Assembly (NCBI GenBank): GCA_018676675.1
Contig: JABHEG010000137.1
Coordinates: 22,227-86,226, forward strand
Direction: 5' to 3'
DNA length: 64,000 bases
Source of the DNA: Lentisphaerota bacterium
Lineage (GTDB): Bacteria; Verrucomicrobiota; Lentisphaeria; Oligosphaerales; JABHEG01
Shown here: positions 1 to 64,000 of the stretch, in pieces
Layout of the letters: each line of letters opens with the position of its first letter
How positions within the stretch are numbered: position 1 is the stretch's first letter
Translations under genes and position numbers: made by a program
The notes under the pieces: model-generated
The model's database searches: none
What the model was told of the DNA's origin: nothing
The model's input: the letters and a program-made list of their open reading frames with translations, nothing else

Positions 1-354
1 GACTATGGCGACCCGCAAGCGGCGGGAGAAACCAAACTGTGGAACTGCATGTCCGCAGCTCTTGGGAAGGGACAGATCGTCTGTGGCCCGGAAGCGGCCT
101 CAGCCCAAACGCTCTGCATGAACGCCATGCAGGAATCCATGCCGCAAATCAGCGCCTTCCCCGATGACGTGGTGAAGACGGATGGCGCCCCCGGAGACCA
201 GCTGACCTACGTGGAGGGCCTGGACGATGCCCTGCGAGCCTGCTTCGAAGCAAACCAACTGCCCTCGGAAGCAGGACTCCCCTGGGCCCGGGGTGGAACG
301 AAGATCGACGTAACCGCGTACGATGAATTCCCGAGCCCCGGATACCCGGCGTAG
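1..354 (+). CDS. C-terminal part of a CDS truncated by the window start; possibly a Gfo/Idh/MocA-type oxidoreductase
   Basis: Reading frame is open from base 1 (DYGDPQAAGETKLWNCMSAALGKGQ...) to the stop at 354; C-terminus LDDALRACFEANQLP...KIDVTAYDEFPSPGYPA resembles oxidoreductase tails. Confidence 0.55.
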   Translation, partial: DYGDPQAAGETKLWNCMSAALGKGQIVCGPEAASAQTLCMNAMQESMPQISAFPDDVVKTDGAPGDQLTYVEGLDDALRACFEANQLPSEAGLPWARGGTKIDVTAYDEFPSPGYPA

Positions 355-418
355 ACCGCGCCCCGACAGCAAGAGACGGGAGTGGCACGTTGCTCTCGAC
401 CCGAACAGGAGATCCGCG

Positions 419-1846
419 ATGAGAGACCGCCCGAACATACTGCTGATCACCACCGACCAGCAACGCGTCGACACCATTGGGGCCTACGGCAGCACCCACG
501 TGCGGACACCGAACCTGGACCGGCTGGCTCAAAGCAGCGTTGTGTTCGAACGTGCGTATGTGCAGAACACAGTCTGCATCCCGAGTCGAGCCTGCATCCA
601 GACGGGCCGTTACACGCACCAGCACGGGGTGCGCTACATGGAATCGGTCATCGACACCACCCCCGGGCTGCCTGACCATGAAAAGACCTTCATGGATCAT
701 CTGAGAGAAGCCGGGTATTCCACCGGCGCGACCGGCAAAATCCACATGATGCCGGAACGCGGTTTCGATTATATGGAGATCGTCGGAGGGAAAGGAGCAC
801 GCTGGACTCAAAGCACGGGGCAGGACATCGGGCCGGCTCCGCTCGGGGCTCAATACGCAGCCTGGCTCAATGAGAAGCACCCGGGGGGGTACGAAGCCCT
901 TTACGAACAGCGCCGGCGCCCGGAGTACAGGAAGTACAAGTGCTCCATCGTGAGCGACATCCCGCTCGAGGAGTACGTAGAAACCTACATATTGGAGAAA
1001 TCGATCGAGTTCATCGAGCAACCACGCGACAACCCGTTCTTCCTGTGGTGCGGCTTCTGCGGCCCCCATGGCCCTCACGATCCACCTGCTTCGCACGCAG
1101 ACCTCTACCCCTTCGAGGACATCAAACTGCCTGACACCTGGGAAATCGACCTCAGCGACCGACCAGCGTTCCTGCGACGAAACAGCCCACGGCCCCCCAT
1201 GACAACAGATGAACAGGCCGTCATGCGCCGCTACATGTCCTATTACTTCTGCCTGGTCACGCTTATCGATGAGTACGTCGGGAAGCTCATCGAGACGCTC
1301 GAGGAACATGACATACTCGATGACACGCTCATCATCTACACATCAGACCACGGTGAGATGCTGGGCGACTTCGCCAGATTCGGCAAAGGAAATTTCTACG
1401 AACCGGTTGTCCATGTACCGCTGATTGGCCGCCCCCCGGGAGGATGTGAACCGCGACACACGCAGGACCTGGCGGAAGTGATGGACATCGCCCCAACCAT
1501 CCTGGACTACGCAGAAATCGATAGACCAGACGAAATGCAGGCGAAGACACTGCGTCCCATGCTTGAGGGAAAGGACGGAGGACATGAAGCCGTGCTGTCC
1601 GAATACACCTCCAATGATCGGCGCCTCAGCGGCAAGTGCCTGATCACGCAACGCTACAAGTATATCCTGTGGGATACAGACGATGGCGGGGAATTCTATG
1701 ATCTCCAGGACGACCCGCGCGAACTCCGCAACCTCTACCATGACCCCGAGTTCCGTGGACCCCGGGATGAGCATGCAGAGATCCTGCTCAGGAAGCTCAT
1801 GCAGTCAGAGTGGGGGTATTGCGGCGGACGGACGGAGCCCTATTGA
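419..1846 (+). CDS. Sulfatase (formylglycine-type arylsulfatase family)
   Basis: ATG at 419: MRDRPNILLITTDQQRVDTIGAYG..., CxPSR motif (VCIPSRACIQTGRYTHQHG), TSDHGEMLGD metal motif. Confidence 0.93.
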   Translation: MRDRPNILLITTDQQRVDTIGAYGSTHVRTPNLDRLAQSSVVFERAYVQNTVCIPSRACIQTGRYTHQHGVRYMESVIDTTPGLPDHEKTFMDHLREAGYSTGATGKIHMMPERGFDYMEIVGGKGARWTQSTGQDIGPAPLGAQYAAWLNEKHPGGYEALYEQRRRPEYRKYKCSIVSDIPLEEYVETYILEKSIEFIEQPRDNPFFLWCGFCGPHGPHDPPASHADLYPFEDIKLPDTWEIDLSDRPAFLRRNSPRPPMTTDEQAVMRRYMSYYFCLVTLIDEYVGKLIETLEEHDILDDTLIIYTSDHGEMLGDFARFGKGNFYEPVVHVPLIGRPPGGCEPRHTQDLAEVMDIAPTILDYAEIDRPDEMQAKTLRPMLEGKDGGHEAVLSEYTSNDRRLSGKCLITQRYKYILWDTDDGGEFYDLQDDPRELRNLYHDPEFRGPRDEHAEILLRKLMQSEWGYCGGRTEPY

Positions 1847-1929
1847 CCCGCAAACCGTATGGACGGGTGCCGAGGCCGATGCCCAGTTGCGGGCCAGGCC
1901 TCCGCGACAACCATCTGGAGGGAAAGGCC

Positions 1930-2712
1930 ATGGACGGAATTCCCACGTTCCCCAGCTTCGACATAGAAGGCCAACGCTTCTCGAAACTCATCCTGGGGCA
2001 TAACCCGTTGATCGGCGGCTCCTACATGAGCCGAGCCCGAAGCCGGGTCTATCAGGAAACGCTGAATGCCCCGGAAGCCGTTCGGGACATTGTGATCCAG
2101 GCGATTAGAAGCGGCGTCCGCAGCATGATGCTCGGGGTCACCGGGGAGAAGGATGTTCATGTGATGGCAGGGCTGGAGGCCGCCCAGGAGGAGACCGGAG
2201 TCAAAATCCCCACGATCATCATCGTCAACCGGGGATTCGAGGAACACGTCGAACTACTCCATCGGGTCAACTGCGCGGTCTGCCTCATCCACGGCCAACT
2301 CACCGACGCCCTGTTTGACAAAGAGGGGCGCACCATGAAGCCGGAGTTCGAGCACCTCACCCGAAGCATCAGACAACTCGGCTTCATTCCCGGCATGTCA
2401 ACCCACAACGCCGGAGAAGTGATCCCGGCCGCAGAACAGTTTGATGTCGCAGTCATCAACACACCGATCAACAAGGTGGCCTGGCGCATGTGTCCGTGCG
2501 AAGAGCTGGTCCTCAGGGCAATCCGGCAGACGACGAAGCGAGTCATCGCCATGAAGTCTCTGGCCATGGGGCGGATCGCGCCGGACGACGCGATGCAGTA
2601 CATCTGTCGCGTGCCGGACGTCGATGGTGTGGTGGTTGGCATCGGTCATCCCTATGAGGCAGAAGAGACCTTTGGGGAAGCCTCGCGTATCCTGGGAGCC
2701 ATGAACCGGTGA
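1930..2712 (+). CDS. Aldo/keto reductase-like TIM-barrel protein
   Basis: ATG at 1930 (MDGIPTFPSFDIEGQRFSKLILGHNPLIGG...), HNAGEVIPAAEQFDVAVINTPIN, MKSLAMGRIAP. Confidence 0.6.
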   Translation: MDGIPTFPSFDIEGQRFSKLILGHNPLIGGSYMSRARSRVYQETLNAPEAVRDIVIQAIRSGVRSMMLGVTGEKDVHVMAGLEAAQEETGVKIPTIIIVNRGFEEHVELLHRVNCAVCLIHGQLTDALFDKEGRTMKPEFEHLTRSIRQLGFIPGMSTHNAGEVIPAAEQFDVAVINTPINKVAWRMCPCEELVLRAIRQTTKRVIAMKSLAMGRIAPDDAMQYICRVPDVDGVVVGIGHPYEAEETFGEASRILGAMNR

Positions 2713-3500
2713 CCGCCATACCGCGGAAAAAGCACAACGCCTTCGCCAAGATTTGCCAACTCGCGGGACGTGCTGTCGAGATGTACGACATGATCCGGGC
2801 GGAAGACCGCATCGTCATCGGGCTGAGTTGGGGCCAGGACAGCACCGTTCTCACCCATGTTCTGCATCGCCTCCGTGAGAAAGCCCCGTTCCACTTCGAC
2901 CTTCACGCCGTCTGGGTGGATGGGGGGTTCAATGCAGGAGAAGCCCCCCGTTTGCAGGCTTATGCTGAGGAACACAGTTGGTCCCTGGAAATCGTCAGGC
3001 TGCCGATCACGGAAATCCTGCGGGACAAAGGGAATGAAGAGACCCCCTGCAGTCTCTGCGCCCGGTTGCGTCGCGGCAAGCTCCACGGGGTCATGGACCG
3101 GATTGGCTACAAGACGCTGGCTCTCGGCCAGCATCGCGACGACTTGGTGACCACCTTCCTCATGTCAGCGTTCCGAGGCAGCGGGTTGATGACCATGGGC
3201 CCGCACGTCCCGGCCGATCGAGGCCGGAAACGCCTGATTCGCCCTCTCTGCCTGGCGTCGAAGCCGCTCATCGCCGAAGCTGTTGAAGAAATGGGCCTCC
3301 CCATCATCGCGAAATGCCCGTATATCGATCAACTGGACGAGACAGGTGACCGGGCTTACGTCGAGCGCCTTCTCGATGAACTGGAAGGACATTACCCCGG
3401 GGTCCGCCACGCCCTGCGCCGTTCCCTCTCCGATCTCCGGCCTCCTCATCTCATGGATCCGCGCTTCAACGACCTAATCCGGAAGACCACGAGAGCCTGA
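2709..3500 (+). CDS. TtcA-like PP-loop ATPase (tRNA 2-thiolation family)
   Basis: GTG start overlaps upstream stop (GTGA); PP-loop variant GLSWGQDSTVL, CSLCARLRRGKLHGVMDRIGYKTLALGQHRDD, RLIRPLCLASKPLI. Confidence 0.8.
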   Translation: MTAIPRKKHNAFAKICQLAGRAVEMYDMIRAEDRIVIGLSWGQDSTVLTHVLHRLREKAPFHFDLHAVWVDGGFNAGEAPRLQAYAEEHSWSLEIVRLPITEILRDKGNEETPCSLCARLRRGKLHGVMDRIGYKTLALGQHRDDLVTTFLMSAFRGSGLMTMGPHVPADRGRKRLIRPLCLASKPLIAEAVEEMGLPIIAKCPYIDQLDETGDRAYVERLLDELEGHYPGVRHALRRSLSDLRPPHLMDPRFNDLIRKTTRA

Positions 3501-4006
3501 TTGCGTCCGGGCGATGCTCCCCTACTGTAGTTGCTGCACCGGGCCGCCAACTCAACGCTCAACGCCTGCCAGTGCCCACTTTGGGGTGACTCTGGGAAGG
3601 ACGGCGGGGGAACCACAAGAGCCCATGATGAGTTGACCCGGAACAGCTCCCGTTGTATCGTCCTTCAACAGTAGAAGGGAGGCTCAGTGGCGAACGACCG
3701 TCGGGCGGAAGCGCATTGAGAAGAGGCTCGGCCAGGAACACGCGGAATCCCGAAGCTCTCTCGCCAATGGGTTGCGCCGCATCCGGCCAGGCTGTCCGCA
3801 AACCGTCGGGCGGGTAGCGTCTCACAGGCGGCTTATCGGACAGCACGGCAGGTCGTGTCGGCCGCCCTGGCCGTGACCTTCGGCGAAAACTGCCCCGCCA
3901 CCCGCCACACTCCTACGGTAGTCGAGACAACCGATGTCCTAGAGCAAACTGCCTTGGCCAGACACATCCCGGCTTCCCGCCGAACCGCGACTGGGTTCAG
4001 AACGCC

Positions 4007-7000
4007 ATGGAATCAGAAGACATCCAGCGCACGACGCCCGCACACGAGGGCGACAGTGGCAGCCATGCCCCCATCGACCAACTCCAGGAAGCTGAAGCAA
4101 GATACCGAGCCGTTTTTGAGGGCGCCCCTCTAGGCATCTTGATCGCAGACTCTGAGACCAGACGCTTCCGCTACGCCAACCCGGCGATCTGCGCACTCTT
4201 GGGATACGCCCCCCAGGAGCTGACCACGATGACCGTCGCCGACATCCACCCCCCCGAACAGCTCGAGCACATCGTCGCAGAGTTCGAAGCCCAGGCTCGA
4301 GGCGACAAGATGCTGGCCCCGGACATCCCCTGCCGGCGCAAGGACGGAGACACGGTCTACGCAGACATCACCGTGTCCATCGTGGAGATCTCCGGGAGGC
4401 CACACAATGTCGGCTTCTTCACCGATATCACCGAGCGCAAACTCACCGAAGAAACGCTCCAGCACTACGAACGCATCGTGGCTGGCGCTTCCGACATGAT
4501 GGCACTGATAGATGCAGGCTTTGTCTACCTTGCTGCCAACGACGCGTATCTCGGAGGATGCGGCAAGCCCAGGGAAGACGTCATTGGTCACACCGTGTCC
4601 GAAGTGCTCGGCGAGAGAGTGTTCACGGATGTGGTCAAGCCCAACGCCGAGCGCTGTCTGCGCGGCGAAACCGTTCGGCACCACACATGGCTGACGCCTC
4701 CCGACCGCGGGCGACGCCTCATGGATGTCGTCTACTCTCCGCATGTCGACCGTGACGGCAGCATAGCGGCGTTCTCTGTCTGCTCCCGGGATGTCACCCA
4801 ACGCAGACTGGCCGAAGAAGAAGCAGAGCGGTTGGCCAAATTCCCGAGTCAGAACCCAAACCCAGTACTCCGAGTCGCCCCGGACGGCACCATCCTCTAC
4901 GCGAACAGGGGTAGCACGCCTCTGCTTGAGGAATGGGAGACGGCGGAGGGGGACTGCCTCCCGCAGGGGTACGTGGAGTGTGTCACGGCGGCTATCGAAT
5001 CCGGCATGACGTCCGACACCGATGTGGACTGTGGTGATCGTGTGTTCAACGTGGTGTTCTGTCCTCTGGGTGATCGCCGCCAAATCAACCTCTACGGTCT
5101 GGACATCACCGCGCGCAAACGCGCGGAGGAAGAGGCCGGCCGCCTGGCCAAGTTCCCCAGCGAAGACCCGAATCCAGTGCTCCGAATCGACGCAGATGGC
5201 ACGATTGTCTACGCCAATGCAGGCAGTGCCCCTCTGTTGGCAGAGTGGGGTTGTACAGCGGGATCACGCCTGCCGGATGCCCAGGCAGATCTGGCCGCGC
5301 GCTGCCTCGAAGACGAAATCGTGGTCTCCACCGACGTTCCCTGTGGCGAGAGAACCTTCTCGCTGACCTTCTGCCCCGTCCCCGGGCTTCGGCAAGTCAA
5401 CCTCTACGGCATGGACATAACAGCCCGAACACTGAGGGAACAGGAGGTCCGGGAGCTGAACGAGACCCTCGGAGCGGCGCAGAAAATGGCCAAAGTCGGC
5501 TACTGGCGGTACGACATCGCTTCCCAGATGCCCACTTGGTCCGACCAGATGTTCGAGGTCTGCGGATACCGCAAGCAGGACGGCGTTCCCAGCTACGACA
5601 AACACAAGCTGACCTGGCATCCCGACGATTGGGAGGAGTTCGACCAAGCGGTCCAGGGCTGCGAGCGGGGGAAGCCCTACGACATCGTGATCAGGATCAG
5701 GTTCCCCGACAGTTCATACCACTATGTCCATACGCAAGGCTTCCCCGTCTACGGCAAGAACGGAGAGATCAGAGAGCTCTTCGGGACGTCCCAGGACATC
5801 ACGGAGCTGAAGCGGGTTGAAGAGTCACTTCGGCAACAGGGGGAGCTCCTCAATTCGGTGGAGAGGATCGCGGAAATCGGCGGGTGGGAAATGGATCTGA
5901 TTACCCGGAAAGCGACGTGGACGCAGGGCACGTACGACATCGTCGAGATCGAGCCGGGCCAACCCATCCCCGGCCCGGATGAGCACATGGACTACTACCT
6001 GCCCGAATACAGGGACATGGTCTCTGAAGCCATGCGGACTCTGATCGTCGACAACAAACCGCTGGATTTCGAGGCCAAGTGTTGTACAGCCAGAGGCAAC
6101 ACCAAGTGGGTCCGGGCCATCGGCAGGGCAGACTGGGAGGGGGAGACGTGCACGAGGGTCTACGGGACCTTGCAGGATGTCACCAAGCGCAAGCAGGCTG
6201 AAGCTGAGCTAGCAGGGCGACGGAATGAGCTGGAAGCGCTCTGTCGAATCTCTGAAACTGCCCTGAGTAACTCACCGATGGGTACACTTCTCGACGGGTT
6301 CGTGCAGGAGATAAGCCGAGCCACGAGCTTCCCAATAGCGGCTATCGAGTTCTACCACGCCGCCGAAGAACGAATGGAGTTTGCCGCATCAGTCGGGATC
6401 CCCCTGCCCGATGGGAAAGCCACCTTCAGTGTCCCCGTCGACAGCACGCTATCCGGGACCGTAGCTCGTACGGGCACGTCGCTGGTCGAGACACATGCGG
6501 GGACACGGCCCGAATACAGCTTCAGACGTCTCCGTGAGTTGAGCGTGGAGACGTTCGTCTGCGTCCCATTGTCCTTGGCCGGAGAAACCGTCGGTGCGCT
6601 GTCGCTTGCACACCCGGAGAGCACGCCGATCCCTCCCGCCTTCGTACGTTTCGTGTCTGGATTGGGGAATATCGTGACCACGGTCATTTCGAACAAGCGT
6701 GCGGAAGAAGCACTGCGGAACAGCGAAGCCCGTTTCCGGGAGATGTTTGAGAACCACAACGCAATCATGCTCCTCATCGAGCCGGACTCCGGGCGGATCG
6801 TCGATGCCAACCGGGCGGCGAGCCGATTCTACGGCTACCCACACGACCAGCTCTGCAGTATGTCGATCGATCAAATCAACTGCCTTTCCCCAGAAGAGAT
6901 CAAAGCCGAACGGGAACGGGCCAGCAGGCTGAAGCAGAACTTCTTCATCTTTTCCCACAGATGCGCCAGTGGAACCGTCCGAACGGTGGACGTGCACGCC

Positions 7001-8038
7001 ACTCCCATCGAGTTCCACGGTAAGCAATTGCTCTTCTCGATCATCCATGACACCACAGCCCGTGAAAACGCACGCCACAGGCTCCAACAGAGCGAAGCCC
7101 GCTTCCGGAACCTCTTTGAGAACTCCCCTTACGGGATCCTGGTGTGCGAACTGATCCGGGACGACACGGGCACGCCGACCGATTTCGTCCACCTGCAAGC
7201 CAACGAGGCTGTGGCCACACACACGGGCATGTCAACGGACGGGGTTGTCGGCAGGCGGGCGTCAGAGATGGTGGACGGAGACACCCTCGCCCCCATCCTT
7301 GAGACCTACGGCGGAGTCGTGGAGACGGGCGCCCCCGCCCGATACTCCCAGTATTTCGAGCTCTATGACCGCACCTTGGATGTGACAGCCTTCTCCTTGA
7401 ATGGGGACCTCTTCATCATCAACTTCTTCGACGTCAGTGAGCGCGTACGAGCCCAAACCGAACTCCGGGAGCACCGCGACCATCTGGAACAGCTGGTCGA
7501 AGAGCGTACAGAGGCCCTTGCCAAGCTGAGCGAAGAGCAGCGAACGATCCTTGATTCCGTGCGCGCAACAATCTGGTACAAAGACACCGAGAACCGAATC
7601 CTGCGCGTGAACAGAGCAGCGGCCGATGCTTTGGGTCTGAGCATTGAGGCCATCGAGGGCAAACTCACGCAGGACCTGTTCCCGGAAGACGCGGACGGCT
7701 ATTACCGAGACGATTTGGAGGTCATCCATTCCGGGAAACCCAAGCTCGGGATCGCGGAAGAGTTCCGCGCAGCGGGGGGAGACGTTCGGTGGGTTCTCAC
7801 CGACAAGATCCCCTACCGTGATGAAGCGGGAAAGGTCGCCGGTGTGATCGCTTTCGCTCTGGACATTACCGAGCAGAAGCAGGCAGAGGAAGCAGCCAGA
7901 GAACGCGCGGAGGAGCTGCGAACAATGGTCAGAGCGATGGCCGGGCGGGAAGTGAGGATGGCCGAGATGAAAGAAGAAATCAGAGAACTCCACGCCCGAC
8001 TGCCGGACGCCGGGGTCATGCCGGGCGGCAACGGATGA
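4007..8038 (+). CDS. Multi-PAS/PAC and GAF sensor protein (1343 aa) without a recognisable kinase or other output domain
   Basis: Many PAS/PAC units ending DITE/DITARKRAEEE; GAF-like block LEALCRISETALSNSPMGTLLDGF...VPLSLAGETVGALSLA; C-terminus ends in coiled region MVRAMAGREVRMAEMKEEIRELHARL. Confidence 0.88.
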   Translation: MESEDIQRTTPAHEGDSGSHAPIDQLQEAEARYRAVFEGAPLGILIADSETRRFRYANPAICALLGYAPQELTTMTVADIHPPEQLEHIVAEFEAQARGDKMLAPDIPCRRKDGDTVYADITVSIVEISGRPHNVGFFTDITERKLTEETLQHYERIVAGASDMMALIDAGFVYLAANDAYLGGCGKPREDVIGHTVSEVLGERVFTDVVKPNAERCLRGETVRHHTWLTPPDRGRRLMDVVYSPHVDRDGSIAAFSVCSRDVTQRRLAEEEAERLAKFPSQNPNPVLRVAPDGTILYANRGSTPLLEEWETAEGDCLPQGYVECVTAAIESGMTSDTDVDCGDRVFNVVFCPLGDRRQINLYGLDITARKRAEEEAGRLAKFPSEDPNPVLRIDADGTIVYANAGSAPLLAEWGCTAGSRLPDAQADLAARCLEDEIVVSTDVPCGERTFSLTFCPVPGLRQVNLYGMDITARTLREQEVRELNETLGAAQKMAKVGYWRYDIASQMPTWSDQMFEVCGYRKQDGVPSYDKHKLTWHPDDWEEFDQAVQGCERGKPYDIVIRIRFPDSSYHYVHTQGFPVYGKNGEIRELFGTSQDITELKRVEESLRQQGELLNSVERIAEIGGWEMDLITRKATWTQGTYDIVEIEPGQPIPGPDEHMDYYLPEYRDMVSEAMRTLIVDNKPLDFEAKCCTARGNTKWVRAIGRADWEGETCTRVYGTLQDVTKRKQAEAELAGRRNELEALCRISETALSNSPMGTLLDGFVQEISRATSFPIAAIEFYHAAEERMEFAASVGIPLPDGKATFSVPVDSTLSGTVARTGTSLVETHAGTRPEYSFRRLRELSVETFVCVPLSLAGETVGALSLAHPESTPIPPAFVRFVSGLGNIVTTVISNKRAEEALRNSEARFREMFENHNAIMLLIEPDSGRIVDANRAASRFYGYPHDQLCSMSIDQINCLSPEEIKAERERASRLKQNFFIFSHRCASGTVRTVDVHATPIEFHGKQLLFSIIHDTTARENARHRLQQSEARFRNLFENSPYGILVCELIRDDTGTPTDFVHLQANEAVATHTGMSTDGVVGRRASEMVDGDTLAPILETYGGVVETGAPARYSQYFELYDRTLDVTAFSLNGDLFIINFFDVSERVRAQTELREHRDHLEQLVEERTEALAKLSEEQRTILDSVRATIWYKDTENRILRVNRAAADALGLSIEAIEGKLTQDLFPEDADGYYRDDLEVIHSGKPKLGIAEEFRAAGGDVRWVLTDKIPYRDEAGKVAGVIAFALDITEQKQAEEAARERAEELRTMVRAMAGREVRMAEMKEEIRELHARLPDAGVMPGGNG

Positions 8039-9636
8039 AACTGGGTCCCGACATGTGCCCCAGCCTGACCAACGCCGTCCACCGGGGATCCCCGGCGGCG
8101 ACGCGGGAGCAGGACCTCGCGCGTTCGTGTGGGAGAGAAAATGTAGGACACACGGGCGCGAAACCCCGCCCTCTGACCGGCGTATGCCTCCTGGTCCTGC
8201 TGTGCCTGCATCCCGCCACAGCAGGAGCCATGCACTCAGAACAGAGACCCATACGCGTCGGCATATTCCAGAATGAGCCGATCGTGTTCCAGGATGAAAG
8301 CGGCGTAGCACAAGGCCTCTATGTCGATCTTGTGAACGCCATCGGCAAAGAAGAGGGCTGGAACATTGAGTACGTGCTCGACTCCTGGGATGGCTGCCTG
8401 AAACGACTGGAAGCCCGGGATATCGACCTCATGACATGCATCGCCTACGCCGCGGAACGCGATGCCTTCGCCGATTGGTCTCGCGAGGTCGTTTGGACCC
8501 TCTGGGGTGTGATCTTCGTGCGCCCTGAATCCGGCATCGAGAATGTGCCGTCACTGGCCGGAAAGAGGGTGGCCATCCTCAAAGGAGGAATCAACGGGTT
8601 GAACTTCCTGGAGCTCTGCTCGGAGTTCGACATCAGCTGCGACATTCTCCCGCTGTCAGCCTATCATGCACAGCTGAAGGCGGTCGAGTCGGGAGAGGCC
8701 GAGGCAGCCGTTGTAAACAGCGTATTCGGAACTATGCACGGGGCTGAATACCAGGTCAGGCAAACGCCCATCGTCTTCAGTCCCGTCAGTGCCTTTTTCG
8801 CCGTCCCGGAGGGCACCAACGGGGATCTCCTCAAGACGATAGACCACTACCTCTCCAGATGGAAACAGGACGGCGATTCCGTCTACTACCGATCACTGAG
8901 ACGATGGCTTTCCTCCACGACCGAGAGGATCCGCGTCATTCCGGGCTGGATCCCTGTGGCGCTGTCCGTGCTCGCGTCCGGGTTACTGGTGCTCCTGCTA
9001 TGGACCCGCCTCCTGGGACGGGCAGTCAACGACCGGACCGCGGAACTGCAGGAAAGCGAAAGTCGCTTCCGGCATGCCGTCACGGAGTCCCCGTTCCCGA
9101 TCATGATCCATGCTGAAGACGGGGAAGTGTTGATGATCAGCGACGTATGGACGACCCTCACCGGGTACACTACTGACGACATCCCCACGGTGGCTGAATG
9201 GACCCGAAGGGCCTACGGAGAAGACAAGCAACCTGCCCAGGACACCATCAGGAAGCTCTACGCAATCGACAGCCGAGTAGACGAAGGCGACCGGACCATC
9301 GCGACACGCTCAGGTGAGCGTATCGTGTGGAGCTTCAGTTCAGCCCCGCTCCCGCCGCTTCCGGATGGCAGGCGCCTTGTCATCAGCATGGCCATGGACA
9401 TCACTCAGCGCAAGCAAGTCGAGGAAGAACTGGCGACGCACCGCGAGCACTTGGAGCAACTGGTCGCAGATCGTACCCGGAAGGTGCGCGGAACCATGAA
9501 GGTGATGGCCGGCCGCGAAGTCCGTATGGGGGAACTGAAAAAAGTGATCCACAAGCTCCGGCAGCAACTCCTGGAATCCGGACTGGAACCGGTAGCCGCT
9601 GATCCAGTTGGTCGCGGAAAGGAAGCAAGCCCATGA
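8035..9636 (+). CDS. Membrane-anchored periplasmic solute-binding (SBP_bac_3-like) + PAS protein, no kinase domain
   Basis: ATGA overlap with upstream gene; IRVGIFQNEPIVFQDESGVAQGLYVDLVNAIGKEEGW (SBP family 3), TM WIPVALSVLASGLLVLLLWTRLL, PAS, C-terminal VMAGREVRMGELKKVIHKLRQQL. Confidence 0.85.
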   Translation: MKLGPDMCPSLTNAVHRGSPAATREQDLARSCGRENVGHTGAKPRPLTGVCLLVLLCLHPATAGAMHSEQRPIRVGIFQNEPIVFQDESGVAQGLYVDLVNAIGKEEGWNIEYVLDSWDGCLKRLEARDIDLMTCIAYAAERDAFADWSREVVWTLWGVIFVRPESGIENVPSLAGKRVAILKGGINGLNFLELCSEFDISCDILPLSAYHAQLKAVESGEAEAAVVNSVFGTMHGAEYQVRQTPIVFSPVSAFFAVPEGTNGDLLKTIDHYLSRWKQDGDSVYYRSLRRWLSSTTERIRVIPGWIPVALSVLASGLLVLLLWTRLLGRAVNDRTAELQESESRFRHAVTESPFPIMIHAEDGEVLMISDVWTTLTGYTTDDIPTVAEWTRRAYGEDKQPAQDTIRKLYAIDSRVDEGDRTIATRSGERIVWSFSSAPLPPLPDGRRLVISMAMDITQRKQVEEELATHREHLEQLVADRTRKVRGTMKVMAGREVRMGELKKVIHKLRQQLLESGLEPVAADPVGRGKEASP

Positions 9637-10118
9637 AAACGGCCGGTCGGGACGTTGGGGCTGGGGTGCGCCACGGCATGATGCCACGACTTGCCCGTGT
9701 TGCGGCTGCTCTGGCATTCGGAATGGGCACGGCCTCCGCCCAGAACACGGAGCGGCCTGAGCTGACCGTCGCAGTCGCACACTGGCCCCCATGGAAAATT
9801 GTCCATGAGGACGGCTCGGTCGGTGGTCATGACGCCGACATTCTGCGCGCGATGGAAGGTCAGCTCGGGGTGACGTTCGCGTTTAAGGCATACCCGTGGA
9901 AGCGCTGCGTTGAGATGCTCAAACTAGGGCGGATAAATGTGGTCAGTTCAGGGAAACTCTCGGAGATTCTGGGGCCTCCCGGACGCACGACGAAGGAGAC
10001 GTTCCAGGAGGAGGACGCCGTTGAGAGGCAGGAAGACACGAGGGACCATGTGCCACAGAGCACATCTCCGGAAGCGGCCGGCGCCGGAACCGGGAAGGCG
10101 GAGGAAACGAGTGAGTAG
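9633..10118 (+). CDS. Truncated solute-binding protein family 3 (N-lobe only)
   Basis: ATGA overlap with previous CDS; signal peptide plus PELTVAVAHWPPWKIVHEDGSVGGHDADILRAMEGQLGVTFAFKAYPWKRCVEMLKLG, then loss of family similarity. Confidence 0.65.
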   Translation: MKTAGRDVGAGVRHGMMPRLARVAAALAFGMGTASAQNTERPELTVAVAHWPPWKIVHEDGSVGGHDADILRAMEGQLGVTFAFKAYPWKRCVEMLKLGRINVVSSGKLSEILGPPGRTTKETFQEEDAVERQEDTRDHVPQSTSPEAAGAGTGKAEETSE

Positions 10119-11754
10119 CGCCCACCACGGCAGATTGGGACATCGTTTTGCGGCGACGTTACTCCTCGCCGCGGGAACGACGTTCCTCGTCCTCACAACC
10201 GTCCTGGCCCTCGTCAATGCGGACATGGCCAGACGACGGTTGGAGTTCCGCCTGACGGACCTGTGCCACCAGGTGGAGCTCAGTCTTGCCAGCGCGCTGT
10301 GGCAGTACAACCACGCCTACGTTGAGGATCTTCTTGATGCCCTTTTTCTGACCGAGGAAATCGTCTATGCGGAAGTGCTGGCGGAGGGGCAGACAGTCGA
10401 CAGCAGGACCCGCCCGGGGATGCCGTTGAGGACCTTCGCCTTCTACGGTGACTCGCCGGACCACAGCGTCAGGACTGTTGCAGTCCGGCACCAGGGCGAG
10501 GTAGTGGGCCACTTCCGAATGGCCGCGACGCACGACACGATCCGGCGCACGGTCATGCGAGACGTGTCCACAGCGGCATGCTGGTTGCTGGTCGTCGCCA
10601 TCGCCATCGCGGTGACGACTCTCATCCTCGTTGAGCGTGCCGTTCTTGCCCCTCTGAATCGCCTCAAGGGGTCCGCTGCGACAATCGCAGCTGGTGACCT
10701 GGATGCCCCGATCGACACAAGCGGAGATGACGAGTTCGGTCAACTCGCGACAGCGTTCGCAGGAATGATGGGCGATCTCAGAACGACCATGGCCTCACGC
10801 GATGAACTCAACCAGGAGATCGCCCGAAGAGAAGCAGTTGAGGGCGAACTGCGCAGGGAGCGCCAGGGCTTGGAGAAGCAGGTAGAGAGCCGGACGACTG
10901 AGCTCCGGGAGCGCACCGAAGACGCCGAGCTACTCAATCGAGCCATGGTGAACCTGCTCGAAGACATGCAGTCCACGAACAAGCAGTTGGGGCGGTCAAC
11001 TCGGGAACTGGCTGCAGCAAACCAAGAGCTTGAGGCATTCAGTTATTCCGTTTCGCACGACCTGCGGGCGCCCCTGCGCGCCATCAATGGATTCAGCTCC
11101 GCAATTGCAGAAGACTACGCCGACATCCTGGATGACGAGGGCAAGGACTACCTTGGGAGCCTCTGTCAGGCAACGCGACAGATGGGAGACCTCATCGATG
11201 CCATGCTTCAGTTGTCCCGCGTCTCCCGTGGTGACCTCCACCGGGAAGACGTTGATCTGACCTCGATGGCGACGGAAATCTTCACCAACCTGCGGAGCGC
11301 GGCCCCCGAGCGGATCTGCACATGCACGGTCAAGCCCGGGCTGCGTGCCACGGCCGACCGGAAGCTCCTCCATGCGGTCGTCCACAACCTGCTGGAGAAT
11401 GCGTGGAAGTTCACCGGAAAGACGGCGGACGCATCGATAGAGTTCGGAGCCATCGCTGAACCGCATGTCCCTTCCGGCGAGGAAGCCCCTCCCCCAGACA
11501 GCTCAGCCCCTCCTGGCACATTGTCCCACGCCATGGCATACTACGTTAAGGACAATGGGGCCGGCTTTGACATGGCCTTTGCAGACAAGCTCTTCGGGGC
11601 ATTCCAACGCCTGCACCGGGCTACCGACTTTGAAGGAATCGGGATCGGCCTGGCAACAGTGCAACGGATCATACACCGACACGGCGGCCGGATATGGGCC
11701 GAAGCGGAAGAAGGCGTGGGAGCGACCTTCTACTTCACCTTGCCACAGCTGTAG
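10111..11754 (+). CDS. Membrane sensor histidine kinase (TM-sensor-HAMP-HisKA-HATPase)
   Basis: GTG start overlapping upstream stop; HAMP ERAVLAPLNRLKGSAATIAAGDLDAPI, H-box FSYSVSHDLRAPLRAINGFS, N-box NLLENAWKFTG, G boxes DNGAGFD / GIGIGLATVQRIIHRHGG. Confidence 0.93.
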   Translation: MSSAHHGRLGHRFAATLLLAAGTTFLVLTTVLALVNADMARRRLEFRLTDLCHQVELSLASALWQYNHAYVEDLLDALFLTEEIVYAEVLAEGQTVDSRTRPGMPLRTFAFYGDSPDHSVRTVAVRHQGEVVGHFRMAATHDTIRRTVMRDVSTAACWLLVVAIAIAVTTLILVERAVLAPLNRLKGSAATIAAGDLDAPIDTSGDDEFGQLATAFAGMMGDLRTTMASRDELNQEIARREAVEGELRRERQGLEKQVESRTTELRERTEDAELLNRAMVNLLEDMQSTNKQLGRSTRELAAANQELEAFSYSVSHDLRAPLRAINGFSSAIAEDYADILDDEGKDYLGSLCQATRQMGDLIDAMLQLSRVSRGDLHREDVDLTSMATEIFTNLRSAAPERICTCTVKPGLRATADRKLLHAVVHNLLENAWKFTGKTADASIEFGAIAEPHVPSGEEAPPPDSSAPPGTLSHAMAYYVKDNGAGFDMAFADKLFGAFQRLHRATDFEGIGIGLATVQRIIHRHGGRIWAEAEEGVGATFYFTLPQL

Positions 11755-11792
11755 CTGGCAGCCCACCTTGGGCACAACGGAAAGACCACGCG

Positions 11793-12236
11793 ATGAGCTC
11801 TGCACAGAAGGTGATTCTGCTGGTCGAGGATAACCCGCATGATGTGAAACTCACTCAGCGAGCGTTCAAGAAGTGTAATGTCGCAAATGAGCTGATCGTC
11901 GCCGAGGATGGCCTGGAAGCGCTTGACTACCTGTTCGCCACCGGCCGGCACGCCGACCGTGCCCCAGGCGACCTGCCCGCCGTCGTCCTCCTCGACCTCA
12001 AACTCCCGAAGATCGATGGGCTCGAGGTCCTGCGCAGGATCCGCGCAGACAGCCGGACGAAACACCTTCCGGTAGTGATCCTGACCTCGTCAAAGGAAGA
12101 GAGCGACATCATCGGCGGTTACGAAGCAGGCACGAACAGCTACATCCGCAAACCTGTGGAGTTTGGCGAATTCGTCAATACCATAGCGAAGCTGGGGCTC
12201 TACTGGCTGGTGCTGAACGAAGCCCCGACACGTTGA
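11793..12236 (+). CDS. Single-domain response regulator (Rcp1-like)
   Basis: ILLVEDNPHDVKLTQRAFKK...VVLLDLKLPKIDGLEVLRRIR...ILTSSKEESDII...IRKPVEF. Confidence 0.93.
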   Translation: MSSAQKVILLVEDNPHDVKLTQRAFKKCNVANELIVAEDGLEALDYLFATGRHADRAPGDLPAVVLLDLKLPKIDGLEVLRRIRADSRTKHLPVVILTSSKEESDIIGGYEAGTNSYIRKPVEFGEFVNTIAKLGLYWLVLNEAPTR

Positions 12237-12262
12237 CTGTGAGACGGCACGGAAGAAAGAAC

Positions 12263-13834
12263 ATGGCTCGCCAACCACCGACACCCGATCCCGACGTCCC
12301 GCTTCGCCTGCTCCTCGTCGAGGATTCGGAACTCGACGCCAAGTTGCTGCTGCGCACCGTACGCCAGGCCGGATATGTCGTTGAGCATCGACGAGTTGAC
12401 ACAGCTGTCGACCTGGACCGAGCGTTGGCCTCAGAGCCCTGGGACGCCATCGTCTCAGACTACAGCATGCCTGGTTTCAACGGGCTCCAGGCGCTGGCCA
12501 TCGCCATCGAGTCAGGTCTCGATCTGCCGTTCATCATCGTCTCCGGAACCGTCGGCGAGGACGTTGCCGTTGGGACCATGAAGGCTGGAGCTCACGACTA
12601 CCTGCTCAAAGATAACCTGACCCGACTTGTACCCGCGATCGAGCGAGAGATGCGCGAAGCGCAAATGCGGGCCACGAGCCGCGAGGCCGGAAGGCAGCTC
12701 CGACGAAGTGAAGAGAAGTACCGTTCGCTTGTCGAATCGGCCTCCGAACACCTGTTCATGCTGGATCGAGACGGGGTCTTTGCCGCCAGCAACTGGCGGT
12801 CGTTCCCCTGCGGAAGGGTCACCAGCGGCCCCCTCGCCGGGCACGCCCTTGAGGACATCCTGCCCCCGGAAGAAGCAGAACGCTACCGTGGTCACCTCGG
12901 GAAGGTCTTCCGAACAGGCGAGCCAGTGGAGTTTGAGCACGAGTTAGTCGAATCTGGGGGCCTCCGCCACCACGCAGACACACTTTACCCCATCCACGGC
13001 GAACACGGCATCACCTATGTTGGAGGAATCTGTCGCGACATCACCGAACTCAAGAATGCGGAAGCGGAGAGCCTCGATCTCCAAGCCCAACTTGTCCAAG
13101 CCCAGAGACTCGAGGCCATCGGGACTCTTGCCGGGGGAGTGGCCCATGAGATTAACAACCCCGTCAATGGGGTCATGGGATACGCGGATCTCATTCTGCG
13201 CCGACTCGCCCCCGACTCCCGAGAAGCAGAATTCGCGCAGGAGATCAAGCACGAGACAAACCGCATCGCGACGATCGTCCGCAACCTGCTTAGCTTCGCT
13301 CGCCAGGAGAACGAGCTCCCCGCGCACGTTCGTCTCGGGGAAGTGATCGACGCAACGCTGTCACTGGTTCGCACGGTCATGCGACACGATCAGATCGCCC
13401 TGGACATCGAGGTCGGTGACGATCTTCCCTGCGTCAACTGTCGGTCCCAGCAGCTCCAGCAAGTCCTCATGAATCTCATGACCAACGCCCGGGACGCTCT
13501 GAATGAGCGGTACCCGAAACACGATGGCAACAAGACGCTCGTCCTCAAGGCCGAGACATTCCAGCACGATGGTCGCGAGTGGGCCCGGATCACCGTCGAG
13601 GACCATGGAACGGGCATCAGTCCCGAGGTGCAGGAACGGATGTTCGACCCATTTTTCACCACCAAGCCCAGAGATAGAGGGACAGGTTTGGGGCTCTCGA
13701 TCAGCCATGGCATTATCACGGAACACGGCGGACGACTCTCGGTCGATAGTAAGCCAGGGGAGTACACGCGCTTCCACGTCGAACTGCCCACAGCCGAAAC
13801 GTACGCCGCTGAGACACCAGGAGACGCGCCCTAG
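12263..13834 (+). CDS. Hybrid sensor histidine kinase: REC-PAS-HisKA-HATPase
   Basis: LLLVEDSELDAKLLLR...VSDYSMPGFNGLQAL; H-box GGVAHEINNPVNGVMGYADL; HATPase GTGLGLSISHGIITEHGG; in-frame TTG at 12233 is an alternative start. Confidence 0.92.
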   Translation: MARQPPTPDPDVPLRLLLVEDSELDAKLLLRTVRQAGYVVEHRRVDTAVDLDRALASEPWDAIVSDYSMPGFNGLQALAIAIESGLDLPFIIVSGTVGEDVAVGTMKAGAHDYLLKDNLTRLVPAIEREMREAQMRATSREAGRQLRRSEEKYRSLVESASEHLFMLDRDGVFAASNWRSFPCGRVTSGPLAGHALEDILPPEEAERYRGHLGKVFRTGEPVEFEHELVESGGLRHHADTLYPIHGEHGITYVGGICRDITELKNAEAESLDLQAQLVQAQRLEAIGTLAGGVAHEINNPVNGVMGYADLILRRLAPDSREAEFAQEIKHETNRIATIVRNLLSFARQENELPAHVRLGEVIDATLSLVRTVMRHDQIALDIEVGDDLPCVNCRSQQLQQVLMNLMTNARDALNERYPKHDGNKTLVLKAETFQHDGREWARITVEDHGTGISPEVQERMFDPFFTTKPRDRGTGLGLSISHGIITEHGGRLSVDSKPGEYTRFHVELPTAETYAAETPGDAP

Positions 13835-13910
13835 TGCCAACGCTGTTGACTTGGGGGCACGGTCGTCCGGGACGCCGCCTCCAGGAGCATTTGCAGGGAC
13901 TAGACGCGCT

Positions 13911-14008
13911 GGAGGCCGATGCTTGTCCCGCCATAGCCGGACGGCGATGGGGGATCCTCAGCGGCCGTCTTCTCCGTGAAGGGACCAGCTCAATCACACC
14001 GACCTGTT
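13911..14008. repeat. Tandem direct repeat, copy 1 (about 98 bp)
   Basis: GGAGGCCGATGCTTGTCCCGCCATAGCCGGACGGCGATGGGGGATCCTCAGCGGCCGTCTTCTCCGTGAAGGGACCAGCTCAATCACACCGACCTGTT. Confidence 0.93.
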
Positions 14009-14107
14009 GGAGGGCCGGTGCTTGTCCCGCCATAGCCGGACGGCGGCGGGAGATCCTCAGCAACCGTCTTCTCCGTGAAGGGACCAGCTCAACCATACCG
14101 ACCTGTC
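14009..14107. repeat. Tandem direct repeat, copy 2 (about 99 bp), immediately adjacent to copy 1
   Basis: GGAGGGCCGGTGCTTGTCCCGCCATAGCCGGACGGCGGCGGGAGATCCTCAGCAACCGTCTTCTCCGTGAAGGGACCAGCTCAACCATACCGACCTGTC. Confidence 0.93.
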
Positions 14108-14217
14108 GTAGTCAGAGTACACGTGATTACCGCCGTTGTTGATGTGCGGATACTCCGCTGAGCGCCTGGCTCTCAACGCCCCCCGAACTCAGCGATGGAC
14201 CGGGGTGGAGAAGCACC

Positions 14218-16278
14218 ATGACAGACCATCGCACAGGAGACGCGAGCACCAACGCCCAAGACGGAACGGGAACCGGCAACACGGGTGCGCTGGCTCACCC
14301 TGAACAACGCTGGCGCACGCTCTTCGAAAACATGGCCCAGGGCGTGTTCTACCAGCGCGCGGACAGTGTGCTGATCGACTGCAACCCATCCCTGCTGCAA
14401 ATCCTCGGTGTAACCCGTGAGCAGTTCATAGGGAGGACGTCCCTTGATCCCGAGTGGCAGGTCATTCGTGAAGACGGCTCGCCACTGCCCGGCGAAGACC
14501 ACCCCTCGATGGTAGCCCTGCGCACGGGCAAAGACGTTCGGAACGCGATCGTGGGCGTGCTCAACCCGGAGAAGGCGAGTTACGTGTGGCTCAGCATCAC
14601 GGCAATCCCGCAGTTCAGGGATGGCGATGAGCGTCCATTCCAGGCCTTCGTCATCGTCCACGATATCACAGAAATCAGGGGTGCCGAACAGCGGGAGAAG
14701 GACGCCATGGTGAGGCTTCGCCTGGCCATGGAAAGCGCGGGCGAGGGCACGTGGGAATGGGACCACACGACCGGCCTGGTGACCTTTGACGCTGTGTCGT
14801 CAAAGATGATGGGCTACGAGGCCAAGCTCCCCCCAAAATCGGGTACTTGGGCCGTGGCTCAAATCCATCCCGATGACCGGGCCGAAGTCGACCGGCTGTA
14901 TGCGGCTTACCTTGCCGGAAAGACGGACACGATTGCGACAGAGTTTCGGCTTGAGAAAGCAGACGGGGACTACACCTGGGTGGCATCCGCGGCCCGGATA
15001 GTCCGCGCAACTCCCGACGACACGCCGCTCCTCACCGTCGGCGTACTTCGAGACATCACCAAATCGCGGCAGGCAGAAACAGCCTTACGGGAGGGTCGCC
15101 GGAGGCTGATGACGCTGATGAGTAACCTGCCCGGCATGGCCTACCGCTGCGCCAATACTCCGGCATGGCCCATGGATTTCGTCAGCCAGGGGTGTGTCGC
15201 CCTGACAGGATACACGGCCACAGAACTCACGGGGGCGTCTGCACCTGACTTTGGGGATCTCATCCATCCAGGAGACCGGAAACTCGTCTGGAACACCGTC
15301 CAGGCAGGCGTTCTGGCAGGCCGCCCGTTTGTCGTGGAATACCGCCTCATCCACAGAGATGGAAGCCAGCGATGGATGTGGGAACAGGGGCGAGCTGTCG
15401 AGTCAGACGACACGGGCACGGCAGTGCTTGAAGGCTTCATCTCCGACATCACCGCCCGCAAACTGGCCGAGGAGGAGCACCTCAGAATGGAGGCCCAGCT
15501 CCGCCAGGCCCAGAAGCTCGAATCCATCGGGACATTGGCAGGAGGAGTCGCCCACGAGATCAACAACCCGATCAACGGCATAATGGGTTACGCGGACCTC
15601 ATCCTGAAGCGTATCGATGCCGGGACCGAGGCCGCGACCTTCGCGGAAGAGATCAAGCACGAGACCAAACGCGTCGCCGATATCGTCCGCAACCTTCTCG
15701 CGTTCGCACGCCAAGGCGGGGAGAGGCGTGGCGCCGTCCACATCCAGGAAGTCGTCCAGGCCACTGTTTCCTTGATCCGGACCATCATAAAGAGGGATCA
15801 GATCGAGCTGGTAGTCGACATACCGGAAGATCTGCCGTGCATCCGCTGCCGGCCGCAGCAGATTCAGCAGGTACTGATGAACCTGATGACAAATGCCCGC
15901 GATGCCCTGAACGAGCGTTACCCAAAGCTCTCCCCGGAGAAGACGCTTGTCGTCGGCGCAAGGTCCCTTGAACGCGCAGGCACGCCATGGATTCGCGTGA
16001 CCGTCGAGGACCATGGAACCGGGATCGAGCCGGATGTGCGTGAACGGATGCTCGATCCGTTCTTCACAACCAAACCCGGAACGGTCGGGACGGGGCTGGG
16101 ACTGTCTATAAGCCACGGCATCGTTCAGGAACACGGGGGCGTGCTCTCAGTGGAGAGTGAGGTCGGGGAGTACACGCGTTTCCATGTTGATCTACCAGCC
16201 GGAACCACCCCGGACACCGACACTGAGATGTGCTGGGAGCATGAACCGGAGACCAGCGTCGGTCGCGGCAGACACTGA
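14218..16278 (+). CDS. Multi-PAS sensor histidine kinase
   Basis: PAS units; H-box LAGGVAHEINNPINGIMGYADL; GTGLGLSISHGIVQEHGG. Confidence 0.93.
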   Translation: MTDHRTGDASTNAQDGTGTGNTGALAHPEQRWRTLFENMAQGVFYQRADSVLIDCNPSLLQILGVTREQFIGRTSLDPEWQVIREDGSPLPGEDHPSMVALRTGKDVRNAIVGVLNPEKASYVWLSITAIPQFRDGDERPFQAFVIVHDITEIRGAEQREKDAMVRLRLAMESAGEGTWEWDHTTGLVTFDAVSSKMMGYEAKLPPKSGTWAVAQIHPDDRAEVDRLYAAYLAGKTDTIATEFRLEKADGDYTWVASAARIVRATPDDTPLLTVGVLRDITKSRQAETALREGRRRLMTLMSNLPGMAYRCANTPAWPMDFVSQGCVALTGYTATELTGASAPDFGDLIHPGDRKLVWNTVQAGVLAGRPFVVEYRLIHRDGSQRWMWEQGRAVESDDTGTAVLEGFISDITARKLAEEEHLRMEAQLRQAQKLESIGTLAGGVAHEINNPINGIMGYADLILKRIDAGTEAATFAEEIKHETKRVADIVRNLLAFARQGGERRGAVHIQEVVQATVSLIRTIIKRDQIELVVDIPEDLPCIRCRPQQIQQVLMNLMTNARDALNERYPKLSPEKTLVVGARSLERAGTPWIRVTVEDHGTGIEPDVRERMLDPFFTTKPGTVGTGLGLSISHGIVQEHGGVLSVESEVGEYTRFHVDLPAGTTPDTDTEMCWEHEPETSVGRGRH

Positions 16279-16389
16279 CGGCTTCCACAGATGACACGGG
16301 CAGACACAGGACCGCTCCCGTTGGCCTCGGCTCGGACAGACCGGGCGAACGGCTCCCCATGACCGGTTGCATCGGCGCCGAAGAACTCC

Positions 16390-16418
16390 TTGATATCCCA
16401 TTCCGAAACTGCTATGTT
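16390..16418 (+). promoter_or_regulatory. Candidate sigma70-type promoter upstream of the HTH-REC gene
   Basis: TTGATA - 17 nt - TATGTT in an AT-richer intergenic stretch. Confidence 0.4.
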
Positions 16419-16510
16419 CAACCACATACAACCATGTACATCCTTAGTGCATCACATCGCATAGCCAAGTTGGCTCGACCGACAGAAGCAGATCCACCGG
16501 AGAGTTGGGT

Positions 16511-17062
16511 GTGTCGGAGATACCCCAAAGCCAGATACTGAACACACAGCAGGCCGCACAACTCTTGGGTGTGCATGCTGAGACGGTTCGTCGACTGGCA
16601 CGCCAGGGGATCCTGCCCTCCTTTAAGCTCGGCAGCGACTGGCGCTTCAATCGGGATGCTCTGCTCAACTGGGCGCAGGGAGGGCGTGACGAGCAGGCGC
16701 GGGCCACGGTGATGGTCGTGGACGACGAAAAAGCGATACGACGGTACCTGGAAGAGACCTTGCGTGACGACGGTTACCGCGTGCTCTGTGCCGCTGACGG
16801 CTTCGAGGCACTTCAGCTGGCCGACAGCGTCGTTCCTGATGTCGTCATTCTGGATCTCCTGATGCCGGGAATGACGGGGGCAGAAGTACTGGGAGAGATC
16901 CGCAAGAGATTCGGCTGGGTTCCGGTGATTGTGCTCACAGGCCATCCGCACGGCAATCTGATGGAACAGGTGCTAGCGCACTCTCCGGTGACCGTTCTGG
17001 CCAAACCGGTGACGGCCGAACGCGTTTCACTGACTGTCCGACAGGCTTTGGGCAGGAAGTAG
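16511..17062 (+). CDS. Excisionase-type HTH DNA-binding domain fused N-terminally to a receiver domain
   Basis: GTG start; LNTQQAAQLLGVHAETVRRLARQGILPSFKLGSDWRFNRDALLNW then VMVVDDEKAIRRYLEETL...VVILDLLMPGMTGAEVL...LAKPV. Confidence 0.88.
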   Translation: MSEIPQSQILNTQQAAQLLGVHAETVRRLARQGILPSFKLGSDWRFNRDALLNWAQGGRDEQARATVMVVDDEKAIRRYLEETLRDDGYRVLCAADGFEALQLADSVVPDVVILDLLMPGMTGAEVLGEIRKRFGWVPVIVLTGHPHGNLMEQVLAHSPVTVLAKPVTAERVSLTVRQALGRK

Positions 17063-17137
17063 TGGCAACCACGGGCAAACGTGGAACAGATACCGACGAC
17101 GGGTGAGGGCACGCTCTGGAGAAGCAGGGAGAAAACT

Positions 17138-19105
17138 ATGGCTTCAGTTCTGATCGTTGATGATGAGAAGAGTATTCGCTTCGTGTTGGGCGAATACCTC
17201 CGGGAGGACGGCCATGATGTGCTCGCGGCTGAGGATGCCGAACGAGCCCTCGCGGCTCTGACCGAGACCCAAATCGATGTCGTCGTCACGGACGTCATCC
17301 TTCCCCGTATCTCAGGCGTTGAGCTGCTCGCCCGGATCAAGGCACGCTATCCCCGAACACAGGTTATCATGATGACCGGTGAACCAACCGTGGAGACGGC
17401 TTCGGAAGCCGTACGAACCGGAGCGCATGACTACCTCCCCAAACCAGTCCCGGAAGACGCCATTCTCAAGGCCGTTAACGGAGCCGCCAAGGTGAAGATA
17501 CTCGAGGATGAGCGGGAGCAACTGGCCGAAGAGAATCGCCGGTACCAGGAGAACCTGGAAACACTCGTCTCACAACACACCGAGGCGCTCCGCCAAAGTG
17601 AGGAACGGTACAGGGCCCTGGTGGATCACTCGCCGCTCGGTATCGTCGTCGAAGGAACGGGGGGACTCAGCCTGATCAACCAGACGATGGGCACAATGCT
17701 CGGACTGACCGGTGAGGACTCGTCGGCAATCTTCTTCCGAGACCTGGCCAGACCGAAGGATGCTGAGGAACTGGAAAGGAGACTGGCAGCGGTCCGGACA
17801 GGTCAAAAGAACGTCGCCCAGGGAGAAACGACCCTTCTCGCTACCGACGACACCGAACTCATCGTGGAGTTCGTCGCCGTCCCGTTTGCAGCGGAAGGAG
17901 AGGCGGCGTTGCAGATCGCCGTCCGAAATATCACTCAGGAACGACAATTGGAGAGGCAGCTTCGGCAATCGCAAAAGATGGACGCGATCGGGCATCTGGC
18001 CGGAGGCGTGGCTCACGACTTCAACAACCTGCTGATGGTGATGACCGCCTGCACACAGTTCATCGCCGATGTCGTCCCGGCCGACTCCCCGGTGTCCCGT
18101 GATATCCGGGAGCTTCGAGACGCCACGAGGAGAGCGACAGACCTTACCCGCCAGCTGCTCGCCTTCTCACGACAGCAAGTTCTGGAACCTCAGGTTCTGG
18201 ATCTGAACCGGGCCGTCGAAGGGATACGCAAGATGCTCGGGCGACTTCTGGGAGAAGACATACAATTCACCTTTGAGCCCGCGGCAACGGGGCCGATGGT
18301 GCAGGCCGACCCTGGGCAGTTGGAGCAAGTGATCATGAACTTGGCGGTCAACGCTCGGGATGCCATGCCCGGTGGCGGCAACCTGGTGCTGGCCACAACG
18401 CTTGAGACGCTTGATGAGGAGAAGGAGTTCTGTGCGAGCGCACTGGCACAAGTGGCCCCCGGCAAGTACGCCTGCCTAAAAGTCACGGACTGCGGAACCG
18501 GAATGACTGAAACGGTTCTGCAGAAGGTCTTCGAGCCCTTCTTCACCACCAAAGAACGCGGCAAGGGCACGGGACTGGGGCTGGCCACCGTTTACGGCAT
18601 CGTGCGGCAGCACGGGGGAGCAATCGCGGTCGAGAGCGAGGTGGGTTCCGGCACAGCATTCTACGTATTTCTCCCGCTCGCACAGGGCGCCCAGACAACG
18701 TCTGAAGTGGCGGAATCACTGGTACCGGGAGCCAACCCCGGCGAGACGATTCTGTTCGTCGAAGACGAGACGAGCGTGCGGCGAGTCACCTCTCGATACC
18801 TGGAACAGATGGGCTACAGTGTCATCGTGGCGGAGAGTGGTGAAACAGCCCTTGAACTGGCGGAAGAGCACCCTGGGAAGATTGATCTCGTGCTCACCGA
18901 CGTGATTCTGACAGGCATGGATGGGAAGTGCCTCGCAGACGAACTGACCAGCCGCTACGCCGACACCAGAATCCTGTTCGCGTCCGGCTATGCCGGTGAC
19001 CGACTCAGTGCGCACGGCGTCACCATGGACGCGGTCAACTTCATCAACAAACCCTTCACGCGCCAAAAGCTCGCGGGGAGAATCAGAGACGTTCTGGATG
19101 CCTGA
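17138..19105 (+). CDS. Hybrid histidine kinase REC-PAS-HisKA-HATPase-REC
   Basis: [18 protein letters not shown]...; [40 protein letters not shown]-terminal [20 protein letters not shown]...LVLTDVIL. Confidence 0.94.
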
Positions 19106-19187
19106 ATGCCTCCCTCCCTGCATGTGCTTCCCTGAGCCGCCATGCGCAAGAGGAAAACACCAGGCTTGACTGGAGATGGACTGACAC

Positions 19188-20465
19188 ATGAGTAACCTCG
19201 AAGCGACCGCTGCGCTCAAAGTGGACGGCGACGGTGAACCCAACCGCTACCGTGTCATCGCGGTGGACGACGACCGATCGATGCGCTATGTGGTACGAAG
19301 AAGCCTCGAAAGTGATGCCTGCACGGTCGAGACGGCGGAAGACTACACGTCGGCAATGGCGCTGCTCGCCACAAGACAGTATGACGTGATGGTAACAGAC
19401 GTCGACATGCCGGGAGGGTCGGGCATCGAGTTGCTTGCTCACTGCCGCAAGAATTTGCCCAACCTGCAAGTGATCCTGATCACCGGCCGTCCCCAGCTAA
19501 ACGATGCAGTAGACACCATGCGTCAGGGCGCCTACGATTACCTCGCCAAACCATTCCAGCCACAGAAACTGAAGTCGACAGTGGAAGCGGCCCTGGAGCG
19601 TGGCCGTCAGAACCAGCTGGTCCTGACACAGGTCCTTGACTTGGGCAACCAACTGAGTCGAGATCTCAAGATCATCCGCACCTTGGGCAAGGGAAGCATG
19701 GGAACCGTCCTGCTCGCGGAGGCCGGCGGCGAGTACTACGCGTTGAAGGTGCTGCACTCCTGGCAACTCGACCAAGGGTCCGGGCGCCCTCGCCAACGGT
19801 TTGAGCGCGAGGCCAAAATCCTCTCGGAAATTGACCACCCCAATGTCGTCAAAATATTCGATTTCAAGCTCGATTCGGAAGTCGAGTCACCCCACATCCT
19901 CATGGAGTATGTTGAGGGCGAAACACTTCGGTACATTGTCAACGCAACAGGATATGATCTGTTGCGAAAACTGAAGATCATCCGGCAAATCGCCTCCGCC
20001 CTGTCAGCCGTCCACGCCCACGGCATTGTCCACCGTGACATCAAACCGAGTAACGTGTTGGTCACAGCTGCCGATGGGGTGAAGCTGACGGACTTCGGGA
20101 TTGCCCGCGTGGCCAGCTCAACCCTCACCGGCACGGGGGAGATAGTGGGGTCGCCGGCTTACATGTCACCTGAAGTGTTCATCACGGATGACGTCGACTA
20201 CCGAGCCGACATCTTCTCGCTTGGGGTCCTGAGCTACGAACTGATCACAAACACCAAGCCTTTCTGGGCGGAGACGCTTTCGCGGCTCATCAAGGTGATC
20301 AGCTCGCAGCCTGTCCCGGATCCCAGACACAAGGGACTAGAACTCCCCGATTCGGTGGCCAACCTACTCACGCACATGCTGGAAAAGTCGCCCGATGACC
20401 GGTACCAAAGCGCAGACGAGCTGGTTCGTGCCATAGACGCAATCATCACCGAACTGGAAGCCTGA
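19188..20465 (+). CDS. Receiver domain-serine/threonine protein kinase fusion
   Basis: REC: VIAVDDDRSMRYVVRRSL...VMVTDVDMPGGSGIELL...YLAKPF; kinase: LGKGSMGTV, YALKVL, VHRDIKPSN, LTDFGIA, SPAYMSPE. Confidence 0.95.
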   Translation: MSNLEATAALKVDGDGEPNRYRVIAVDDDRSMRYVVRRSLESDACTVETAEDYTSAMALLATRQYDVMVTDVDMPGGSGIELLAHCRKNLPNLQVILITGRPQLNDAVDTMRQGAYDYLAKPFQPQKLKSTVEAALERGRQNQLVLTQVLDLGNQLSRDLKIIRTLGKGSMGTVLLAEAGGEYYALKVLHSWQLDQGSGRPRQRFEREAKILSEIDHPNVVKIFDFKLDSEVESPHILMEYVEGETLRYIVNATGYDLLRKLKIIRQIASALSAVHAHGIVHRDIKPSNVLVTAADGVKLTDFGIARVASSTLTGTGEIVGSPAYMSPEVFITDDVDYRADIFSLGVLSYELITNTKPFWAETLSRLIKVISSQPVPDPRHKGLELPDSVANLLTHMLEKSPDDRYQSADELVRAIDAIITELEA

Positions 20466-20510
20466 CTCAAGCTCAACCGGTGCCTCTGCTTCCGAGAAGG
20501 ACTGAGCCTG

Positions 20511-22238
20511 ATGCAAACGCGCTCCGGCCCACGCTGGTCGATCTTGCCAAACGAGGCAAGACGGCAGTTCCAGACCTGTGTTCTGCTGATCACCGTCATC
20601 CCATCCCTTGCCATTGCGTTCCTCCTCATCCAGTTCGAACGAGGCGGGGCAGTAGGGTGGGGAAGCTGGCTTGTGGTCGGAGCCGGTCTCGCCTGTATCG
20701 TCGTACTTGGCTACGTTCTTCTCGGCAAATACCCAGCGACGGTAGCCAAGCTCCGAAGCCGCCTCGAAGACATCATGGAAGAAGAGCTTCCCGAACACGT
20801 CGAACAGATGCGATTGGAGGACGATTTCGCCGCCATCGAGACGTCACTCAGCTTGATCCTGGAGCGATTGCGGGAGCGATTTGCCGCCGTTCAGCTCGAG
20901 AAGGCGCGACTAGAGGAAGAACTGGGGCATGTTCGCTACCTGGAGGCCATCGGCACCCTCGCTGCCGGCATTGCCCACGAGATCAGCACCCCCCTGCAGT
21001 TCATCAGTGACAACACGCGATTCCTGAAGGAAGCCACGGAAAAGCTGGTCCGCGCCCTGCCCAGTCGCCAAGCAACTGCCGCCCCCGATCCCGGATCACG
21101 CCACGACGTTCACGGAGCTCCGCAACCAGCTTCTCTTGACCTCAGAGACATGGAATTTCTCCGCGCTCAGATACCAGATGCCATTCAGCAGTCGCAGGAG
21201 GGCATCCGGCGCATCGCAGCGGTGGTCCGCGCCATGAAAGCCTATGCATCACGAGACGCCAGTGGACAATGGGCTGAAGCCGATCTCAATTCCATGATCG
21301 AGAACGCTCTGGAAGTCACCCGAAGTGACTGGAAGCACGTCGCAGATGTCACAACGGAGCTCGCCGATGACTTGCCCGTTCTGACCTGCATCCCTCAGGA
21401 CATGCGTCAGGTGTTGCTGAGCCTGATTGGCAATGCAGCTCAAGCGGTGGGCGAGGCCGTCGAGGACCAAGGCGGACAGAAGGGGATCATCCGCATCGCG
21501 ACGACCGGAACGCAAGACCGGATCACGCTTCGAGTCCAGGACTCAGGCCTCGGGATCCCAGAGCAGGCTCAACCCGACATCTTTGAGCCGTCGTTTACAG
21601 CTGGCGAGGGTGCGCGCAACGCAAATCAGGACCTGGCAATGGCCTACTGGCTCGTCACCCGCAAACATGATGGGGCGATGGCCTTCGAGTCGACGGTGGG
21701 CGAAGGGACGACATTCACCGTTTCGCTTCCTCTGCGCACCGGGGTCTCGGCAGAATCACCGGACCAGCGTGAGAGCGAGGCCACAGCCAAGCCACCGGAG
21801 GCCTCCCGAGGGCCGGAGAGAGACAGTCAGCTCAGAATCCTCTTTGTTGACGACAGCGAAAGCGTCCTATGGGCTCTCGAGAGAACACTGCACGTGATGG
21901 AGGGACATTGGAAAATGGCGTTCGTTACGAGTGCTTCCCAAGCAGTGGAACGGCTCCGTCAACGCCCCTACGACGTTGTCGTCACCGACAGCAACATGCC
22001 GGGGAAAAATGGGCAGGAACTCCTGCAGGAGGTCGGGGATGCCTATCCAGGGACAGGGCGCGTCCTGCTGTCGGGGGACACAGGCCTCCTGGCCGGAGGC
22101 GACGCAACAGGACTCCCGTACCCGATCATCGCCAAACCGTGCGAGCGATCGGAGCTGCAGGCTGCCATCGAGGAGGCACTCGCTGCAGCCCGGGGCCCAA
22201 CGCAGACGACAGCCTCGCCTGCAGGGACGACACCATGA
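20511..22238 (+). CDS. Membrane hybrid histidine kinase (HisKA-HATPase-REC) with degenerate G2 box
   Basis: Two TM segments; LAAGIAHEISTPLQFISDN; N-box LSLIGNAAQAV; NANQDLAMAYWLV where GTGxGLA is expected; C-terminal REC ILFVDDSESVLWAL...VVVTDSNMPG. Confidence 0.88.
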   Translation: MQTRSGPRWSILPNEARRQFQTCVLLITVIPSLAIAFLLIQFERGGAVGWGSWLVVGAGLACIVVLGYVLLGKYPATVAKLRSRLEDIMEEELPEHVEQMRLEDDFAAIETSLSLILERLRERFAAVQLEKARLEEELGHVRYLEAIGTLAAGIAHEISTPLQFISDNTRFLKEATEKLVRALPSRQATAAPDPGSRHDVHGAPQPASLDLRDMEFLRAQIPDAIQQSQEGIRRIAAVVRAMKAYASRDASGQWAEADLNSMIENALEVTRSDWKHVADVTTELADDLPVLTCIPQDMRQVLLSLIGNAAQAVGEAVEDQGGQKGIIRIATTGTQDRITLRVQDSGLGIPEQAQPDIFEPSFTAGEGARNANQDLAMAYWLVTRKHDGAMAFESTVGEGTTFTVSLPLRTGVSAESPDQRESEATAKPPEASRGPERDSQLRILFVDDSESVLWALERTLHVMEGHWKMAFVTSASQAVERLRQRPYDVVVTDSNMPGKNGQELLQEVGDAYPGTGRVLLSGDTGLLAGGDATGLPYPIIAKPCERSELQAAIEEALAAARGPTQTTASPAGTTP

Positions 22239-22945
22239 GTGAACCCAATCACTACACCATCCTGATCGTGGATGACGACAGTAGTTTCCGCCAAAGCCTC
22301 ATCCGACAGTTCTGGCTCATGCGCGACAGCTTCAGCGTCCAGAATCTGGAGGCGGGAAACGGGATGGATGCCCGCCGCATGCTGGCCGAGAACCATGTCG
22401 ACTGTGTCCTGCTTGACTATCGCATGCCCGGGGGATCAGGGCTCGAGTGGTTGGGCCAGTTCCTGGAGCTGGATCCGGGACTGGCCGTCGTCATGGTGAC
22501 GGGTGAAGGCGACGAGCAGACCGCCGTCGCAGCACTGCACAGGGGAGCCATGGACTACCTCGTGAAGGGAGCCTTCACCAGGGAGGGCCTGGAACGCGCG
22601 GTGGTCAACGCCATCGACAAAGTGCGCATGCGGCGTGCCCTGGGCGAGGCCGAGAAGCAGCGAGTTATGCTTGAGAGCCTCGGAGCTGCCTGCCATCACC
22701 TGGGGCAACCCGCAACCGTGATCCGGACGTACCTGGAACTCATGCAGGGCGGCGAGCAGTCGGATGAAATGCAACAGATGATCTCGCGATGCCTCGAATC
22801 AGCAGGTGCCATTGCCGATATACTGCACCAACTGCAGAAGGTGAGTCAGTACCGAACCGTTCCCTACTTGACCGGAATGGGCGAAGACTCGCGATGCAAA
22901 ACCAGTATCATTGACATCGGTTCGGACCAAGCCGGCGAAGCGTGA
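22235..22945 (+). CDS. Response regulator: REC plus C-terminal histidine-containing helical (DHp-like) domain, no ATPase domain
   Basis: ATGA overlap with upstream CDS; ILIVDDDSSFRQSL...CVLLDYRMPGGSGLEWL; SLGAACHHLGQPATVIRTYLELMQ; ends shortly after YRTVPYL. Confidence 0.88.
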   Translation: MSEPNHYTILIVDDDSSFRQSLIRQFWLMRDSFSVQNLEAGNGMDARRMLAENHVDCVLLDYRMPGGSGLEWLGQFLELDPGLAVVMVTGEGDEQTAVAALHRGAMDYLVKGAFTREGLERAVVNAIDKVRMRRALGEAEKQRVMLESLGAACHHLGQPATVIRTYLELMQGGEQSDEMQQMISRCLESAGAIADILHQLQKVSQYRTVPYLTGMGEDSRCKTSIIDIGSDQAGEA

Positions 22946-23208
22946 GTGCCACGGCATTGCCCTCCGCCGACTCACAGCCCCACCACCACGTAGCAGAGCA
23001 TATCGTTTGGGAGGCGGTGCCATCCGGCGAGCTCTCCGTGAGTGCAGTGTCAGGAGAAAGCTGACAGAGCTGCCTACTCACAGCCCCCCGTCAACACTCG
23101 CTCCGCCCAACCTGCGAACCGGTAGGAGGGTGCTCCGACGCGCCAAATCCAGGGTTGGCGGCCAAACGCCACTCAGCCATGCCGCACGGTCTCCTCAACA
23201 AGACAGCA

Positions 23209-23240
23209 GTAAGGCGCAGCCGTTACCGACTGCGCCTTAC
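23209..23240 (-). terminator. Hairpin downstream of the FadL-like gene, terminator-like
   Basis: 11-bp stem GTAAGGCGCAG/CTGCGCCTTAC with a 10-nt loop; no clear U tract. Confidence 0.45.
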
Positions 23241-23269
23241 CACGGACACAACGTCAAGCGGCATCGCCT

Positions 23270-24484
23270 CTAGAACTTGTACCCCACCGAGATCGACGCG
23301 AGGTGCGCCCCGCCATCCTGGTAGTCCCCGGTTGTCGGGGCCAGCACCTTGGACCCGGGAGGCGTATCTTCCACCAGAATGAGGCAATAGGCGAGGTCCA
23401 CAGACCACTTCTCACCGGCATACCCCGCCCCAACACAGAGCATGTGGCGATCGCCATCCGGGAGCTCCTGACTGCGGTATTCACCGTTAGCAGGGGTGTT
23501 GTCGTACACATAGCCGCTACGAAGCGTCCAAGCCTCATTGAGCTGGTATTCAGCACCCAACCGGTAGCTAAAAACGTCGCTCCAGTTCTTCGTTGAGGCA
23601 GGTGTGCCAGCCAGCGCACCACCGTCGTAGTAGACGTGCAGTTCGTCATACGTGTGCCACCCCGTCCAGACGACATCGACCCCCAGCGTTAAGTTCCCGA
23701 AAGTCGTCGTGCTCACTCCAGCAGTGACAGATGGCGGCAACGTGACCGTGCCGTCGATCCCAGTTGGCCCGACCGGGCCGGTAAAGTGCACGCGCCCTTC
23801 CAAGGCGATCCGCATAGAGGACTGGTACTTGACCCCAACTCGCCAGTCGTCGTTGACCTCATAGTTTGCGCTCAGCGAGTAAGCCGAGCCGAATCCGTCT
23901 GCCTCATGCTTCGCCTGTCCAGCAGCTCCGACGTAAGCCCTGTAGTACAGATCTGAATACCCCACACTTACGCCGAGCGCGAGCGACAGCTTGTCAGTGG
24001 CTTTGTACGCAACAGAAGGGGTCAAGGTGTGCGTCGCAAACTGCATCTCGAGCGTCGGTCCCATCCCCATTCCACCAAAGCCGGTGGGAATCCACACGTC
24101 GTCATCCCACTCCGTACCGAGACCATACGGAACGTTGAACGCCAGCGTCCCGGTCACTTTCTCGCTGATCGGGTGGACGTAGTAGAGGCTCGGGATGAGG
24201 TGGATCTCGTCCCGCATGTCGGCGGTGTCGCCAGCGCCGGGCGGATCATAGCTGAAGCTCAGCTTCGCCGTGGTCACACCCAACTGCAGCGCTCGGCCCT
24301 CGGCACCGGCAAGCGAAGCAGGATTGTACCAGGCGTTCGACACCATGTCCGGCCGGGCGCTGATCGCCCCGGCCTGACCAAGGGCTTCAGCAGACCCCTC
24401 CGTGTAGAGCTGGAAACCAGCCCCCCAGACGAAACCGCAGCTCAAAGACAGCAACCCGACCACACCAGCGACTCGACGCATCAT
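23270..24484 (-). CDS. FadL/TodX-type outer membrane transport protein
   Basis: Signal peptide, AGFQLYTEGSAEALGQAGAISARPDMVSNAWYNPASLAG, C-terminal aromatic residue (SISVGYKF). Confidence 0.9.
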   Translation of the reverse strand: MMRRVAGVVGLLSLSCGFVWGAGFQLYTEGSAEALGQAGAISARPDMVSNAWYNPASLAGAEGRALQLGVTTAKLSFSYDPPGAGDTADMRDEIHLIPSLYYVHPISEKVTGTLAFNVPYGLGTEWDDDVWIPTGFGGMGMGPTLEMQFATHTLTPSVAYKATDKLSLALGVSVGYSDLYYRAYVGAAGQAKHEADGFGSAYSLSANYEVNDDWRVGVKYQSSMRIALEGRVHFTGPVGPTGIDGTVTLPPSVTAGVSTTTFGNLTLGVDVVWTGWHTYDELHVYYDGGALAGTPASTKNWSDVFSYRLGAEYQLNEAWTLRSGYVYDNTPANGEYRSQELPDGDRHMLCVGAGYAGEKWSVDLAYCLILVEDTPPGSKVLAPTTGDYQDGGAHLASISVGYKF

Positions 24485-24955
24485 GCCTCTTTCCTCCACC
24501 CAAGTGCCTGTCCACAGGAGTAATCGACCGTTCGAACGCCCGCCCGGCGTCGTGCCAATCGTTACCCCAACCCAGAAATACCTCCCGGTGTGTCACTTCG
24601 GAGAGGCACCCGAAACAGGCGCTCACGGCACACCAGAATACGCAGACATTACCGCAGAACTCCCTCAGCACAAAGCCAAACGCGGTAACCTCCCCCTGAT
24701 AACCCGGCTTGGTCCATGAACAAATGTCCCACATGTATCGTCCATAGGGGTGAACAGCGGAGTGAACACCACGTCCGGAGCGAGTAGGAGAGTCAGCCAA
24801 TGTGCGTACCGAAGAGATCCAAGCTGGGGCAACGGATTTCCCGCAAGTTCCTGTCAGCCACCTTGCGTGCCTTGTGTGTGGGAATTCCTGGATGGCGGGG
24901 GGCAGAGACTGCTCGCCATTGGGAACGCGTTTCGACGGATAGTGCGTTGCGCCCC

Positions 24956-27367
24956 ATGGACGGTCGGAAGCCCCGCATCCTCTGTCTCCTGTCCGCTGGG
25001 CGCACACTCCCTCTCGTCCTGTGCCTTTTGGCCTGCGGATGTGCTGCAACCCGCGAAGTGCGCCGAGCTCGGACGGCCATGGCTCAAGGGCGCCCCATAC
25101 TCGCCCGAGGCCACTTAGAGAGCGCGGCCCGCCTCTCCCCCAAGCGACTCAGGGATCCTGAATTCCGGGAAAAGCTGCGGATTGCGAGACGAGACGCCAG
25201 ACACGCCGAAGGCGCCCAGCTGGCACGCGGACAGAAATGGGATGCAGCGCTGAATGCGTTCGAGGATGTCCTGGAGATTGAGTCGGGATGGCCCGACGCA
25301 CTGCGTTCCATCGCGGAGACGAAGCAATGGGCGGCTGCGGCCCTCCATCAGCAGGCCCTGGCACAGGCAGATATGGGAAGAGCCCGTGACGCTGCCGCGA
25401 GCGCTGCACGCGCTCTTACCTACGTTCCGGACCACCCCGGCGCCCAACAGGCACACCACGCCACACAGTTCCCGGAAGCGGACGAAACTCGGGGAGGCGT
25501 TCACTACCGAATCGCCACGCAACACATCACGACCCAGCGTTGGCCTGAAGCCGCCGAAGCCCTCCGGGAGGCCACGGTTGCCAACCCCAACCATCTTCCC
25601 GCACGCGCCCGACTGTTTGAAGCCAAAGAGAGAGTGAGTAGAGCCAAGGCCCTGTTCGACAAGGCAGTCTCAGCCCTCGAACAGCATGATCTTGGGGAAG
25701 CAGAATCTGCGTTTTCCCGCAGTCTTGACGTCACGCCACACGCGGGCCGAACAGCGGAAAGACTGGAGCACGTGAAACAGCTCATCGCCCACGCAACCAA
25801 GCTGACCGAACAAGCCCAAGATCACCTTGCCCACAGGCGTTGGGACAGCGCGATCAAAAGTGCCGGGAACGTACTGCAACTGTGGAGCACGCACCCTCAG
25901 GCCGAGGAACTCAGATCCACAGCGGCCAGCGGCGCTGCCCGGGACGCGATTACTCAGGGACGAGAGCTCCTCAAACAAGCCCACTATACCCGGGCCGAGA
26001 GGGAGTTCGAACGAGCGTTGACCTACCGACCGGACAGCGCCAAGGCAAAAGAAAGCCTGTCAGATGCCGCCCTGGCACGAGCAAGATCCGCCGAGGTCGG
26101 GGAAGCCTGGGGAGCCGCGCTGTTGTGGCGGATAACCGCCCAGCAACGCCATCAGCGGAAAAGCGACAGCGCGGAGATCACGCGCACGATCACACGCGTC
26201 CTGAATCGACTGCAGACGGACCTCTCCCTCGCGGTCCTTGGGCCGGGTGGGAAAATCGATGCGGATGCGCTCGACTTGGCCCAGGGGCTCCGTGACCGAT
26301 TGCAGGCAAAACTCCCCTCGTTCATTCAGCTGAGCCCCGCCGATCTCTCTGGGAAAGAAACGAATGTCGACTACGAACTGCGCCTTGAATGCCTGGGAAT
26401 CAATATTGACCAAGAGGTCATTCAGCGCGCAAGCCGGACGCATCTGTACAATGTCGAGCACCGTTTCCCCAACGTGGAGATAGCACGTACCCGTGAGCTC
26501 ATCCACTCGTGCGAGCATCAGGTCACAGTACTCAGCCACCGACTGACCGAAGCCGAGTCCAGGCTCCACCACCTCAGAAGAAGCGCCCCACCCACTCCCA
26601 GGCATCCGAAGAAACACGACGCCTCCACAGGCGGGAACGCCGCAAGCCCCTCGACCAGACACGGCCAGAGAGGCAGACACGAAACGGGAGAAGCAGATCA
26701 AGACAATGCCCACCATGGCGGAACGAACCATGCCCATCAGGGGGAACACCACGCCCATGCGAAGTACGCAGAGCATCAGCGGCGTGAGCAGCACCTCCAG
26801 AGCCAGGTAAACCGCTGCCGAAGAGACCTCGATAACGAGCGGCGGGAACTGAGACGACTGCGTAGACGTCTGGATTCACTGCCCCGCACAATCGTAGAGG
26901 TACACCGCAAGACATGGCCGTACGTCCGTGTGACAGAGCGCAAGACAGGTCGACTCGTGGCCCGTCTGAACTTGGTCAGCACCAAGACCGGAAAGCCCGC
27001 GGCAGAGCAGGTGTTTGAGGTCAGCAAACAGGACCAGGACGACGCTATCGAGAACCCGAACCCCGACATTGGTCTCAAGTCCGACCCACTCATTCTGCGG
27101 ACCAACCAGTCCATCCGTGGGAGCCTGCTGAACGCAGCGTCCATCAGAACGGCTGAAGCAGCAATCGACATGGTTCACGAGCAGATTCGCCTGCGCCTGG
27201 AACAGGAGCGGGACGCTGTTCGCGGGCAGGACCTCGTTTCCCCGCAACGTCTGGAACGCGAAGTCACTGCCATCCTCGCACGTCAGGCCAGAGGGTCCAC
27301 GTCCGCGACAGCCGATCTCGAACAGCTCCGTCAGACGCTGGAAGAACGGGCATCGAAGACCAACTGA
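24956..27367 (+). CDS. TPR-rich lipoprotein with a histidine-rich insert
   Basis: Lipobox LVLCLLACGC; repeated TPR-like helices; His-rich DNAHHGGTNHAHQGEHHAHAKYAEHQRREQH. Confidence 0.8.
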   Translation: MDGRKPRILCLLSAGRTLPLVLCLLACGCAATREVRRARTAMAQGRPILARGHLESAARLSPKRLRDPEFREKLRIARRDARHAEGAQLARGQKWDAALNAFEDVLEIESGWPDALRSIAETKQWAAAALHQQALAQADMGRARDAAASAARALTYVPDHPGAQQAHHATQFPEADETRGGVHYRIATQHITTQRWPEAAEALREATVANPNHLPARARLFEAKERVSRAKALFDKAVSALEQHDLGEAESAFSRSLDVTPHAGRTAERLEHVKQLIAHATKLTEQAQDHLAHRRWDSAIKSAGNVLQLWSTHPQAEELRSTAASGAARDAITQGRELLKQAHYTRAEREFERALTYRPDSAKAKESLSDAALARARSAEVGEAWGAALLWRITAQQRHQRKSDSAEITRTITRVLNRLQTDLSLAVLGPGGKIDADALDLAQGLRDRLQAKLPSFIQLSPADLSGKETNVDYELRLECLGINIDQEVIQRASRTHLYNVEHRFPNVEIARTRELIHSCEHQVTVLSHRLTEAESRLHHLRRSAPPTPRHPKKHDASTGGNAASPSTRHGQRGRHETGEADQDNAHHGGTNHAHQGEHHAHAKYAEHQRREQHLQSQVNRCRRDLDNERRELRRLRRRLDSLPRTIVEVHRKTWPYVRVTERKTGRLVARLNLVSTKTGKPAAEQVFEVSKQDQDDAIENPNPDIGLKSDPLILRTNQSIRGSLLNAASIRTAEAAIDMVHEQIRLRLEQERDAVRGQDLVSPQRLEREVTAILARQARGSTSATADLEQLRQTLEERASKTN

Positions 27368-27368
27368 G

Positions 27369-27410
27369 AGCGAGTGGTCCGGCGAACAATAGTGTGCTGA
27401 CACACTCGCT
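27369..27410. terminator. Hairpin between convergent genes, possible bidirectional terminator
   Basis: AGCGAGTG...CACTCGCT, with a competing or nested AGTGTG-CTGA-CACACT. Confidence 0.45.
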
Positions 27411-27424
27411 TCCTTCCACCACGG

Positions 27425-29980
27425 CTACTCCCCAAGCACGTCAATCAGGAAGCGGTGAGGAAAACGAAGCCCGAAATTGAGTTTTCGGGCCAGCTCGAAG
27501 CAGGGCTCTCTAAACTCGGGATAGACAGCACCAAGGGCAGCCATGATGACTGCCTTGTCCTCGATGTCCATGGCGAGAGCAGCTACCGGCCGGAAATCGG
27601 CGAGGGGCTTCTTGCCGGTGATATATGCTGCGGCCTCCTGTTCCGCGGCTCCTGCGCTCTGCAGCAACTCCGCCGCCCGTATGAGAGCAGCCGAGGCCTC
27701 CTGATCGGCTCCGCGAGCAGGCGCTGCCAGGTAGAGCAGAAGATACTGAATCCCCGTTGGCTGCTTGGCCGCCTCAAGAGCTGCCGCCGCGGCCGCTGTC
27801 TCTCCTTGCGACAGAGCCACTTGGAAGCGAATGGTGGGCTCATCGTCATCTGCCATCAGCCTGGCAAACTCGGCGATGTCCCCACGCAGGTAAGCGTGGT
27901 GGGCCCGAAGATAGCACTGCAGTTCCTGGCGCCCTTCCGAGCCAACGAACTCCGCGGCTTTCTGATCGAGCTCGGTCAACGCCTTCTGAGCCTCATCCCG
28001 ATGTCCGGCCTTGCAGTGCACAGCCACTTTGTCGATGTACAGACTGATGTCCATGGGAGACTCCCGGAGCTGTCTATCGATCCAATTTTCGGCCTCGCCG
28101 AGTCGCCCGGTGGCGAGCATCGTTTTGAATCGGTTCGCCGCGAACAGCTCTGCCCTGGGATCCAGCTCAACAGCGGCCTGTGAGTGCTGATACGCCAAGG
28201 CAAACTCGCCGAGTCCAAGATAGTGGAACGACAGAGCGTGGTGACCATAGGGAGTCGGGGTGCTTCCCTGGGTTGCCAGAGCGAAGAGACGGAAGGCCTC
28301 TTCCGGCGAGTCCACCACGCGCCCGAGGAGATAAGCCATTGGCCCCGAGTCTGGTTCGCGCTCGAACCGCCGTCGGTATTCCGCAGTCAGGTCGTGTTCA
28401 GGCGTGTGTCTCTCACGCGAAGCCTGGTAGTACCGGTGCCACTCGATCCGCACAGGTTCAGCGTCAAGCCCCGCCTGTAGCAATTCCAGGTAGGCCTCCG
28501 AAGCCATGATCCCCCCCAACAGTCGCAGGCAGGCCGTGTTGGCTGGCTCCAGGGCGAGCACGCGCTTCCCGACCTGAACAGCTCGTTCCTTACCTTGAGC
28601 CCGGAGGAGAGCTCCGAGGGCCTGCAGTGTGCCCGATTGCCCTTTCCCCAACAGCCCAATTCGGTAACGCGTTGTACTACTGCCCTCCGAAATCGTCACT
28701 TGCTCAGGGAAGGGCTCGAATACGAGGTGAAGCCCCTTGAAGATGTAGGAAAGCTCGCCCATATGCAGGGCATCCTCTGGAGGCTTGGCTCGGGCAGGAT
28801 CGTCTGAGTAGGTGGCCGCCTCCCACAGAATCCCCGCGACGCCGTCAGGATTGATCAGAAAGGTGCGATTCAGAAAGGGGCGGATCAGGAAGGGGGTGGA
28901 CACCGTCACGTCGAATGGCTCCAAAGACAGGTCCTCACTGACCGGCTCGACCCTGACCGTTCCCTCGTGAACGCGCCGGCTCACCGGAACGCCCGGGCGC
29001 AGAGCCAACTCCTCCCCCGCCACGAGGACGCGGTAGGGGCTGGAAAGCCCGCTGACGACGTGGATCTCACGACTCCGTCCCTTGGCCAGGGAAAACGCCC
29101 CGTAGACCAGGAGAGCCAGTCCCAGCAGGACAGGACCGGCGAGGCGGGCCAGGACGGAAACGCGATCGCCTTGCGACGAACCGCCCCCAAGAGGCGACAC
29201 AGCGCCACCCATGATGGGCTTGTGGGTGCCCAGGTTCTTCTTTGACAGTTTCTGAAGCTTAGAAAACTGCTTGTCCTTCTCAAGAGCTGGAACCAAGGCC
29301 AGACACTGCGCGAAAACCGCGGAAGCTCTGTCGTGCTCTCCTGTCGCCTGGTAGCCCTGCGCGAGCATCACCAATGCCCCGACGCTGTCCGTCAGCCTCT
29401 CATCGATGACGTGCTGCAGGAAAGGCGCTGCCTCAGCCGGGCGCAACTGCTCAACCAGAACGCCGGCCAGCAACTCCCGTCCATCTGGGTCGTCCTCAAC
29501 CGCCAAACAACGGCGCAGGAGGTGCTCAGCCTTTTCACTCTCGCCGAAACCAACGCATGTTCCGGCGGTCACCCGGAGAGTCTCAACATCATCGCCGGCA
29601 CAGGTGACAACTGTCGGGGCGACTTTCAAGAACGTCTCTTTGTCCTGGTAAGCGGCACAAACAGAAACCACATCGCAGGCTTTGGCCAGGTCCGTCGGAT
29701 CCTCGCGAAACGCTGCCACCGCTTCCGCGATTGCGGTTGCCTTGAGCTCGCCCCATTCCTTAAGGGAAAGGCTCCGATGTCGTCGACAGCGGGAGCATTC
29801 GGCCAACACCCGCTTCTTGCCCAACGCGACCAGCGGGATCATGAAAAGCACGGCGTAAAGCGTGGTGTCAAACGAGGACAGCCGCCCCTCTTGCCCGCAA
29901 TGCTCGCACGTGCCGTAGCTCTCGTGCAGGTTTCGACGACCGTAGTACCACGTCCCGATACCATTGATAACGTGAGGCAT
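27425..29980 (-). CDS. Zinc-ribbon/TM/TPR repeat protein
   Basis: MPHVINGIGTWYYGRRNLHESYGTCEHCGQEGRLSSFDTTLYAVLFMIPLVALGKKRVLAECSRCRRHR followed by TPR-like repeats and one TM segment. Confidence 0.8.
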   Translation of the reverse strand: MPHVINGIGTWYYGRRNLHESYGTCEHCGQEGRLSSFDTTLYAVLFMIPLVALGKKRVLAECSRCRRHRSLSLKEWGELKATAIAEAVAAFREDPTDLAKACDVVSVCAAYQDKETFLKVAPTVVTCAGDDVETLRVTAGTCVGFGESEKAEHLLRRCLAVEDDPDGRELLAGVLVEQLRPAEAAPFLQHVIDERLTDSVGALVMLAQGYQATGEHDRASAVFAQCLALVPALEKDKQFSKLQKLSKKNLGTHKPIMGGAVSPLGGGSSQGDRVSVLARLAGPVLLGLALLVYGAFSLAKGRSREIHVVSGLSSPYRVLVAGEELALRPGVPVSRRVHEGTVRVEPVSEDLSLEPFDVTVSTPFLIRPFLNRTFLINPDGVAGILWEAATYSDDPARAKPPEDALHMGELSYIFKGLHLVFEPFPEQVTISEGSSTTRYRIGLLGKGQSGTLQALGALLRAQGKERAVQVGKRVLALEPANTACLRLLGGIMASEAYLELLQAGLDAEPVRIEWHRYYQASRERHTPEHDLTAEYRRRFEREPDSGPMAYLLGRVVDSPEEAFRLFALATQGSTPTPYGHHALSFHYLGLGEFALAYQHSQAAVELDPRAELFAANRFKTMLATGRLGEAENWIDRQLRESPMDISLYIDKVAVHCKAGHRDEAQKALTELDQKAAEFVGSEGRQELQCYLRAHHAYLRGDIAEFARLMADDDEPTIRFQVALSQGETAAAAAALEAAKQPTGIQYLLLYLAAPARGADQEASAALIRAAELLQSAGAAEQEAAAYITGKKPLADFRPVAALAMDIEDKAVIMAALGAVYPEFREPCFELARKLNFGLRFPHRFLIDVLGE

Positions 29981-30359
29981 GCGTCCATTCCCCATTGCTA
30001 TTAGCTGCACTGTGCCGATACCGCGTCCCCCCAAGATAGGGCTGGAACGCTCCTCTGAAAAGTGTCGCCGGGATTCCGTATCCGGCGTAACCGCTCGCTG
30101 GTGTGAAGCGGCTCAACAGAGTCTGGTCCTCCCGGGATTCCCTGAGCCGTCTGCGTCCAGCGGAAGGCAACCGTCCTGCGAGCTGTCTTGAAGGTCTTCC
30201 CCACGTAACCGAGCCGCTGCACCTGCCCCTTGCCTCGTTCGTCTCGAAGCCGTTCCGGGAGTAGATTGGTGCGTTGAGCCAACCGACATCATCAAGACGT
30301 GTGTCCCGATACGGTCCTCACGAGCAAACTGGGCCGAGCACAAACGTAAGACTGACGCA

Positions 30360-33300
30360 ATGAAACCTGCCCCAGACACCGACCTGCCTTCCGCCCTCCC
30401 CTGCTGCTGTCTGCCCCGGATCGGACGCCTGTGTTGGCTTCTGGCCGCCCTCCCGCTCTTGCTCTCCGGAGCCATGCCCACCATCCAGCAGGAAGTGTGG
30501 CCGAACACCGACAAGGCGTTCAGCACGTTTGCCACGAAGATAGACGCACGGACTCCACGGAACCTGCTCGCTCGGCGGAAGGTCCGCCTGTCCGGACTGG
30601 GGAACGCAAGCATGCTGGCGGACGGGATCGCGGGAGAACGTGGGGGGGCCGGACGCGTGGGTGCGGGGGGAAAGCCGACTGTAATCGTCTGCTACCTGGG
30701 CCAACCGAAGACGGTCAGAGAAATCGGCGTCTACACGTTCAACATCGACGCGCGAGCCAACCAGGACTACGAGGTCCGCGTGGTCAACAACAGCGCCAAT
30801 CCCGGCAAACAGCCCGTTTTTGAGGGCCCGCCGCTATTGACAACCGGCCCCAAAGTCGTAGGCCCCAACAGCGGCGGCTGCCACACCTGGTTCAGACACG
30901 AAGATAGCGCCCCTCTTGTGGACGGGGAGGTCGATTGGGTCGAGTTCCGTATTTGGCGCACCTACAACGTGAAGGCCGGACATCCCGCCCAATCCGAGAC
31001 CCCCACCAGCTGGACGTCTCTCATTGAGTTCGAAGTCATCGGCAATGACGATGACGTGATCGTCCGGAGTCCGGAAGAGATCGCACGACGCAAAGCGCTG
31101 CAGTCCTTCCCGCGGAACCCGGAATTCACTAATCGAGAGACCTGGCAGGAGACCATGGTGGCCGCCCGGGAAGCCGTGCTCGCCTGGGAAGTAGAACTGG
31201 ACCGTCTGGCCCAGCCTGAGTCGGGCGTCGTGCTGGAGCCGTGGCAGATAGCCGGTCCCTTCGCACCGGGGAGCCCTGGGTTCAAGCAGGCTGCGGATGC
31301 ATGGGACCTCGCCAAGGTCGAGGCCATGTGCAAGGCTCTTCCCTTCAAGCCGTTCGAGGGGGCCGGTGACGGCCGGGAGACCAATCTTGCCAAGAGCGTT
31401 CCGGCAGCTCCGGGGCAGGCAATCATCCTTGTTCGCAAGGCCGTAGCCGAAGCCGAGTTCGACCGCACCTATCCTTTTGAAGTCGGGATGGGAGCGGGTA
31501 TTGGTGAGATCCGCTGCCTGCCCTCACGCCGCCGGCAATGGTTCGACACAAAGACAGGACCTGCCACCCCCAACAGCAAGCTCTTCCAGCTCTCCCTCAA
31601 GCCCAGCCCTCTCGCGATCGTGGCCATTCTGCGGGTCCGCGAAGATGGAACGTGTCCATTTTGGTTCTCCCTGCACGCGCTCAAAGGCCCCAAGACCCCC
31701 GGGACCTTCAGTCGTCGGATCTACCGCAGGCAGAATCTGTACCGACAGCTGCAGGAACGTTTCCCCGATCCCCTGAGCCAGGCCGAGATCGCGTGGGAAA
31801 GAGAGGACAGTATCTGGATGCGCTTCACCCGCCGGGCGATGTCCAGAATCGACTGGCATCTTACAGACTGGCCGACCAGCCGGCCTGACTTCCTCGTAGC
31901 CCAATACAATGCCGCCCGAGCCACTCGCCTGCAGGCGCTTCAGGAGAGCACTGCTTCTGCCCCGGAGGCACTTGTTTCACACCTCAAGCAGGCTGTCGGC
32001 CAGGCAGAGACGCCGCCGGCCCAAACCATCGCGGACGCCCGGAAGGCCTACTATGCGATAGCCGCTCTCCAGGACATGGCCGCAGCGGCCAACCAGATTC
32101 ACAGTGCACGCCTGGCTGTGACCGATCAACAGGCAACCTTTGGTACGGACTACCCAAAAGCAGACGAGAAGCTCGCCCGGATCACGACGTTGGAGAAGCA
32201 GATAGCCGCGCTGCTGGCAGAGAAAGTGCAGCCCGGGACTGAAACAGTCACGCGTCTGCTGGCCCTGAAGTCCGACATCTCGACAGTTGCACGGGACATC
32301 CTGCTGACGAACCCGCTCCTCGGCTTTGAACGTCTCCTGATGATTAAGGGAGGCCCTGGCTTCTCCTCCAACTGGGGAGGCGCCAACCGCCTCGGGAACG
32401 AAGTCGTGAGTCTCTCACCAGTCGCGCCGGATGGGGAGCTGACAACGGTCTACAAGGGCTCTCGAGTCAGCGACATGGACGTCAATTGGGACGCGCGTCG
32501 CATCCTCCTCTCCGATGGCCGCCACCTGCACGAACTCGACACCGAAACAGGCAAGGCGCGGCAGATTTCGACCCAGACCGACCGCCATGTCATGCACTAT
32601 GACGGCTGTTACCTGCCAAATGGCCGCATCGCGTTCGTCTCGACGGCCTGTGAGCAGGCCGTGCCCTGTACGGGCGGTTGGTACGTCGGGAATCTCCACC
32701 TCATGGAAGCCGACGGAACCAACGAACGCCGAATCACCTTCGATCAGGATCACAGCTGGAACCCCTGCGTGCTCAACAGCGGCCGTGTCATTTTCACACG
32801 CTGGGAGTACACAGATACCCCCCATTATTTCACCCGCCTGCTCTTCCATATGAATCCGGACGGGAGTGAGCAGATGGAGTATTACGGCAGCAACTCCTAT
32901 TGGCCCAATGCGCTCTACTGGACCCGCCCTATCCCCGGACACCCGACCAAGGTCGTCGCCATCGTCTCCGGACACCATGGCGTCGGCCGAATGGGCGAAC
33001 TGGCCATCTTCGACCCCGCCCTCGGACGACATGAGGCTCAGGGCGCGATACAAAAGATACCCGGATACGGGAAACCTGTTGACCCAGTCATCAAAGATGG
33101 ACTTGTCAGCGAGTCCTGGCCGCGTTTCGCTACGCCCTGGCCCCTGGCCGAGCCCGAAACTCATCGTGGAGCGGGCAAGTACTTCCTCGTCGCCTGCAAG
33201 ATGACCCCGTACTCATCGTGGGGCGTCTACCTGGCCGACATCTTCGACAACCTGACCCCGCTGCTCATGGGCCCGTATTCGATGCCCGTCCCCTGGCGCC

Positions 33301-35126
33301 CCCGGCCACGCCCACCGATCGTTCCTGACAAGGTAGACCGGGCCCGCACGGATGCGCATGTCGTCATGAGCGATGTCTATGAGGGGGGGGGGATATCCGG
33401 CTTTCCCAAGGGGACAGTCAAGGCATTGCGGATCGGGTCACACCACTACCGTTACGGCGGGAACGGAGACACCCGCGGCTCTTCGTACGAGGGGGGATGG
33501 GATGTGAAACGGATCCTCGGGACGGTTCCGGTCGAGCCTGACGGTTCCGCCTTCTTCAAGGTCCCGGCCAACACCCCGATCTTTGTCCAACCGATTGATG
33601 CTGACGGCAAGGCGTTGCAGACCATGCGGAGCTGGTTCGCTGCGATGCCCGGGGAAACCGTCTCCTGTGTGGGCTGTCACGAGCCACAGAACCAAACAGC
33701 GCCAGTGCATTCGGGGCAGGCATTCCGGCGTGGGGCTTCGGAGATCACCCCGTGGTTCGGTCCGGTTCGGGGGTTCAGCTTCGACCGTGAGGTACAACCC
33801 GTTCTGGATCGCCGTTGTGTCGGTTGCCACAGTGGGGCTCCGCGCAAGGACAAACGTGCCATCCCCGACCTCCGGGCAAAGCGCCTGCACCCGGACTTCA
33901 AAGGGCCGTACAGCCCCGCTTACATGGCCCTTCACGCCTATGTGCGTCGCGCGGGTTACGAGGCCGACTACCATCTCGCGGCCCCGGCCGAATACCACGC
34001 CGACACCAGCCAACTCGTGCAGATGCTCACCAAAGGGCATCACGGGGTGACGTTGACGCCGGAAGAGTGGCGACGGCTGTACACATGGATCGACTACAAC
34101 ATCCCCTACCCTGCAAACTGGCGCGAGAGCCACCGCCCCCCGAAGGACGACCAGATAGAACGACGCGCCAAGTACAAGAAGCTCTACGCGGCCATAGAGG
34201 ACAATGACGAAGCCCCTGTTCCTTTGCCGCCGGTCGCCGCCTTCGAGCCGCCACAGCGGCACGATTCCGCAAGACAAGCCGTCACACTGGAGGGCTGGCC
34301 TCTCAGCCGTGAGGCAGCTGGCGAGCAACAGCGGAAAGCCGCTCTTCCGGATCTGACGCTTGAGCTCGCCCCGGGTGTTGACCTGGAGTTCGTCCCCGTC
34401 CCCAGAGGCGCGTTCCTCATGGGGGACACGGCGGGATTCCCCGACGAGAACCGGCAAGAGCGCGTGGTGCTCGAACGGTCCTTCTACCTGAGCAAGCTCG
34501 AGGTCACCAACAGCCAATTCGGTCTCTTCGATCCCTACCATGACAGCCGGTTTGTCGCTGGCCGTGGCAAGGACCGCTTCACACGTGGCTATCCGGTCAA
34601 CCAGCCGGAACAGCCCGTCGTCCGAGTGACCTACCTACAGGCGAAGGCGTTCTGCGAATGGCTGACGACCAAGACAGGAGCTGTCTGCCGGCTTCCCACC
34701 GAACAGCAATGGGAATACGCCTGCAAGGCGGGATCCAGCACGCTCTGGCCCAACGGCGACGACCCCAAAAACGCCGGGAACCGGGCAAACATCTCCGACG
34801 CATCGCTCACCCGCTGGAACTGGGGTCGCTGCGAGAAAGAGATCAACGATGGGGCCCGTTTCTCCGTACCTGGAGGAAAGTACCCAGCCAATGCATGGGG
34901 GCTGCATGACATGATCGGCAATGTCGCGGAGTGGACAGCCAGTGATTACGCCCCCGGCACAAGCCTGAAAGTGGTGCGCGGAGGGTCCTGGAACGACACC
35001 CTGAGGTACGCCCGCTCATCAAGCCGCTGGCGCTATGCCGCACATCAGCCGGTCTACAATGTCGGCTTCAGGGTTCTCTGCGAAGCGCCCGCGCCGACCG
35101 GCAAAGCTCGGGCCCGGGCCCGCTAA
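30360..35126 (+). CDS. HzsA-like (hydrazine synthase alpha middle domain family) protein with two CxxCH motifs, fused to a C-terminal SUMF1/FGE-like domain
   Basis: TDRHVMHYDGCYLPNGRIAFVSTACEQAVPCTGG...; CVGCHEPQN and CVGCHSGAP heme-c motifs; C-terminal FVPVPRGAFLMGD...LPTEQQWEYACKAG...GNVAEWTASDY...VVRGGSWND...VGFRVLCE. Confidence 0.88.
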   Translation: MKPAPDTDLPSALPCCCLPRIGRLCWLLAALPLLLSGAMPTIQQEVWPNTDKAFSTFATKIDARTPRNLLARRKVRLSGLGNASMLADGIAGERGGAGRVGAGGKPTVIVCYLGQPKTVREIGVYTFNIDARANQDYEVRVVNNSANPGKQPVFEGPPLLTTGPKVVGPNSGGCHTWFRHEDSAPLVDGEVDWVEFRIWRTYNVKAGHPAQSETPTSWTSLIEFEVIGNDDDVIVRSPEEIARRKALQSFPRNPEFTNRETWQETMVAAREAVLAWEVELDRLAQPESGVVLEPWQIAGPFAPGSPGFKQAADAWDLAKVEAMCKALPFKPFEGAGDGRETNLAKSVPAAPGQAIILVRKAVAEAEFDRTYPFEVGMGAGIGEIRCLPSRRRQWFDTKTGPATPNSKLFQLSLKPSPLAIVAILRVREDGTCPFWFSLHALKGPKTPGTFSRRIYRRQNLYRQLQERFPDPLSQAEIAWEREDSIWMRFTRRAMSRIDWHLTDWPTSRPDFLVAQYNAARATRLQALQESTASAPEALVSHLKQAVGQAETPPAQTIADARKAYYAIAALQDMAAAANQIHSARLAVTDQQATFGTDYPKADEKLARITTLEKQIAALLAEKVQPGTETVTRLLALKSDISTVARDILLTNPLLGFERLLMIKGGPGFSSNWGGANRLGNEVVSLSPVAPDGELTTVYKGSRVSDMDVNWDARRILLSDGRHLHELDTETGKARQISTQTDRHVMHYDGCYLPNGRIAFVSTACEQAVPCTGGWYVGNLHLMEADGTNERRITFDQDHSWNPCVLNSGRVIFTRWEYTDTPHYFTRLLFHMNPDGSEQMEYYGSNSYWPNALYWTRPIPGHPTKVVAIVSGHHGVGRMGELAIFDPALGRHEAQGAIQKIPGYGKPVDPVIKDGLVSESWPRFATPWPLAEPETHRGAGKYFLVACKMTPYSSWGVYLADIFDNLTPLLMGPYSMPVPWRPRPRPPIVPDKVDRARTDAHVVMSDVYEGGGISGFPKGTVKALRIGSHHYRYGGNGDTRGSSYEGGWDVKRILGTVPVEPDGSAFFKVPANTPIFVQPIDADGKALQTMRSWFAAMPGETVSCVGCHEPQNQTAPVHSGQAFRRGASEITPWFGPVRGFSFDREVQPVLDRRCVGCHSGAPRKDKRAIPDLRAKRLHPDFKGPYSPAYMALHAYVRRAGYEADYHLAAPAEYHADTSQLVQMLTKGHHGVTLTPEEWRRLYTWIDYNIPYPANWRESHRPPKDDQIERRAKYKKLYAAIEDNDEAPVPLPPVAAFEPPQRHDSARQAVTLEGWPLSREAAGEQQRKAALPDLTLELAPGVDLEFVPVPRGAFLMGDTAGFPDENRQERVVLERSFYLSKLEVTNSQFGLFDPYHDSRFVAGRGKDRFTRGYPVNQPEQPVVRVTYLQAKAFCEWLTTKTGAVCRLPTEQQWEYACKAGSSTLWPNGDDPKNAGNRANISDASLTRWNWGRCEKEINDGARFSVPGGKYPANAWGLHDMIGNVAEWTASDYAPGTSLKVVRGGSWNDTLRYARSSSRWRYAAHQPVYNVGFRVLCEAPAPTGKARARAR

Positions 35127-35205
35127 CAGGTCTACCGGGGACCAGGTCAGCTGTCTCCCCCCGAAGACCGCCTGCTCAGCCCCGCGCACGGAGAGTGAGG
35201 CGTTT

Positions 35206-36630
35206 GTGGAAGCGGAAGTACGACCAACACACCACCTTCAGGCTCTCGCGCCTGAGGGTTCCAGGAGGGTGGCTCCTTTCGAGCCGCGCACTCTCGTGGC
35301 CCTGTTCCTACTGTTGGCTGCGGTCGGGAACACCGCCCCGCCAAGCCGAAACCACGTGGCAAACGACTTCGACGGTCAGTCGGGCCTCTCCCTGCTGGGA
35401 TGGCGTGTCCAGGCAACGCCCGCCCAGAGCGAGTGGTCAATCAAAGACGGTCATCTTGAAATGCTCGGGCACCGCAGCCCCTACAAAGGGGGATCCATCG
35501 CCAAGACCATCCCCCTGTTCGAGCGTGGCGTGCTTGAGTTTGATGCGCAGTTCGCGACTGCCGGACGCACCGACTACCAACATTTCTCACTCGGCTTTCG
35601 GCTCTACGGTCACATGACCGCCTTCAAGAACTACGGGACCCACGCCTGGCTGCAGTACCGTCCCGGGCAGAACACCTGGGCTACGGTGGCAACGGCAGTG
35701 CCGTTCGGGAAATGGGTGCATTTCAAGGTCATTTTTGATTTCCCGGCCAAACGCGTGGAGTACTACTGCGGCGATGGGGAAGACCCCGCCTTTGTCGATC
35801 CGGCTCTGGAACTCGACCTGTCCAAGGCGCCGAACGAGCTGGTGTTCTTCAATTACGGTCTGTGCAACGGGACGATCGCCAATCGCATTGACAACATCAC
35901 CTTACGCGACCAGGAGACCGGCCACGCGCACACCCCAACCCAGCGTGACGGGTTTGTGATCTTCGAGGGAATGACAGCGGATCGCTTTGACACCCGACAC
36001 CTGCTGGCGGAACACGTTGAGGACGACACCGTTGCGGTTTACCGGCTGGTAACACGGGGATCCGCCATCGCACCGCGCAACATCTTCCGCCTCCAGCACG
36101 TGCCGGGCCAGAGACGCCTGGAGGAGGCGCGTCTGATCGTCCTGGCAGATGTACCGGCAACGCCCAATGCGTGTGCCCCGGAGTACCTGTTGAACGATAT
36201 CGCCACCGCAGTGCAGGATGGCGCACATCTGCTCATCCTGGCCGGAATGTTCTCTCTGGGCAAGGGAGGGTACCAGGAAACGCCCCTGGCCAAGCTGTTC
36301 CCGATGGAGCCGCTGACCCCCTGGGATGGGCAGCGCTTCAGTACGCCTGCCCCCATGACAGGCCCATTGATGACCGCAACACCAGCGAAGCATGCCGAAC
36401 CCACCGTTCTCTGGTACCACAACATTCCTCAGCCAAGCCTGGAAGCCGACACGCTCCTGCAGGCACATGGGAAGCCAATGGCGTTGCGTTGGCCGGTTGG
36501 CAAAGGAACGGTCACCGTGTTCCTGGCGATGGCCTGTGGCGACTTCCGGGGAACCAACCAGACACCATTTTGGCAATCACCAGCCTGGCCGGAACTCCTC
36601 CGCGGCCTGGCCGGCCATCCAGCGGACTGA
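35206..36630 (+). CDS. Secreted protein: LamG/concanavalin-like domain plus GATase1-like domain (start uncertain, GTG at 35206 assumed)
   Basis: NDFDGQSGLSLLGWRVQATPAQSEW...; LLILAGMFSLGKGGYQETPLAKLFPME; paralogous to 39244-40683. Confidence 0.65.
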   Translation: MEAEVRPTHHLQALAPEGSRRVAPFEPRTLVALFLLLAAVGNTAPPSRNHVANDFDGQSGLSLLGWRVQATPAQSEWSIKDGHLEMLGHRSPYKGGSIAKTIPLFERGVLEFDAQFATAGRTDYQHFSLGFRLYGHMTAFKNYGTHAWLQYRPGQNTWATVATAVPFGKWVHFKVIFDFPAKRVEYYCGDGEDPAFVDPALELDLSKAPNELVFFNYGLCNGTIANRIDNITLRDQETGHAHTPTQRDGFVIFEGMTADRFDTRHLLAEHVEDDTVAVYRLVTRGSAIAPRNIFRLQHVPGQRRLEEARLIVLADVPATPNACAPEYLLNDIATAVQDGAHLLILAGMFSLGKGGYQETPLAKLFPMEPLTPWDGQRFSTPAPMTGPLMTATPAKHAEPTVLWYHNIPQPSLEADTLLQAHGKPMALRWPVGKGTVTVFLAMACGDFRGTNQTPFWQSPAWPELLRGLAGHPAD

Positions 36631-36644
36631 CATAGGAGATACGG

Positions 36645-39242
36645 ATGCCCACACGTACCGGATATCGCCAATTCCGAGGCACGCTCGCCGCAATCTTGAG
36701 TTGCTGGGGCCTGCACGCTGCAGTCGGACTGCGGGTGGAAAAATCGCAGACCGGAGTCACTATCGAGACGACGTACTACGTTGCGGTTCTCGCAAAGGAA
36801 AAGGGGATGACCTTCCAATCCCTGACCGACCGACGGACCAGGAGAACGATGCGCGTGCAGTACTCGGGCCTGACTGTTGCCGAGGAACGTGAACGCCCAA
36901 CCTGGACAAACGCAGCCTTTGGCCAGCCGAAGCGGCATCTGGAAGCAAGAGCCACCCCAGATTTCGAGCTCACCGGGGGGCCGAACACCGCAACGCTGGT
37001 GAGTACGTGGTCAAACGCAGCCGTTGATGTCCGGAAAGCACTCACCTTCACCGCCGGTTCAGCCGTCATCGATATGACCTGCACTGTGAAGGTCAAGCGA
37101 GCGTTGGAGGACCTCTCCTACACGCTGGACGTCAATGATACCGTCTTGAGCCGCGTTGGGCGGTTCTACCCCGGTGCCGAACGCTACACAGCCCGGATGC
37201 CGGTGGAAGCCGTCTATGCACGTGCCCCAACGTACAGCTACTGCACGGACGGTAAGGCCGGCGTGGGACTGCTGGCTTCCGGACGCGACGATATCGAGAC
37301 CGTGGCTCACATGACCTACACGCCGTCGTTGCGCAGAACGCACCTTGCGGCATACACCCGACCCCTCCGTTGGGACACAACTCCACATGAGGTAAAGCTC
37401 AACGTCGGGATCATCGTCGGCCTCCCTGCGGACGACGTCGCGGCCCTCCATCGAGCCCGGAATCCCGCCCTCCCAGCCGTTCAGGTCACGAAATTCAACG
37501 TGACTCACCTCATCCAGAGGACCGACGAAGAGGGGCAGGCGACAGTCGAGCTCACAAACCACACCCCTGCCGCCCAACCAGTCACGCTTGGCGCGCGAAT
37601 TACTGGCGGGATCACGGCGACGCGGGGCCTGAAGACGCGGGCCTACCAGATTCCCGCCAACAGCAGCCTGCAAGTCCCTCTCACCTGGCCCAATGAACAG
37701 GAGTACGGCTTCGAACTGCTCGTGGACGTCCACTCCGCCGATGGCACACTCCTGGACAGTGCCCGGGAGTATTTCGCGGTTGCAGACCATTTCGTCAAGG
37801 TGGCGCAGACGACCGTTTGGAACGCCGGCTGGATGCGCTACGACTGGTTGACTCCGGCGATGGTGCGCAAGGCCAAAGAGAGCTATGTCGGCATCATCGA
37901 GTACTACTGCTGGGCCCCGGATCAAGTCTTTGACCTGACCCCGGATACGGAGACCTGGGAGCCACACACGGAATCACAGGGCGCCTACAGGACCGAACTG
38001 AGCCGGACGTTCTTGCGTGGGGTTGTGGATTCGGCCCACGCCAACGGAATGCGAGTCCTGGCGATGGATACCGGCTTCGCCAGCCTTCCGGGCGCACTCG
38101 ATCACCCCAAACGCGTCAAATACACCCGCGACGGCCAGATATACCTCTACAACGGCAACATCCACAACGGCAAGCGATTCAATGCCGTGGGTGCCTATGT
38201 GCACGAACCTGAGCTGACAAAGGCCTGGGCCGAAGAGATGTGCGCGTCGGTCGACATGTTCGGCTGGGACGGGGTGCGCTTCGACTGGAACTTCATCCCC
38301 GTGGCCCCCCAGGATCCGCTTCACATGGCAGGGAAGGACAAGGAGGAGAACATCTACGCCCGAGCCAACCGACAGGCGTGGTACACCTGGGATGGACGTT
38401 CCGCCCACGACCTGTTCCCCAACCCCGACCAAACCGGTGCAGAGCTCTGCCGCATCTACCGGCAGACGGTGGCCGAGAAGTACCCCGACTTCATCTATAA
38501 CGTGAACTACTCGGTCAACCACGGGCTTTTCGACAAGTACCCCGAGTACTCGGCCGTAAACACGAAGGACTCAGGCATCCTCATGGAGAGCCTGCTCAAC
38601 ACCTACAGCACCTACCCAACCTGGCAGGCGTGGGCCAAGGTGTTAACTGACGCGTTGAGCGTGATTAGACCGCAAGGAGCACAACCCTTCGTTGGCTGGA
38701 TGCGGGGCTATGCTCCGGGCGGCATCGCCCACCGCAATATGCAGTACATCATGATGGCTTCCGGATTCCGCTGGTACGGATCTTACGGGGCCCGCCACTC
38801 GCTTGACGACACCTACAAGCGGTTCCGCCACGCGACGCGCTTTGCCGAGTTCTTCTACGATCCTGACTTCAACCGGATCAAGGCCCCCGAAACGCGGGTC
38901 GAGGTAACGGGCGGAGGATCGGACCGCGTGCTGTGGAGACCATTCGTGTTCGAACGGACGCGCACCAAGCACCGCGAACTCCTGGTGCATCTGCTCAATC
39001 TCCCGCAAGATGACCACATTATCATGCATCACGACACCCCGGCGGCGAAACAGGACTTGGTGGTCACGGCCAAGTGGGAATCGACCTCCCTCCCGACCTC
39101 CTGCTGGTTACTTACACCGGATCCACACCCCCAAGCGACACGACTCACCTGGGCCAGGAAGCCTGACGGCACGGTTGCGATCCGCATCCCCGAACTGGTT
39201 TCTTTGGGAAGCGTGGTGCTGGTTGGTGAAGGGGGACAGTGA
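36645..39242 (+). CDS. Putative secreted glycoside-hydrolase-like TIM-barrel protein (865 aa)
   Basis: N-terminal signal-like segment, SADMFGWDGVRFDWNF-type barrel motif (text: CASVDMFGWDGVRFDWNFIPV), long beta-rich N-terminal half. Confidence 0.6.
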   Translation: MPTRTGYRQFRGTLAAILSCWGLHAAVGLRVEKSQTGVTIETTYYVAVLAKEKGMTFQSLTDRRTRRTMRVQYSGLTVAEERERPTWTNAAFGQPKRHLEARATPDFELTGGPNTATLVSTWSNAAVDVRKALTFTAGSAVIDMTCTVKVKRALEDLSYTLDVNDTVLSRVGRFYPGAERYTARMPVEAVYARAPTYSYCTDGKAGVGLLASGRDDIETVAHMTYTPSLRRTHLAAYTRPLRWDTTPHEVKLNVGIIVGLPADDVAALHRARNPALPAVQVTKFNVTHLIQRTDEEGQATVELTNHTPAAQPVTLGARITGGITATRGLKTRAYQIPANSSLQVPLTWPNEQEYGFELLVDVHSADGTLLDSAREYFAVADHFVKVAQTTVWNAGWMRYDWLTPAMVRKAKESYVGIIEYYCWAPDQVFDLTPDTETWEPHTESQGAYRTELSRTFLRGVVDSAHANGMRVLAMDTGFASLPGALDHPKRVKYTRDGQIYLYNGNIHNGKRFNAVGAYVHEPELTKAWAEEMCASVDMFGWDGVRFDWNFIPVAPQDPLHMAGKDKEENIYARANRQAWYTWDGRSAHDLFPNPDQTGAELCRIYRQTVAEKYPDFIYNVNYSVNHGLFDKYPEYSAVNTKDSGILMESLLNTYSTYPTWQAWAKVLTDALSVIRPQGAQPFVGWMRGYAPGGIAHRNMQYIMMASGFRWYGSYGARHSLDDTYKRFRHATRFAEFFYDPDFNRIKAPETRVEVTGGGSDRVLWRPFVFERTRTKHRELLVHLLNLPQDDHIIMHHDTPAAKQDLVVTAKWESTSLPTSCWLLTPDPHPQATRLTWARKPDGTVAIRIPELVSLGSVVLVGEGGQ

Positions 39243-39243
39243 C

Positions 39244-40683
39244 ATGGTGACGCTTGCCACAGACGTCTGTAGCAACCCGGCCGCAGCCGGGCTCTCCACG
39301 CAAAGCCGGCCATACAGCATTCTCCGCCTCATGGCCATTGTACTGGTTGCACCGTTGGCCCTGCGCGCAGCAGACGAGACGGTGTTCACTGCCGACTTCT
39401 CAGGGACGAAACCACTCGAGCAAGATGGGTGGGAACAGGTCACCACTCCCGCCCAGAGCCACTACGAGGCCCGGGAAGGAGTCCTCAGGGTCACCTGCAG
39501 ACAGAACCCCCACCACGACGGTTTCATCCGCAGGCGTATCCCCATCGTCAAGCGTGGTTCACTTGAGTTTGACGCCAACATCGCGATGGAACAAGCGGGC
39601 AACAAGCTGGGGGTGGCGCTCACCGTGAGTATCTACAACATCGGCACGTGGTTCCATGATTACTGCAAAGACTGGCGCAGGTACTTCCCCGGCGGTCCGA
39701 ACCAGCGCCTCCCGGGTTTCAGTACCGAGCCGGTAGGGCACCAGCGCCTGACGCCCGTAAAGCTGGGGGAATGGAGTCACTACCGAATCCTCTTTGACCA
39801 CGATGCCGGAACCGTTGAGTACTACTGCAACGACATGCGGGATCCTGTACACATCGACTATGACGTGCCGATTCTCGGGCGCGAGGAGTACGAAGGAGGA
39901 ACGCTCCGCATCGGCAGTATGGGGCTGACCAAAGGGCCCGTTGTGTACGGCATACGGAACGTTGTCCTCAAACAGACCACGCCGGATTCGGAGAGCAACT
40001 CCCCGCGGGAAACGGTCCTGCTTTTCCACGGAATGAGCTCGGACCAATACAACCTGGGAGGGCTGTTCACCGAAACCGTCGCCGCTGGGAAGACACGGGT
40101 CTACACGGTGCGAACCCACGGTGCTGCCATCGCCCCCCGCAACCAACTCAAGGTCGATCGACTCCCGTCTGCCGCGACCGTAGCAAAGGCCTCAGCGATC
40201 GTCCTTGTCGACATGCCCCTCAGCCCAGGGGAGTGCCTCCCCCCCCCTCTCCTTCGGCAGCTCATCGACGCCGTTCACAATGGGGCCAGGCTGGTCATCG
40301 TGGGGGGGATGTTCTCCCTCGGCAAGGGCGGGTACAGCGAGTCCGCCTTGAACCCCCTTCTGCCGATCGAGGTGGACAGTCCCTGGGGAGTCACGCGCTT
40401 CCCCGAACCACGTCCTCTCTGCTCGGAGGCCGGCCCCCTTGGCGTCGCTCTGGAAGCACCCCACGTTCTCTGGTACCACAGCGTCAACGTGAAGGAGGGA
40501 GCCACGGTTGGCATGACGGCTGATGGGAAACCGATGTTTGTCAGCTGGCCGATTGGCGAAGGCAGCGTCAGCGTCTCTCTACCCTGTCCTGCCGGGAACG
40601 TCTGGAGCAAGGGCACGCCTGCTTTCTGGCGCACCACCACATGGCGCCAATGGCTTGAAAGCAAGATATTGGAGGGGAGATAG
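39244..40683 (+). CDS. Secreted protein: LamG/concanavalin-like domain plus GATase1-like domain
   Basis: TVFTADFSGTKPLEQDGWEQVTTPAQSHYEAREG...; LVIVGGMFSLGKGGYSESALNPLLPIE; paralogous to 35206-36630. Confidence 0.68.
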   Translation: MVTLATDVCSNPAAAGLSTQSRPYSILRLMAIVLVAPLALRAADETVFTADFSGTKPLEQDGWEQVTTPAQSHYEAREGVLRVTCRQNPHHDGFIRRRIPIVKRGSLEFDANIAMEQAGNKLGVALTVSIYNIGTWFHDYCKDWRRYFPGGPNQRLPGFSTEPVGHQRLTPVKLGEWSHYRILFDHDAGTVEYYCNDMRDPVHIDYDVPILGREEYEGGTLRIGSMGLTKGPVVYGIRNVVLKQTTPDSESNSPRETVLLFHGMSSDQYNLGGLFTETVAAGKTRVYTVRTHGAAIAPRNQLKVDRLPSAATVAKASAIVLVDMPLSPGECLPPPLLRQLIDAVHNGARLVIVGGMFSLGKGGYSESALNPLLPIEVDSPWGVTRFPEPRPLCSEAGPLGVALEAPHVLWYHSVNVKEGATVGMTADGKPMFVSWPIGEGSVSVSLPCPAGNVWSKGTPAFWRTTTWRQWLESKILEGR

Positions 40684-40809
40684 GGTATTCGGGATTGGTC
40701 ATTCGTTGTTCGGGGGGAGGCCGAAAGCTCTCTCGATTCTCCGGATTCCTGCCCCCTCGAATCCCCGGATCACCGAATCGCCAATCGCCAGTCGCCAATC
40801 CAGCATCCC

Positions 40810-42213
40810 CTACGCCTTTAGACCTTCCAGCAGCTGAGCTCGAGTCCAGCCGTTCAGGATTGGGTCCCCGGTCTCTTCCATCCATTCAACCAAGCGGCTC
40901 CGCAGACGTTGGAGTTGCTCGACGTCGTCCGGCAGCTGGGCAAGATTGCGTAGTTCGCCGGGATCGTCCTGAAGATCGTAGAGCTCATCTTCAGCGGTTG
41001 GATTCCAGATGTATTTCCAGCGCTGATCCCGCACCATGCGTTGACTGTAGAGCCCAAACTGCGCCCCATGGTAGGCGCTGAAGATGTCCTCACGCCCGGT
41101 ATCGTCGCCTCTGACAAGAGGCCGCACGCTCTGCCCCTGAAACGCATCCGGGACAGGAATACCAGCGATGTCACAGAGCGTCGCAGCCAGATCCAGCGCG
41201 TGGGTCACAAAGCTGCGGCATACGGCCCCCGGTGTCGCCTCTCCGGGCCACCGGACAATGAGCGGGACTCTAACGATGTCATCGTACATCACGTAGTGCT
41301 TATCAATCATGCCATGAGCGCCACACATATCCCCATGGTCAGAGGTGTAGACAACGACGGTGTTCTGACTCAGGCCGTGGGCCTCCAACGCGTCGAGCAC
41401 GCGCCCAACCTGCTGGTCAATCAGCGAGATCTCTCCCAGGTAACGCCCCACAACCGGAGCCCACTGGTCCCAGGTCCAGTCGTCGATCCGCCAAGTCCGT
41501 CGCTGTTGGCGCTGAATGTAAGGCTTGCCCTGAAGAGAGTCCGGGAAACTCGGCCAGGGAGGAATGCTCTCGGGCGCGTACATCTCAGCGAATGGCGATG
41601 GGACCATGTTGGGCAAGTGCGGCTCGGACGGCGTCCACATCATGAAGAAAGGGCTGTCGCCCTGAGAGAGCTTCCCGAGCGACTCGATCGTCCGGTCGGC
41701 GCCCCAGGCCAAGCGTGACGCGGCGGCGGGTATGGCTGAATCAGTTGCCCCAAACCAGTTGCCGGCCATGGTCCTGGGCGCATAGCCCTGCTCTTCCCGC
41801 CAGCCCCAGTAGTCGCCCTCCGGGACAGAGATGCTGAAGCCATACTCCTCCGGACCGTGGTCGTGATCGACATGCCACTTCCCAACGTGCCCGAGCTGGT
41901 ACCCGGAATCGGCGAGCAACCGAGTCACTGCGGGGCGCCCAAAAGGTGCGGGACGGCCCGCTTCAGTACCCGTGTTGGCCAGCACACCATGCTGGAAGGA
42001 CCACTGTCCGTAGACGAGGCAATTGCGGGCCGGAACGCAGAGAGGGATCGGAGTGTAGGCATGCTCGAAGTTGGTGCCCGAAGCCGCCAAGCCGTCCAGG
42101 TGCGGGGTCCGCAGGAGAGGATGTCCATTCGCACCGAGACAGTCGGCCCGATGCTGGTCCACAAGGATCAGCAGAATGTTGGGACGGGCATCGTTCACCG
42201 ACCGATCACTCAT
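40810..42213 (-). CDS. Sulfatase (formylglycine-type)
   Basis: RPNILLILVDQHRADCLGANGHP, CVPARNCLVYGQ (CxPAR), YTSDHGDMCGAHGM. Confidence 0.93.
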   Translation of the reverse strand: MSDRSVNDARPNILLILVDQHRADCLGANGHPLLRTPHLDGLAASGTNFEHAYTPIPLCVPARNCLVYGQWSFQHGVLANTGTEAGRPAPFGRPAVTRLLADSGYQLGHVGKWHVDHDHGPEEYGFSISVPEGDYWGWREEQGYAPRTMAGNWFGATDSAIPAAASRLAWGADRTIESLGKLSQGDSPFFMMWTPSEPHLPNMVPSPFAEMYAPESIPPWPSFPDSLQGKPYIQRQQRRTWRIDDWTWDQWAPVVGRYLGEISLIDQQVGRVLDALEAHGLSQNTVVVYTSDHGDMCGAHGMIDKHYVMYDDIVRVPLIVRWPGEATPGAVCRSFVTHALDLAATLCDIAGIPVPDAFQGQSVRPLVRGDDTGREDIFSAYHGAQFGLYSQRMVRDQRWKYIWNPTAEDELYDLQDDPGELRNLAQLPDDVEQLQRLRSRLVEWMEETGDPILNGWTRAQLLEGLKA

Positions 42214-43204
42214 CTACCTGCACGATGGATTCCGTTTCGATGGAGCGAATCGCCGCGTCCAGGACCTTCTGCGCCGCCAGGCCCTGTTCGCCGGAGCCAT
42301 TGATCTCTGCGGGCGACACACCGTTGGAGACCTGCTCGATGAACGTGTGCAACCGGCAGGAGAACGTGTCGTGGAAGTCCCGGTAGCCACCAAAAACAGG
42401 GTTTGTGTATTGCCGTTTGACCAAGTCACCGGCAGGATAGAGGGTGACGTTCCGCCACATGTCGTCCAGCACGAAGCGTCCCTTCAAACCAGCGACTTCA
42501 CACCGTTCCATCGGGTGTCCGCGGGCCATGTCGTAGCTGGCGGTCAGATGTCCCACCGCTCCACTTGCGAAGCGAACATTCAGCGCCATCGTGGACCAGA
42601 TGCTCCGCCCGGGGGCGGTCATCGCGAAGCACTGAACAGCCTCGATATCGCCACCGAAATGGCGCATGATGTCCACCGAGTGTGGGTTCAGGGCCTTGAT
42701 CATGTAATAGGGCGAGCTCTCGTTCGGGTTGCAGATCCACATCGCCATGTTGATGAACAACTGATGACCGATCAACCCCTCGTCCATCCATTCCCTGGCA
42801 AGCATCGCCGCCGGAGTAAAGCGGTGGTTGAGGTCAATGCCGAAACACCGATCATGCTTCCTGGCGCACGCAACCATCTCCTCGGCTTCCGGGATGGTGT
42901 TGCAGATCGGCTTCTCGCAGAGAACGTGGCAGTTAGCCTCAAGCGCCTGGATCGTTGGCTCGTGATGGTCACTTCCGTACTCAAAGCCGCCAGTGGCAAC
43001 ACTGCACACGTCCGGTTGAATCGCCGCCAGCATGGATGGAACATCGTGGAATGCCGGAACGCTCAGACGTGCAGAAGCTGCACCAGCCCGGTCACGGCGG
43101 ATGTCGCAGACGGCAACCAAGTCTGCCAGCTCATCCGCCAGGTAGATGTCGGCATGACGGTTCCCGATTGGGCCACAACCAATCACGGCCACTCGAAGAG
43201 GCAT
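42206..43204 (-). CDS. Gfo/Idh/MocA family oxidoreductase
   Basis: LRVAVIGCGPIGNRHADIY, VLCEKPICNTIPEAEEMV; overlaps the start of the following sulfatase gene by 8 bp. Confidence 0.93.
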   Translation of the reverse strand: MPLRVAVIGCGPIGNRHADIYLADELADLVAVCDIRRDRAGAASARLSVPAFHDVPSMLAAIQPDVCSVATGGFEYGSDHHEPTIQALEANCHVLCEKPICNTIPEAEEMVACARKHDRCFGIDLNHRFTPAAMLAREWMDEGLIGHQLFINMAMWICNPNESSPYYMIKALNPHSVDIMRHFGGDIEAVQCFAMTAPGRSIWSTMALNVRFASGAVGHLTASYDMARGHPMERCEVAGLKGRFVLDDMWRNVTLYPAGDLVKRQYTNPVFGGYRDFHDTFSCRLHTFIEQVSNGVSPAEINGSGEQGLAAQKVLDAAIRSIETESIVQVDE

Positions 43205-43310
43205 CGTTTTCTCCTGAAATCACTGGGGAGTGCGTCCTTAGGAGGGCACGCCCACACATCCCGAAAGCTCTTCGTCCGGGAGCTTGCCCTACTGACAGCT
43301 GACAGATCTC

Positions 43311-44735
43311 TTACCTTGCCCGGGCCTGCAGTTTGGCGGCCTGTTCGGGGTCGCCGATGTGCATCGTGTCGTAGGCTTCCTGGCTCGATTTGAAACCGCG
43401 TTCGCCGATCTCATCATGACCATGCCAGGCCCCCTGCGTGAGCATCGGGTTCGTGCGCCCCTCTTCCTTCTCACGCTTCGCGATGAAGTCCTCCATTCGC
43501 TTCGTCAAGTACGCCACCACCTCCGGTTCCTTGTCGGCCAGATTGTTGTTCTCATCAGGATCAGCCAACAGGTTATAGAGCTCGACCGGCGGCTTGAAGT
43601 GGAAGTCCGGCTCCAACGCCCGAATCAGTTTCCATTCAGGGGTGCGCCACCCGTGTTTGCGCATCCACGTACATTCAGTGATGTAGAACTCAGTGTCGAA
43701 GTTCTCCTTCTTGCCCTTCACCAAATCCATCAGGTCTCTACCCTCAAAAGGCATATCAGTCTTGATCGACAGCAGTTTGAGGAGAGTCGGCATCAGGTCC
43801 TTGTGCTGGTTGAAGCCCTTGACGCGACGACCTGCCGGAACCTTCTTCGGGTAACGAATGATCAACGGGACACGGAGAGTCACATCGTAGATGCCATGAT
43901 GATCGAACCAGCACTCATGGTCATAGAGGGTCTCACCATGGTCTGCATTGATGACCACGATCGTCTCTTCAAGGATGCCCAGACTCTCAAGCTCAGTGAA
44001 AATGCTCTGGATGCAGGCATCCATGTACGCAATGGCACCGTCGTACTGCGCAACCACGTAGTCTTTATCCGTAATGCCGTCAGGCATCCAGGAGAGGAAG
44101 TAGTCGCGGAAGGGGCGGAATTCCATCACCGGATCCATCGAGGGATTGTCGGCATCACACTCATCGCCGTGATAGAACATGCGCTCGTACGGCTCGGGAG
44201 GCAGGTAGGGAGAGTGCGGATCCATGTGCCTCAGGAACAGGAAAAAAGGCTCGTCCTCGTCCGCGAGGCGGGCCAGCTCTGGCAGCGTCACGTTGTTGAG
44301 GTTCTGGGCCTTCGGGCTCCGTCCCTCGGCCTTTGACCCCCAACCACCGAAGTGGAGGTAGTTCTGAAAACCACGCGCCGCCGGGTTGCCCTGAAAACCA
44401 ACCGACGTGGTGTTGTACCCTTCCTCACCCAGCACCTCTGCAAGCGTCTTCGCTTCCTCATTCATCGGCCCTCTGTGCCGCAAGGCCACACAGTTGGTAC
44501 CAAAGCAGTCCCGTCCCGTAAGCATCGAGCCATATCCGGGCGTGGTGGGTACGTGAGGACAGAAGGTATTCTCGAACAGCGTGCCGCCCTTGGCGAACCT
44601 GTCAATATGCGGCGTGGTCTGCCGATGATAGCCGTAGCAGCTCATGTGAGTGGCAAGCAGTGAATCGATCCCAATGAGCAACAGATTCGGTTGCTTCCGC
44701 TTCCGGGATCCCGCCGTCTTCTTACTCGTAGCCAT
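43311..44735 (-). CDS. Sulfatase-like hydrolase with Thr instead of Cys/Ser at the formylglycine position
   Basis: QPNLLLIGIDSLLATHMSCYGYHRQTTPHIDRFAKGG; VPTTPGYGSMLTGRD; INADHGETLYDHECWFDH. Confidence 0.9.
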   Translation of the reverse strand: MATSKKTAGSRKRKQPNLLLIGIDSLLATHMSCYGYHRQTTPHIDRFAKGGTLFENTFCPHVPTTPGYGSMLTGRDCFGTNCVALRHRGPMNEEAKTLAEVLGEEGYNTTSVGFQGNPAARGFQNYLHFGGWGSKAEGRSPKAQNLNNVTLPELARLADEDEPFFLFLRHMDPHSPYLPPEPYERMFYHGDECDADNPSMDPVMEFRPFRDYFLSWMPDGITDKDYVVAQYDGAIAYMDACIQSIFTELESLGILEETIVVINADHGETLYDHECWFDHHGIYDVTLRVPLIIRYPKKVPAGRRVKGFNQHKDLMPTLLKLLSIKTDMPFEGRDLMDLVKGKKENFDTEFYITECTWMRKHGWRTPEWKLIRALEPDFHFKPPVELYNLLADPDENNNLADKEPEVVAYLTKRMEDFIAKREKEEGRTNPMLTQGAWHGHDEIGERGFKSSQEAYDTMHIGDPEQAAKLQARAR

Positions 44736-44835
44736 GCTTACGCTCCTGAGGGTTCATTCGTGACTCGTGATTCCTGATTCGTGCCGTGGGCCCGCCATAC
44801 CCGAATATCGAGAGCATCGAAAGTCGGATCCCCAA

Positions 44836-45633
44836 TCACCTGGCTCCACATGCCTGCAGACAAGCCTGCATGTGCCCTCGGGCTTCTGCGGCAATGGCCA
44901 CACACGCAGGGAGTTCATACTCCTTGGCCCCGATCACCTCCAGGTCAACAGGCCCCGTGTATCCCGACTCATGCAGCACGCGGATGTACCCGAGCAGGTC
45001 AATATCGCCGCGACCGTTCGCCTGGTTCTCCGGCTTCCCTGGCCCCCGTTCGCGTCCCTTGCAGTCACGAATATGGACATGGCGGATCCGGTCCACCACC
45101 GCGCTGATCGCCTCAACCGGGTTCTCGTTCGCCCGGTGGATGTGGCTCGGATCCATGTCAAGGCCGAACGCCGGACAGGTGATCGCTTCCAGGGCTCGAA
45201 GCGACGTCTCTGTGTTGTAGATGGCTGCGCCGACATGGGCCTTCACGCACAGTGTCAAACCGTAGTGACCGGCCCGTTCAGAGAGCGTTCCCAGCGACTC
45301 GATGACTTCCTTCAGACTGTCCTCATCGCCACTCTCTCCGCCGGGACCACAGTTGATCACTGGAATACCGATCTCAACGGCAGCCTGGAACGCTTTCTCC
45401 ATCCGCTCCGGGTCACGGCGCGGTTGCTCCATGGCCAGCACGGGCAACTCATAGCGCTCCGAAAGCTCCTTGACAACGGGGGCCAGTTCCTCCCACTGAT
45501 CGAGGACCAGATGCTGGCTCATCCCATCAATGGCAGAGATCTCCAGGCCGTCATAGCCACAGGCCTTGAGCCATCTAAAGGACGTCTCCATATCAAACTT
45601 GCCGAAAAGAACTGAATTTGCCCCGAGTTTCAT
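44836..45633 (-). CDS. Sugar phosphate isomerase/epimerase (xylose isomerase-like TIM barrel)
   Basis: MKLGANSVLFGKFDMETSFRWLKACGYDGLEISAI..., FGLDMDPSHIHRANENPVEAI, VHIRDCKG. Confidence 0.88.
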   Translation of the reverse strand: MKLGANSVLFGKFDMETSFRWLKACGYDGLEISAIDGMSQHLVLDQWEELAPVVKELSERYELPVLAMEQPRRDPERMEKAFQAAVEIGIPVINCGPGGESGDEDSLKEVIESLGTLSERAGHYGLTLCVKAHVGAAIYNTETSLRALEAITCPAFGLDMDPSHIHRANENPVEAISAVVDRIRHVHIRDCKGRERGPGKPENQANGRGDIDLLGYIRVLHESGYTGPVDLEVIGAKEYELPACVAIAAEARGHMQACLQACGAR

Positions 45634-45876
45634 CCACTATCTCCTTGTCGCTGCCATCGATTCCGTGAACGCTGCTGAAAATAGCCCCCAAACCCCCTGC
45701 TGCCACCCCCGGAGGAACTCTCCTGTTGGCTTGTCCTGCCATAGTCCCTCCCAGGACGACGGCAGATCACGGCTCTGTTATCCCCTGACTGAACCGAGCC
45801 GCGGCTCTGACAAACAGGCATCGCGCGCGGGTTGTCTTCGTCGATGCCCGGGCCATAGTACGGGCCTCTGCAATGC

Positions 45877-45953
45877 GCGTCCGTAGCTCAATTGGATAGA
45901 GCATCTGCCTTCGGAGCAGAGGGTTGGGGGTTCGAGTCCCTCCGGACGTGCCA
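45877..45953 (+). tRNA. tRNA-Arg (anticodon TCG)
   Basis: Cloverleaf GCGTCCG-TA-GCTC-AATTGGATA-GAGC-A-TCTGC-CTTCGGA-GCAGA-GGGTT-GGGGG-TTCGAGT-CCCTC-CGGACGT-G-CCA; CCA encoded. Confidence 0.95.
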
Positions 45954-45998
45954 TTCCTGCCGACACGATGGCGCCTCCAGACAACTGAGGGAAACGCT

Positions 45999-46784
45999 AT
46001 GGACCTTCAACGTATCTCGACCTGCAACTACCCGGTACGAGACAGAGACCTCGACTACACCTTCAGACTGATCGCCGATTCCGGCTACAGAAAAGTCGAT
46101 CTCTGGGGCGGACTCCCGAACTACTCGAACACTCCGGATGAGTGCGATGTGACCGCCCTCAAGAGCAAAGCGGCCGAGTACGGCCTCCTGATCGCCAACC
46201 TGGGTACGTACCCCGGCCGGAAGATCTTCGACGTCGGCCCCGAAGCCGAATTCGAGGAAATGAAGCGTGCAATCGACAATGCCGCTTTCCTGGGCTCGCG
46301 TTCGATCCGCGTTTGCCCGGGCACGGGCGAGGATCCGGCGATCATCCCTGAGTTGGTCCCGTTCTTCCAGAAGAGCGCCGCCTATGCCGCCGGGAAAGGC
46401 GTCTACATGGGCATGGAAAACCACAAAGGCAGTATCGCCGGCAACCCGGATGCCTGCGCCGAGCTCTCCAGCGCCGTAGACTCTCCACATTTCGGCGTCC
46501 TCTACGAACCGGCGAACCTGATGGCCTGCGGGGTGGACTACAAGAACGCGTACGCGGCCTTCGGGGACTACGTTACCCACGTCCATGTCAAGGACAGCCA
46601 TGTTGTCGACGGGACCTACGAACGCACGATGCTGGGTGAAGGCTCGATCGATTACGCATGGGTCACGGCAACTGTCGAAGCAGGCGGGTACACCGGTGAC
46701 TACGCGCTCGAGTTCGAAATTCAGGACAGAGTGGATATCGCGATTGGCCTGCCCAAATGGCTGGAGTACTTCCTCGCCCTGTAA
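45999..46784 (+). CDS. Sugar phosphate isomerase/epimerase
   Basis: MDLQRISTCNYPVRDRDLDYTFRLIADSGYRKVDLWGGLPNY..., GVLYEPANLMACGVDY, THVHVKDS. Confidence 0.9.
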   Translation: MDLQRISTCNYPVRDRDLDYTFRLIADSGYRKVDLWGGLPNYSNTPDECDVTALKSKAAEYGLLIANLGTYPGRKIFDVGPEAEFEEMKRAIDNAAFLGSRSIRVCPGTGEDPAIIPELVPFFQKSAAYAAGKGVYMGMENHKGSIAGNPDACAELSSAVDSPHFGVLYEPANLMACGVDYKNAYAAFGDYVTHVHVKDSHVVDGTYERTMLGEGSIDYAWVTATVEAGGYTGDYALEFEIQDRVDIAIGLPKWLEYFLAL

Positions 46785-46847
46785 CTGTGAAATCATGCCG
46801 ACGGGGTGCTGACACACCCGGAATAGCACACATCAGGAGACGATTCT

Positions 46848-47669
46848 GTGAAACTGATCATGTTCTCGAAGATGCTCAAAGAGAAGAGCGTGCCCGAACT
46901 CGTCGACGTCGCAAGAGAATGGGGATTGGATGGGTGGGATCTCTGCGTCCGACCGGACTATGCTGTGTCTCCTGACAATGCCGCCGAGGAGCTCCCGAAA
47001 GCCGTCGCGCTGTTCCGGGAAAACGGCCTCGACATCCCCATGGTGACCGGCAACTTCGACCTGCTCACCCCGGACCACCCGACTGCCGAGCCGATTCTCT
47101 CGGCCATGGACAAGGCAGACGTCCGACACATCAAGCTCGGGTACTTCAAGATCAACCCGGACGACGGCGATTACATGACCGAGGTCGCCAACGTGCGCAA
47201 CGCACTTGAGCAATGGCTCCCCCTCGCCAGGAAGTACGGGGTCAAAGTCTGCTACCACACGCACAGCAACCGTTGTATGGGGCTAAACGGCGCGAGCATG
47301 GCTCACCTTGTCGAAGGCTTTGATCCGGCTTTGATTGGTGCCTACATGGATCCGGCCCATCTGGCCATCGAAGGAGAAGAAATAGCCTTGGCCTTGAACA
47401 TGGTGAAGGCTCACCTCAGCCTGATCGCCACGAAAGACATCCTGCTGACACGCGTGGAGAGAAATGGTCACGGCGCCGTGGAGAAAAGCTGGGTGGTCGC
47501 AGGCGACGGTGTCGTCGACTGGACGAACGTCTTCGAGTCCCTGCAGGCGATCGGCTACGACGGCCCGATTTCCGTGCACTGCGAGTTCAAAGTCCCCGAC
47601 GAAGAGTTCATCCCCGCCGTGAAGAGGGAGATCGCCTTCTTCCGGCAGTTCGTTCCGGCCGGAAACTGA
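46848..47669 (+). CDS. Sugar phosphate isomerase/epimerase
   Basis: GTG start; MLKEKSVPELVDVAREWGLDGWDLCVRPDY..., VCYHTHSN, IGAYMDPAHLAIEG. Confidence 0.88.
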   Translation: MKLIMFSKMLKEKSVPELVDVAREWGLDGWDLCVRPDYAVSPDNAAEELPKAVALFRENGLDIPMVTGNFDLLTPDHPTAEPILSAMDKADVRHIKLGYFKINPDDGDYMTEVANVRNALEQWLPLARKYGVKVCYHTHSNRCMGLNGASMAHLVEGFDPALIGAYMDPAHLAIEGEEIALALNMVKAHLSLIATKDILLTRVERNGHGAVEKSWVVAGDGVVDWTNVFESLQAIGYDGPISVHCEFKVPDEEFIPAVKREIAFFRQFVPAGN

Positions 47670-47828
47670 AAACGTGAGTCAGCAATCGCGCAGATGACGA
47701 CCTCCGAAACTCGCCGCTTCTCCAAGCAGTCCGCGGAGGGCCGCCTCCCGGCCCTGCCGGGCATCACCCGCAAGACGTTGGTGCACGGGACAAACGCCCT
47801 GATAACCGACAACTGACAGGTCCATCAC

Positions 47829-49118
47829 ATGGCACATCGAGACATCCAGGGGAACGCCCCTGTCTTCGTTCAGACCGCGACATCCGTCATGGAAGGTCTG
47901 GATCAGTGGCAACAGGTCGGAGAGGCCGAGGCCCGGATGGCCTATGACATGACCCTGCGCAATGAACTGTCCGGGGGAACGCCTGTCGTTCGCGAATTCG
48001 AACAGACATGGCGTGAACGCACCTGTACGGAATACGCCATCACCGTCACGAACGGCACCAGCGCCCTCTACAGCGCGTTCTTCGGTCTGAAGGTTGGCCC
48101 GGGTGACGAAGTCATCTGCCCTGACTACACATGGATCTGCACAATCTCCCCTGCTCTGTTGCTTGGTGCACGACCGGTGTTTGCAGAATCGCTGCCCGGC
48201 AGTGTGGTCATTGATCCGGCGGACATCCGTCGCCGCATCACTAGCCGCACGAGAGCCATCGTGGTCGTACACCTGTGGGGCTGGCTCTGCGACATGGACG
48301 CCATCATGGAGATCAGTCGCGAAACCGGCATCCCTGTAGTCGAAGACTGTTCTCACGCCCACGGTGCCATGTACAAGGGCCGGCCCGCCGGCTCGATTGG
48401 CCACGTTGGCTGCTGGAGCATGCAGGGCTCCAAGCCGGCCAGTGCCGGTGAGGGCGGCATCCTGGCTACCAACGATCCCGAAATCTTCGACCGCGCCTGC
48501 CTGATCGGCCAAGTCAATCGGATCAAGGGAATGGATCTGGTCACAACCAACTACCAACACCTGCAGCCCCTGGGAACCGGAATGAAGTTCCGAGCCCATC
48601 CCCTGGGGATCGGTATCGCGGCCGTGCAGCTCGAGAAACTCGATGCGCTGAACGAACGGCGTGCAGGATACGTGAAGGAAGTCGAGGCAGGTCTGGCAGA
48701 AATCTCGTGCCTTACTCCAATCCCCACGGCCGAAGGCTCCGAACGAGGTGGGTACTATGGTCTCCCCACCCTCTTCCAGCCCGATGACCTCCCCGGTGTG
48801 TCACGCGATGCCTTCCTGAAAGCGCTCAACGCACAAGGCCTGCCGGCCAGCGACGGAGGCTACGAATTGCTCCATCGCCTGCCGATTTTTGGGGACGGTT
48901 TCGACCTGTTCGGGCACGATCGCGGCCCCATCTGTCCGACCGACTCAACCGGCTTCGACGGCCCCTGGCAGGGATACGAAGAAGGCGATTTCCCGGTAAG
49001 CGAGGCCACGCATGCGAATCTGGTCTTCCTCCCGATGCTCAGCGACCCGGTCCCCGGGGCAGCCGGGAAAATCCTCGATGCCGTCAATGAGGCCGTGAGG
49101 CGCCTCAGGGCCGAATGA
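47829..49118 (+). CDS. DegT/DnrJ/EryC1/StrS family aminotransferase
   Basis: AITVTNGTSALYSAFFGLKVGPGDEVICPDYTW..., PVVEDCSHAHGAMYKGRPAGSIGHVGCWSMQGSKPASAGEGG. Confidence 0.93.
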   Translation: MAHRDIQGNAPVFVQTATSVMEGLDQWQQVGEAEARMAYDMTLRNELSGGTPVVREFEQTWRERTCTEYAITVTNGTSALYSAFFGLKVGPGDEVICPDYTWICTISPALLLGARPVFAESLPGSVVIDPADIRRRITSRTRAIVVVHLWGWLCDMDAIMEISRETGIPVVEDCSHAHGAMYKGRPAGSIGHVGCWSMQGSKPASAGEGGILATNDPEIFDRACLIGQVNRIKGMDLVTTNYQHLQPLGTGMKFRAHPLGIGIAAVQLEKLDALNERRAGYVKEVEAGLAEISCLTPIPTAEGSERGGYYGLPTLFQPDDLPGVSRDAFLKALNAQGLPASDGGYELLHRLPIFGDGFDLFGHDRGPICPTDSTGFDGPWQGYEEGDFPVSEATHANLVFLPMLSDPVPGAAGKILDAVNEAVRRLRAE

Positions 49119-49128
49119 CCGGAGTCGC

Positions 49129-49151
49129 GGGAGGAGCCGCCGTGCTCCGAT
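49129..49151. repeat. 23-bp direct repeat copy 1
   Basis: GGGAGGAGCCGCCGTGCTCCGAT. Confidence 0.9.
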
Positions 49152-49159
49152 TGACTCGG

Positions 49160-49242
49160 AATGTGGGAGGAGCCGCCGTGCTCCGATCGGCTTCACACGC
49201 TGGGACACAGAAAAATCGCGGGATGGCACCCGCTCCCACATT
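49160..49242. repeat. 83-bp element bounded by perfect 10-bp inverted repeats, containing the second copy of the 23-bp repeat (49165-49187)
   Basis: AATGTGGGAG ... CTCCCACATT. Confidence 0.8.
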
Positions 49243-49280
49243 GGCGGCAAAGACACCGGCGTGGCCTGTCCCCTCCCCCC

Positions 49281-51716
49281 TCACCGTCTCGCCGTCGTCC
49301 CCAACGAGACCAAAGGCAGTACCGGCTCCATCCGGCTGCCGTACTGGAAGATCGTGAATCCACCAGTCTTCAACTGCCGCGTTATCTCGATCTGCTCAAC
49401 AAGCTTGACCACATCCAGCGGGTTCCGCCAACAGCTGAGCCCTATCCCCGGATACAGCGGGACCTTCCCCGCGTAGCCAACCTGTGCCCGCACCTGATTC
49501 GTAAACGTCGTGTTGCTCTCGGTGTAGTCCATGGGGCAGACGAAGTCCAGCCACCTCTTGTCGCACCAGAGCTTCCAGTCCTGCCCCACACCGTCCCGAT
49601 CAACCGGCCAGTTCCGGAAAACAGCCGCAGATATGTCCACATCACGCCGGACCTCTTTGGCCTGTTTCGCCACGGTCTTGACGACCACGTCGATGTTTGA
49701 GCGCCGGAAGTCCAGCCACGCACTCTCGTTCGGGCCACCCCTGGCACAGTCTCCCGGCCAATTGGCCACCGATGCCCCAATCCGCGCCTCAAAACGTTCC
49801 CTGCACCCAGCACAGAAGCAGTTGCTGCGCCCCGGGTAGCGGATGTAGTCAAAGTGGATTCCATCAACCGCGTACTTCCGCGCTACCTCGACCATCGCGG
49901 CAACCTCGAGGTCCCGGTTAGCCGGATGCGATGGGCAGAGCCAACGCTCTTGGACCTCCCCCGTGTTGTTGACCTGGACCCGGTTGGCTTTCCGCATCAC
50001 TGCAACGGTCTCATCTGACGCGTGACCGCTCATGTTCCAGTTGACTTTCCAGACGTGGCACTCGACCCCGTACTTGCGGCACGCCGCCAAACACGCGTCG
50101 ATTTGATCGCCCTCTTCCGCAACCCTCTTGTGCACGGGCAACACGTCGCTCTCGTAGTAGGCCGTCCCGCCCCACAGCATGTTGGGGAGAATCGCGGTGA
50201 AGCCGCAGTCAGCCAGCTGCCTGATGGCCTCGTCCCATGTTTTCCCCGCGACGCCAAACGCGCTGTGGCACCAGAAGGCCCGGAACTCCCCGGGCTCTGA
50301 TTTGCGCGTCAGACACCAAGCTCGCAGTGCAGCAGTCGCCGCATCTTGTGAGGCCGTGATCGAGTCCACCCATTCGCCGTCCGCCATCAAGCTCTTGGAC
50401 TTGGCGCGGAGGCGAACCGCACGGTTCAACTCCTCCCGTCCCTGCCCCGTTTGCGTGGCCAGGTCCTGATGCAGCGCCTGGAAGTCTGCGTAGCCCCCAA
50501 ATCGTCCTATACCCGCGAACTCCGCACCGGCTGCCGTCTCCCACACCCCCGGGACAATCCCGCCGACCAGGGATAGGAGCAACGCCTTCTTGTTGCCCCA
50601 GTCATCCTTCAGCCAGACATGCCCCACATGGCCTCCTCGGTCTGAGACGACGACTGCGGGGATAGTCGTGTCAACGCCATCCGAGCCTCGCCACACCGCG
50701 ACAGCCCGACTTGTTCCCGGAATCGGCTCAGCAGGTTGCGAACACCACGACCGTTGCCCGGCCAACGCCGGCTGCCCCGCCAGGCCCTGCGCAGTTCGCG
50801 CGAACCCTTGGTAATGACCGCCTTCTCCGGCTGAAGCCCAGGTCCCACGTTTGACCCCAATCAACTCCGGGATGCCATCGGCCAACGAATAACAGGTGAT
50901 GACACGCCCACCACCACCCACAAACTCCTCCAGCAGCGAAAGCAACCCCTCAGGCAACCGCGGGTTGTACGGCAGAATGGCCAGTTTGCGGCCAGCCAGC
51001 CGCTCGGATGTCACATCCAAATCCGACAGCAGGGCATGGTCGAGGCCCGCATCCCCTAAACAAGCTGTCACGGTCTCGGCATATTGGGAGTATCCCTTGG
51101 ATTCCCGATTCCCGGCTGAGGCGCAGGAGTCCGCCCGCACCACGAGAATGTCTGCGTCGGCGCCGACCGGGCCCACATTCGCGATCGCGCAGACCGTGTC
51201 CTTATCTCCGCCACGCCACGCGGAGATGCGAATGGTATCGATTGTCCCCCATCCCGCCGGTGTGCCCTCGGTTCCGGTCGTGCTCTTGTCGATGACAATG
51301 CGCTGCCATTGACCGTCCTTCTCCGGGGAGAATCCGGTGCGGAACCAGCCATCCCCGCTGCGGAAGTAGAGAGCAAAGCTCGCGATGGATCTGGAGTCCT
51401 CGCAGTAGAAGTCGAACTGGATCCCACGGGCCACGGCCAGATCGGCCGTGATCCTCATGTCCCAGCTGGCCCGTTCATGGTCTGCGCCTGCGAGATTGAC
51501 GGGCAGGCGGACGAACGCTCCCTGTCCAACCCGCCCAAGCGTCACCGGCAGGCTTCCGTCCATGGGGTCAAAGAGCGCCTGAGCCGCTGCGGTGTCCGCG
51601 AGATTGAACTCAGGAAAGAGTCCCTCTGCAGCAGGTGGTGCGGGGACAGGGCCACCCAGCACGAGATGTCCAAGACAGACGGCAAGAATCAGCGACAGAC
51701 GACAGATCAGGTTCAT
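49281..51716 (-). CDS. Glycosyl hydrolase-like 10 (GHL10/DUF187-type) family protein, secreted
   Basis: Signal peptide MNLICRLSLILAVCLGHLVLGG; FRAFWCHSAFGVAGKTWDEAIRQLADCGFTAILPNMLWGGTAYYESDVLPV; VDGIHFDYIRYPGRSNCFCAGC. Confidence 0.85.
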   Translation of the reverse strand: MNLICRLSLILAVCLGHLVLGGPVPAPPAAEGLFPEFNLADTAAAQALFDPMDGSLPVTLGRVGQGAFVRLPVNLAGADHERASWDMRITADLAVARGIQFDFYCEDSRSIASFALYFRSGDGWFRTGFSPEKDGQWQRIVIDKSTTGTEGTPAGWGTIDTIRISAWRGGDKDTVCAIANVGPVGADADILVVRADSCASAGNRESKGYSQYAETVTACLGDAGLDHALLSDLDVTSERLAGRKLAILPYNPRLPEGLLSLLEEFVGGGGRVITCYSLADGIPELIGVKRGTWASAGEGGHYQGFARTAQGLAGQPALAGQRSWCSQPAEPIPGTSRAVAVWRGSDGVDTTIPAVVVSDRGGHVGHVWLKDDWGNKKALLLSLVGGIVPGVWETAAGAEFAGIGRFGGYADFQALHQDLATQTGQGREELNRAVRLRAKSKSLMADGEWVDSITASQDAATAALRAWCLTRKSEPGEFRAFWCHSAFGVAGKTWDEAIRQLADCGFTAILPNMLWGGTAYYESDVLPVHKRVAEEGDQIDACLAACRKYGVECHVWKVNWNMSGHASDETVAVMRKANRVQVNNTGEVQERWLCPSHPANRDLEVAAMVEVARKYAVDGIHFDYIRYPGRSNCFCAGCRERFEARIGASVANWPGDCARGGPNESAWLDFRRSNIDVVVKTVAKQAKEVRRDVDISAAVFRNWPVDRDGVGQDWKLWCDKRWLDFVCPMDYTESNTTFTNQVRAQVGYAGKVPLYPGIGLSCWRNPLDVVKLVEQIEITRQLKTGGFTIFQYGSRMEPVLPLVSLGTTARR

Positions 51717-52030
51717 GGAGTGCCTCCTCATACAGCGGCCCGGCAGAATTGTGAATCAAAGACATCTAACCTACACCAAAGCCAGCCCGGCACCAAACGA
51801 ACCGTGCTGGCCGCTCCCATTGGGACCGAATGGCGCTAGCATAGGCAGGAAGAACGGCCCGCCGTTGCCCTACGTGCCTCACTACGAACGTCGTCTTGCT
51901 GGTGGCGGACTTTGTTCGTAGTCAGCAACGTAGCCCTTGCCGGAGTTGCGTTGGTCCGGTGGGAACACCAGACTCCTCGGCCCTCATCTTAGTGCCTGCA
52001 CGGAAAGACCTGCTTGGTGAACTCAAGCGG

Positions 52031-52101
52031 TCGAGGGCGACCGCCCTCCAGGCTGGAAACACGGTTCACGGCAATCCCGTTCGAGGGCGGTCGCCCTCGA
52101 A
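52031..52101. repeat. Pair of palindromic GAGGGCG..CGCCCTC elements
   Basis: TCGAGGGCGACCGCCCTCCA (52031-52050) and TTCGAGGGCGGTCGCCCTCGAA (52080-52101; 10-bp arms, 2-nt centre). Confidence 0.85.
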
Positions 52102-52176
52102 CGCTGGGTTCCCGTTCAGGCACCACCTTACTGCCATTCCCCATTGGGGCCTGGGACTTCCCGGTCGCTCCTTTAC

Positions 52177-53160
52177 TCAGCTTACCAATCGCCCGAGCTT
52201 CTGAAGAGAACGCAGTTCGTGATCGAGATCCATATTGATGCCAAATTCCGCGTAAGACACCTCGGCCACGTACAGGTCACCGCGGGAGTCCACGGCAATG
52301 GCATGCGGGGCCCAGAAATGACCGGGGGCCTCGCCGTAAGGTTCACGACCAAGCCGGGCCAGCACTGTGCCCTGCCGGTCGAGGACAGACACGCGGGGGC
52401 CTAGACCGGTGCCGACCGCGTAAGCCTCGTTCCCGCCGGCGAAATACTCCCCAACGAAGACAAGCTGCGAGCGCCCATGCCCCAGACTCACCGCGGCCGC
52501 TCGGGAAAAATCCCCCCACCGCGTCTCAAAACGACCAGTGGCATCAAACACCTGAACGCGCCGGTTCTCCCGGTCAGCGATGTAGATGAAGCCGTCCAGG
52601 TCGATATCGATGTCGTGCACGATATTGAACTGGCCGAGTTGAGTTCCGGACTCGCCCCAGGATGCCAGAAGGTGTTTGCCGTCCGGCGAGAAGCGATGGA
52701 CCCGGGCATTGCCGTAGCCGTCAGCCACCAGGATCTCGCCGTTACGTGGATCAACAGCAACACGGGTGGGCCCGTTCACGGCGTTCCCGCTCATCGCCGA
52801 AGACGCTCCATGCGGAGGAATGAGCGTCATGAGCAAGCTCCCCTCCGGTGTGAACTGACGGATCGAGTGGTCGGCATTGTCGACGCAAAAGACCGTGTCA
52901 TCCGGGGCGATCGTCACACCATGCGGATTGGTGAACAACCCTTCTCCCCAAGTACGCAGAACGTTGCCGACACTGTCGAACACGATCATAGGATGATTGC
53001 CGCGATTGAAAACGTAAACGTTGTCCTGCGAGTCTACATCGACGCACGTCGCTTCCTTGTAGAACCAACCTTCCGGGAGATTTCCCCAGTTGTCCCCGGA
53101 TACCGTGTAGCTGTACCCACCTTCCCCCAGGGTAATGCGATCCGTCCCATTTCCAGCCAT
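52177..53160 (-). CDS. NHL-repeat beta-propeller protein
   Basis: MAGNGTDRITLGEGGYSYTVSGDNWGNLPEGW...; repeats such as NPHGVTIAPDDTVFCVDNADHSIRQF and FNIVHDIDIDLDGFIYIADRENRRVQVFD. Confidence 0.88.
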   Translation of the reverse strand: MAGNGTDRITLGEGGYSYTVSGDNWGNLPEGWFYKEATCVDVDSQDNVYVFNRGNHPMIVFDSVGNVLRTWGEGLFTNPHGVTIAPDDTVFCVDNADHSIRQFTPEGSLLMTLIPPHGASSAMSGNAVNGPTRVAVDPRNGEILVADGYGNARVHRFSPDGKHLLASWGESGTQLGQFNIVHDIDIDLDGFIYIADRENRRVQVFDATGRFETRWGDFSRAAAVSLGHGRSQLVFVGEYFAGGNEAYAVGTGLGPRVSVLDRQGTVLARLGREPYGEAPGHFWAPHAIAVDSRGDLYVAEVSYAEFGINMDLDHELRSLQKLGRLVS

Positions 53161-53326
53161 TGTCCGGTTCTCCTCAACGCCCAGATCATCGCGTCCGTCC
53201 TGCTGATATCGGCATGCGTACCATAGCGCCTCTTGAGCCGCCGGAATCCCCGAGCATGGCATCCGGGACCGCAGCGCGTATGTTTGCTCCAGCGTTGGGA
53301 TGACCACCAAAGGAAAGAACTGCTCC

Positions 53327-54637
53327 ATGCCGAACGACGTGATGACCGTTGGTGCTGCCCGAGTGAACATCACCCCCGATGTCGGGACGCTGTTGGCAGG
53401 TTCTCTGTCACCGCGCACGTCGACAGGCGTTTCCAGTCCCCTCAATGCCAGCGCCGTGGTCATCGAAGCTCAAGGCTCCCGGTTGGCCTACGTCGCCTTG
53501 GACCTCATCTCACTTGAACGCGGCTACGGTGGGGACGAAGCCGTCCAGCTGGCATCGCAGGCAACGGGGATCCCCGAGACGCACATCTGTTTCGCCTGCA
53601 GCCATACGCATACCGGCCCCTACACGCGCAAGCGTCAGCCGCAATGCCTCAATGCAGACTGGATGTCAGCCCTCCCCGGCAGAATTGCTGAGGCCGTCAC
53701 CCAGGCCGACGCCAACCGCGTCCCGGCGCGAATGAGCCGCGCCCGGGCCTTTGAGAGCCGAATCCAACATAACCGCCGAATCCGCTTCAAGGACGGACGC
53801 CACGTCAACACCTGGCTCCTTGGACGTCATATCAACAGCGATCTCCAAGCCGTTTGCTCTGCGGGCCCGGTAGACCCCGAAATCGGGATGATGGCCTTCG
53901 ATGATCTGAACGGCGACCTCATCGCCCTGCTCTACCACTTCACGCTCCACGCAAACAGCGATTTCGGTCCCGAGTTCAGTGCCGACTACCCAGCCATTGT
54001 CTCGGACCGAATCCGGACGGAGTTCGGGGACCAGGTTGTTCCCCTCTTCCTGCCCGGTTGCTGCGCTGACATCAACCCCACCTTCCCACGTGATCATCGC
54101 ACAACCGGGAGCCATCTCGCCGACAGCATGATCCCTGCCCTCAAGGACCGCCGACCAATCAACACGAAAGTGACTCTCGGAGCCCAGAAACGTCTCGTCC
54201 GCATCCCACTCCGAGACCTGGACTTGGACCAGCATGAACGACTGGAGAAGTGTGGCTGGACAACGGAGCAGAACGAGTACTTCCTGAATGCTCAGAAGAA
54301 CCTGCGTGCCGAAGGAGTAACCGACGTAGAAACGTGGGTCCAAGCCTGGCACATCGGGGACACAGCCTTCATGGCTTTGCCGGGAGAGGTCTTCGTGGAC
54401 TGGCAAGTGCACACCAAGGGACACAGCCCCTTCCCCTGGACCTTCCCCATCGAGCTCAGCAACGACTCACTCGGTTACCTCATCACGCGCGATGCCTGGG
54501 AAGGTGGCGGCTACGAGGCACTCATCTCCTGGGGTACGTTCATCGACGTGGCCGGCGTCGAACTCATGGTCGACCGAGGCCTGGAAATGCTCCGTCAGCT
54601 CTACACCAAACGGCAACGCGCCCTGATGCAAGATTGA
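53327..54637 (+). CDS. Neutral/alkaline ceramidase-like protein
   Basis: VGAARVNITPDVGTLLAGSLSPRTSTGV..., ICFACSHTHTGPYTR; ATG at 53300 is an alternative start. Confidence 0.82.
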   Translation: MPNDVMTVGAARVNITPDVGTLLAGSLSPRTSTGVSSPLNASAVVIEAQGSRLAYVALDLISLERGYGGDEAVQLASQATGIPETHICFACSHTHTGPYTRKRQPQCLNADWMSALPGRIAEAVTQADANRVPARMSRARAFESRIQHNRRIRFKDGRHVNTWLLGRHINSDLQAVCSAGPVDPEIGMMAFDDLNGDLIALLYHFTLHANSDFGPEFSADYPAIVSDRIRTEFGDQVVPLFLPGCCADINPTFPRDHRTTGSHLADSMIPALKDRRPINTKVTLGAQKRLVRIPLRDLDLDQHERLEKCGWTTEQNEYFLNAQKNLRAEGVTDVETWVQAWHIGDTAFMALPGEVFVDWQVHTKGHSPFPWTFPIELSNDSLGYLITRDAWEGGGYEALISWGTFIDVAGVELMVDRGLEMLRQLYTKRQRALMQD

Positions 54638-54657
54638 CACAGTAAAGGGAACCTGCC

Positions 54658-55734
54658 ATGCTCTATCGTCCGGATGCTGCTGAAGCTCGAGATAGGCTCA
54701 CCACCTGGTGGAATGGTGGCGACATCGGCCGGCCCGTGCTGCTGGTCAGCAGCCCCCGAAGCGAACGGCTGGAAGACGTGCCGGTCATGCCACCCCCAGA
54801 GGGCGTGCTCTGTGAACGTTACACAGCCAAAAGCCTCGAATTCAGAACCAACCTCGGTATCCGACAGGCCGGGGGGGTGGAGCTCTCAGGGGAGGCGATC
54901 CCAACAGCCAGCCCGTGCCTCGGCCCCAACTGCCTGGCGCTCTTCCTGGGTTGTGAGGGTGTAGAACAACCCGGTACGGTCTGGTTCAGACCGTGCCTGG
55001 AAGACACTGAATCCACGGCGTTCAACGCGGACCCGGACAACTGGCACTGGGGATTCCAGCGGGCCCTGCTGGATGGCTTGGTCAGCGCTGGCCAGGGCAA
55101 GTTCATGGTCACGTTCCCGGATCTCATCGAGGGCCTGGATACCCTCGCCGCCATGCGGGGAAGCCAGGAACTCCTCGTTGACCTCATCGAACGCCCCGAT
55201 TGGGTACACAAGGGTCTCGCTCGGATCTCAGAGCTCTACCACGAATACTACGATGCCGTCTACGAGCGGATCAAGGATGAGACGGGCGGTTCTCACTTCT
55301 GGCTGTGGGCCCCGGGGAAATGCGGCAAGTTCCAGTGCGATTTCTCCGCCATGATCTCCCCGGATATGTTCGGGGAATTCATGGTGCCGGTGCTTGAGGA
55401 CCTCTGCAACTACATCCCCTACAACCTGTACCATTGGGACGGGCCGGGGGCACTCATTCACCACGATCACCTGCTCTCCGTCGATGCGCTGCAAGCCCTT
55501 CAGTGGACGCCCGGCGCCGGCGCCGCTCCCGTGGACGATCCCAGCTGGTGGCCCTATTACCACAAGACCGTTGAGGCCGGCAAAAAGATGTGCGTGTTCG
55601 GATGCCGCAGCATCGATCAACTCAAAGCCATGAAGCGTGAGTTCGGCCCTCAACTCAAACAGTTCGCCATCCGCAAACACTGCCCGACGCGAGCAGAGGC
55701 CGAGGAGTTCATCCGCACGGCCTACGTTGATTGA
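54658..55734 (+). CDS. Uroporphyrinogen decarboxylase-like (UroD/methyltransferase superfamily) protein
   Basis: KFMVTFPDLIEGLDTLAAMRG..., FWLWAPGKCGKFQCDFSAMISPDMFGEFMVPVLEDLCNYIPYNLYHWDGPGALIHHD. Confidence 0.75.
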   Translation: MLYRPDAAEARDRLTTWWNGGDIGRPVLLVSSPRSERLEDVPVMPPPEGVLCERYTAKSLEFRTNLGIRQAGGVELSGEAIPTASPCLGPNCLALFLGCEGVEQPGTVWFRPCLEDTESTAFNADPDNWHWGFQRALLDGLVSAGQGKFMVTFPDLIEGLDTLAAMRGSQELLVDLIERPDWVHKGLARISELYHEYYDAVYERIKDETGGSHFWLWAPGKCGKFQCDFSAMISPDMFGEFMVPVLEDLCNYIPYNLYHWDGPGALIHHDHLLSVDALQALQWTPGAGAAPVDDPSWWPYYHKTVEAGKKMCVFGCRSIDQLKAMKREFGPQLKQFAIRKHCPTRAEAEEFIRTAYVD

Positions 55735-55879
55735 GTCGCGGAACTGTTGATTTCGGGGACTCCTCTGCGTATGCTTGGCGCCACGGGACTGGTCATAGGT
55801 CTCCGGGGCAGTTGTGAGGTATGAAGAGTCGTTAATCTGGCGTTCCATAGTTGGTCCTGAGCGGACGGGAGTTTGGCTA

Positions 55880-57865
55880 ATGCACATTCCGAAGTGGGCT
55901 CTGTTTTTCGATTTCCACACCATGCCGGCGAATCCGGATGTCGGCAAAGCGTTCGACATGGACGCCATCACGGACTGGATTGCCGAGTGCGGGGTTGACT
56001 TCATTGTCTTCCCGGCCCGGTGTAATCTGGGAACAGCCTATTACCCCACCAAGCTGGGCATCCCCCATGACGCAATGGAAGGAGACCTCTACGGTGACCT
56101 GGTGGCGGCCTGCCATGCGCGAGACATCGCGATCTCAGCTTACATCAACGTCGGACTGAGCCACGAGGAATGCTACCGTCACCGGGACTGGGCTGTGCTG
56201 CCCGCGGACGGCCGCAGCTACCGGGAACCCTTCGGTAACTCCTTCTTCCGCCAGATGTGCTACAACACAGGATACGCCGATCATGTCACCGAGATGGCCC
56301 GGGAAGTCGCGGACTGGTACGGCGTGGACGGGTTCTTCTTCGACTGCTTCCACACGCAACCCTGCATCGGCATCGAATGCATGGAGAAGATGAAGGCAGA
56401 AGGCGTCGACTTCACCGATCCCATTCAACTCAACGACTTCAACTACCGCAAGATGCTGACCATGGCCCGGAAGCTCTCCGACGGTGTCCGGGCCATCGAT
56501 CCCGAATTGCTCCTCTACTTCAACGGAGTCGACTACGAAGCGCAGGCCGAACTCGGGACCTACCTGGAACTCGAGTGTCTGCCGCAAGGCGGCTGGGGTT
56601 ACGAGCTGCTCCCCATGATCTCACGCTACATGCGCACACTTGGCAAGCCTGTCCTGAACATGACCGGGCGCTTCCAGAAAAGCTGGGGAGACTTTGGGGG
56701 CGTCCGAACCAAGGCCAGTGTCGAGTACGACTGTATCTACGGCATCGCGAATGGCGTTGCCCCGACCATTGGCGACCACTTCCATCCACGCGGAGATCTG
56801 AATCGAGCCGTCATGGCTATGGATAAAGCCGTCTATGCAGGCCTTCAGCCGCTTCAGCCCTGGATAGAAGGCGCCGAGCCGGTGGTGGAGATGGCGAACG
56901 TGATGAAGTGTGGCTATCCCGGCTATCAATGGGCAGGCGGCGCACGACCGCAGAAGAAGAATCTCGCGGTACAGGCCACGAAGTCGGCGACGCGCGTCCT
57001 CGCGGAACTGAACATGCAGTTCGACAACGTCACCCTGGCAGCACCGTGGGACAAGTACAAAATCCTGGTCCTCCCCGACGAAGTCGACGTCAGTGCAGAC
57101 ATGGCAAAGCGGCTGCAAGCGCACCTTGACCACGGTGGTGCGATCATCTCAACCGGTTACTCAGGCCTCGACGAAACACGGTCCCAGTTCGTGCTGGATG
57201 CCTGGGGGGTCGACTACCAGGGCGACGATCCGTTCGACCCGGCGTATGTCGCTTTTGGCCCGGAGTTCACCGATGGAATGCCGGATATGCCCGTGACGCT
57301 ATACGAGAAGGGCACAGACATCGCCGCCAAGCCAGGCACGGACGTCCTCGCGACCATTGTGGCCCCGTACTACAACAATGAATGGGACGGACGCCATGGG
57401 AGCCGGTACACGCCCCCCGACACCGACACCGGCCGACCAGCGGTGACTGTCTGTGGTCGGGTCGCTCACGTGAGTCATCCGGTGTTCCGGACCTATTTCA
57501 ACAGCGGCGCCCTGCCGATGCGGCAGATCATCGCCAACCTGCTGGACCGCTTCCTGCCTGAGCCATTGACCCGAACGCCCGGTGCCCCGGCCTTCAGTCG
57601 CGTGACTGTTACCTCACAGCCGGGACGCCGAATGGTCTACGTCCTGGCCTACCTGCCGGAATCACGCGGCGCGGGAATCAACATGATCGAAGAGCCGCTT
57701 GAGCTGAATGACTTCACGATAGGCCTGCGCCTGGATGAACGCCTCCCGAAAAAGGTCTATCTGGCCCCAGGCTGTGAAGAACTCGCGTTCACCATCGACG
57801 GCAACTACGCGACTGTCACGATCCCCAAAGTGAAGGGCTGGTCCGTGGTCGTGTTCGACGAGTAG
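55880..57865 (+). CDS. Glycoside-hydrolase-like protein with a beta-galactosidase-trimerisation-like domain
   Basis: MHIPKWALFFDFHTMPANPDVGKAFDMDAITDWIAECGVDFIVFPARC..., WYGVDGFFFDCFHTQPCI, MAKRLQAHLDHGGAIISTGYSGL; in-frame start at 55814 also possible. Confidence 0.7.
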   Translation: MHIPKWALFFDFHTMPANPDVGKAFDMDAITDWIAECGVDFIVFPARCNLGTAYYPTKLGIPHDAMEGDLYGDLVAACHARDIAISAYINVGLSHEECYRHRDWAVLPADGRSYREPFGNSFFRQMCYNTGYADHVTEMAREVADWYGVDGFFFDCFHTQPCIGIECMEKMKAEGVDFTDPIQLNDFNYRKMLTMARKLSDGVRAIDPELLLYFNGVDYEAQAELGTYLELECLPQGGWGYELLPMISRYMRTLGKPVLNMTGRFQKSWGDFGGVRTKASVEYDCIYGIANGVAPTIGDHFHPRGDLNRAVMAMDKAVYAGLQPLQPWIEGAEPVVEMANVMKCGYPGYQWAGGARPQKKNLAVQATKSATRVLAELNMQFDNVTLAAPWDKYKILVLPDEVDVSADMAKRLQAHLDHGGAIISTGYSGLDETRSQFVLDAWGVDYQGDDPFDPAYVAFGPEFTDGMPDMPVTLYEKGTDIAAKPGTDVLATIVAPYYNNEWDGRHGSRYTPPDTDTGRPAVTVCGRVAHVSHPVFRTYFNSGALPMRQIIANLLDRFLPEPLTRTPGAPAFSRVTVTSQPGRRMVYVLAYLPESRGAGINMIEEPLELNDFTIGLRLDERLPKKVYLAPGCEELAFTIDGNYATVTIPKVKGWSVVVFDE

Positions 57866-57976
57866 GAGGATCTGTGACGCGACGCTCTGCGGTCGTAGCG
57901 CATGAGCAGTGTGATACGTTGCTGACCGTCAGACACGTGATCAGCGTTCACTCCCCTCCGAAATCAGGAGTTAGAA

Positions 57977-59275
57977 ATGCGAGTTGGCTTCGCGACTCTA
58001 GACATCACCCCCGAGATCGGGAGCGACATTCCCGGAGGATTCAGTCCCCGGGTCTCGACCGGGATCAGAGATCCGTTGCAGGCCCAGGCGTGTGTGGTTG
58101 AGGGCGATGATGACCGCCTCCTGGCCGTTGTGAGTGTAGACGCTGTGTGGGTGCCGGATGCGACCGTTGCGGCCGCTCGCGAACGTGCGTGCGCTGAGAC
58201 CGAGCTGAACGAACGGGACATCTGCATCGCGGCGACACACACTCATTGCGGCGGCCCCAGCCACAGTGTCCTGGGAACTGATGTAAACCCGACCTACTCA
58301 GATCTTCTCGCCGAGAGGATCTCAGAAGCCGTCGTGTCTGCCCTGGGGCAACGCGTTGAGGCAGAGCTGATCGAGGCAGCAGACGATTGTCCCGACTGGG
58401 CCTTCAACCGGCGCTGGGTTTTGCCCGACGGCTCGCACAAAACCAACCCCGGGAAGGACAATCCCGAGGTCCTGCACCCCGCCGGACCAGTCGATCCTGA
58501 ATTGCGCGTGTTGGCATTTCGTGACACGCAGGGGACGTGGCTCGGGGCCATCACCAATTACACCTGCCACAGCACGGTCATGTGGGGAAGTGAATTCTCT
58601 GCAGACTACGCAGGCTGTTGGCGCAATGCCCTGGCCGAACGAAGCGGCAATGCCGCATTCTGCATGGTGTTCCTCAACGGGGCCTGTGGAGATATCAATC
58701 AGTTCGACTTCGCGAACCCGGACGTACGTGAAGCGGGCCCGGAATGGGCAAAACGCATGGGGGCAGCGCTGGCCGATTGCACCTGGAAGTCGATGACGTG
58801 CGAAGAGGGCAACAGGAAGAAGGCCCTGTTCTGCAATTCGGCCCATGGGGAAGTGACCGTGCCCTGCCGCGTGCCGACTCCCGAGCAGCTTGCCGCAGAT
58901 CAAGCATTGGCGACCTCGGATGAAGACTGGACATCCGCCAAGTGGCAGGCACGTGACCGACTGCTGCTGGCCGAGCGCCTCGGTGACGCAACGACCAGTG
59001 AACAACCGATCGACGTTTACCGCATCGGTGAGACACTCATCGCGGCCGCTCCCTGGCAACCCTTCTGTGAGTACGGGTTGCGCTTGAAGGCCGACGCAGG
59101 GAAACCGTTGATGGTAGCAACGTTCGCAAACGGCGGATGCGGATACGTCCCCACTCCGGCCGGCTTCGAAGGCGGGGGATACGAACCCACCCTCTGTCGA
59201 GGCAGCTTCCTCGCTCCTTCCGCCGGGGACCTGATGACCGGGGCACTGCTGGACCTGAGCCGGGGGCTGAGCTGA
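57977..59275 (+). CDS. Neutral/alkaline ceramidase-like protein
   Basis: MRVGFATLDITPEIGSDIPGGFSPRVSTGIRDPLQ..., ATHTHCGGPSHSVLGTD. Confidence 0.85.
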   Translation: MRVGFATLDITPEIGSDIPGGFSPRVSTGIRDPLQAQACVVEGDDDRLLAVVSVDAVWVPDATVAAARERACAETELNERDICIAATHTHCGGPSHSVLGTDVNPTYSDLLAERISEAVVSALGQRVEAELIEAADDCPDWAFNRRWVLPDGSHKTNPGKDNPEVLHPAGPVDPELRVLAFRDTQGTWLGAITNYTCHSTVMWGSEFSADYAGCWRNALAERSGNAAFCMVFLNGACGDINQFDFANPDVREAGPEWAKRMGAALADCTWKSMTCEEGNRKKALFCNSAHGEVTVPCRVPTPEQLAADQALATSDEDWTSAKWQARDRLLLAERLGDATTSEQPIDVYRIGETLIAAAPWQPFCEYGLRLKADAGKPLMVATFANGGCGYVPTPAGFEGGGYEPTLCRGSFLAPSAGDLMTGALLDLSRGLS

Positions 59276-60552
59276 TGACGGCGATCACTGAAGCAGCTCG
59301 ACAGACACCGGTAGCCGAAGACTGCGACGTCGTCGTCTGTGGCGGAGGACCGGCTGGAGTAGCGGCCGCCCTGGCCGCGGCTCGAGCTGGAGCGCGGACA
59401 CGCCTGATCGAGCTCCACGGCAGTCTGGGCGGAATCTGGACCGTCGGCCGCATGGCGTTCGTCTGCGGCATGCACGCGAGTAAGAACGGTATCCTGATGG
59501 AGATCGTGAACGGCCTGAAAGCGCGCAACGCGGTCGGGCTGTCCGGATTGGCTTTCGACGTCGAGGAAACCAAGCTCCTGTTGGAGGAGATGTGTCTGGA
59601 GGCGGGAGTCACCATTCGCCTGCACACCCGCGTAGTCGACACGATCCGCAACGCTGAGAACCGTATCACGTGCGCGATCACAGAATCCAAGTCCGGCCGC
59701 GAAGCCTGGCGGGCGCCGGTCTTCATCGACTGCACCGGTGACGGTGACCTCGGTGCGCGCGCGGGTTGTACGTTCTCCGTGGGGCGCCCGGGAAGCGGAG
59801 AAACGCAGCCGATGAGCTTCATCGCGGTTGTCACGGGGATCGAACTCGAAGCGATCCGGCAGTTCACCAATGCACGTCGGCCCGAGGACGGACAATCCAG
59901 AATCAGCCACAAGAAGAGACTCCAGACGCTGCTGACGGAAGCCGGGACGCCACCATCTTACAGCCACCCAACCCTGTTCCACATCCACGACAACCTGTTC
60001 CTGATGATGTCAAACCACGAGTACGGGATGTCGGGGATCGACGCCGACCACCTCACGCAGTCAACGCTGCGCGGCCGAACAGAAGTACATGCTCAGATGG
60101 CGGCACTGCGGAAGGTCGGGGGGCCATGGAAGGACATCCGTATCGTGGCGACATCGGATCAGATCGGCGTCCGGGAAGCACGTCGGATCAAGGGGCGATA
60201 CGCGGTGACGGTCGACGATCTCGTATCCGGTGTCCGCCATCCGGATGCCGCCACACGGTGCCACTTCTGCGTCGATGTCCACGCCACGAATCCAGCCAAA
60301 GGGAAAGGGCTGGGCAATGAAGGAGTCAAAGCAAAGCCCTACGACATCCCCATCCGAGCCCTGATTGCAGCTGATGTGGACGGTCTCATGATGGCAGGCC
60401 GATGCATCAGTGGCGATTTCCTTGCCCACGCCAGCTACCGAGTGACCGCGGATGCTGTCCCCATGGGCGAAGCCGCGGGAAAAGTCGCGGCCGCGGCTGC
60501 CCGAACCGATCGCCTGCCGCAGGATGTCCCGTGGGACGAGGTGGGGAAGTAA
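59275..60552 (+). CDS. FAD-dependent oxidoreductase
   Basis: TGATG overlap with previous CDS; CDVVVCGGGPAGVAAALAAARAGARTRLIELHGSLGGIWTVG, FIDCTGDGDLGARAG. Confidence 0.92.
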   Translation: MTAITEAARQTPVAEDCDVVVCGGGPAGVAAALAAARAGARTRLIELHGSLGGIWTVGRMAFVCGMHASKNGILMEIVNGLKARNAVGLSGLAFDVEETKLLLEEMCLEAGVTIRLHTRVVDTIRNAENRITCAITESKSGREAWRAPVFIDCTGDGDLGARAGCTFSVGRPGSGETQPMSFIAVVTGIELEAIRQFTNARRPEDGQSRISHKKRLQTLLTEAGTPPSYSHPTLFHIHDNLFLMMSNHEYGMSGIDADHLTQSTLRGRTEVHAQMAALRKVGGPWKDIRIVATSDQIGVREARRIKGRYAVTVDDLVSGVRHPDAATRCHFCVDVHATNPAKGKGLGNEGVKAKPYDIPIRALIAADVDGLMMAGRCISGDFLAHASYRVTADAVPMGEAAGKVAAAAARTDRLPQDVPWDEVGK

Positions 60553-60585
60553 CTCAGTCGCTCGTCTGAAACTCCGGGCTATCTG

Positions 60586-60617
60586 TCAGAGCCGCGACTT
60601 CCTACGGGAGCGGTTGT
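60586..60617. repeat. Intergenic repeat-like sentence
   Basis: TCAGAGCCGCGACTTCCTACGGGAGCGGTTGT; partial echoes at about 45786 (ACCGAGCCGCGGCTCTGAC) and 60628 (ACCGAGCCGCG). Confidence 0.4.
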
Positions 60618-60770
60618 CTTTGCCTGAACCGAGCCGCGCACAACGTAAGCGGTCTTCCCCGCTCAACATGGAAAGCCCCCTCCCCAGTTGGTCAGGGCTC
60701 TGCCGGAGCCGAGCTGCGTCCCGCCGCCGCGCATACGCCTCAATCCAAGCCGTAACTCATTGCAGCAGAA

Positions 60771-60830
60771 GGCACGGGGCTCTGCCCCAAGACCCCGCCG
60801 GGGAAGAAACTCTCCCCCGGACCCCGCGTG
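60771..60830. repeat. Imperfect palindromic G/C-block intergenic element
   Basis: GGCACGGGGCTCTGCCCCAAGACCCCGCCGGGGAAGAAACTCTCCCCCGGACCCCGCGTG; multiple nested GGGGC..GCCCC and CCCCG..CGGGG stems. Confidence 0.5.
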
Positions 60831-61087
60831 CTGGTGTCGCGAACGCCAGGTGACCAGGCCCACCTGACCTTCGCGCCCCCGGTAGCCGCCGCTCGCGCGA
60901 CGGGCGCCCACGTAGACGGTGGCCGTGACACCATCGTCTGTCGTAATGTATTACACTGTCCAAGAATAGGTTGCGCCTCAGCTTGATGCGAATGCGCGAC
61001 TCACGGAAGCGAACTTCCTGTGCCTGGGCCCCGCCTGGGGCCGCCAAGATGCTGAACAGAAGGGCGCCAACTCGGCATCCCTTCCAC

Positions 61088-61115
61088 CTGGGAACGCCGA
61101 GTTCCAGCTCGGCAC
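61088..61115. repeat. Short inverted-repeat intergenic element
   Basis: CTGGGAACGCCGAGTTCCAGCTCGGCAC; CGAGTTCCAGCTCG forms a small hairpin. Confidence 0.4.
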
Positions 61116-61192
61116 CGCCCTCCGTATCCGCTGTCTGGCATTCCGGCCATCCCTGACCGGCTATCGTCCCGGACCATCACGAAAGCACCGGT

Positions 61193-62026
61193 TCATTCCT
61201 GGTCCTGAGGATTCGCGTGCTCCTTCCGACCTTCCTCCCTCCACCAGTCCTGCCAACGCTTGATGTAGGGCTCCTCGTCCTTCAGGAAGACGGGCTTTCC
61301 CGGAGCCCAGTCGCCTTCTCGCCCAAACGTCTCTGCGAGCCCCATCAGACATTGGTATCTGACGTCCTGATCAGCATCTTCGAGCCCGGAGACGAGACCA
61401 GGAACTCCCCCGCGGAGCGATATGAAGTCATCGAGCGAATCCCAGAACTCAGAGGAGGAGGGTTCGAGTTCCGCCAGCGAAGCAATCAGGAGCGACTCGA
61501 TACATTTCTCTACGTCTTGCTGGTCCGGGATCTTCCCGAGGAGGCGGGCTACAGCCCCCGAATCTCCAATACGGATCACGGAGTGCCAGTAGTTTGCGGG
61601 CCTGTACCAGTCCTCGCCATCCCGCGGCTCATTCAGGAACAGAACAACAGTCTCGCCCGGGGCAAGTTCCTCCGGCGTCTCACCGGCAGGCAAGGCACCT
61701 GCTTCCAGAGCTCCGAGGTGCTCCACCACGATGTTGTCATCTTGAGTCCTCCCTTTGAGCACTCGTTCAACCGCCATCCCAACGCGACGACGACTGAATC
61801 TCGTTACCGCCCCATCCTTCACAAAGGTAATCTCCTGGCCTCCAGACTGTTCCGAGCCGACTTTCCCACAACGACCGTCTCCGAACCGGCACAGACCTCG
61901 CGGAGCCCCATCTCTGGCGCATAGACTGGCAGGCGAGGGTGACGGGCTCGCGCCGGACGTGGGAACGTGGCAATCTCGCCCCGGCGCAGTTTCGCTGACA
62001 GTTCCTGCCCCTCCTTCTCCCACCAA
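61193..62026 (-). CDS. Second copy of the tandem HEAT-type protein, in the -1 frame relative to the upstream copy; homology begins about 61861 (possible pseudogene or frameshift-expressed module)
   Basis: ...GLEDADQDVRYQCLMGLAETFGREGDWAPGKPVFLKDEEPYIKRWQDWWREEGRK matches GLEDTDQRVRHQCLMGLAETMDRGGHWGPGIELLEKDEQTYIKRWQDWWEKEGQ of the first copy. Confidence 0.65.
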   Translation of the reverse strand: MVGEGGAGTVSETAPGRDCHVPTSGASPSPSPASLCARDGAPRGLCRFGDGRCGKVGSEQSGGQEITFVKDGAVTRFSRRRVGMAVERVLKGRTQDDNIVVEHLGALEAGALPAGETPEELAPGETVVLFLNEPRDGEDWYRPANYWHSVIRIGDSGAVARLLGKIPDQQDVEKCIESLLIASLAELEPSSSEFWDSLDDFISLRGGVPGLVSGLEDADQDVRYQCLMGLAETFGREGDWAPGKPVFLKDEEPYIKRWQDWWREEGRKEHANPQDQE

Positions 62027-63096
62027 TCCTGCCAGCGCTTGATATACGTCTGTTCATCTTTCTCGAGGAGCTCGATACCCGGCCCCCAGTGCCCGCCCCG
62101 GTCCATTGTCTCAGCGAGTCCCATCAGGCACTGGTGTCTCACGCGCTGGTCGGTGTCTTCCAGGCCCGCGACGAGATCCGGGACGGCTCGTGCACATTTC
62201 GCTTCCCTGAGCACGCATGAAGCCCTCCAACGGACGAAGCCCTCCGGGTTCTTCAGGAGAGGGACGATGTACTCCTCAACCGTCGACTTGTCCTTCACGC
62301 ACATCAACCACGTGCTCACGCGCCTTTTCGCATCGACAACAGCTTTGTCTGACTCGTCGTCCTCTGTCAGAAACTCAACCGCCCGTTGGACAGAGGAGCG
62401 GTCCTCGAGCCGGAGAAGCATACCGAGAATCCAGCCTTTGATACGGGGATCCTGCGAGCGGTCAAGAACGTCCTTCAAGGTGGCAACCGACTGCTTGCCT
62501 CGCAGCGAGACCAGATCCTCCAGCGAGGTCACCATCTCGGAATAGGAACTGAGTTCGGGAAAAGACGTCGCCAGGAGTGAGGCCACGTAGTTCTCAGCAT
62601 CGTGTTGCTCCGGGCCTGTCGCGAGAAGACGAGTCACGGCCTCCGACTCACCAATGTGGATGACCGATTGGTAGTCGTTGACTAGCGTGTAGTAGTCCTC
62701 ACCCTCCTCGCGGTCATGGAGAAGAACCACATGCATCTCACCCGGGATGAGGTCCTCCAGCCTGAAGTAGGCACGTGACCCCATGCTCCCCCCCAGGTCA
62801 GGCACCCCCAGGAACTCCACCATGGTCCGGTCATGCTGGATCTTCCCTCTAGCGACCTGTTTGACCACCAATTCCGCCCGGCGAACACTGAATCTCAGCT
62901 GTCTGCCGTACTTTTCCCGCGTCGTTTCCCTTCCCGTGGCCTTCGCCCAGGAAACTCGTCCCACGACGATGATCTCTGCTTCTGCACAGGATTCCCGAAG
63001 CCCCGTCTTGGGCGCATGACTCGCCAGAAGGGAAGTCCCACCCAGCATGACTAGTCCGACCGACCACAAGGCCCTGATGCCCTTCTTTCCAGGCAT
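61819..63096 (-). CDS. HEAT-repeat-type secreted/envelope protein (first copy), reading into the start of the second copy
   Basis: MPGKKGIRALWSVGLVMLGGTSLLASHAPKTGLRESCAEAEIIVVGRV...; HEAT-like SVATLKDVLDRSQDPRIKGWILGMLLRLED; C-terminus PVYAPEMGLREVCAGSETVVVGK duplicates its own N-terminal module. Confidence 0.78.
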   Translation of the reverse strand: MPGKKGIRALWSVGLVMLGGTSLLASHAPKTGLRESCAEAEIIVVGRVSWAKATGRETTREKYGRQLRFSVRRAELVVKQVARGKIQHDRTMVEFLGVPDLGGSMGSRAYFRLEDLIPGEMHVVLLHDREEGEDYYTLVNDYQSVIHIGESEAVTRLLATGPEQHDAENYVASLLATSFPELSSYSEMVTSLEDLVSLRGKQSVATLKDVLDRSQDPRIKGWILGMLLRLEDRSSVQRAVEFLTEDDESDKAVVDAKRRVSTWLMCVKDKSTVEEYIVPLLKNPEGFVRWRASCVLREAKCARAVPDLVAGLEDTDQRVRHQCLMGLAETMDRGGHWGPGIELLEKDEQTYIKRWQDWWEKEGQELSAKLRRGEIATFPRPARARHPRLPVYAPEMGLREVCAGSETVVVGKSARNSLEARRLPL

Positions 63097-63142
63097 TGTC
63101 CACTCCTCGAAGGCTGATTCAGTGTGTCCTGCCCTCCCCACC

Positions 63143-64000
63143 CTAATACTCCTGCCGCCGGGCATGGTTTGTATAGTAGACCCATTCTCTCCCGAAACCC
63201 CACACTCCCTTTCCCGAAGCGGTGGGACCGATGTAATGGTCCCCGTGAAACCCCACCACTTTGAGCGCGGGAGGAACATCGGGGGTCGTTGTGGTCGGGA
63301 AGGAGTTCGATCCCGCGAGCCTACCGAGGTAATCCACATCCGCCGCCGGGTAGAACATGCCGCTTTCCGGGGAGATTGGGGGCCAGTTGTTGGGGTAGTA
63401 AGGTAGGGAAGCTCCCCACACTTCATTGTACTCCACGTTGTGCGGAAGCACCTTCGCTAACTGGTCACGAATCTCAAGGAGGTGGTTGGACACGTATCCT
63501 TGGCGCCCGCCCACGATCCACGAATGGTCGGTTACGTTCAGCTCATTCTCTACCCACGGCATCCTGACTGTCAAATGAGTCGTCCAAGTCTTCCCACCGT
63601 ATGTAGCAGTGACGGTAACGTTGTCCTTGGTGGCAGGCGGGGGACCCTTGCTCTTCAGCACAATGGTTCGGTCGGTTTCACTTGTCTTGACCACTGGTCC
63701 TTCGTATGTCCAGACGCAGCTTCCCGTATCTGGGCCAACCAATCTCACGGTGGTCTCCTTAATATACTTCGTCGCCTCCCCGCCATTGAACCACCATATC
63801 TCTTCATGATCGGCCACGAGTTCAGCGACTGTTACATGAACGCTGCTCACTGAAACGAATCCGTCTTCGCGATCCTCTTTCTCTCCCAGCGGAATGACGG
63901 CGTCATCGTCGACTTTGACGCCAATGACCGTGTCGTTGCTGCTGGCGCTAACCCAATCGGCAACCCAGTCTACAGTCTCTCCCCAATCCGTTCCGTCTAG
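63143..64000 (-). CDS. Partial CDS (N-terminus beyond the window), unknown secreted/surface-like protein
   Basis: Frame stays open from 63143 to the window edge (DWGETVDWVADWVSASSNDTVIGVKVDDDAVIPLGEKEDREDGFVSVSSVHVTVAEL...). Confidence 0.6.
   Translation of the reverse strand, partial: LDGTDWGETVDWVADWVSASSNDTVIGVKVDDDAVIPLGEKEDREDGFVSVSSVHVTVAELVADHEEIWWFNGGEATKYIKETTVRLVGPDTGSCVWTYEGPVVKTSETDRTIVLKSKGPPPATKDNVTVTATYGGKTWTTHLTVRMPWVENELNVTDHSWIVGGRQGYVSNHLLEIRDQLAKVLPHNVEYNEVWGASLPYYPNNWPPISPESGMFYPAADVDYLGRLAGSNSFPTTTTPDVPPALKVVGFHGDHYIGPTASGKGVWGFGREWVYYTNHARRQEY

Follow-up and report, generated by a model that had tools for sequence, protein, structure and literature searches.

A two-copy HEAT-repeat gene on the minus strand of the 64,000-nucleotide stretch of Lentisphaerota DNA analyzed here (the window) is interrupted within its second, rearranged copy by a one-base frame break, and an in-phase G_GGA_AAG heptamer sits at the break. 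We favor the possibility that the gene genuinely lost one base in a G/A run of a fused duplicate and that the heptamer is a by-product of that loss; we consider this probable, and infer from it that the motif goes unused. The case is an ordinary one-base frame break, in which the slip motif is real and its use unproven.

The first copy (61980..63096; coordinates are those of the window and, for the gene, of the minus strand) is of secreted type and consists of an N-terminal module (SHAPKTGLRESCAEAEIIVVGRV...), HEAT repeats and a YIKRWQDWW C-terminal motif, in that order. It starts at ATG 63096, with GGAG upstream. As the initial annotation had stated, its reading frame continues without a stop into copy 2, and we found it open as far as a TGA at 61821-61819. 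Between the copies lies a Pro/Ala/Arg-rich linker (61931..61979, approximate limits). On the linker side, GC content by codon position over 61868-61969 is 0.68/0.79/0.59, unlike the coding sequence elsewhere in the gene, and inspection of all frames of the linker by eye revealed no hydrophobic stretch or lost signal peptide. Aligned to copy 1, copy 2 begins in the zero frame at 61864..61930 (VYAPEMGLREVCAGSETVVVGK) and its remainder, in the -1 frame, runs to a stop (61193..61863). The same alignment gives copy 2 neither a start nor a signal peptide of its own, and the remainder lacks about 105 aa of the HEAT repeats of copy 1. Copy 2 looks dispensable because these parts are missing, although these losses are in frame and may have come before the break at no cost to function. 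Upstream of the gene is an open-ended reading frame of at least 285 aa (63143-64000, minus strand) that is cut by the contig end and has no match in Pfam, NCBIfam or PHROGs.

At the junction the zero-frame codons are GTG GGA AAG (61869-61861), so that GGGAAAG at 61861..61867 reads in phase as G_GGA_AAG, precisely as had been annotated. This run has one base fewer than its counterpart in copy 1, and a blastn comparison of the two copies placed a single one-base gap here (GTGGGACGAG / GTGGGAA-AG); the deletion that the initial annotation offered as its alternative is thus a correct description of the difference. Beyond the heptamer the zero frame continues as a tail, SARNSLEARRLPL (61819..61860), that has no homology to copy 1 and ends at the TGA. 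The -1 frame reads KVGSEQSGGQEITFVKDGAVTRFSRRRVGMAVERVLKG... from the junction and stays open for 222 codons, with no additional stop or frame break, and is about 48% identical to copy 1. Over columns 0-12 past the switch, BLOSUM62 sums were +18 for the -1 frame and -3 for the zero frame, which upholds the earlier claim that homology leaves one frame and resumes in the other at the heptamer; homology locates the switch to within about 7 codons, and at most 14.

The -1 frame still resembles coding sequence. Its GC content by codon position is 0.69/0.43/0.66, compared with 0.65/0.42/0.72 for copy 1, and under a codon model trained on the window it scored 0.157 compared with 0.163. The break is probably recent because the score remains so coding-like. 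Where the copies differ, the pattern is of purifying type (pN/pS 0.29-0.57 across blocks), but this ratio mostly records the time before the break and cannot be used to date it.

The probable scenario is that a secreted HEAT-repeat gene was duplicated in tandem, that the duplicate was fused in frame to copy 1 and that the second module then lost one base in a G/A run encoding Gly-Lys. Translation would proceed through copy 1 and the linker into copy 2, of which it would read roughly 21 residues before it ends at the TGA at 61819; the product would be copy 1, intact, followed by a junk extension, and the rest of copy 2 would be a young pseudogene fragment. Consistent with this idea, we see both a small indel relative to an intact homologue (the one-base gap) and further lesions or lost expression signals (the start, signal peptide and HEAT repeats noted above), as is expected of an indel pseudogene. 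The heptamer would be what remained once a base was lost between the Gly and Lys codons.

One point against a deletion is that only about 0.3-3% of random deletions should leave an efficient heptamer in phase where the base was lost; another is that the -1 frame has acquired no other stop or frame break in its 222 codons. Such a heptamer is unusual at any given codon: the window has 16 in-phase X_XXY_YYZ sites (Y=A/T) among 18,566 coding codons. Of simulated one-base deletions, 0.3% overall created one at the lesion, as did 0.8% of those in a run of three or more bases and 2.8% of those in a run of exactly four. The coincidence is notable, but heptamer and deletion are not independent events when the base is lost from a G/A run. 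Removing one base from a Gly-Lys G/A run gives rise directly to G_GGA_AAG and, because the lesion here lies in just such a run, the chance at this spot exceeds the simulated averages. Even a perfect slip heptamer at a frame break therefore counts for less than one might suppose. The prior for recoding is low: the 206,991 predicted frame-broken genes included 146 recoding clusters, transposases in many cases (PMC3711429), and orphan singleton frame breaks are expected to be gene overlaps in 33% of cases and, in 67%, sequencing errors or mutations by indel (Antonov et al. 2013, PMC3711429).

While a deletion in a decaying fused duplicate is the most likely explanation, an assembly or sequencing error comes next. 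One base of the G/A run would be wrong, and the true gene would encode an uninterrupted two-module secreted protein. We regard this as fairly unlikely. In its favor, the genome is a fragmented draft of 390 contigs with 8.1% contamination, the junction is 2.1 kb from a contig end, and copy 2 combines purifying-type differences with the absence of any further lesion past the junction. Against it: (i) the run is short (GGGAAA); (ii) the window has no other frame break, and its sole break falls in a duplicate that was already rearranged; and (iii) in the genome, none of the best 150 of 290 candidate sulfatase domains is interrupted, a sample biased to good matches. Indel errors seem rare given the last two observations. 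A search with tRNA-synthetase families returned two matches, both full-length and uninterrupted. Of the window's 12 same-strand coding junctions only this one breaks the frame, the remaining 11 being ordinary stop/start overlaps; together with the uninterrupted sulfatase domains this suggests that the assembly is accurate, which favors a deletion that is real and struck a dispensable duplicate. A real deletion and an assembly error would look alike in the assembled sequence. The sulfatases are an observation in their own right: the 14.1 Mb draft genome holds at least 150 strong domains (PF00884; the best 150 of 290 candidates), two of which, among the matches listed, are on the same contig as the gene (C81:22657-23742 and C81:65993-66916).

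The initial annotation had read the heptamer as a -1 slip site. In this scenario tRNA-Gly and tRNA-Lys would slip from GGA AAG to GGG AAA, in a programmed or leaky fashion, and a minority of ribosomes would make the two-module protein, with a trans-frame junction peptide spanning VVVGK|VGSEQSGGQEITFVK. There is precedent for the motif: G_GGA_AAG is reported to be highly shift-prone in E. coli and is listed for a viral g-t gene (review PMC5009743), and it is found in IS elements, where a GGAG 6-17 nt before the second base of the motif is accepted as a stimulator (PMC4066793). Here the phase is correct, no more than a few codons separate the heptamer from the homology switch, the -1 frame resembles coding sequence and is homologous to copy 1, and a GGAG (61879..61882) that could act as a stimulatory Shine-Dalgarno is found 11 nt upstream. 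At this spacing 7.6% of random codons are preceded by a GGAG by coincidence, and 19% by any SD-like motif. A stem-loop or pseudoknot downstream is usual in -1 frameshifting, but is not always present in bacteria. We found no stem-loop by folding that leaves pseudoknots out of account; the 71 nt downstream of the heptamer gave z=+2.2, and the 60 nt downstream (spacers of 5-10 nt) were less structured than 98-99% of the 60-nt windows of the gene. An Rfam search gave no match above threshold. Moreover, the gene is neither a mobile element nor prfB or dnaX, where most of the known bacterial cases reside (PMC3711429), the module that is broken was already a rearranged duplicate, and among the genomes and contigs searched we found no relatives that could show conservation. 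What stands of the slip-site reading is thus the motif, its phase and a weak upstream GGAG; programmed use finds no support beyond these, the downstream sequence being unstructured and the duplicate rearranged. We consider -1 slippage at this site improbable, and our estimate for programmed or useful shifting, which is a judgement and not a computed posterior, is equally low. It is similarly doubtful that this chromosomal, non-mobile gene for a two-module HEAT-repeat protein uses slippage at the heptamer inside its second module, so that a small share of the exported protein gains that module. A programmed shift would be rare for an ordinary chromosomal gene and would here control the number of modules in an exported protein.

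The initial annotation missed a second signal close by. A GTG in the -1 frame overlaps the zero-frame TGA (GTGA, 61819..61822) and is preceded at 9 nt by AGGAG (61832..61836), so placed, 5-10 nt upstream, for only 1.2% of random ATG/GTG codons. The whole arrangement (61836-61819) is a possible reinitiation site. Ribosomes stopping at TGA 61819 might restart at GTG 61822 and translate roughly the final 209 residues of copy 2 into a protein of their own; termination-reinitiation is described as general in bacteria (PMC6728339), and translational coupling is a known source of apparent frame breaks (PMC3711429). The downstream protein would not be complete, however. GTG 61822 falls within the N-terminal module, where the sequence is homologous to copy 1, so a restart there would produce a cut domain; copy 1 has no equivalent of this signal, and an overlapping start is not rare once a TGA stop is given. 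Because a product starting within this module would have no export signal, we rate reinitiation low as a function and regard this explanation as very unlikely. It would nevertheless mimic -1 frame expression in a reporter. Transcriptional slippage was rejected, as the longest run is three bases.

Downstream of copy 2 is an interspersed repeat of about 270 nt (60728-60998, minus strand) with imperfect terminal inverted repeats (60728-60761 and 60965-60998; 34 nt, 74% complementary); in another copy of the element, L036, these are 78% complementary over 32 nt. Counting the copy in the window, the 14.1 Mb genome has 43 occurrences of the repeat (E<=1e-10), in both orientations and mostly with 70-90% identity, and looks like a MITE family. 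Adjoining it is a short repeat unit (about 60558-60718) that recurs elsewhere in the genome as closely spaced groups of copies, contigs C6, C137, C206, C249 and C291 being examples.

Searches for homologues in the gene's own genome, the 60 nearest genomes (none of them from the same family), 198 genomes of the class and 388 of the phylum returned only weak HEAT-repeat matches or matches below 20 bits. Pattern scans of GTDB genome contigs and viral contigs found no relative either, and the genomes and contigs searched thus offered none in which conservation of the heptamer or the frame could be compared. HEAT and alphaRep were the only names returned by sequence searches of Pfam, NCBIfam, PHROGs and PDB, with one NCBIfam match of 14 bits that was far under its cut-off, and an AlphaFold model was poor (pLDDT 44). 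The N-terminal module common to both copies (GLRE.CA..E..VVG) matched nothing in Pfam, NCBIfam or PHROGs. Given the lack of a family match and of a clear relative in these genomes, the module (within 61193-63096) appears, as judged from sequence, to be an orphan of the lineage.

With regard to known systems, copy 1 is like other HEAT_2 proteins (PF13646; E=1e-8, 35.8 bits, above the curated cut-off), whereas the -1 frame of copy 2 (16.1 bits, below the cut-off) has too few repeats left to pass and the N-terminal module lies outside the families. The systems that use G_GGA_AAG for -1 frameshifting, namely viral tail g-t genes such as that of HCTV-5 and some members of the IS1 and IS3 families, are alike in heptamer, phase and overlapping downstream -1 frame, and in the upstream GGAG, here a possible stimulator. 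Our gene differs from them in that it is neither a phage nor an IS gene, has a rearranged duplicate downstream and shows no downstream structure and no evidence of conservation. The indel pseudogenes and singleton frameshifted genes of GeneTack (Antonov et al. 2013, PMC3711429) offer a comparison in which ours is also a singleton and an orphan, with a one-base break in a duplicated and otherwise coding-like sequence, and differs in carrying a canonical slip heptamer at the lesion.
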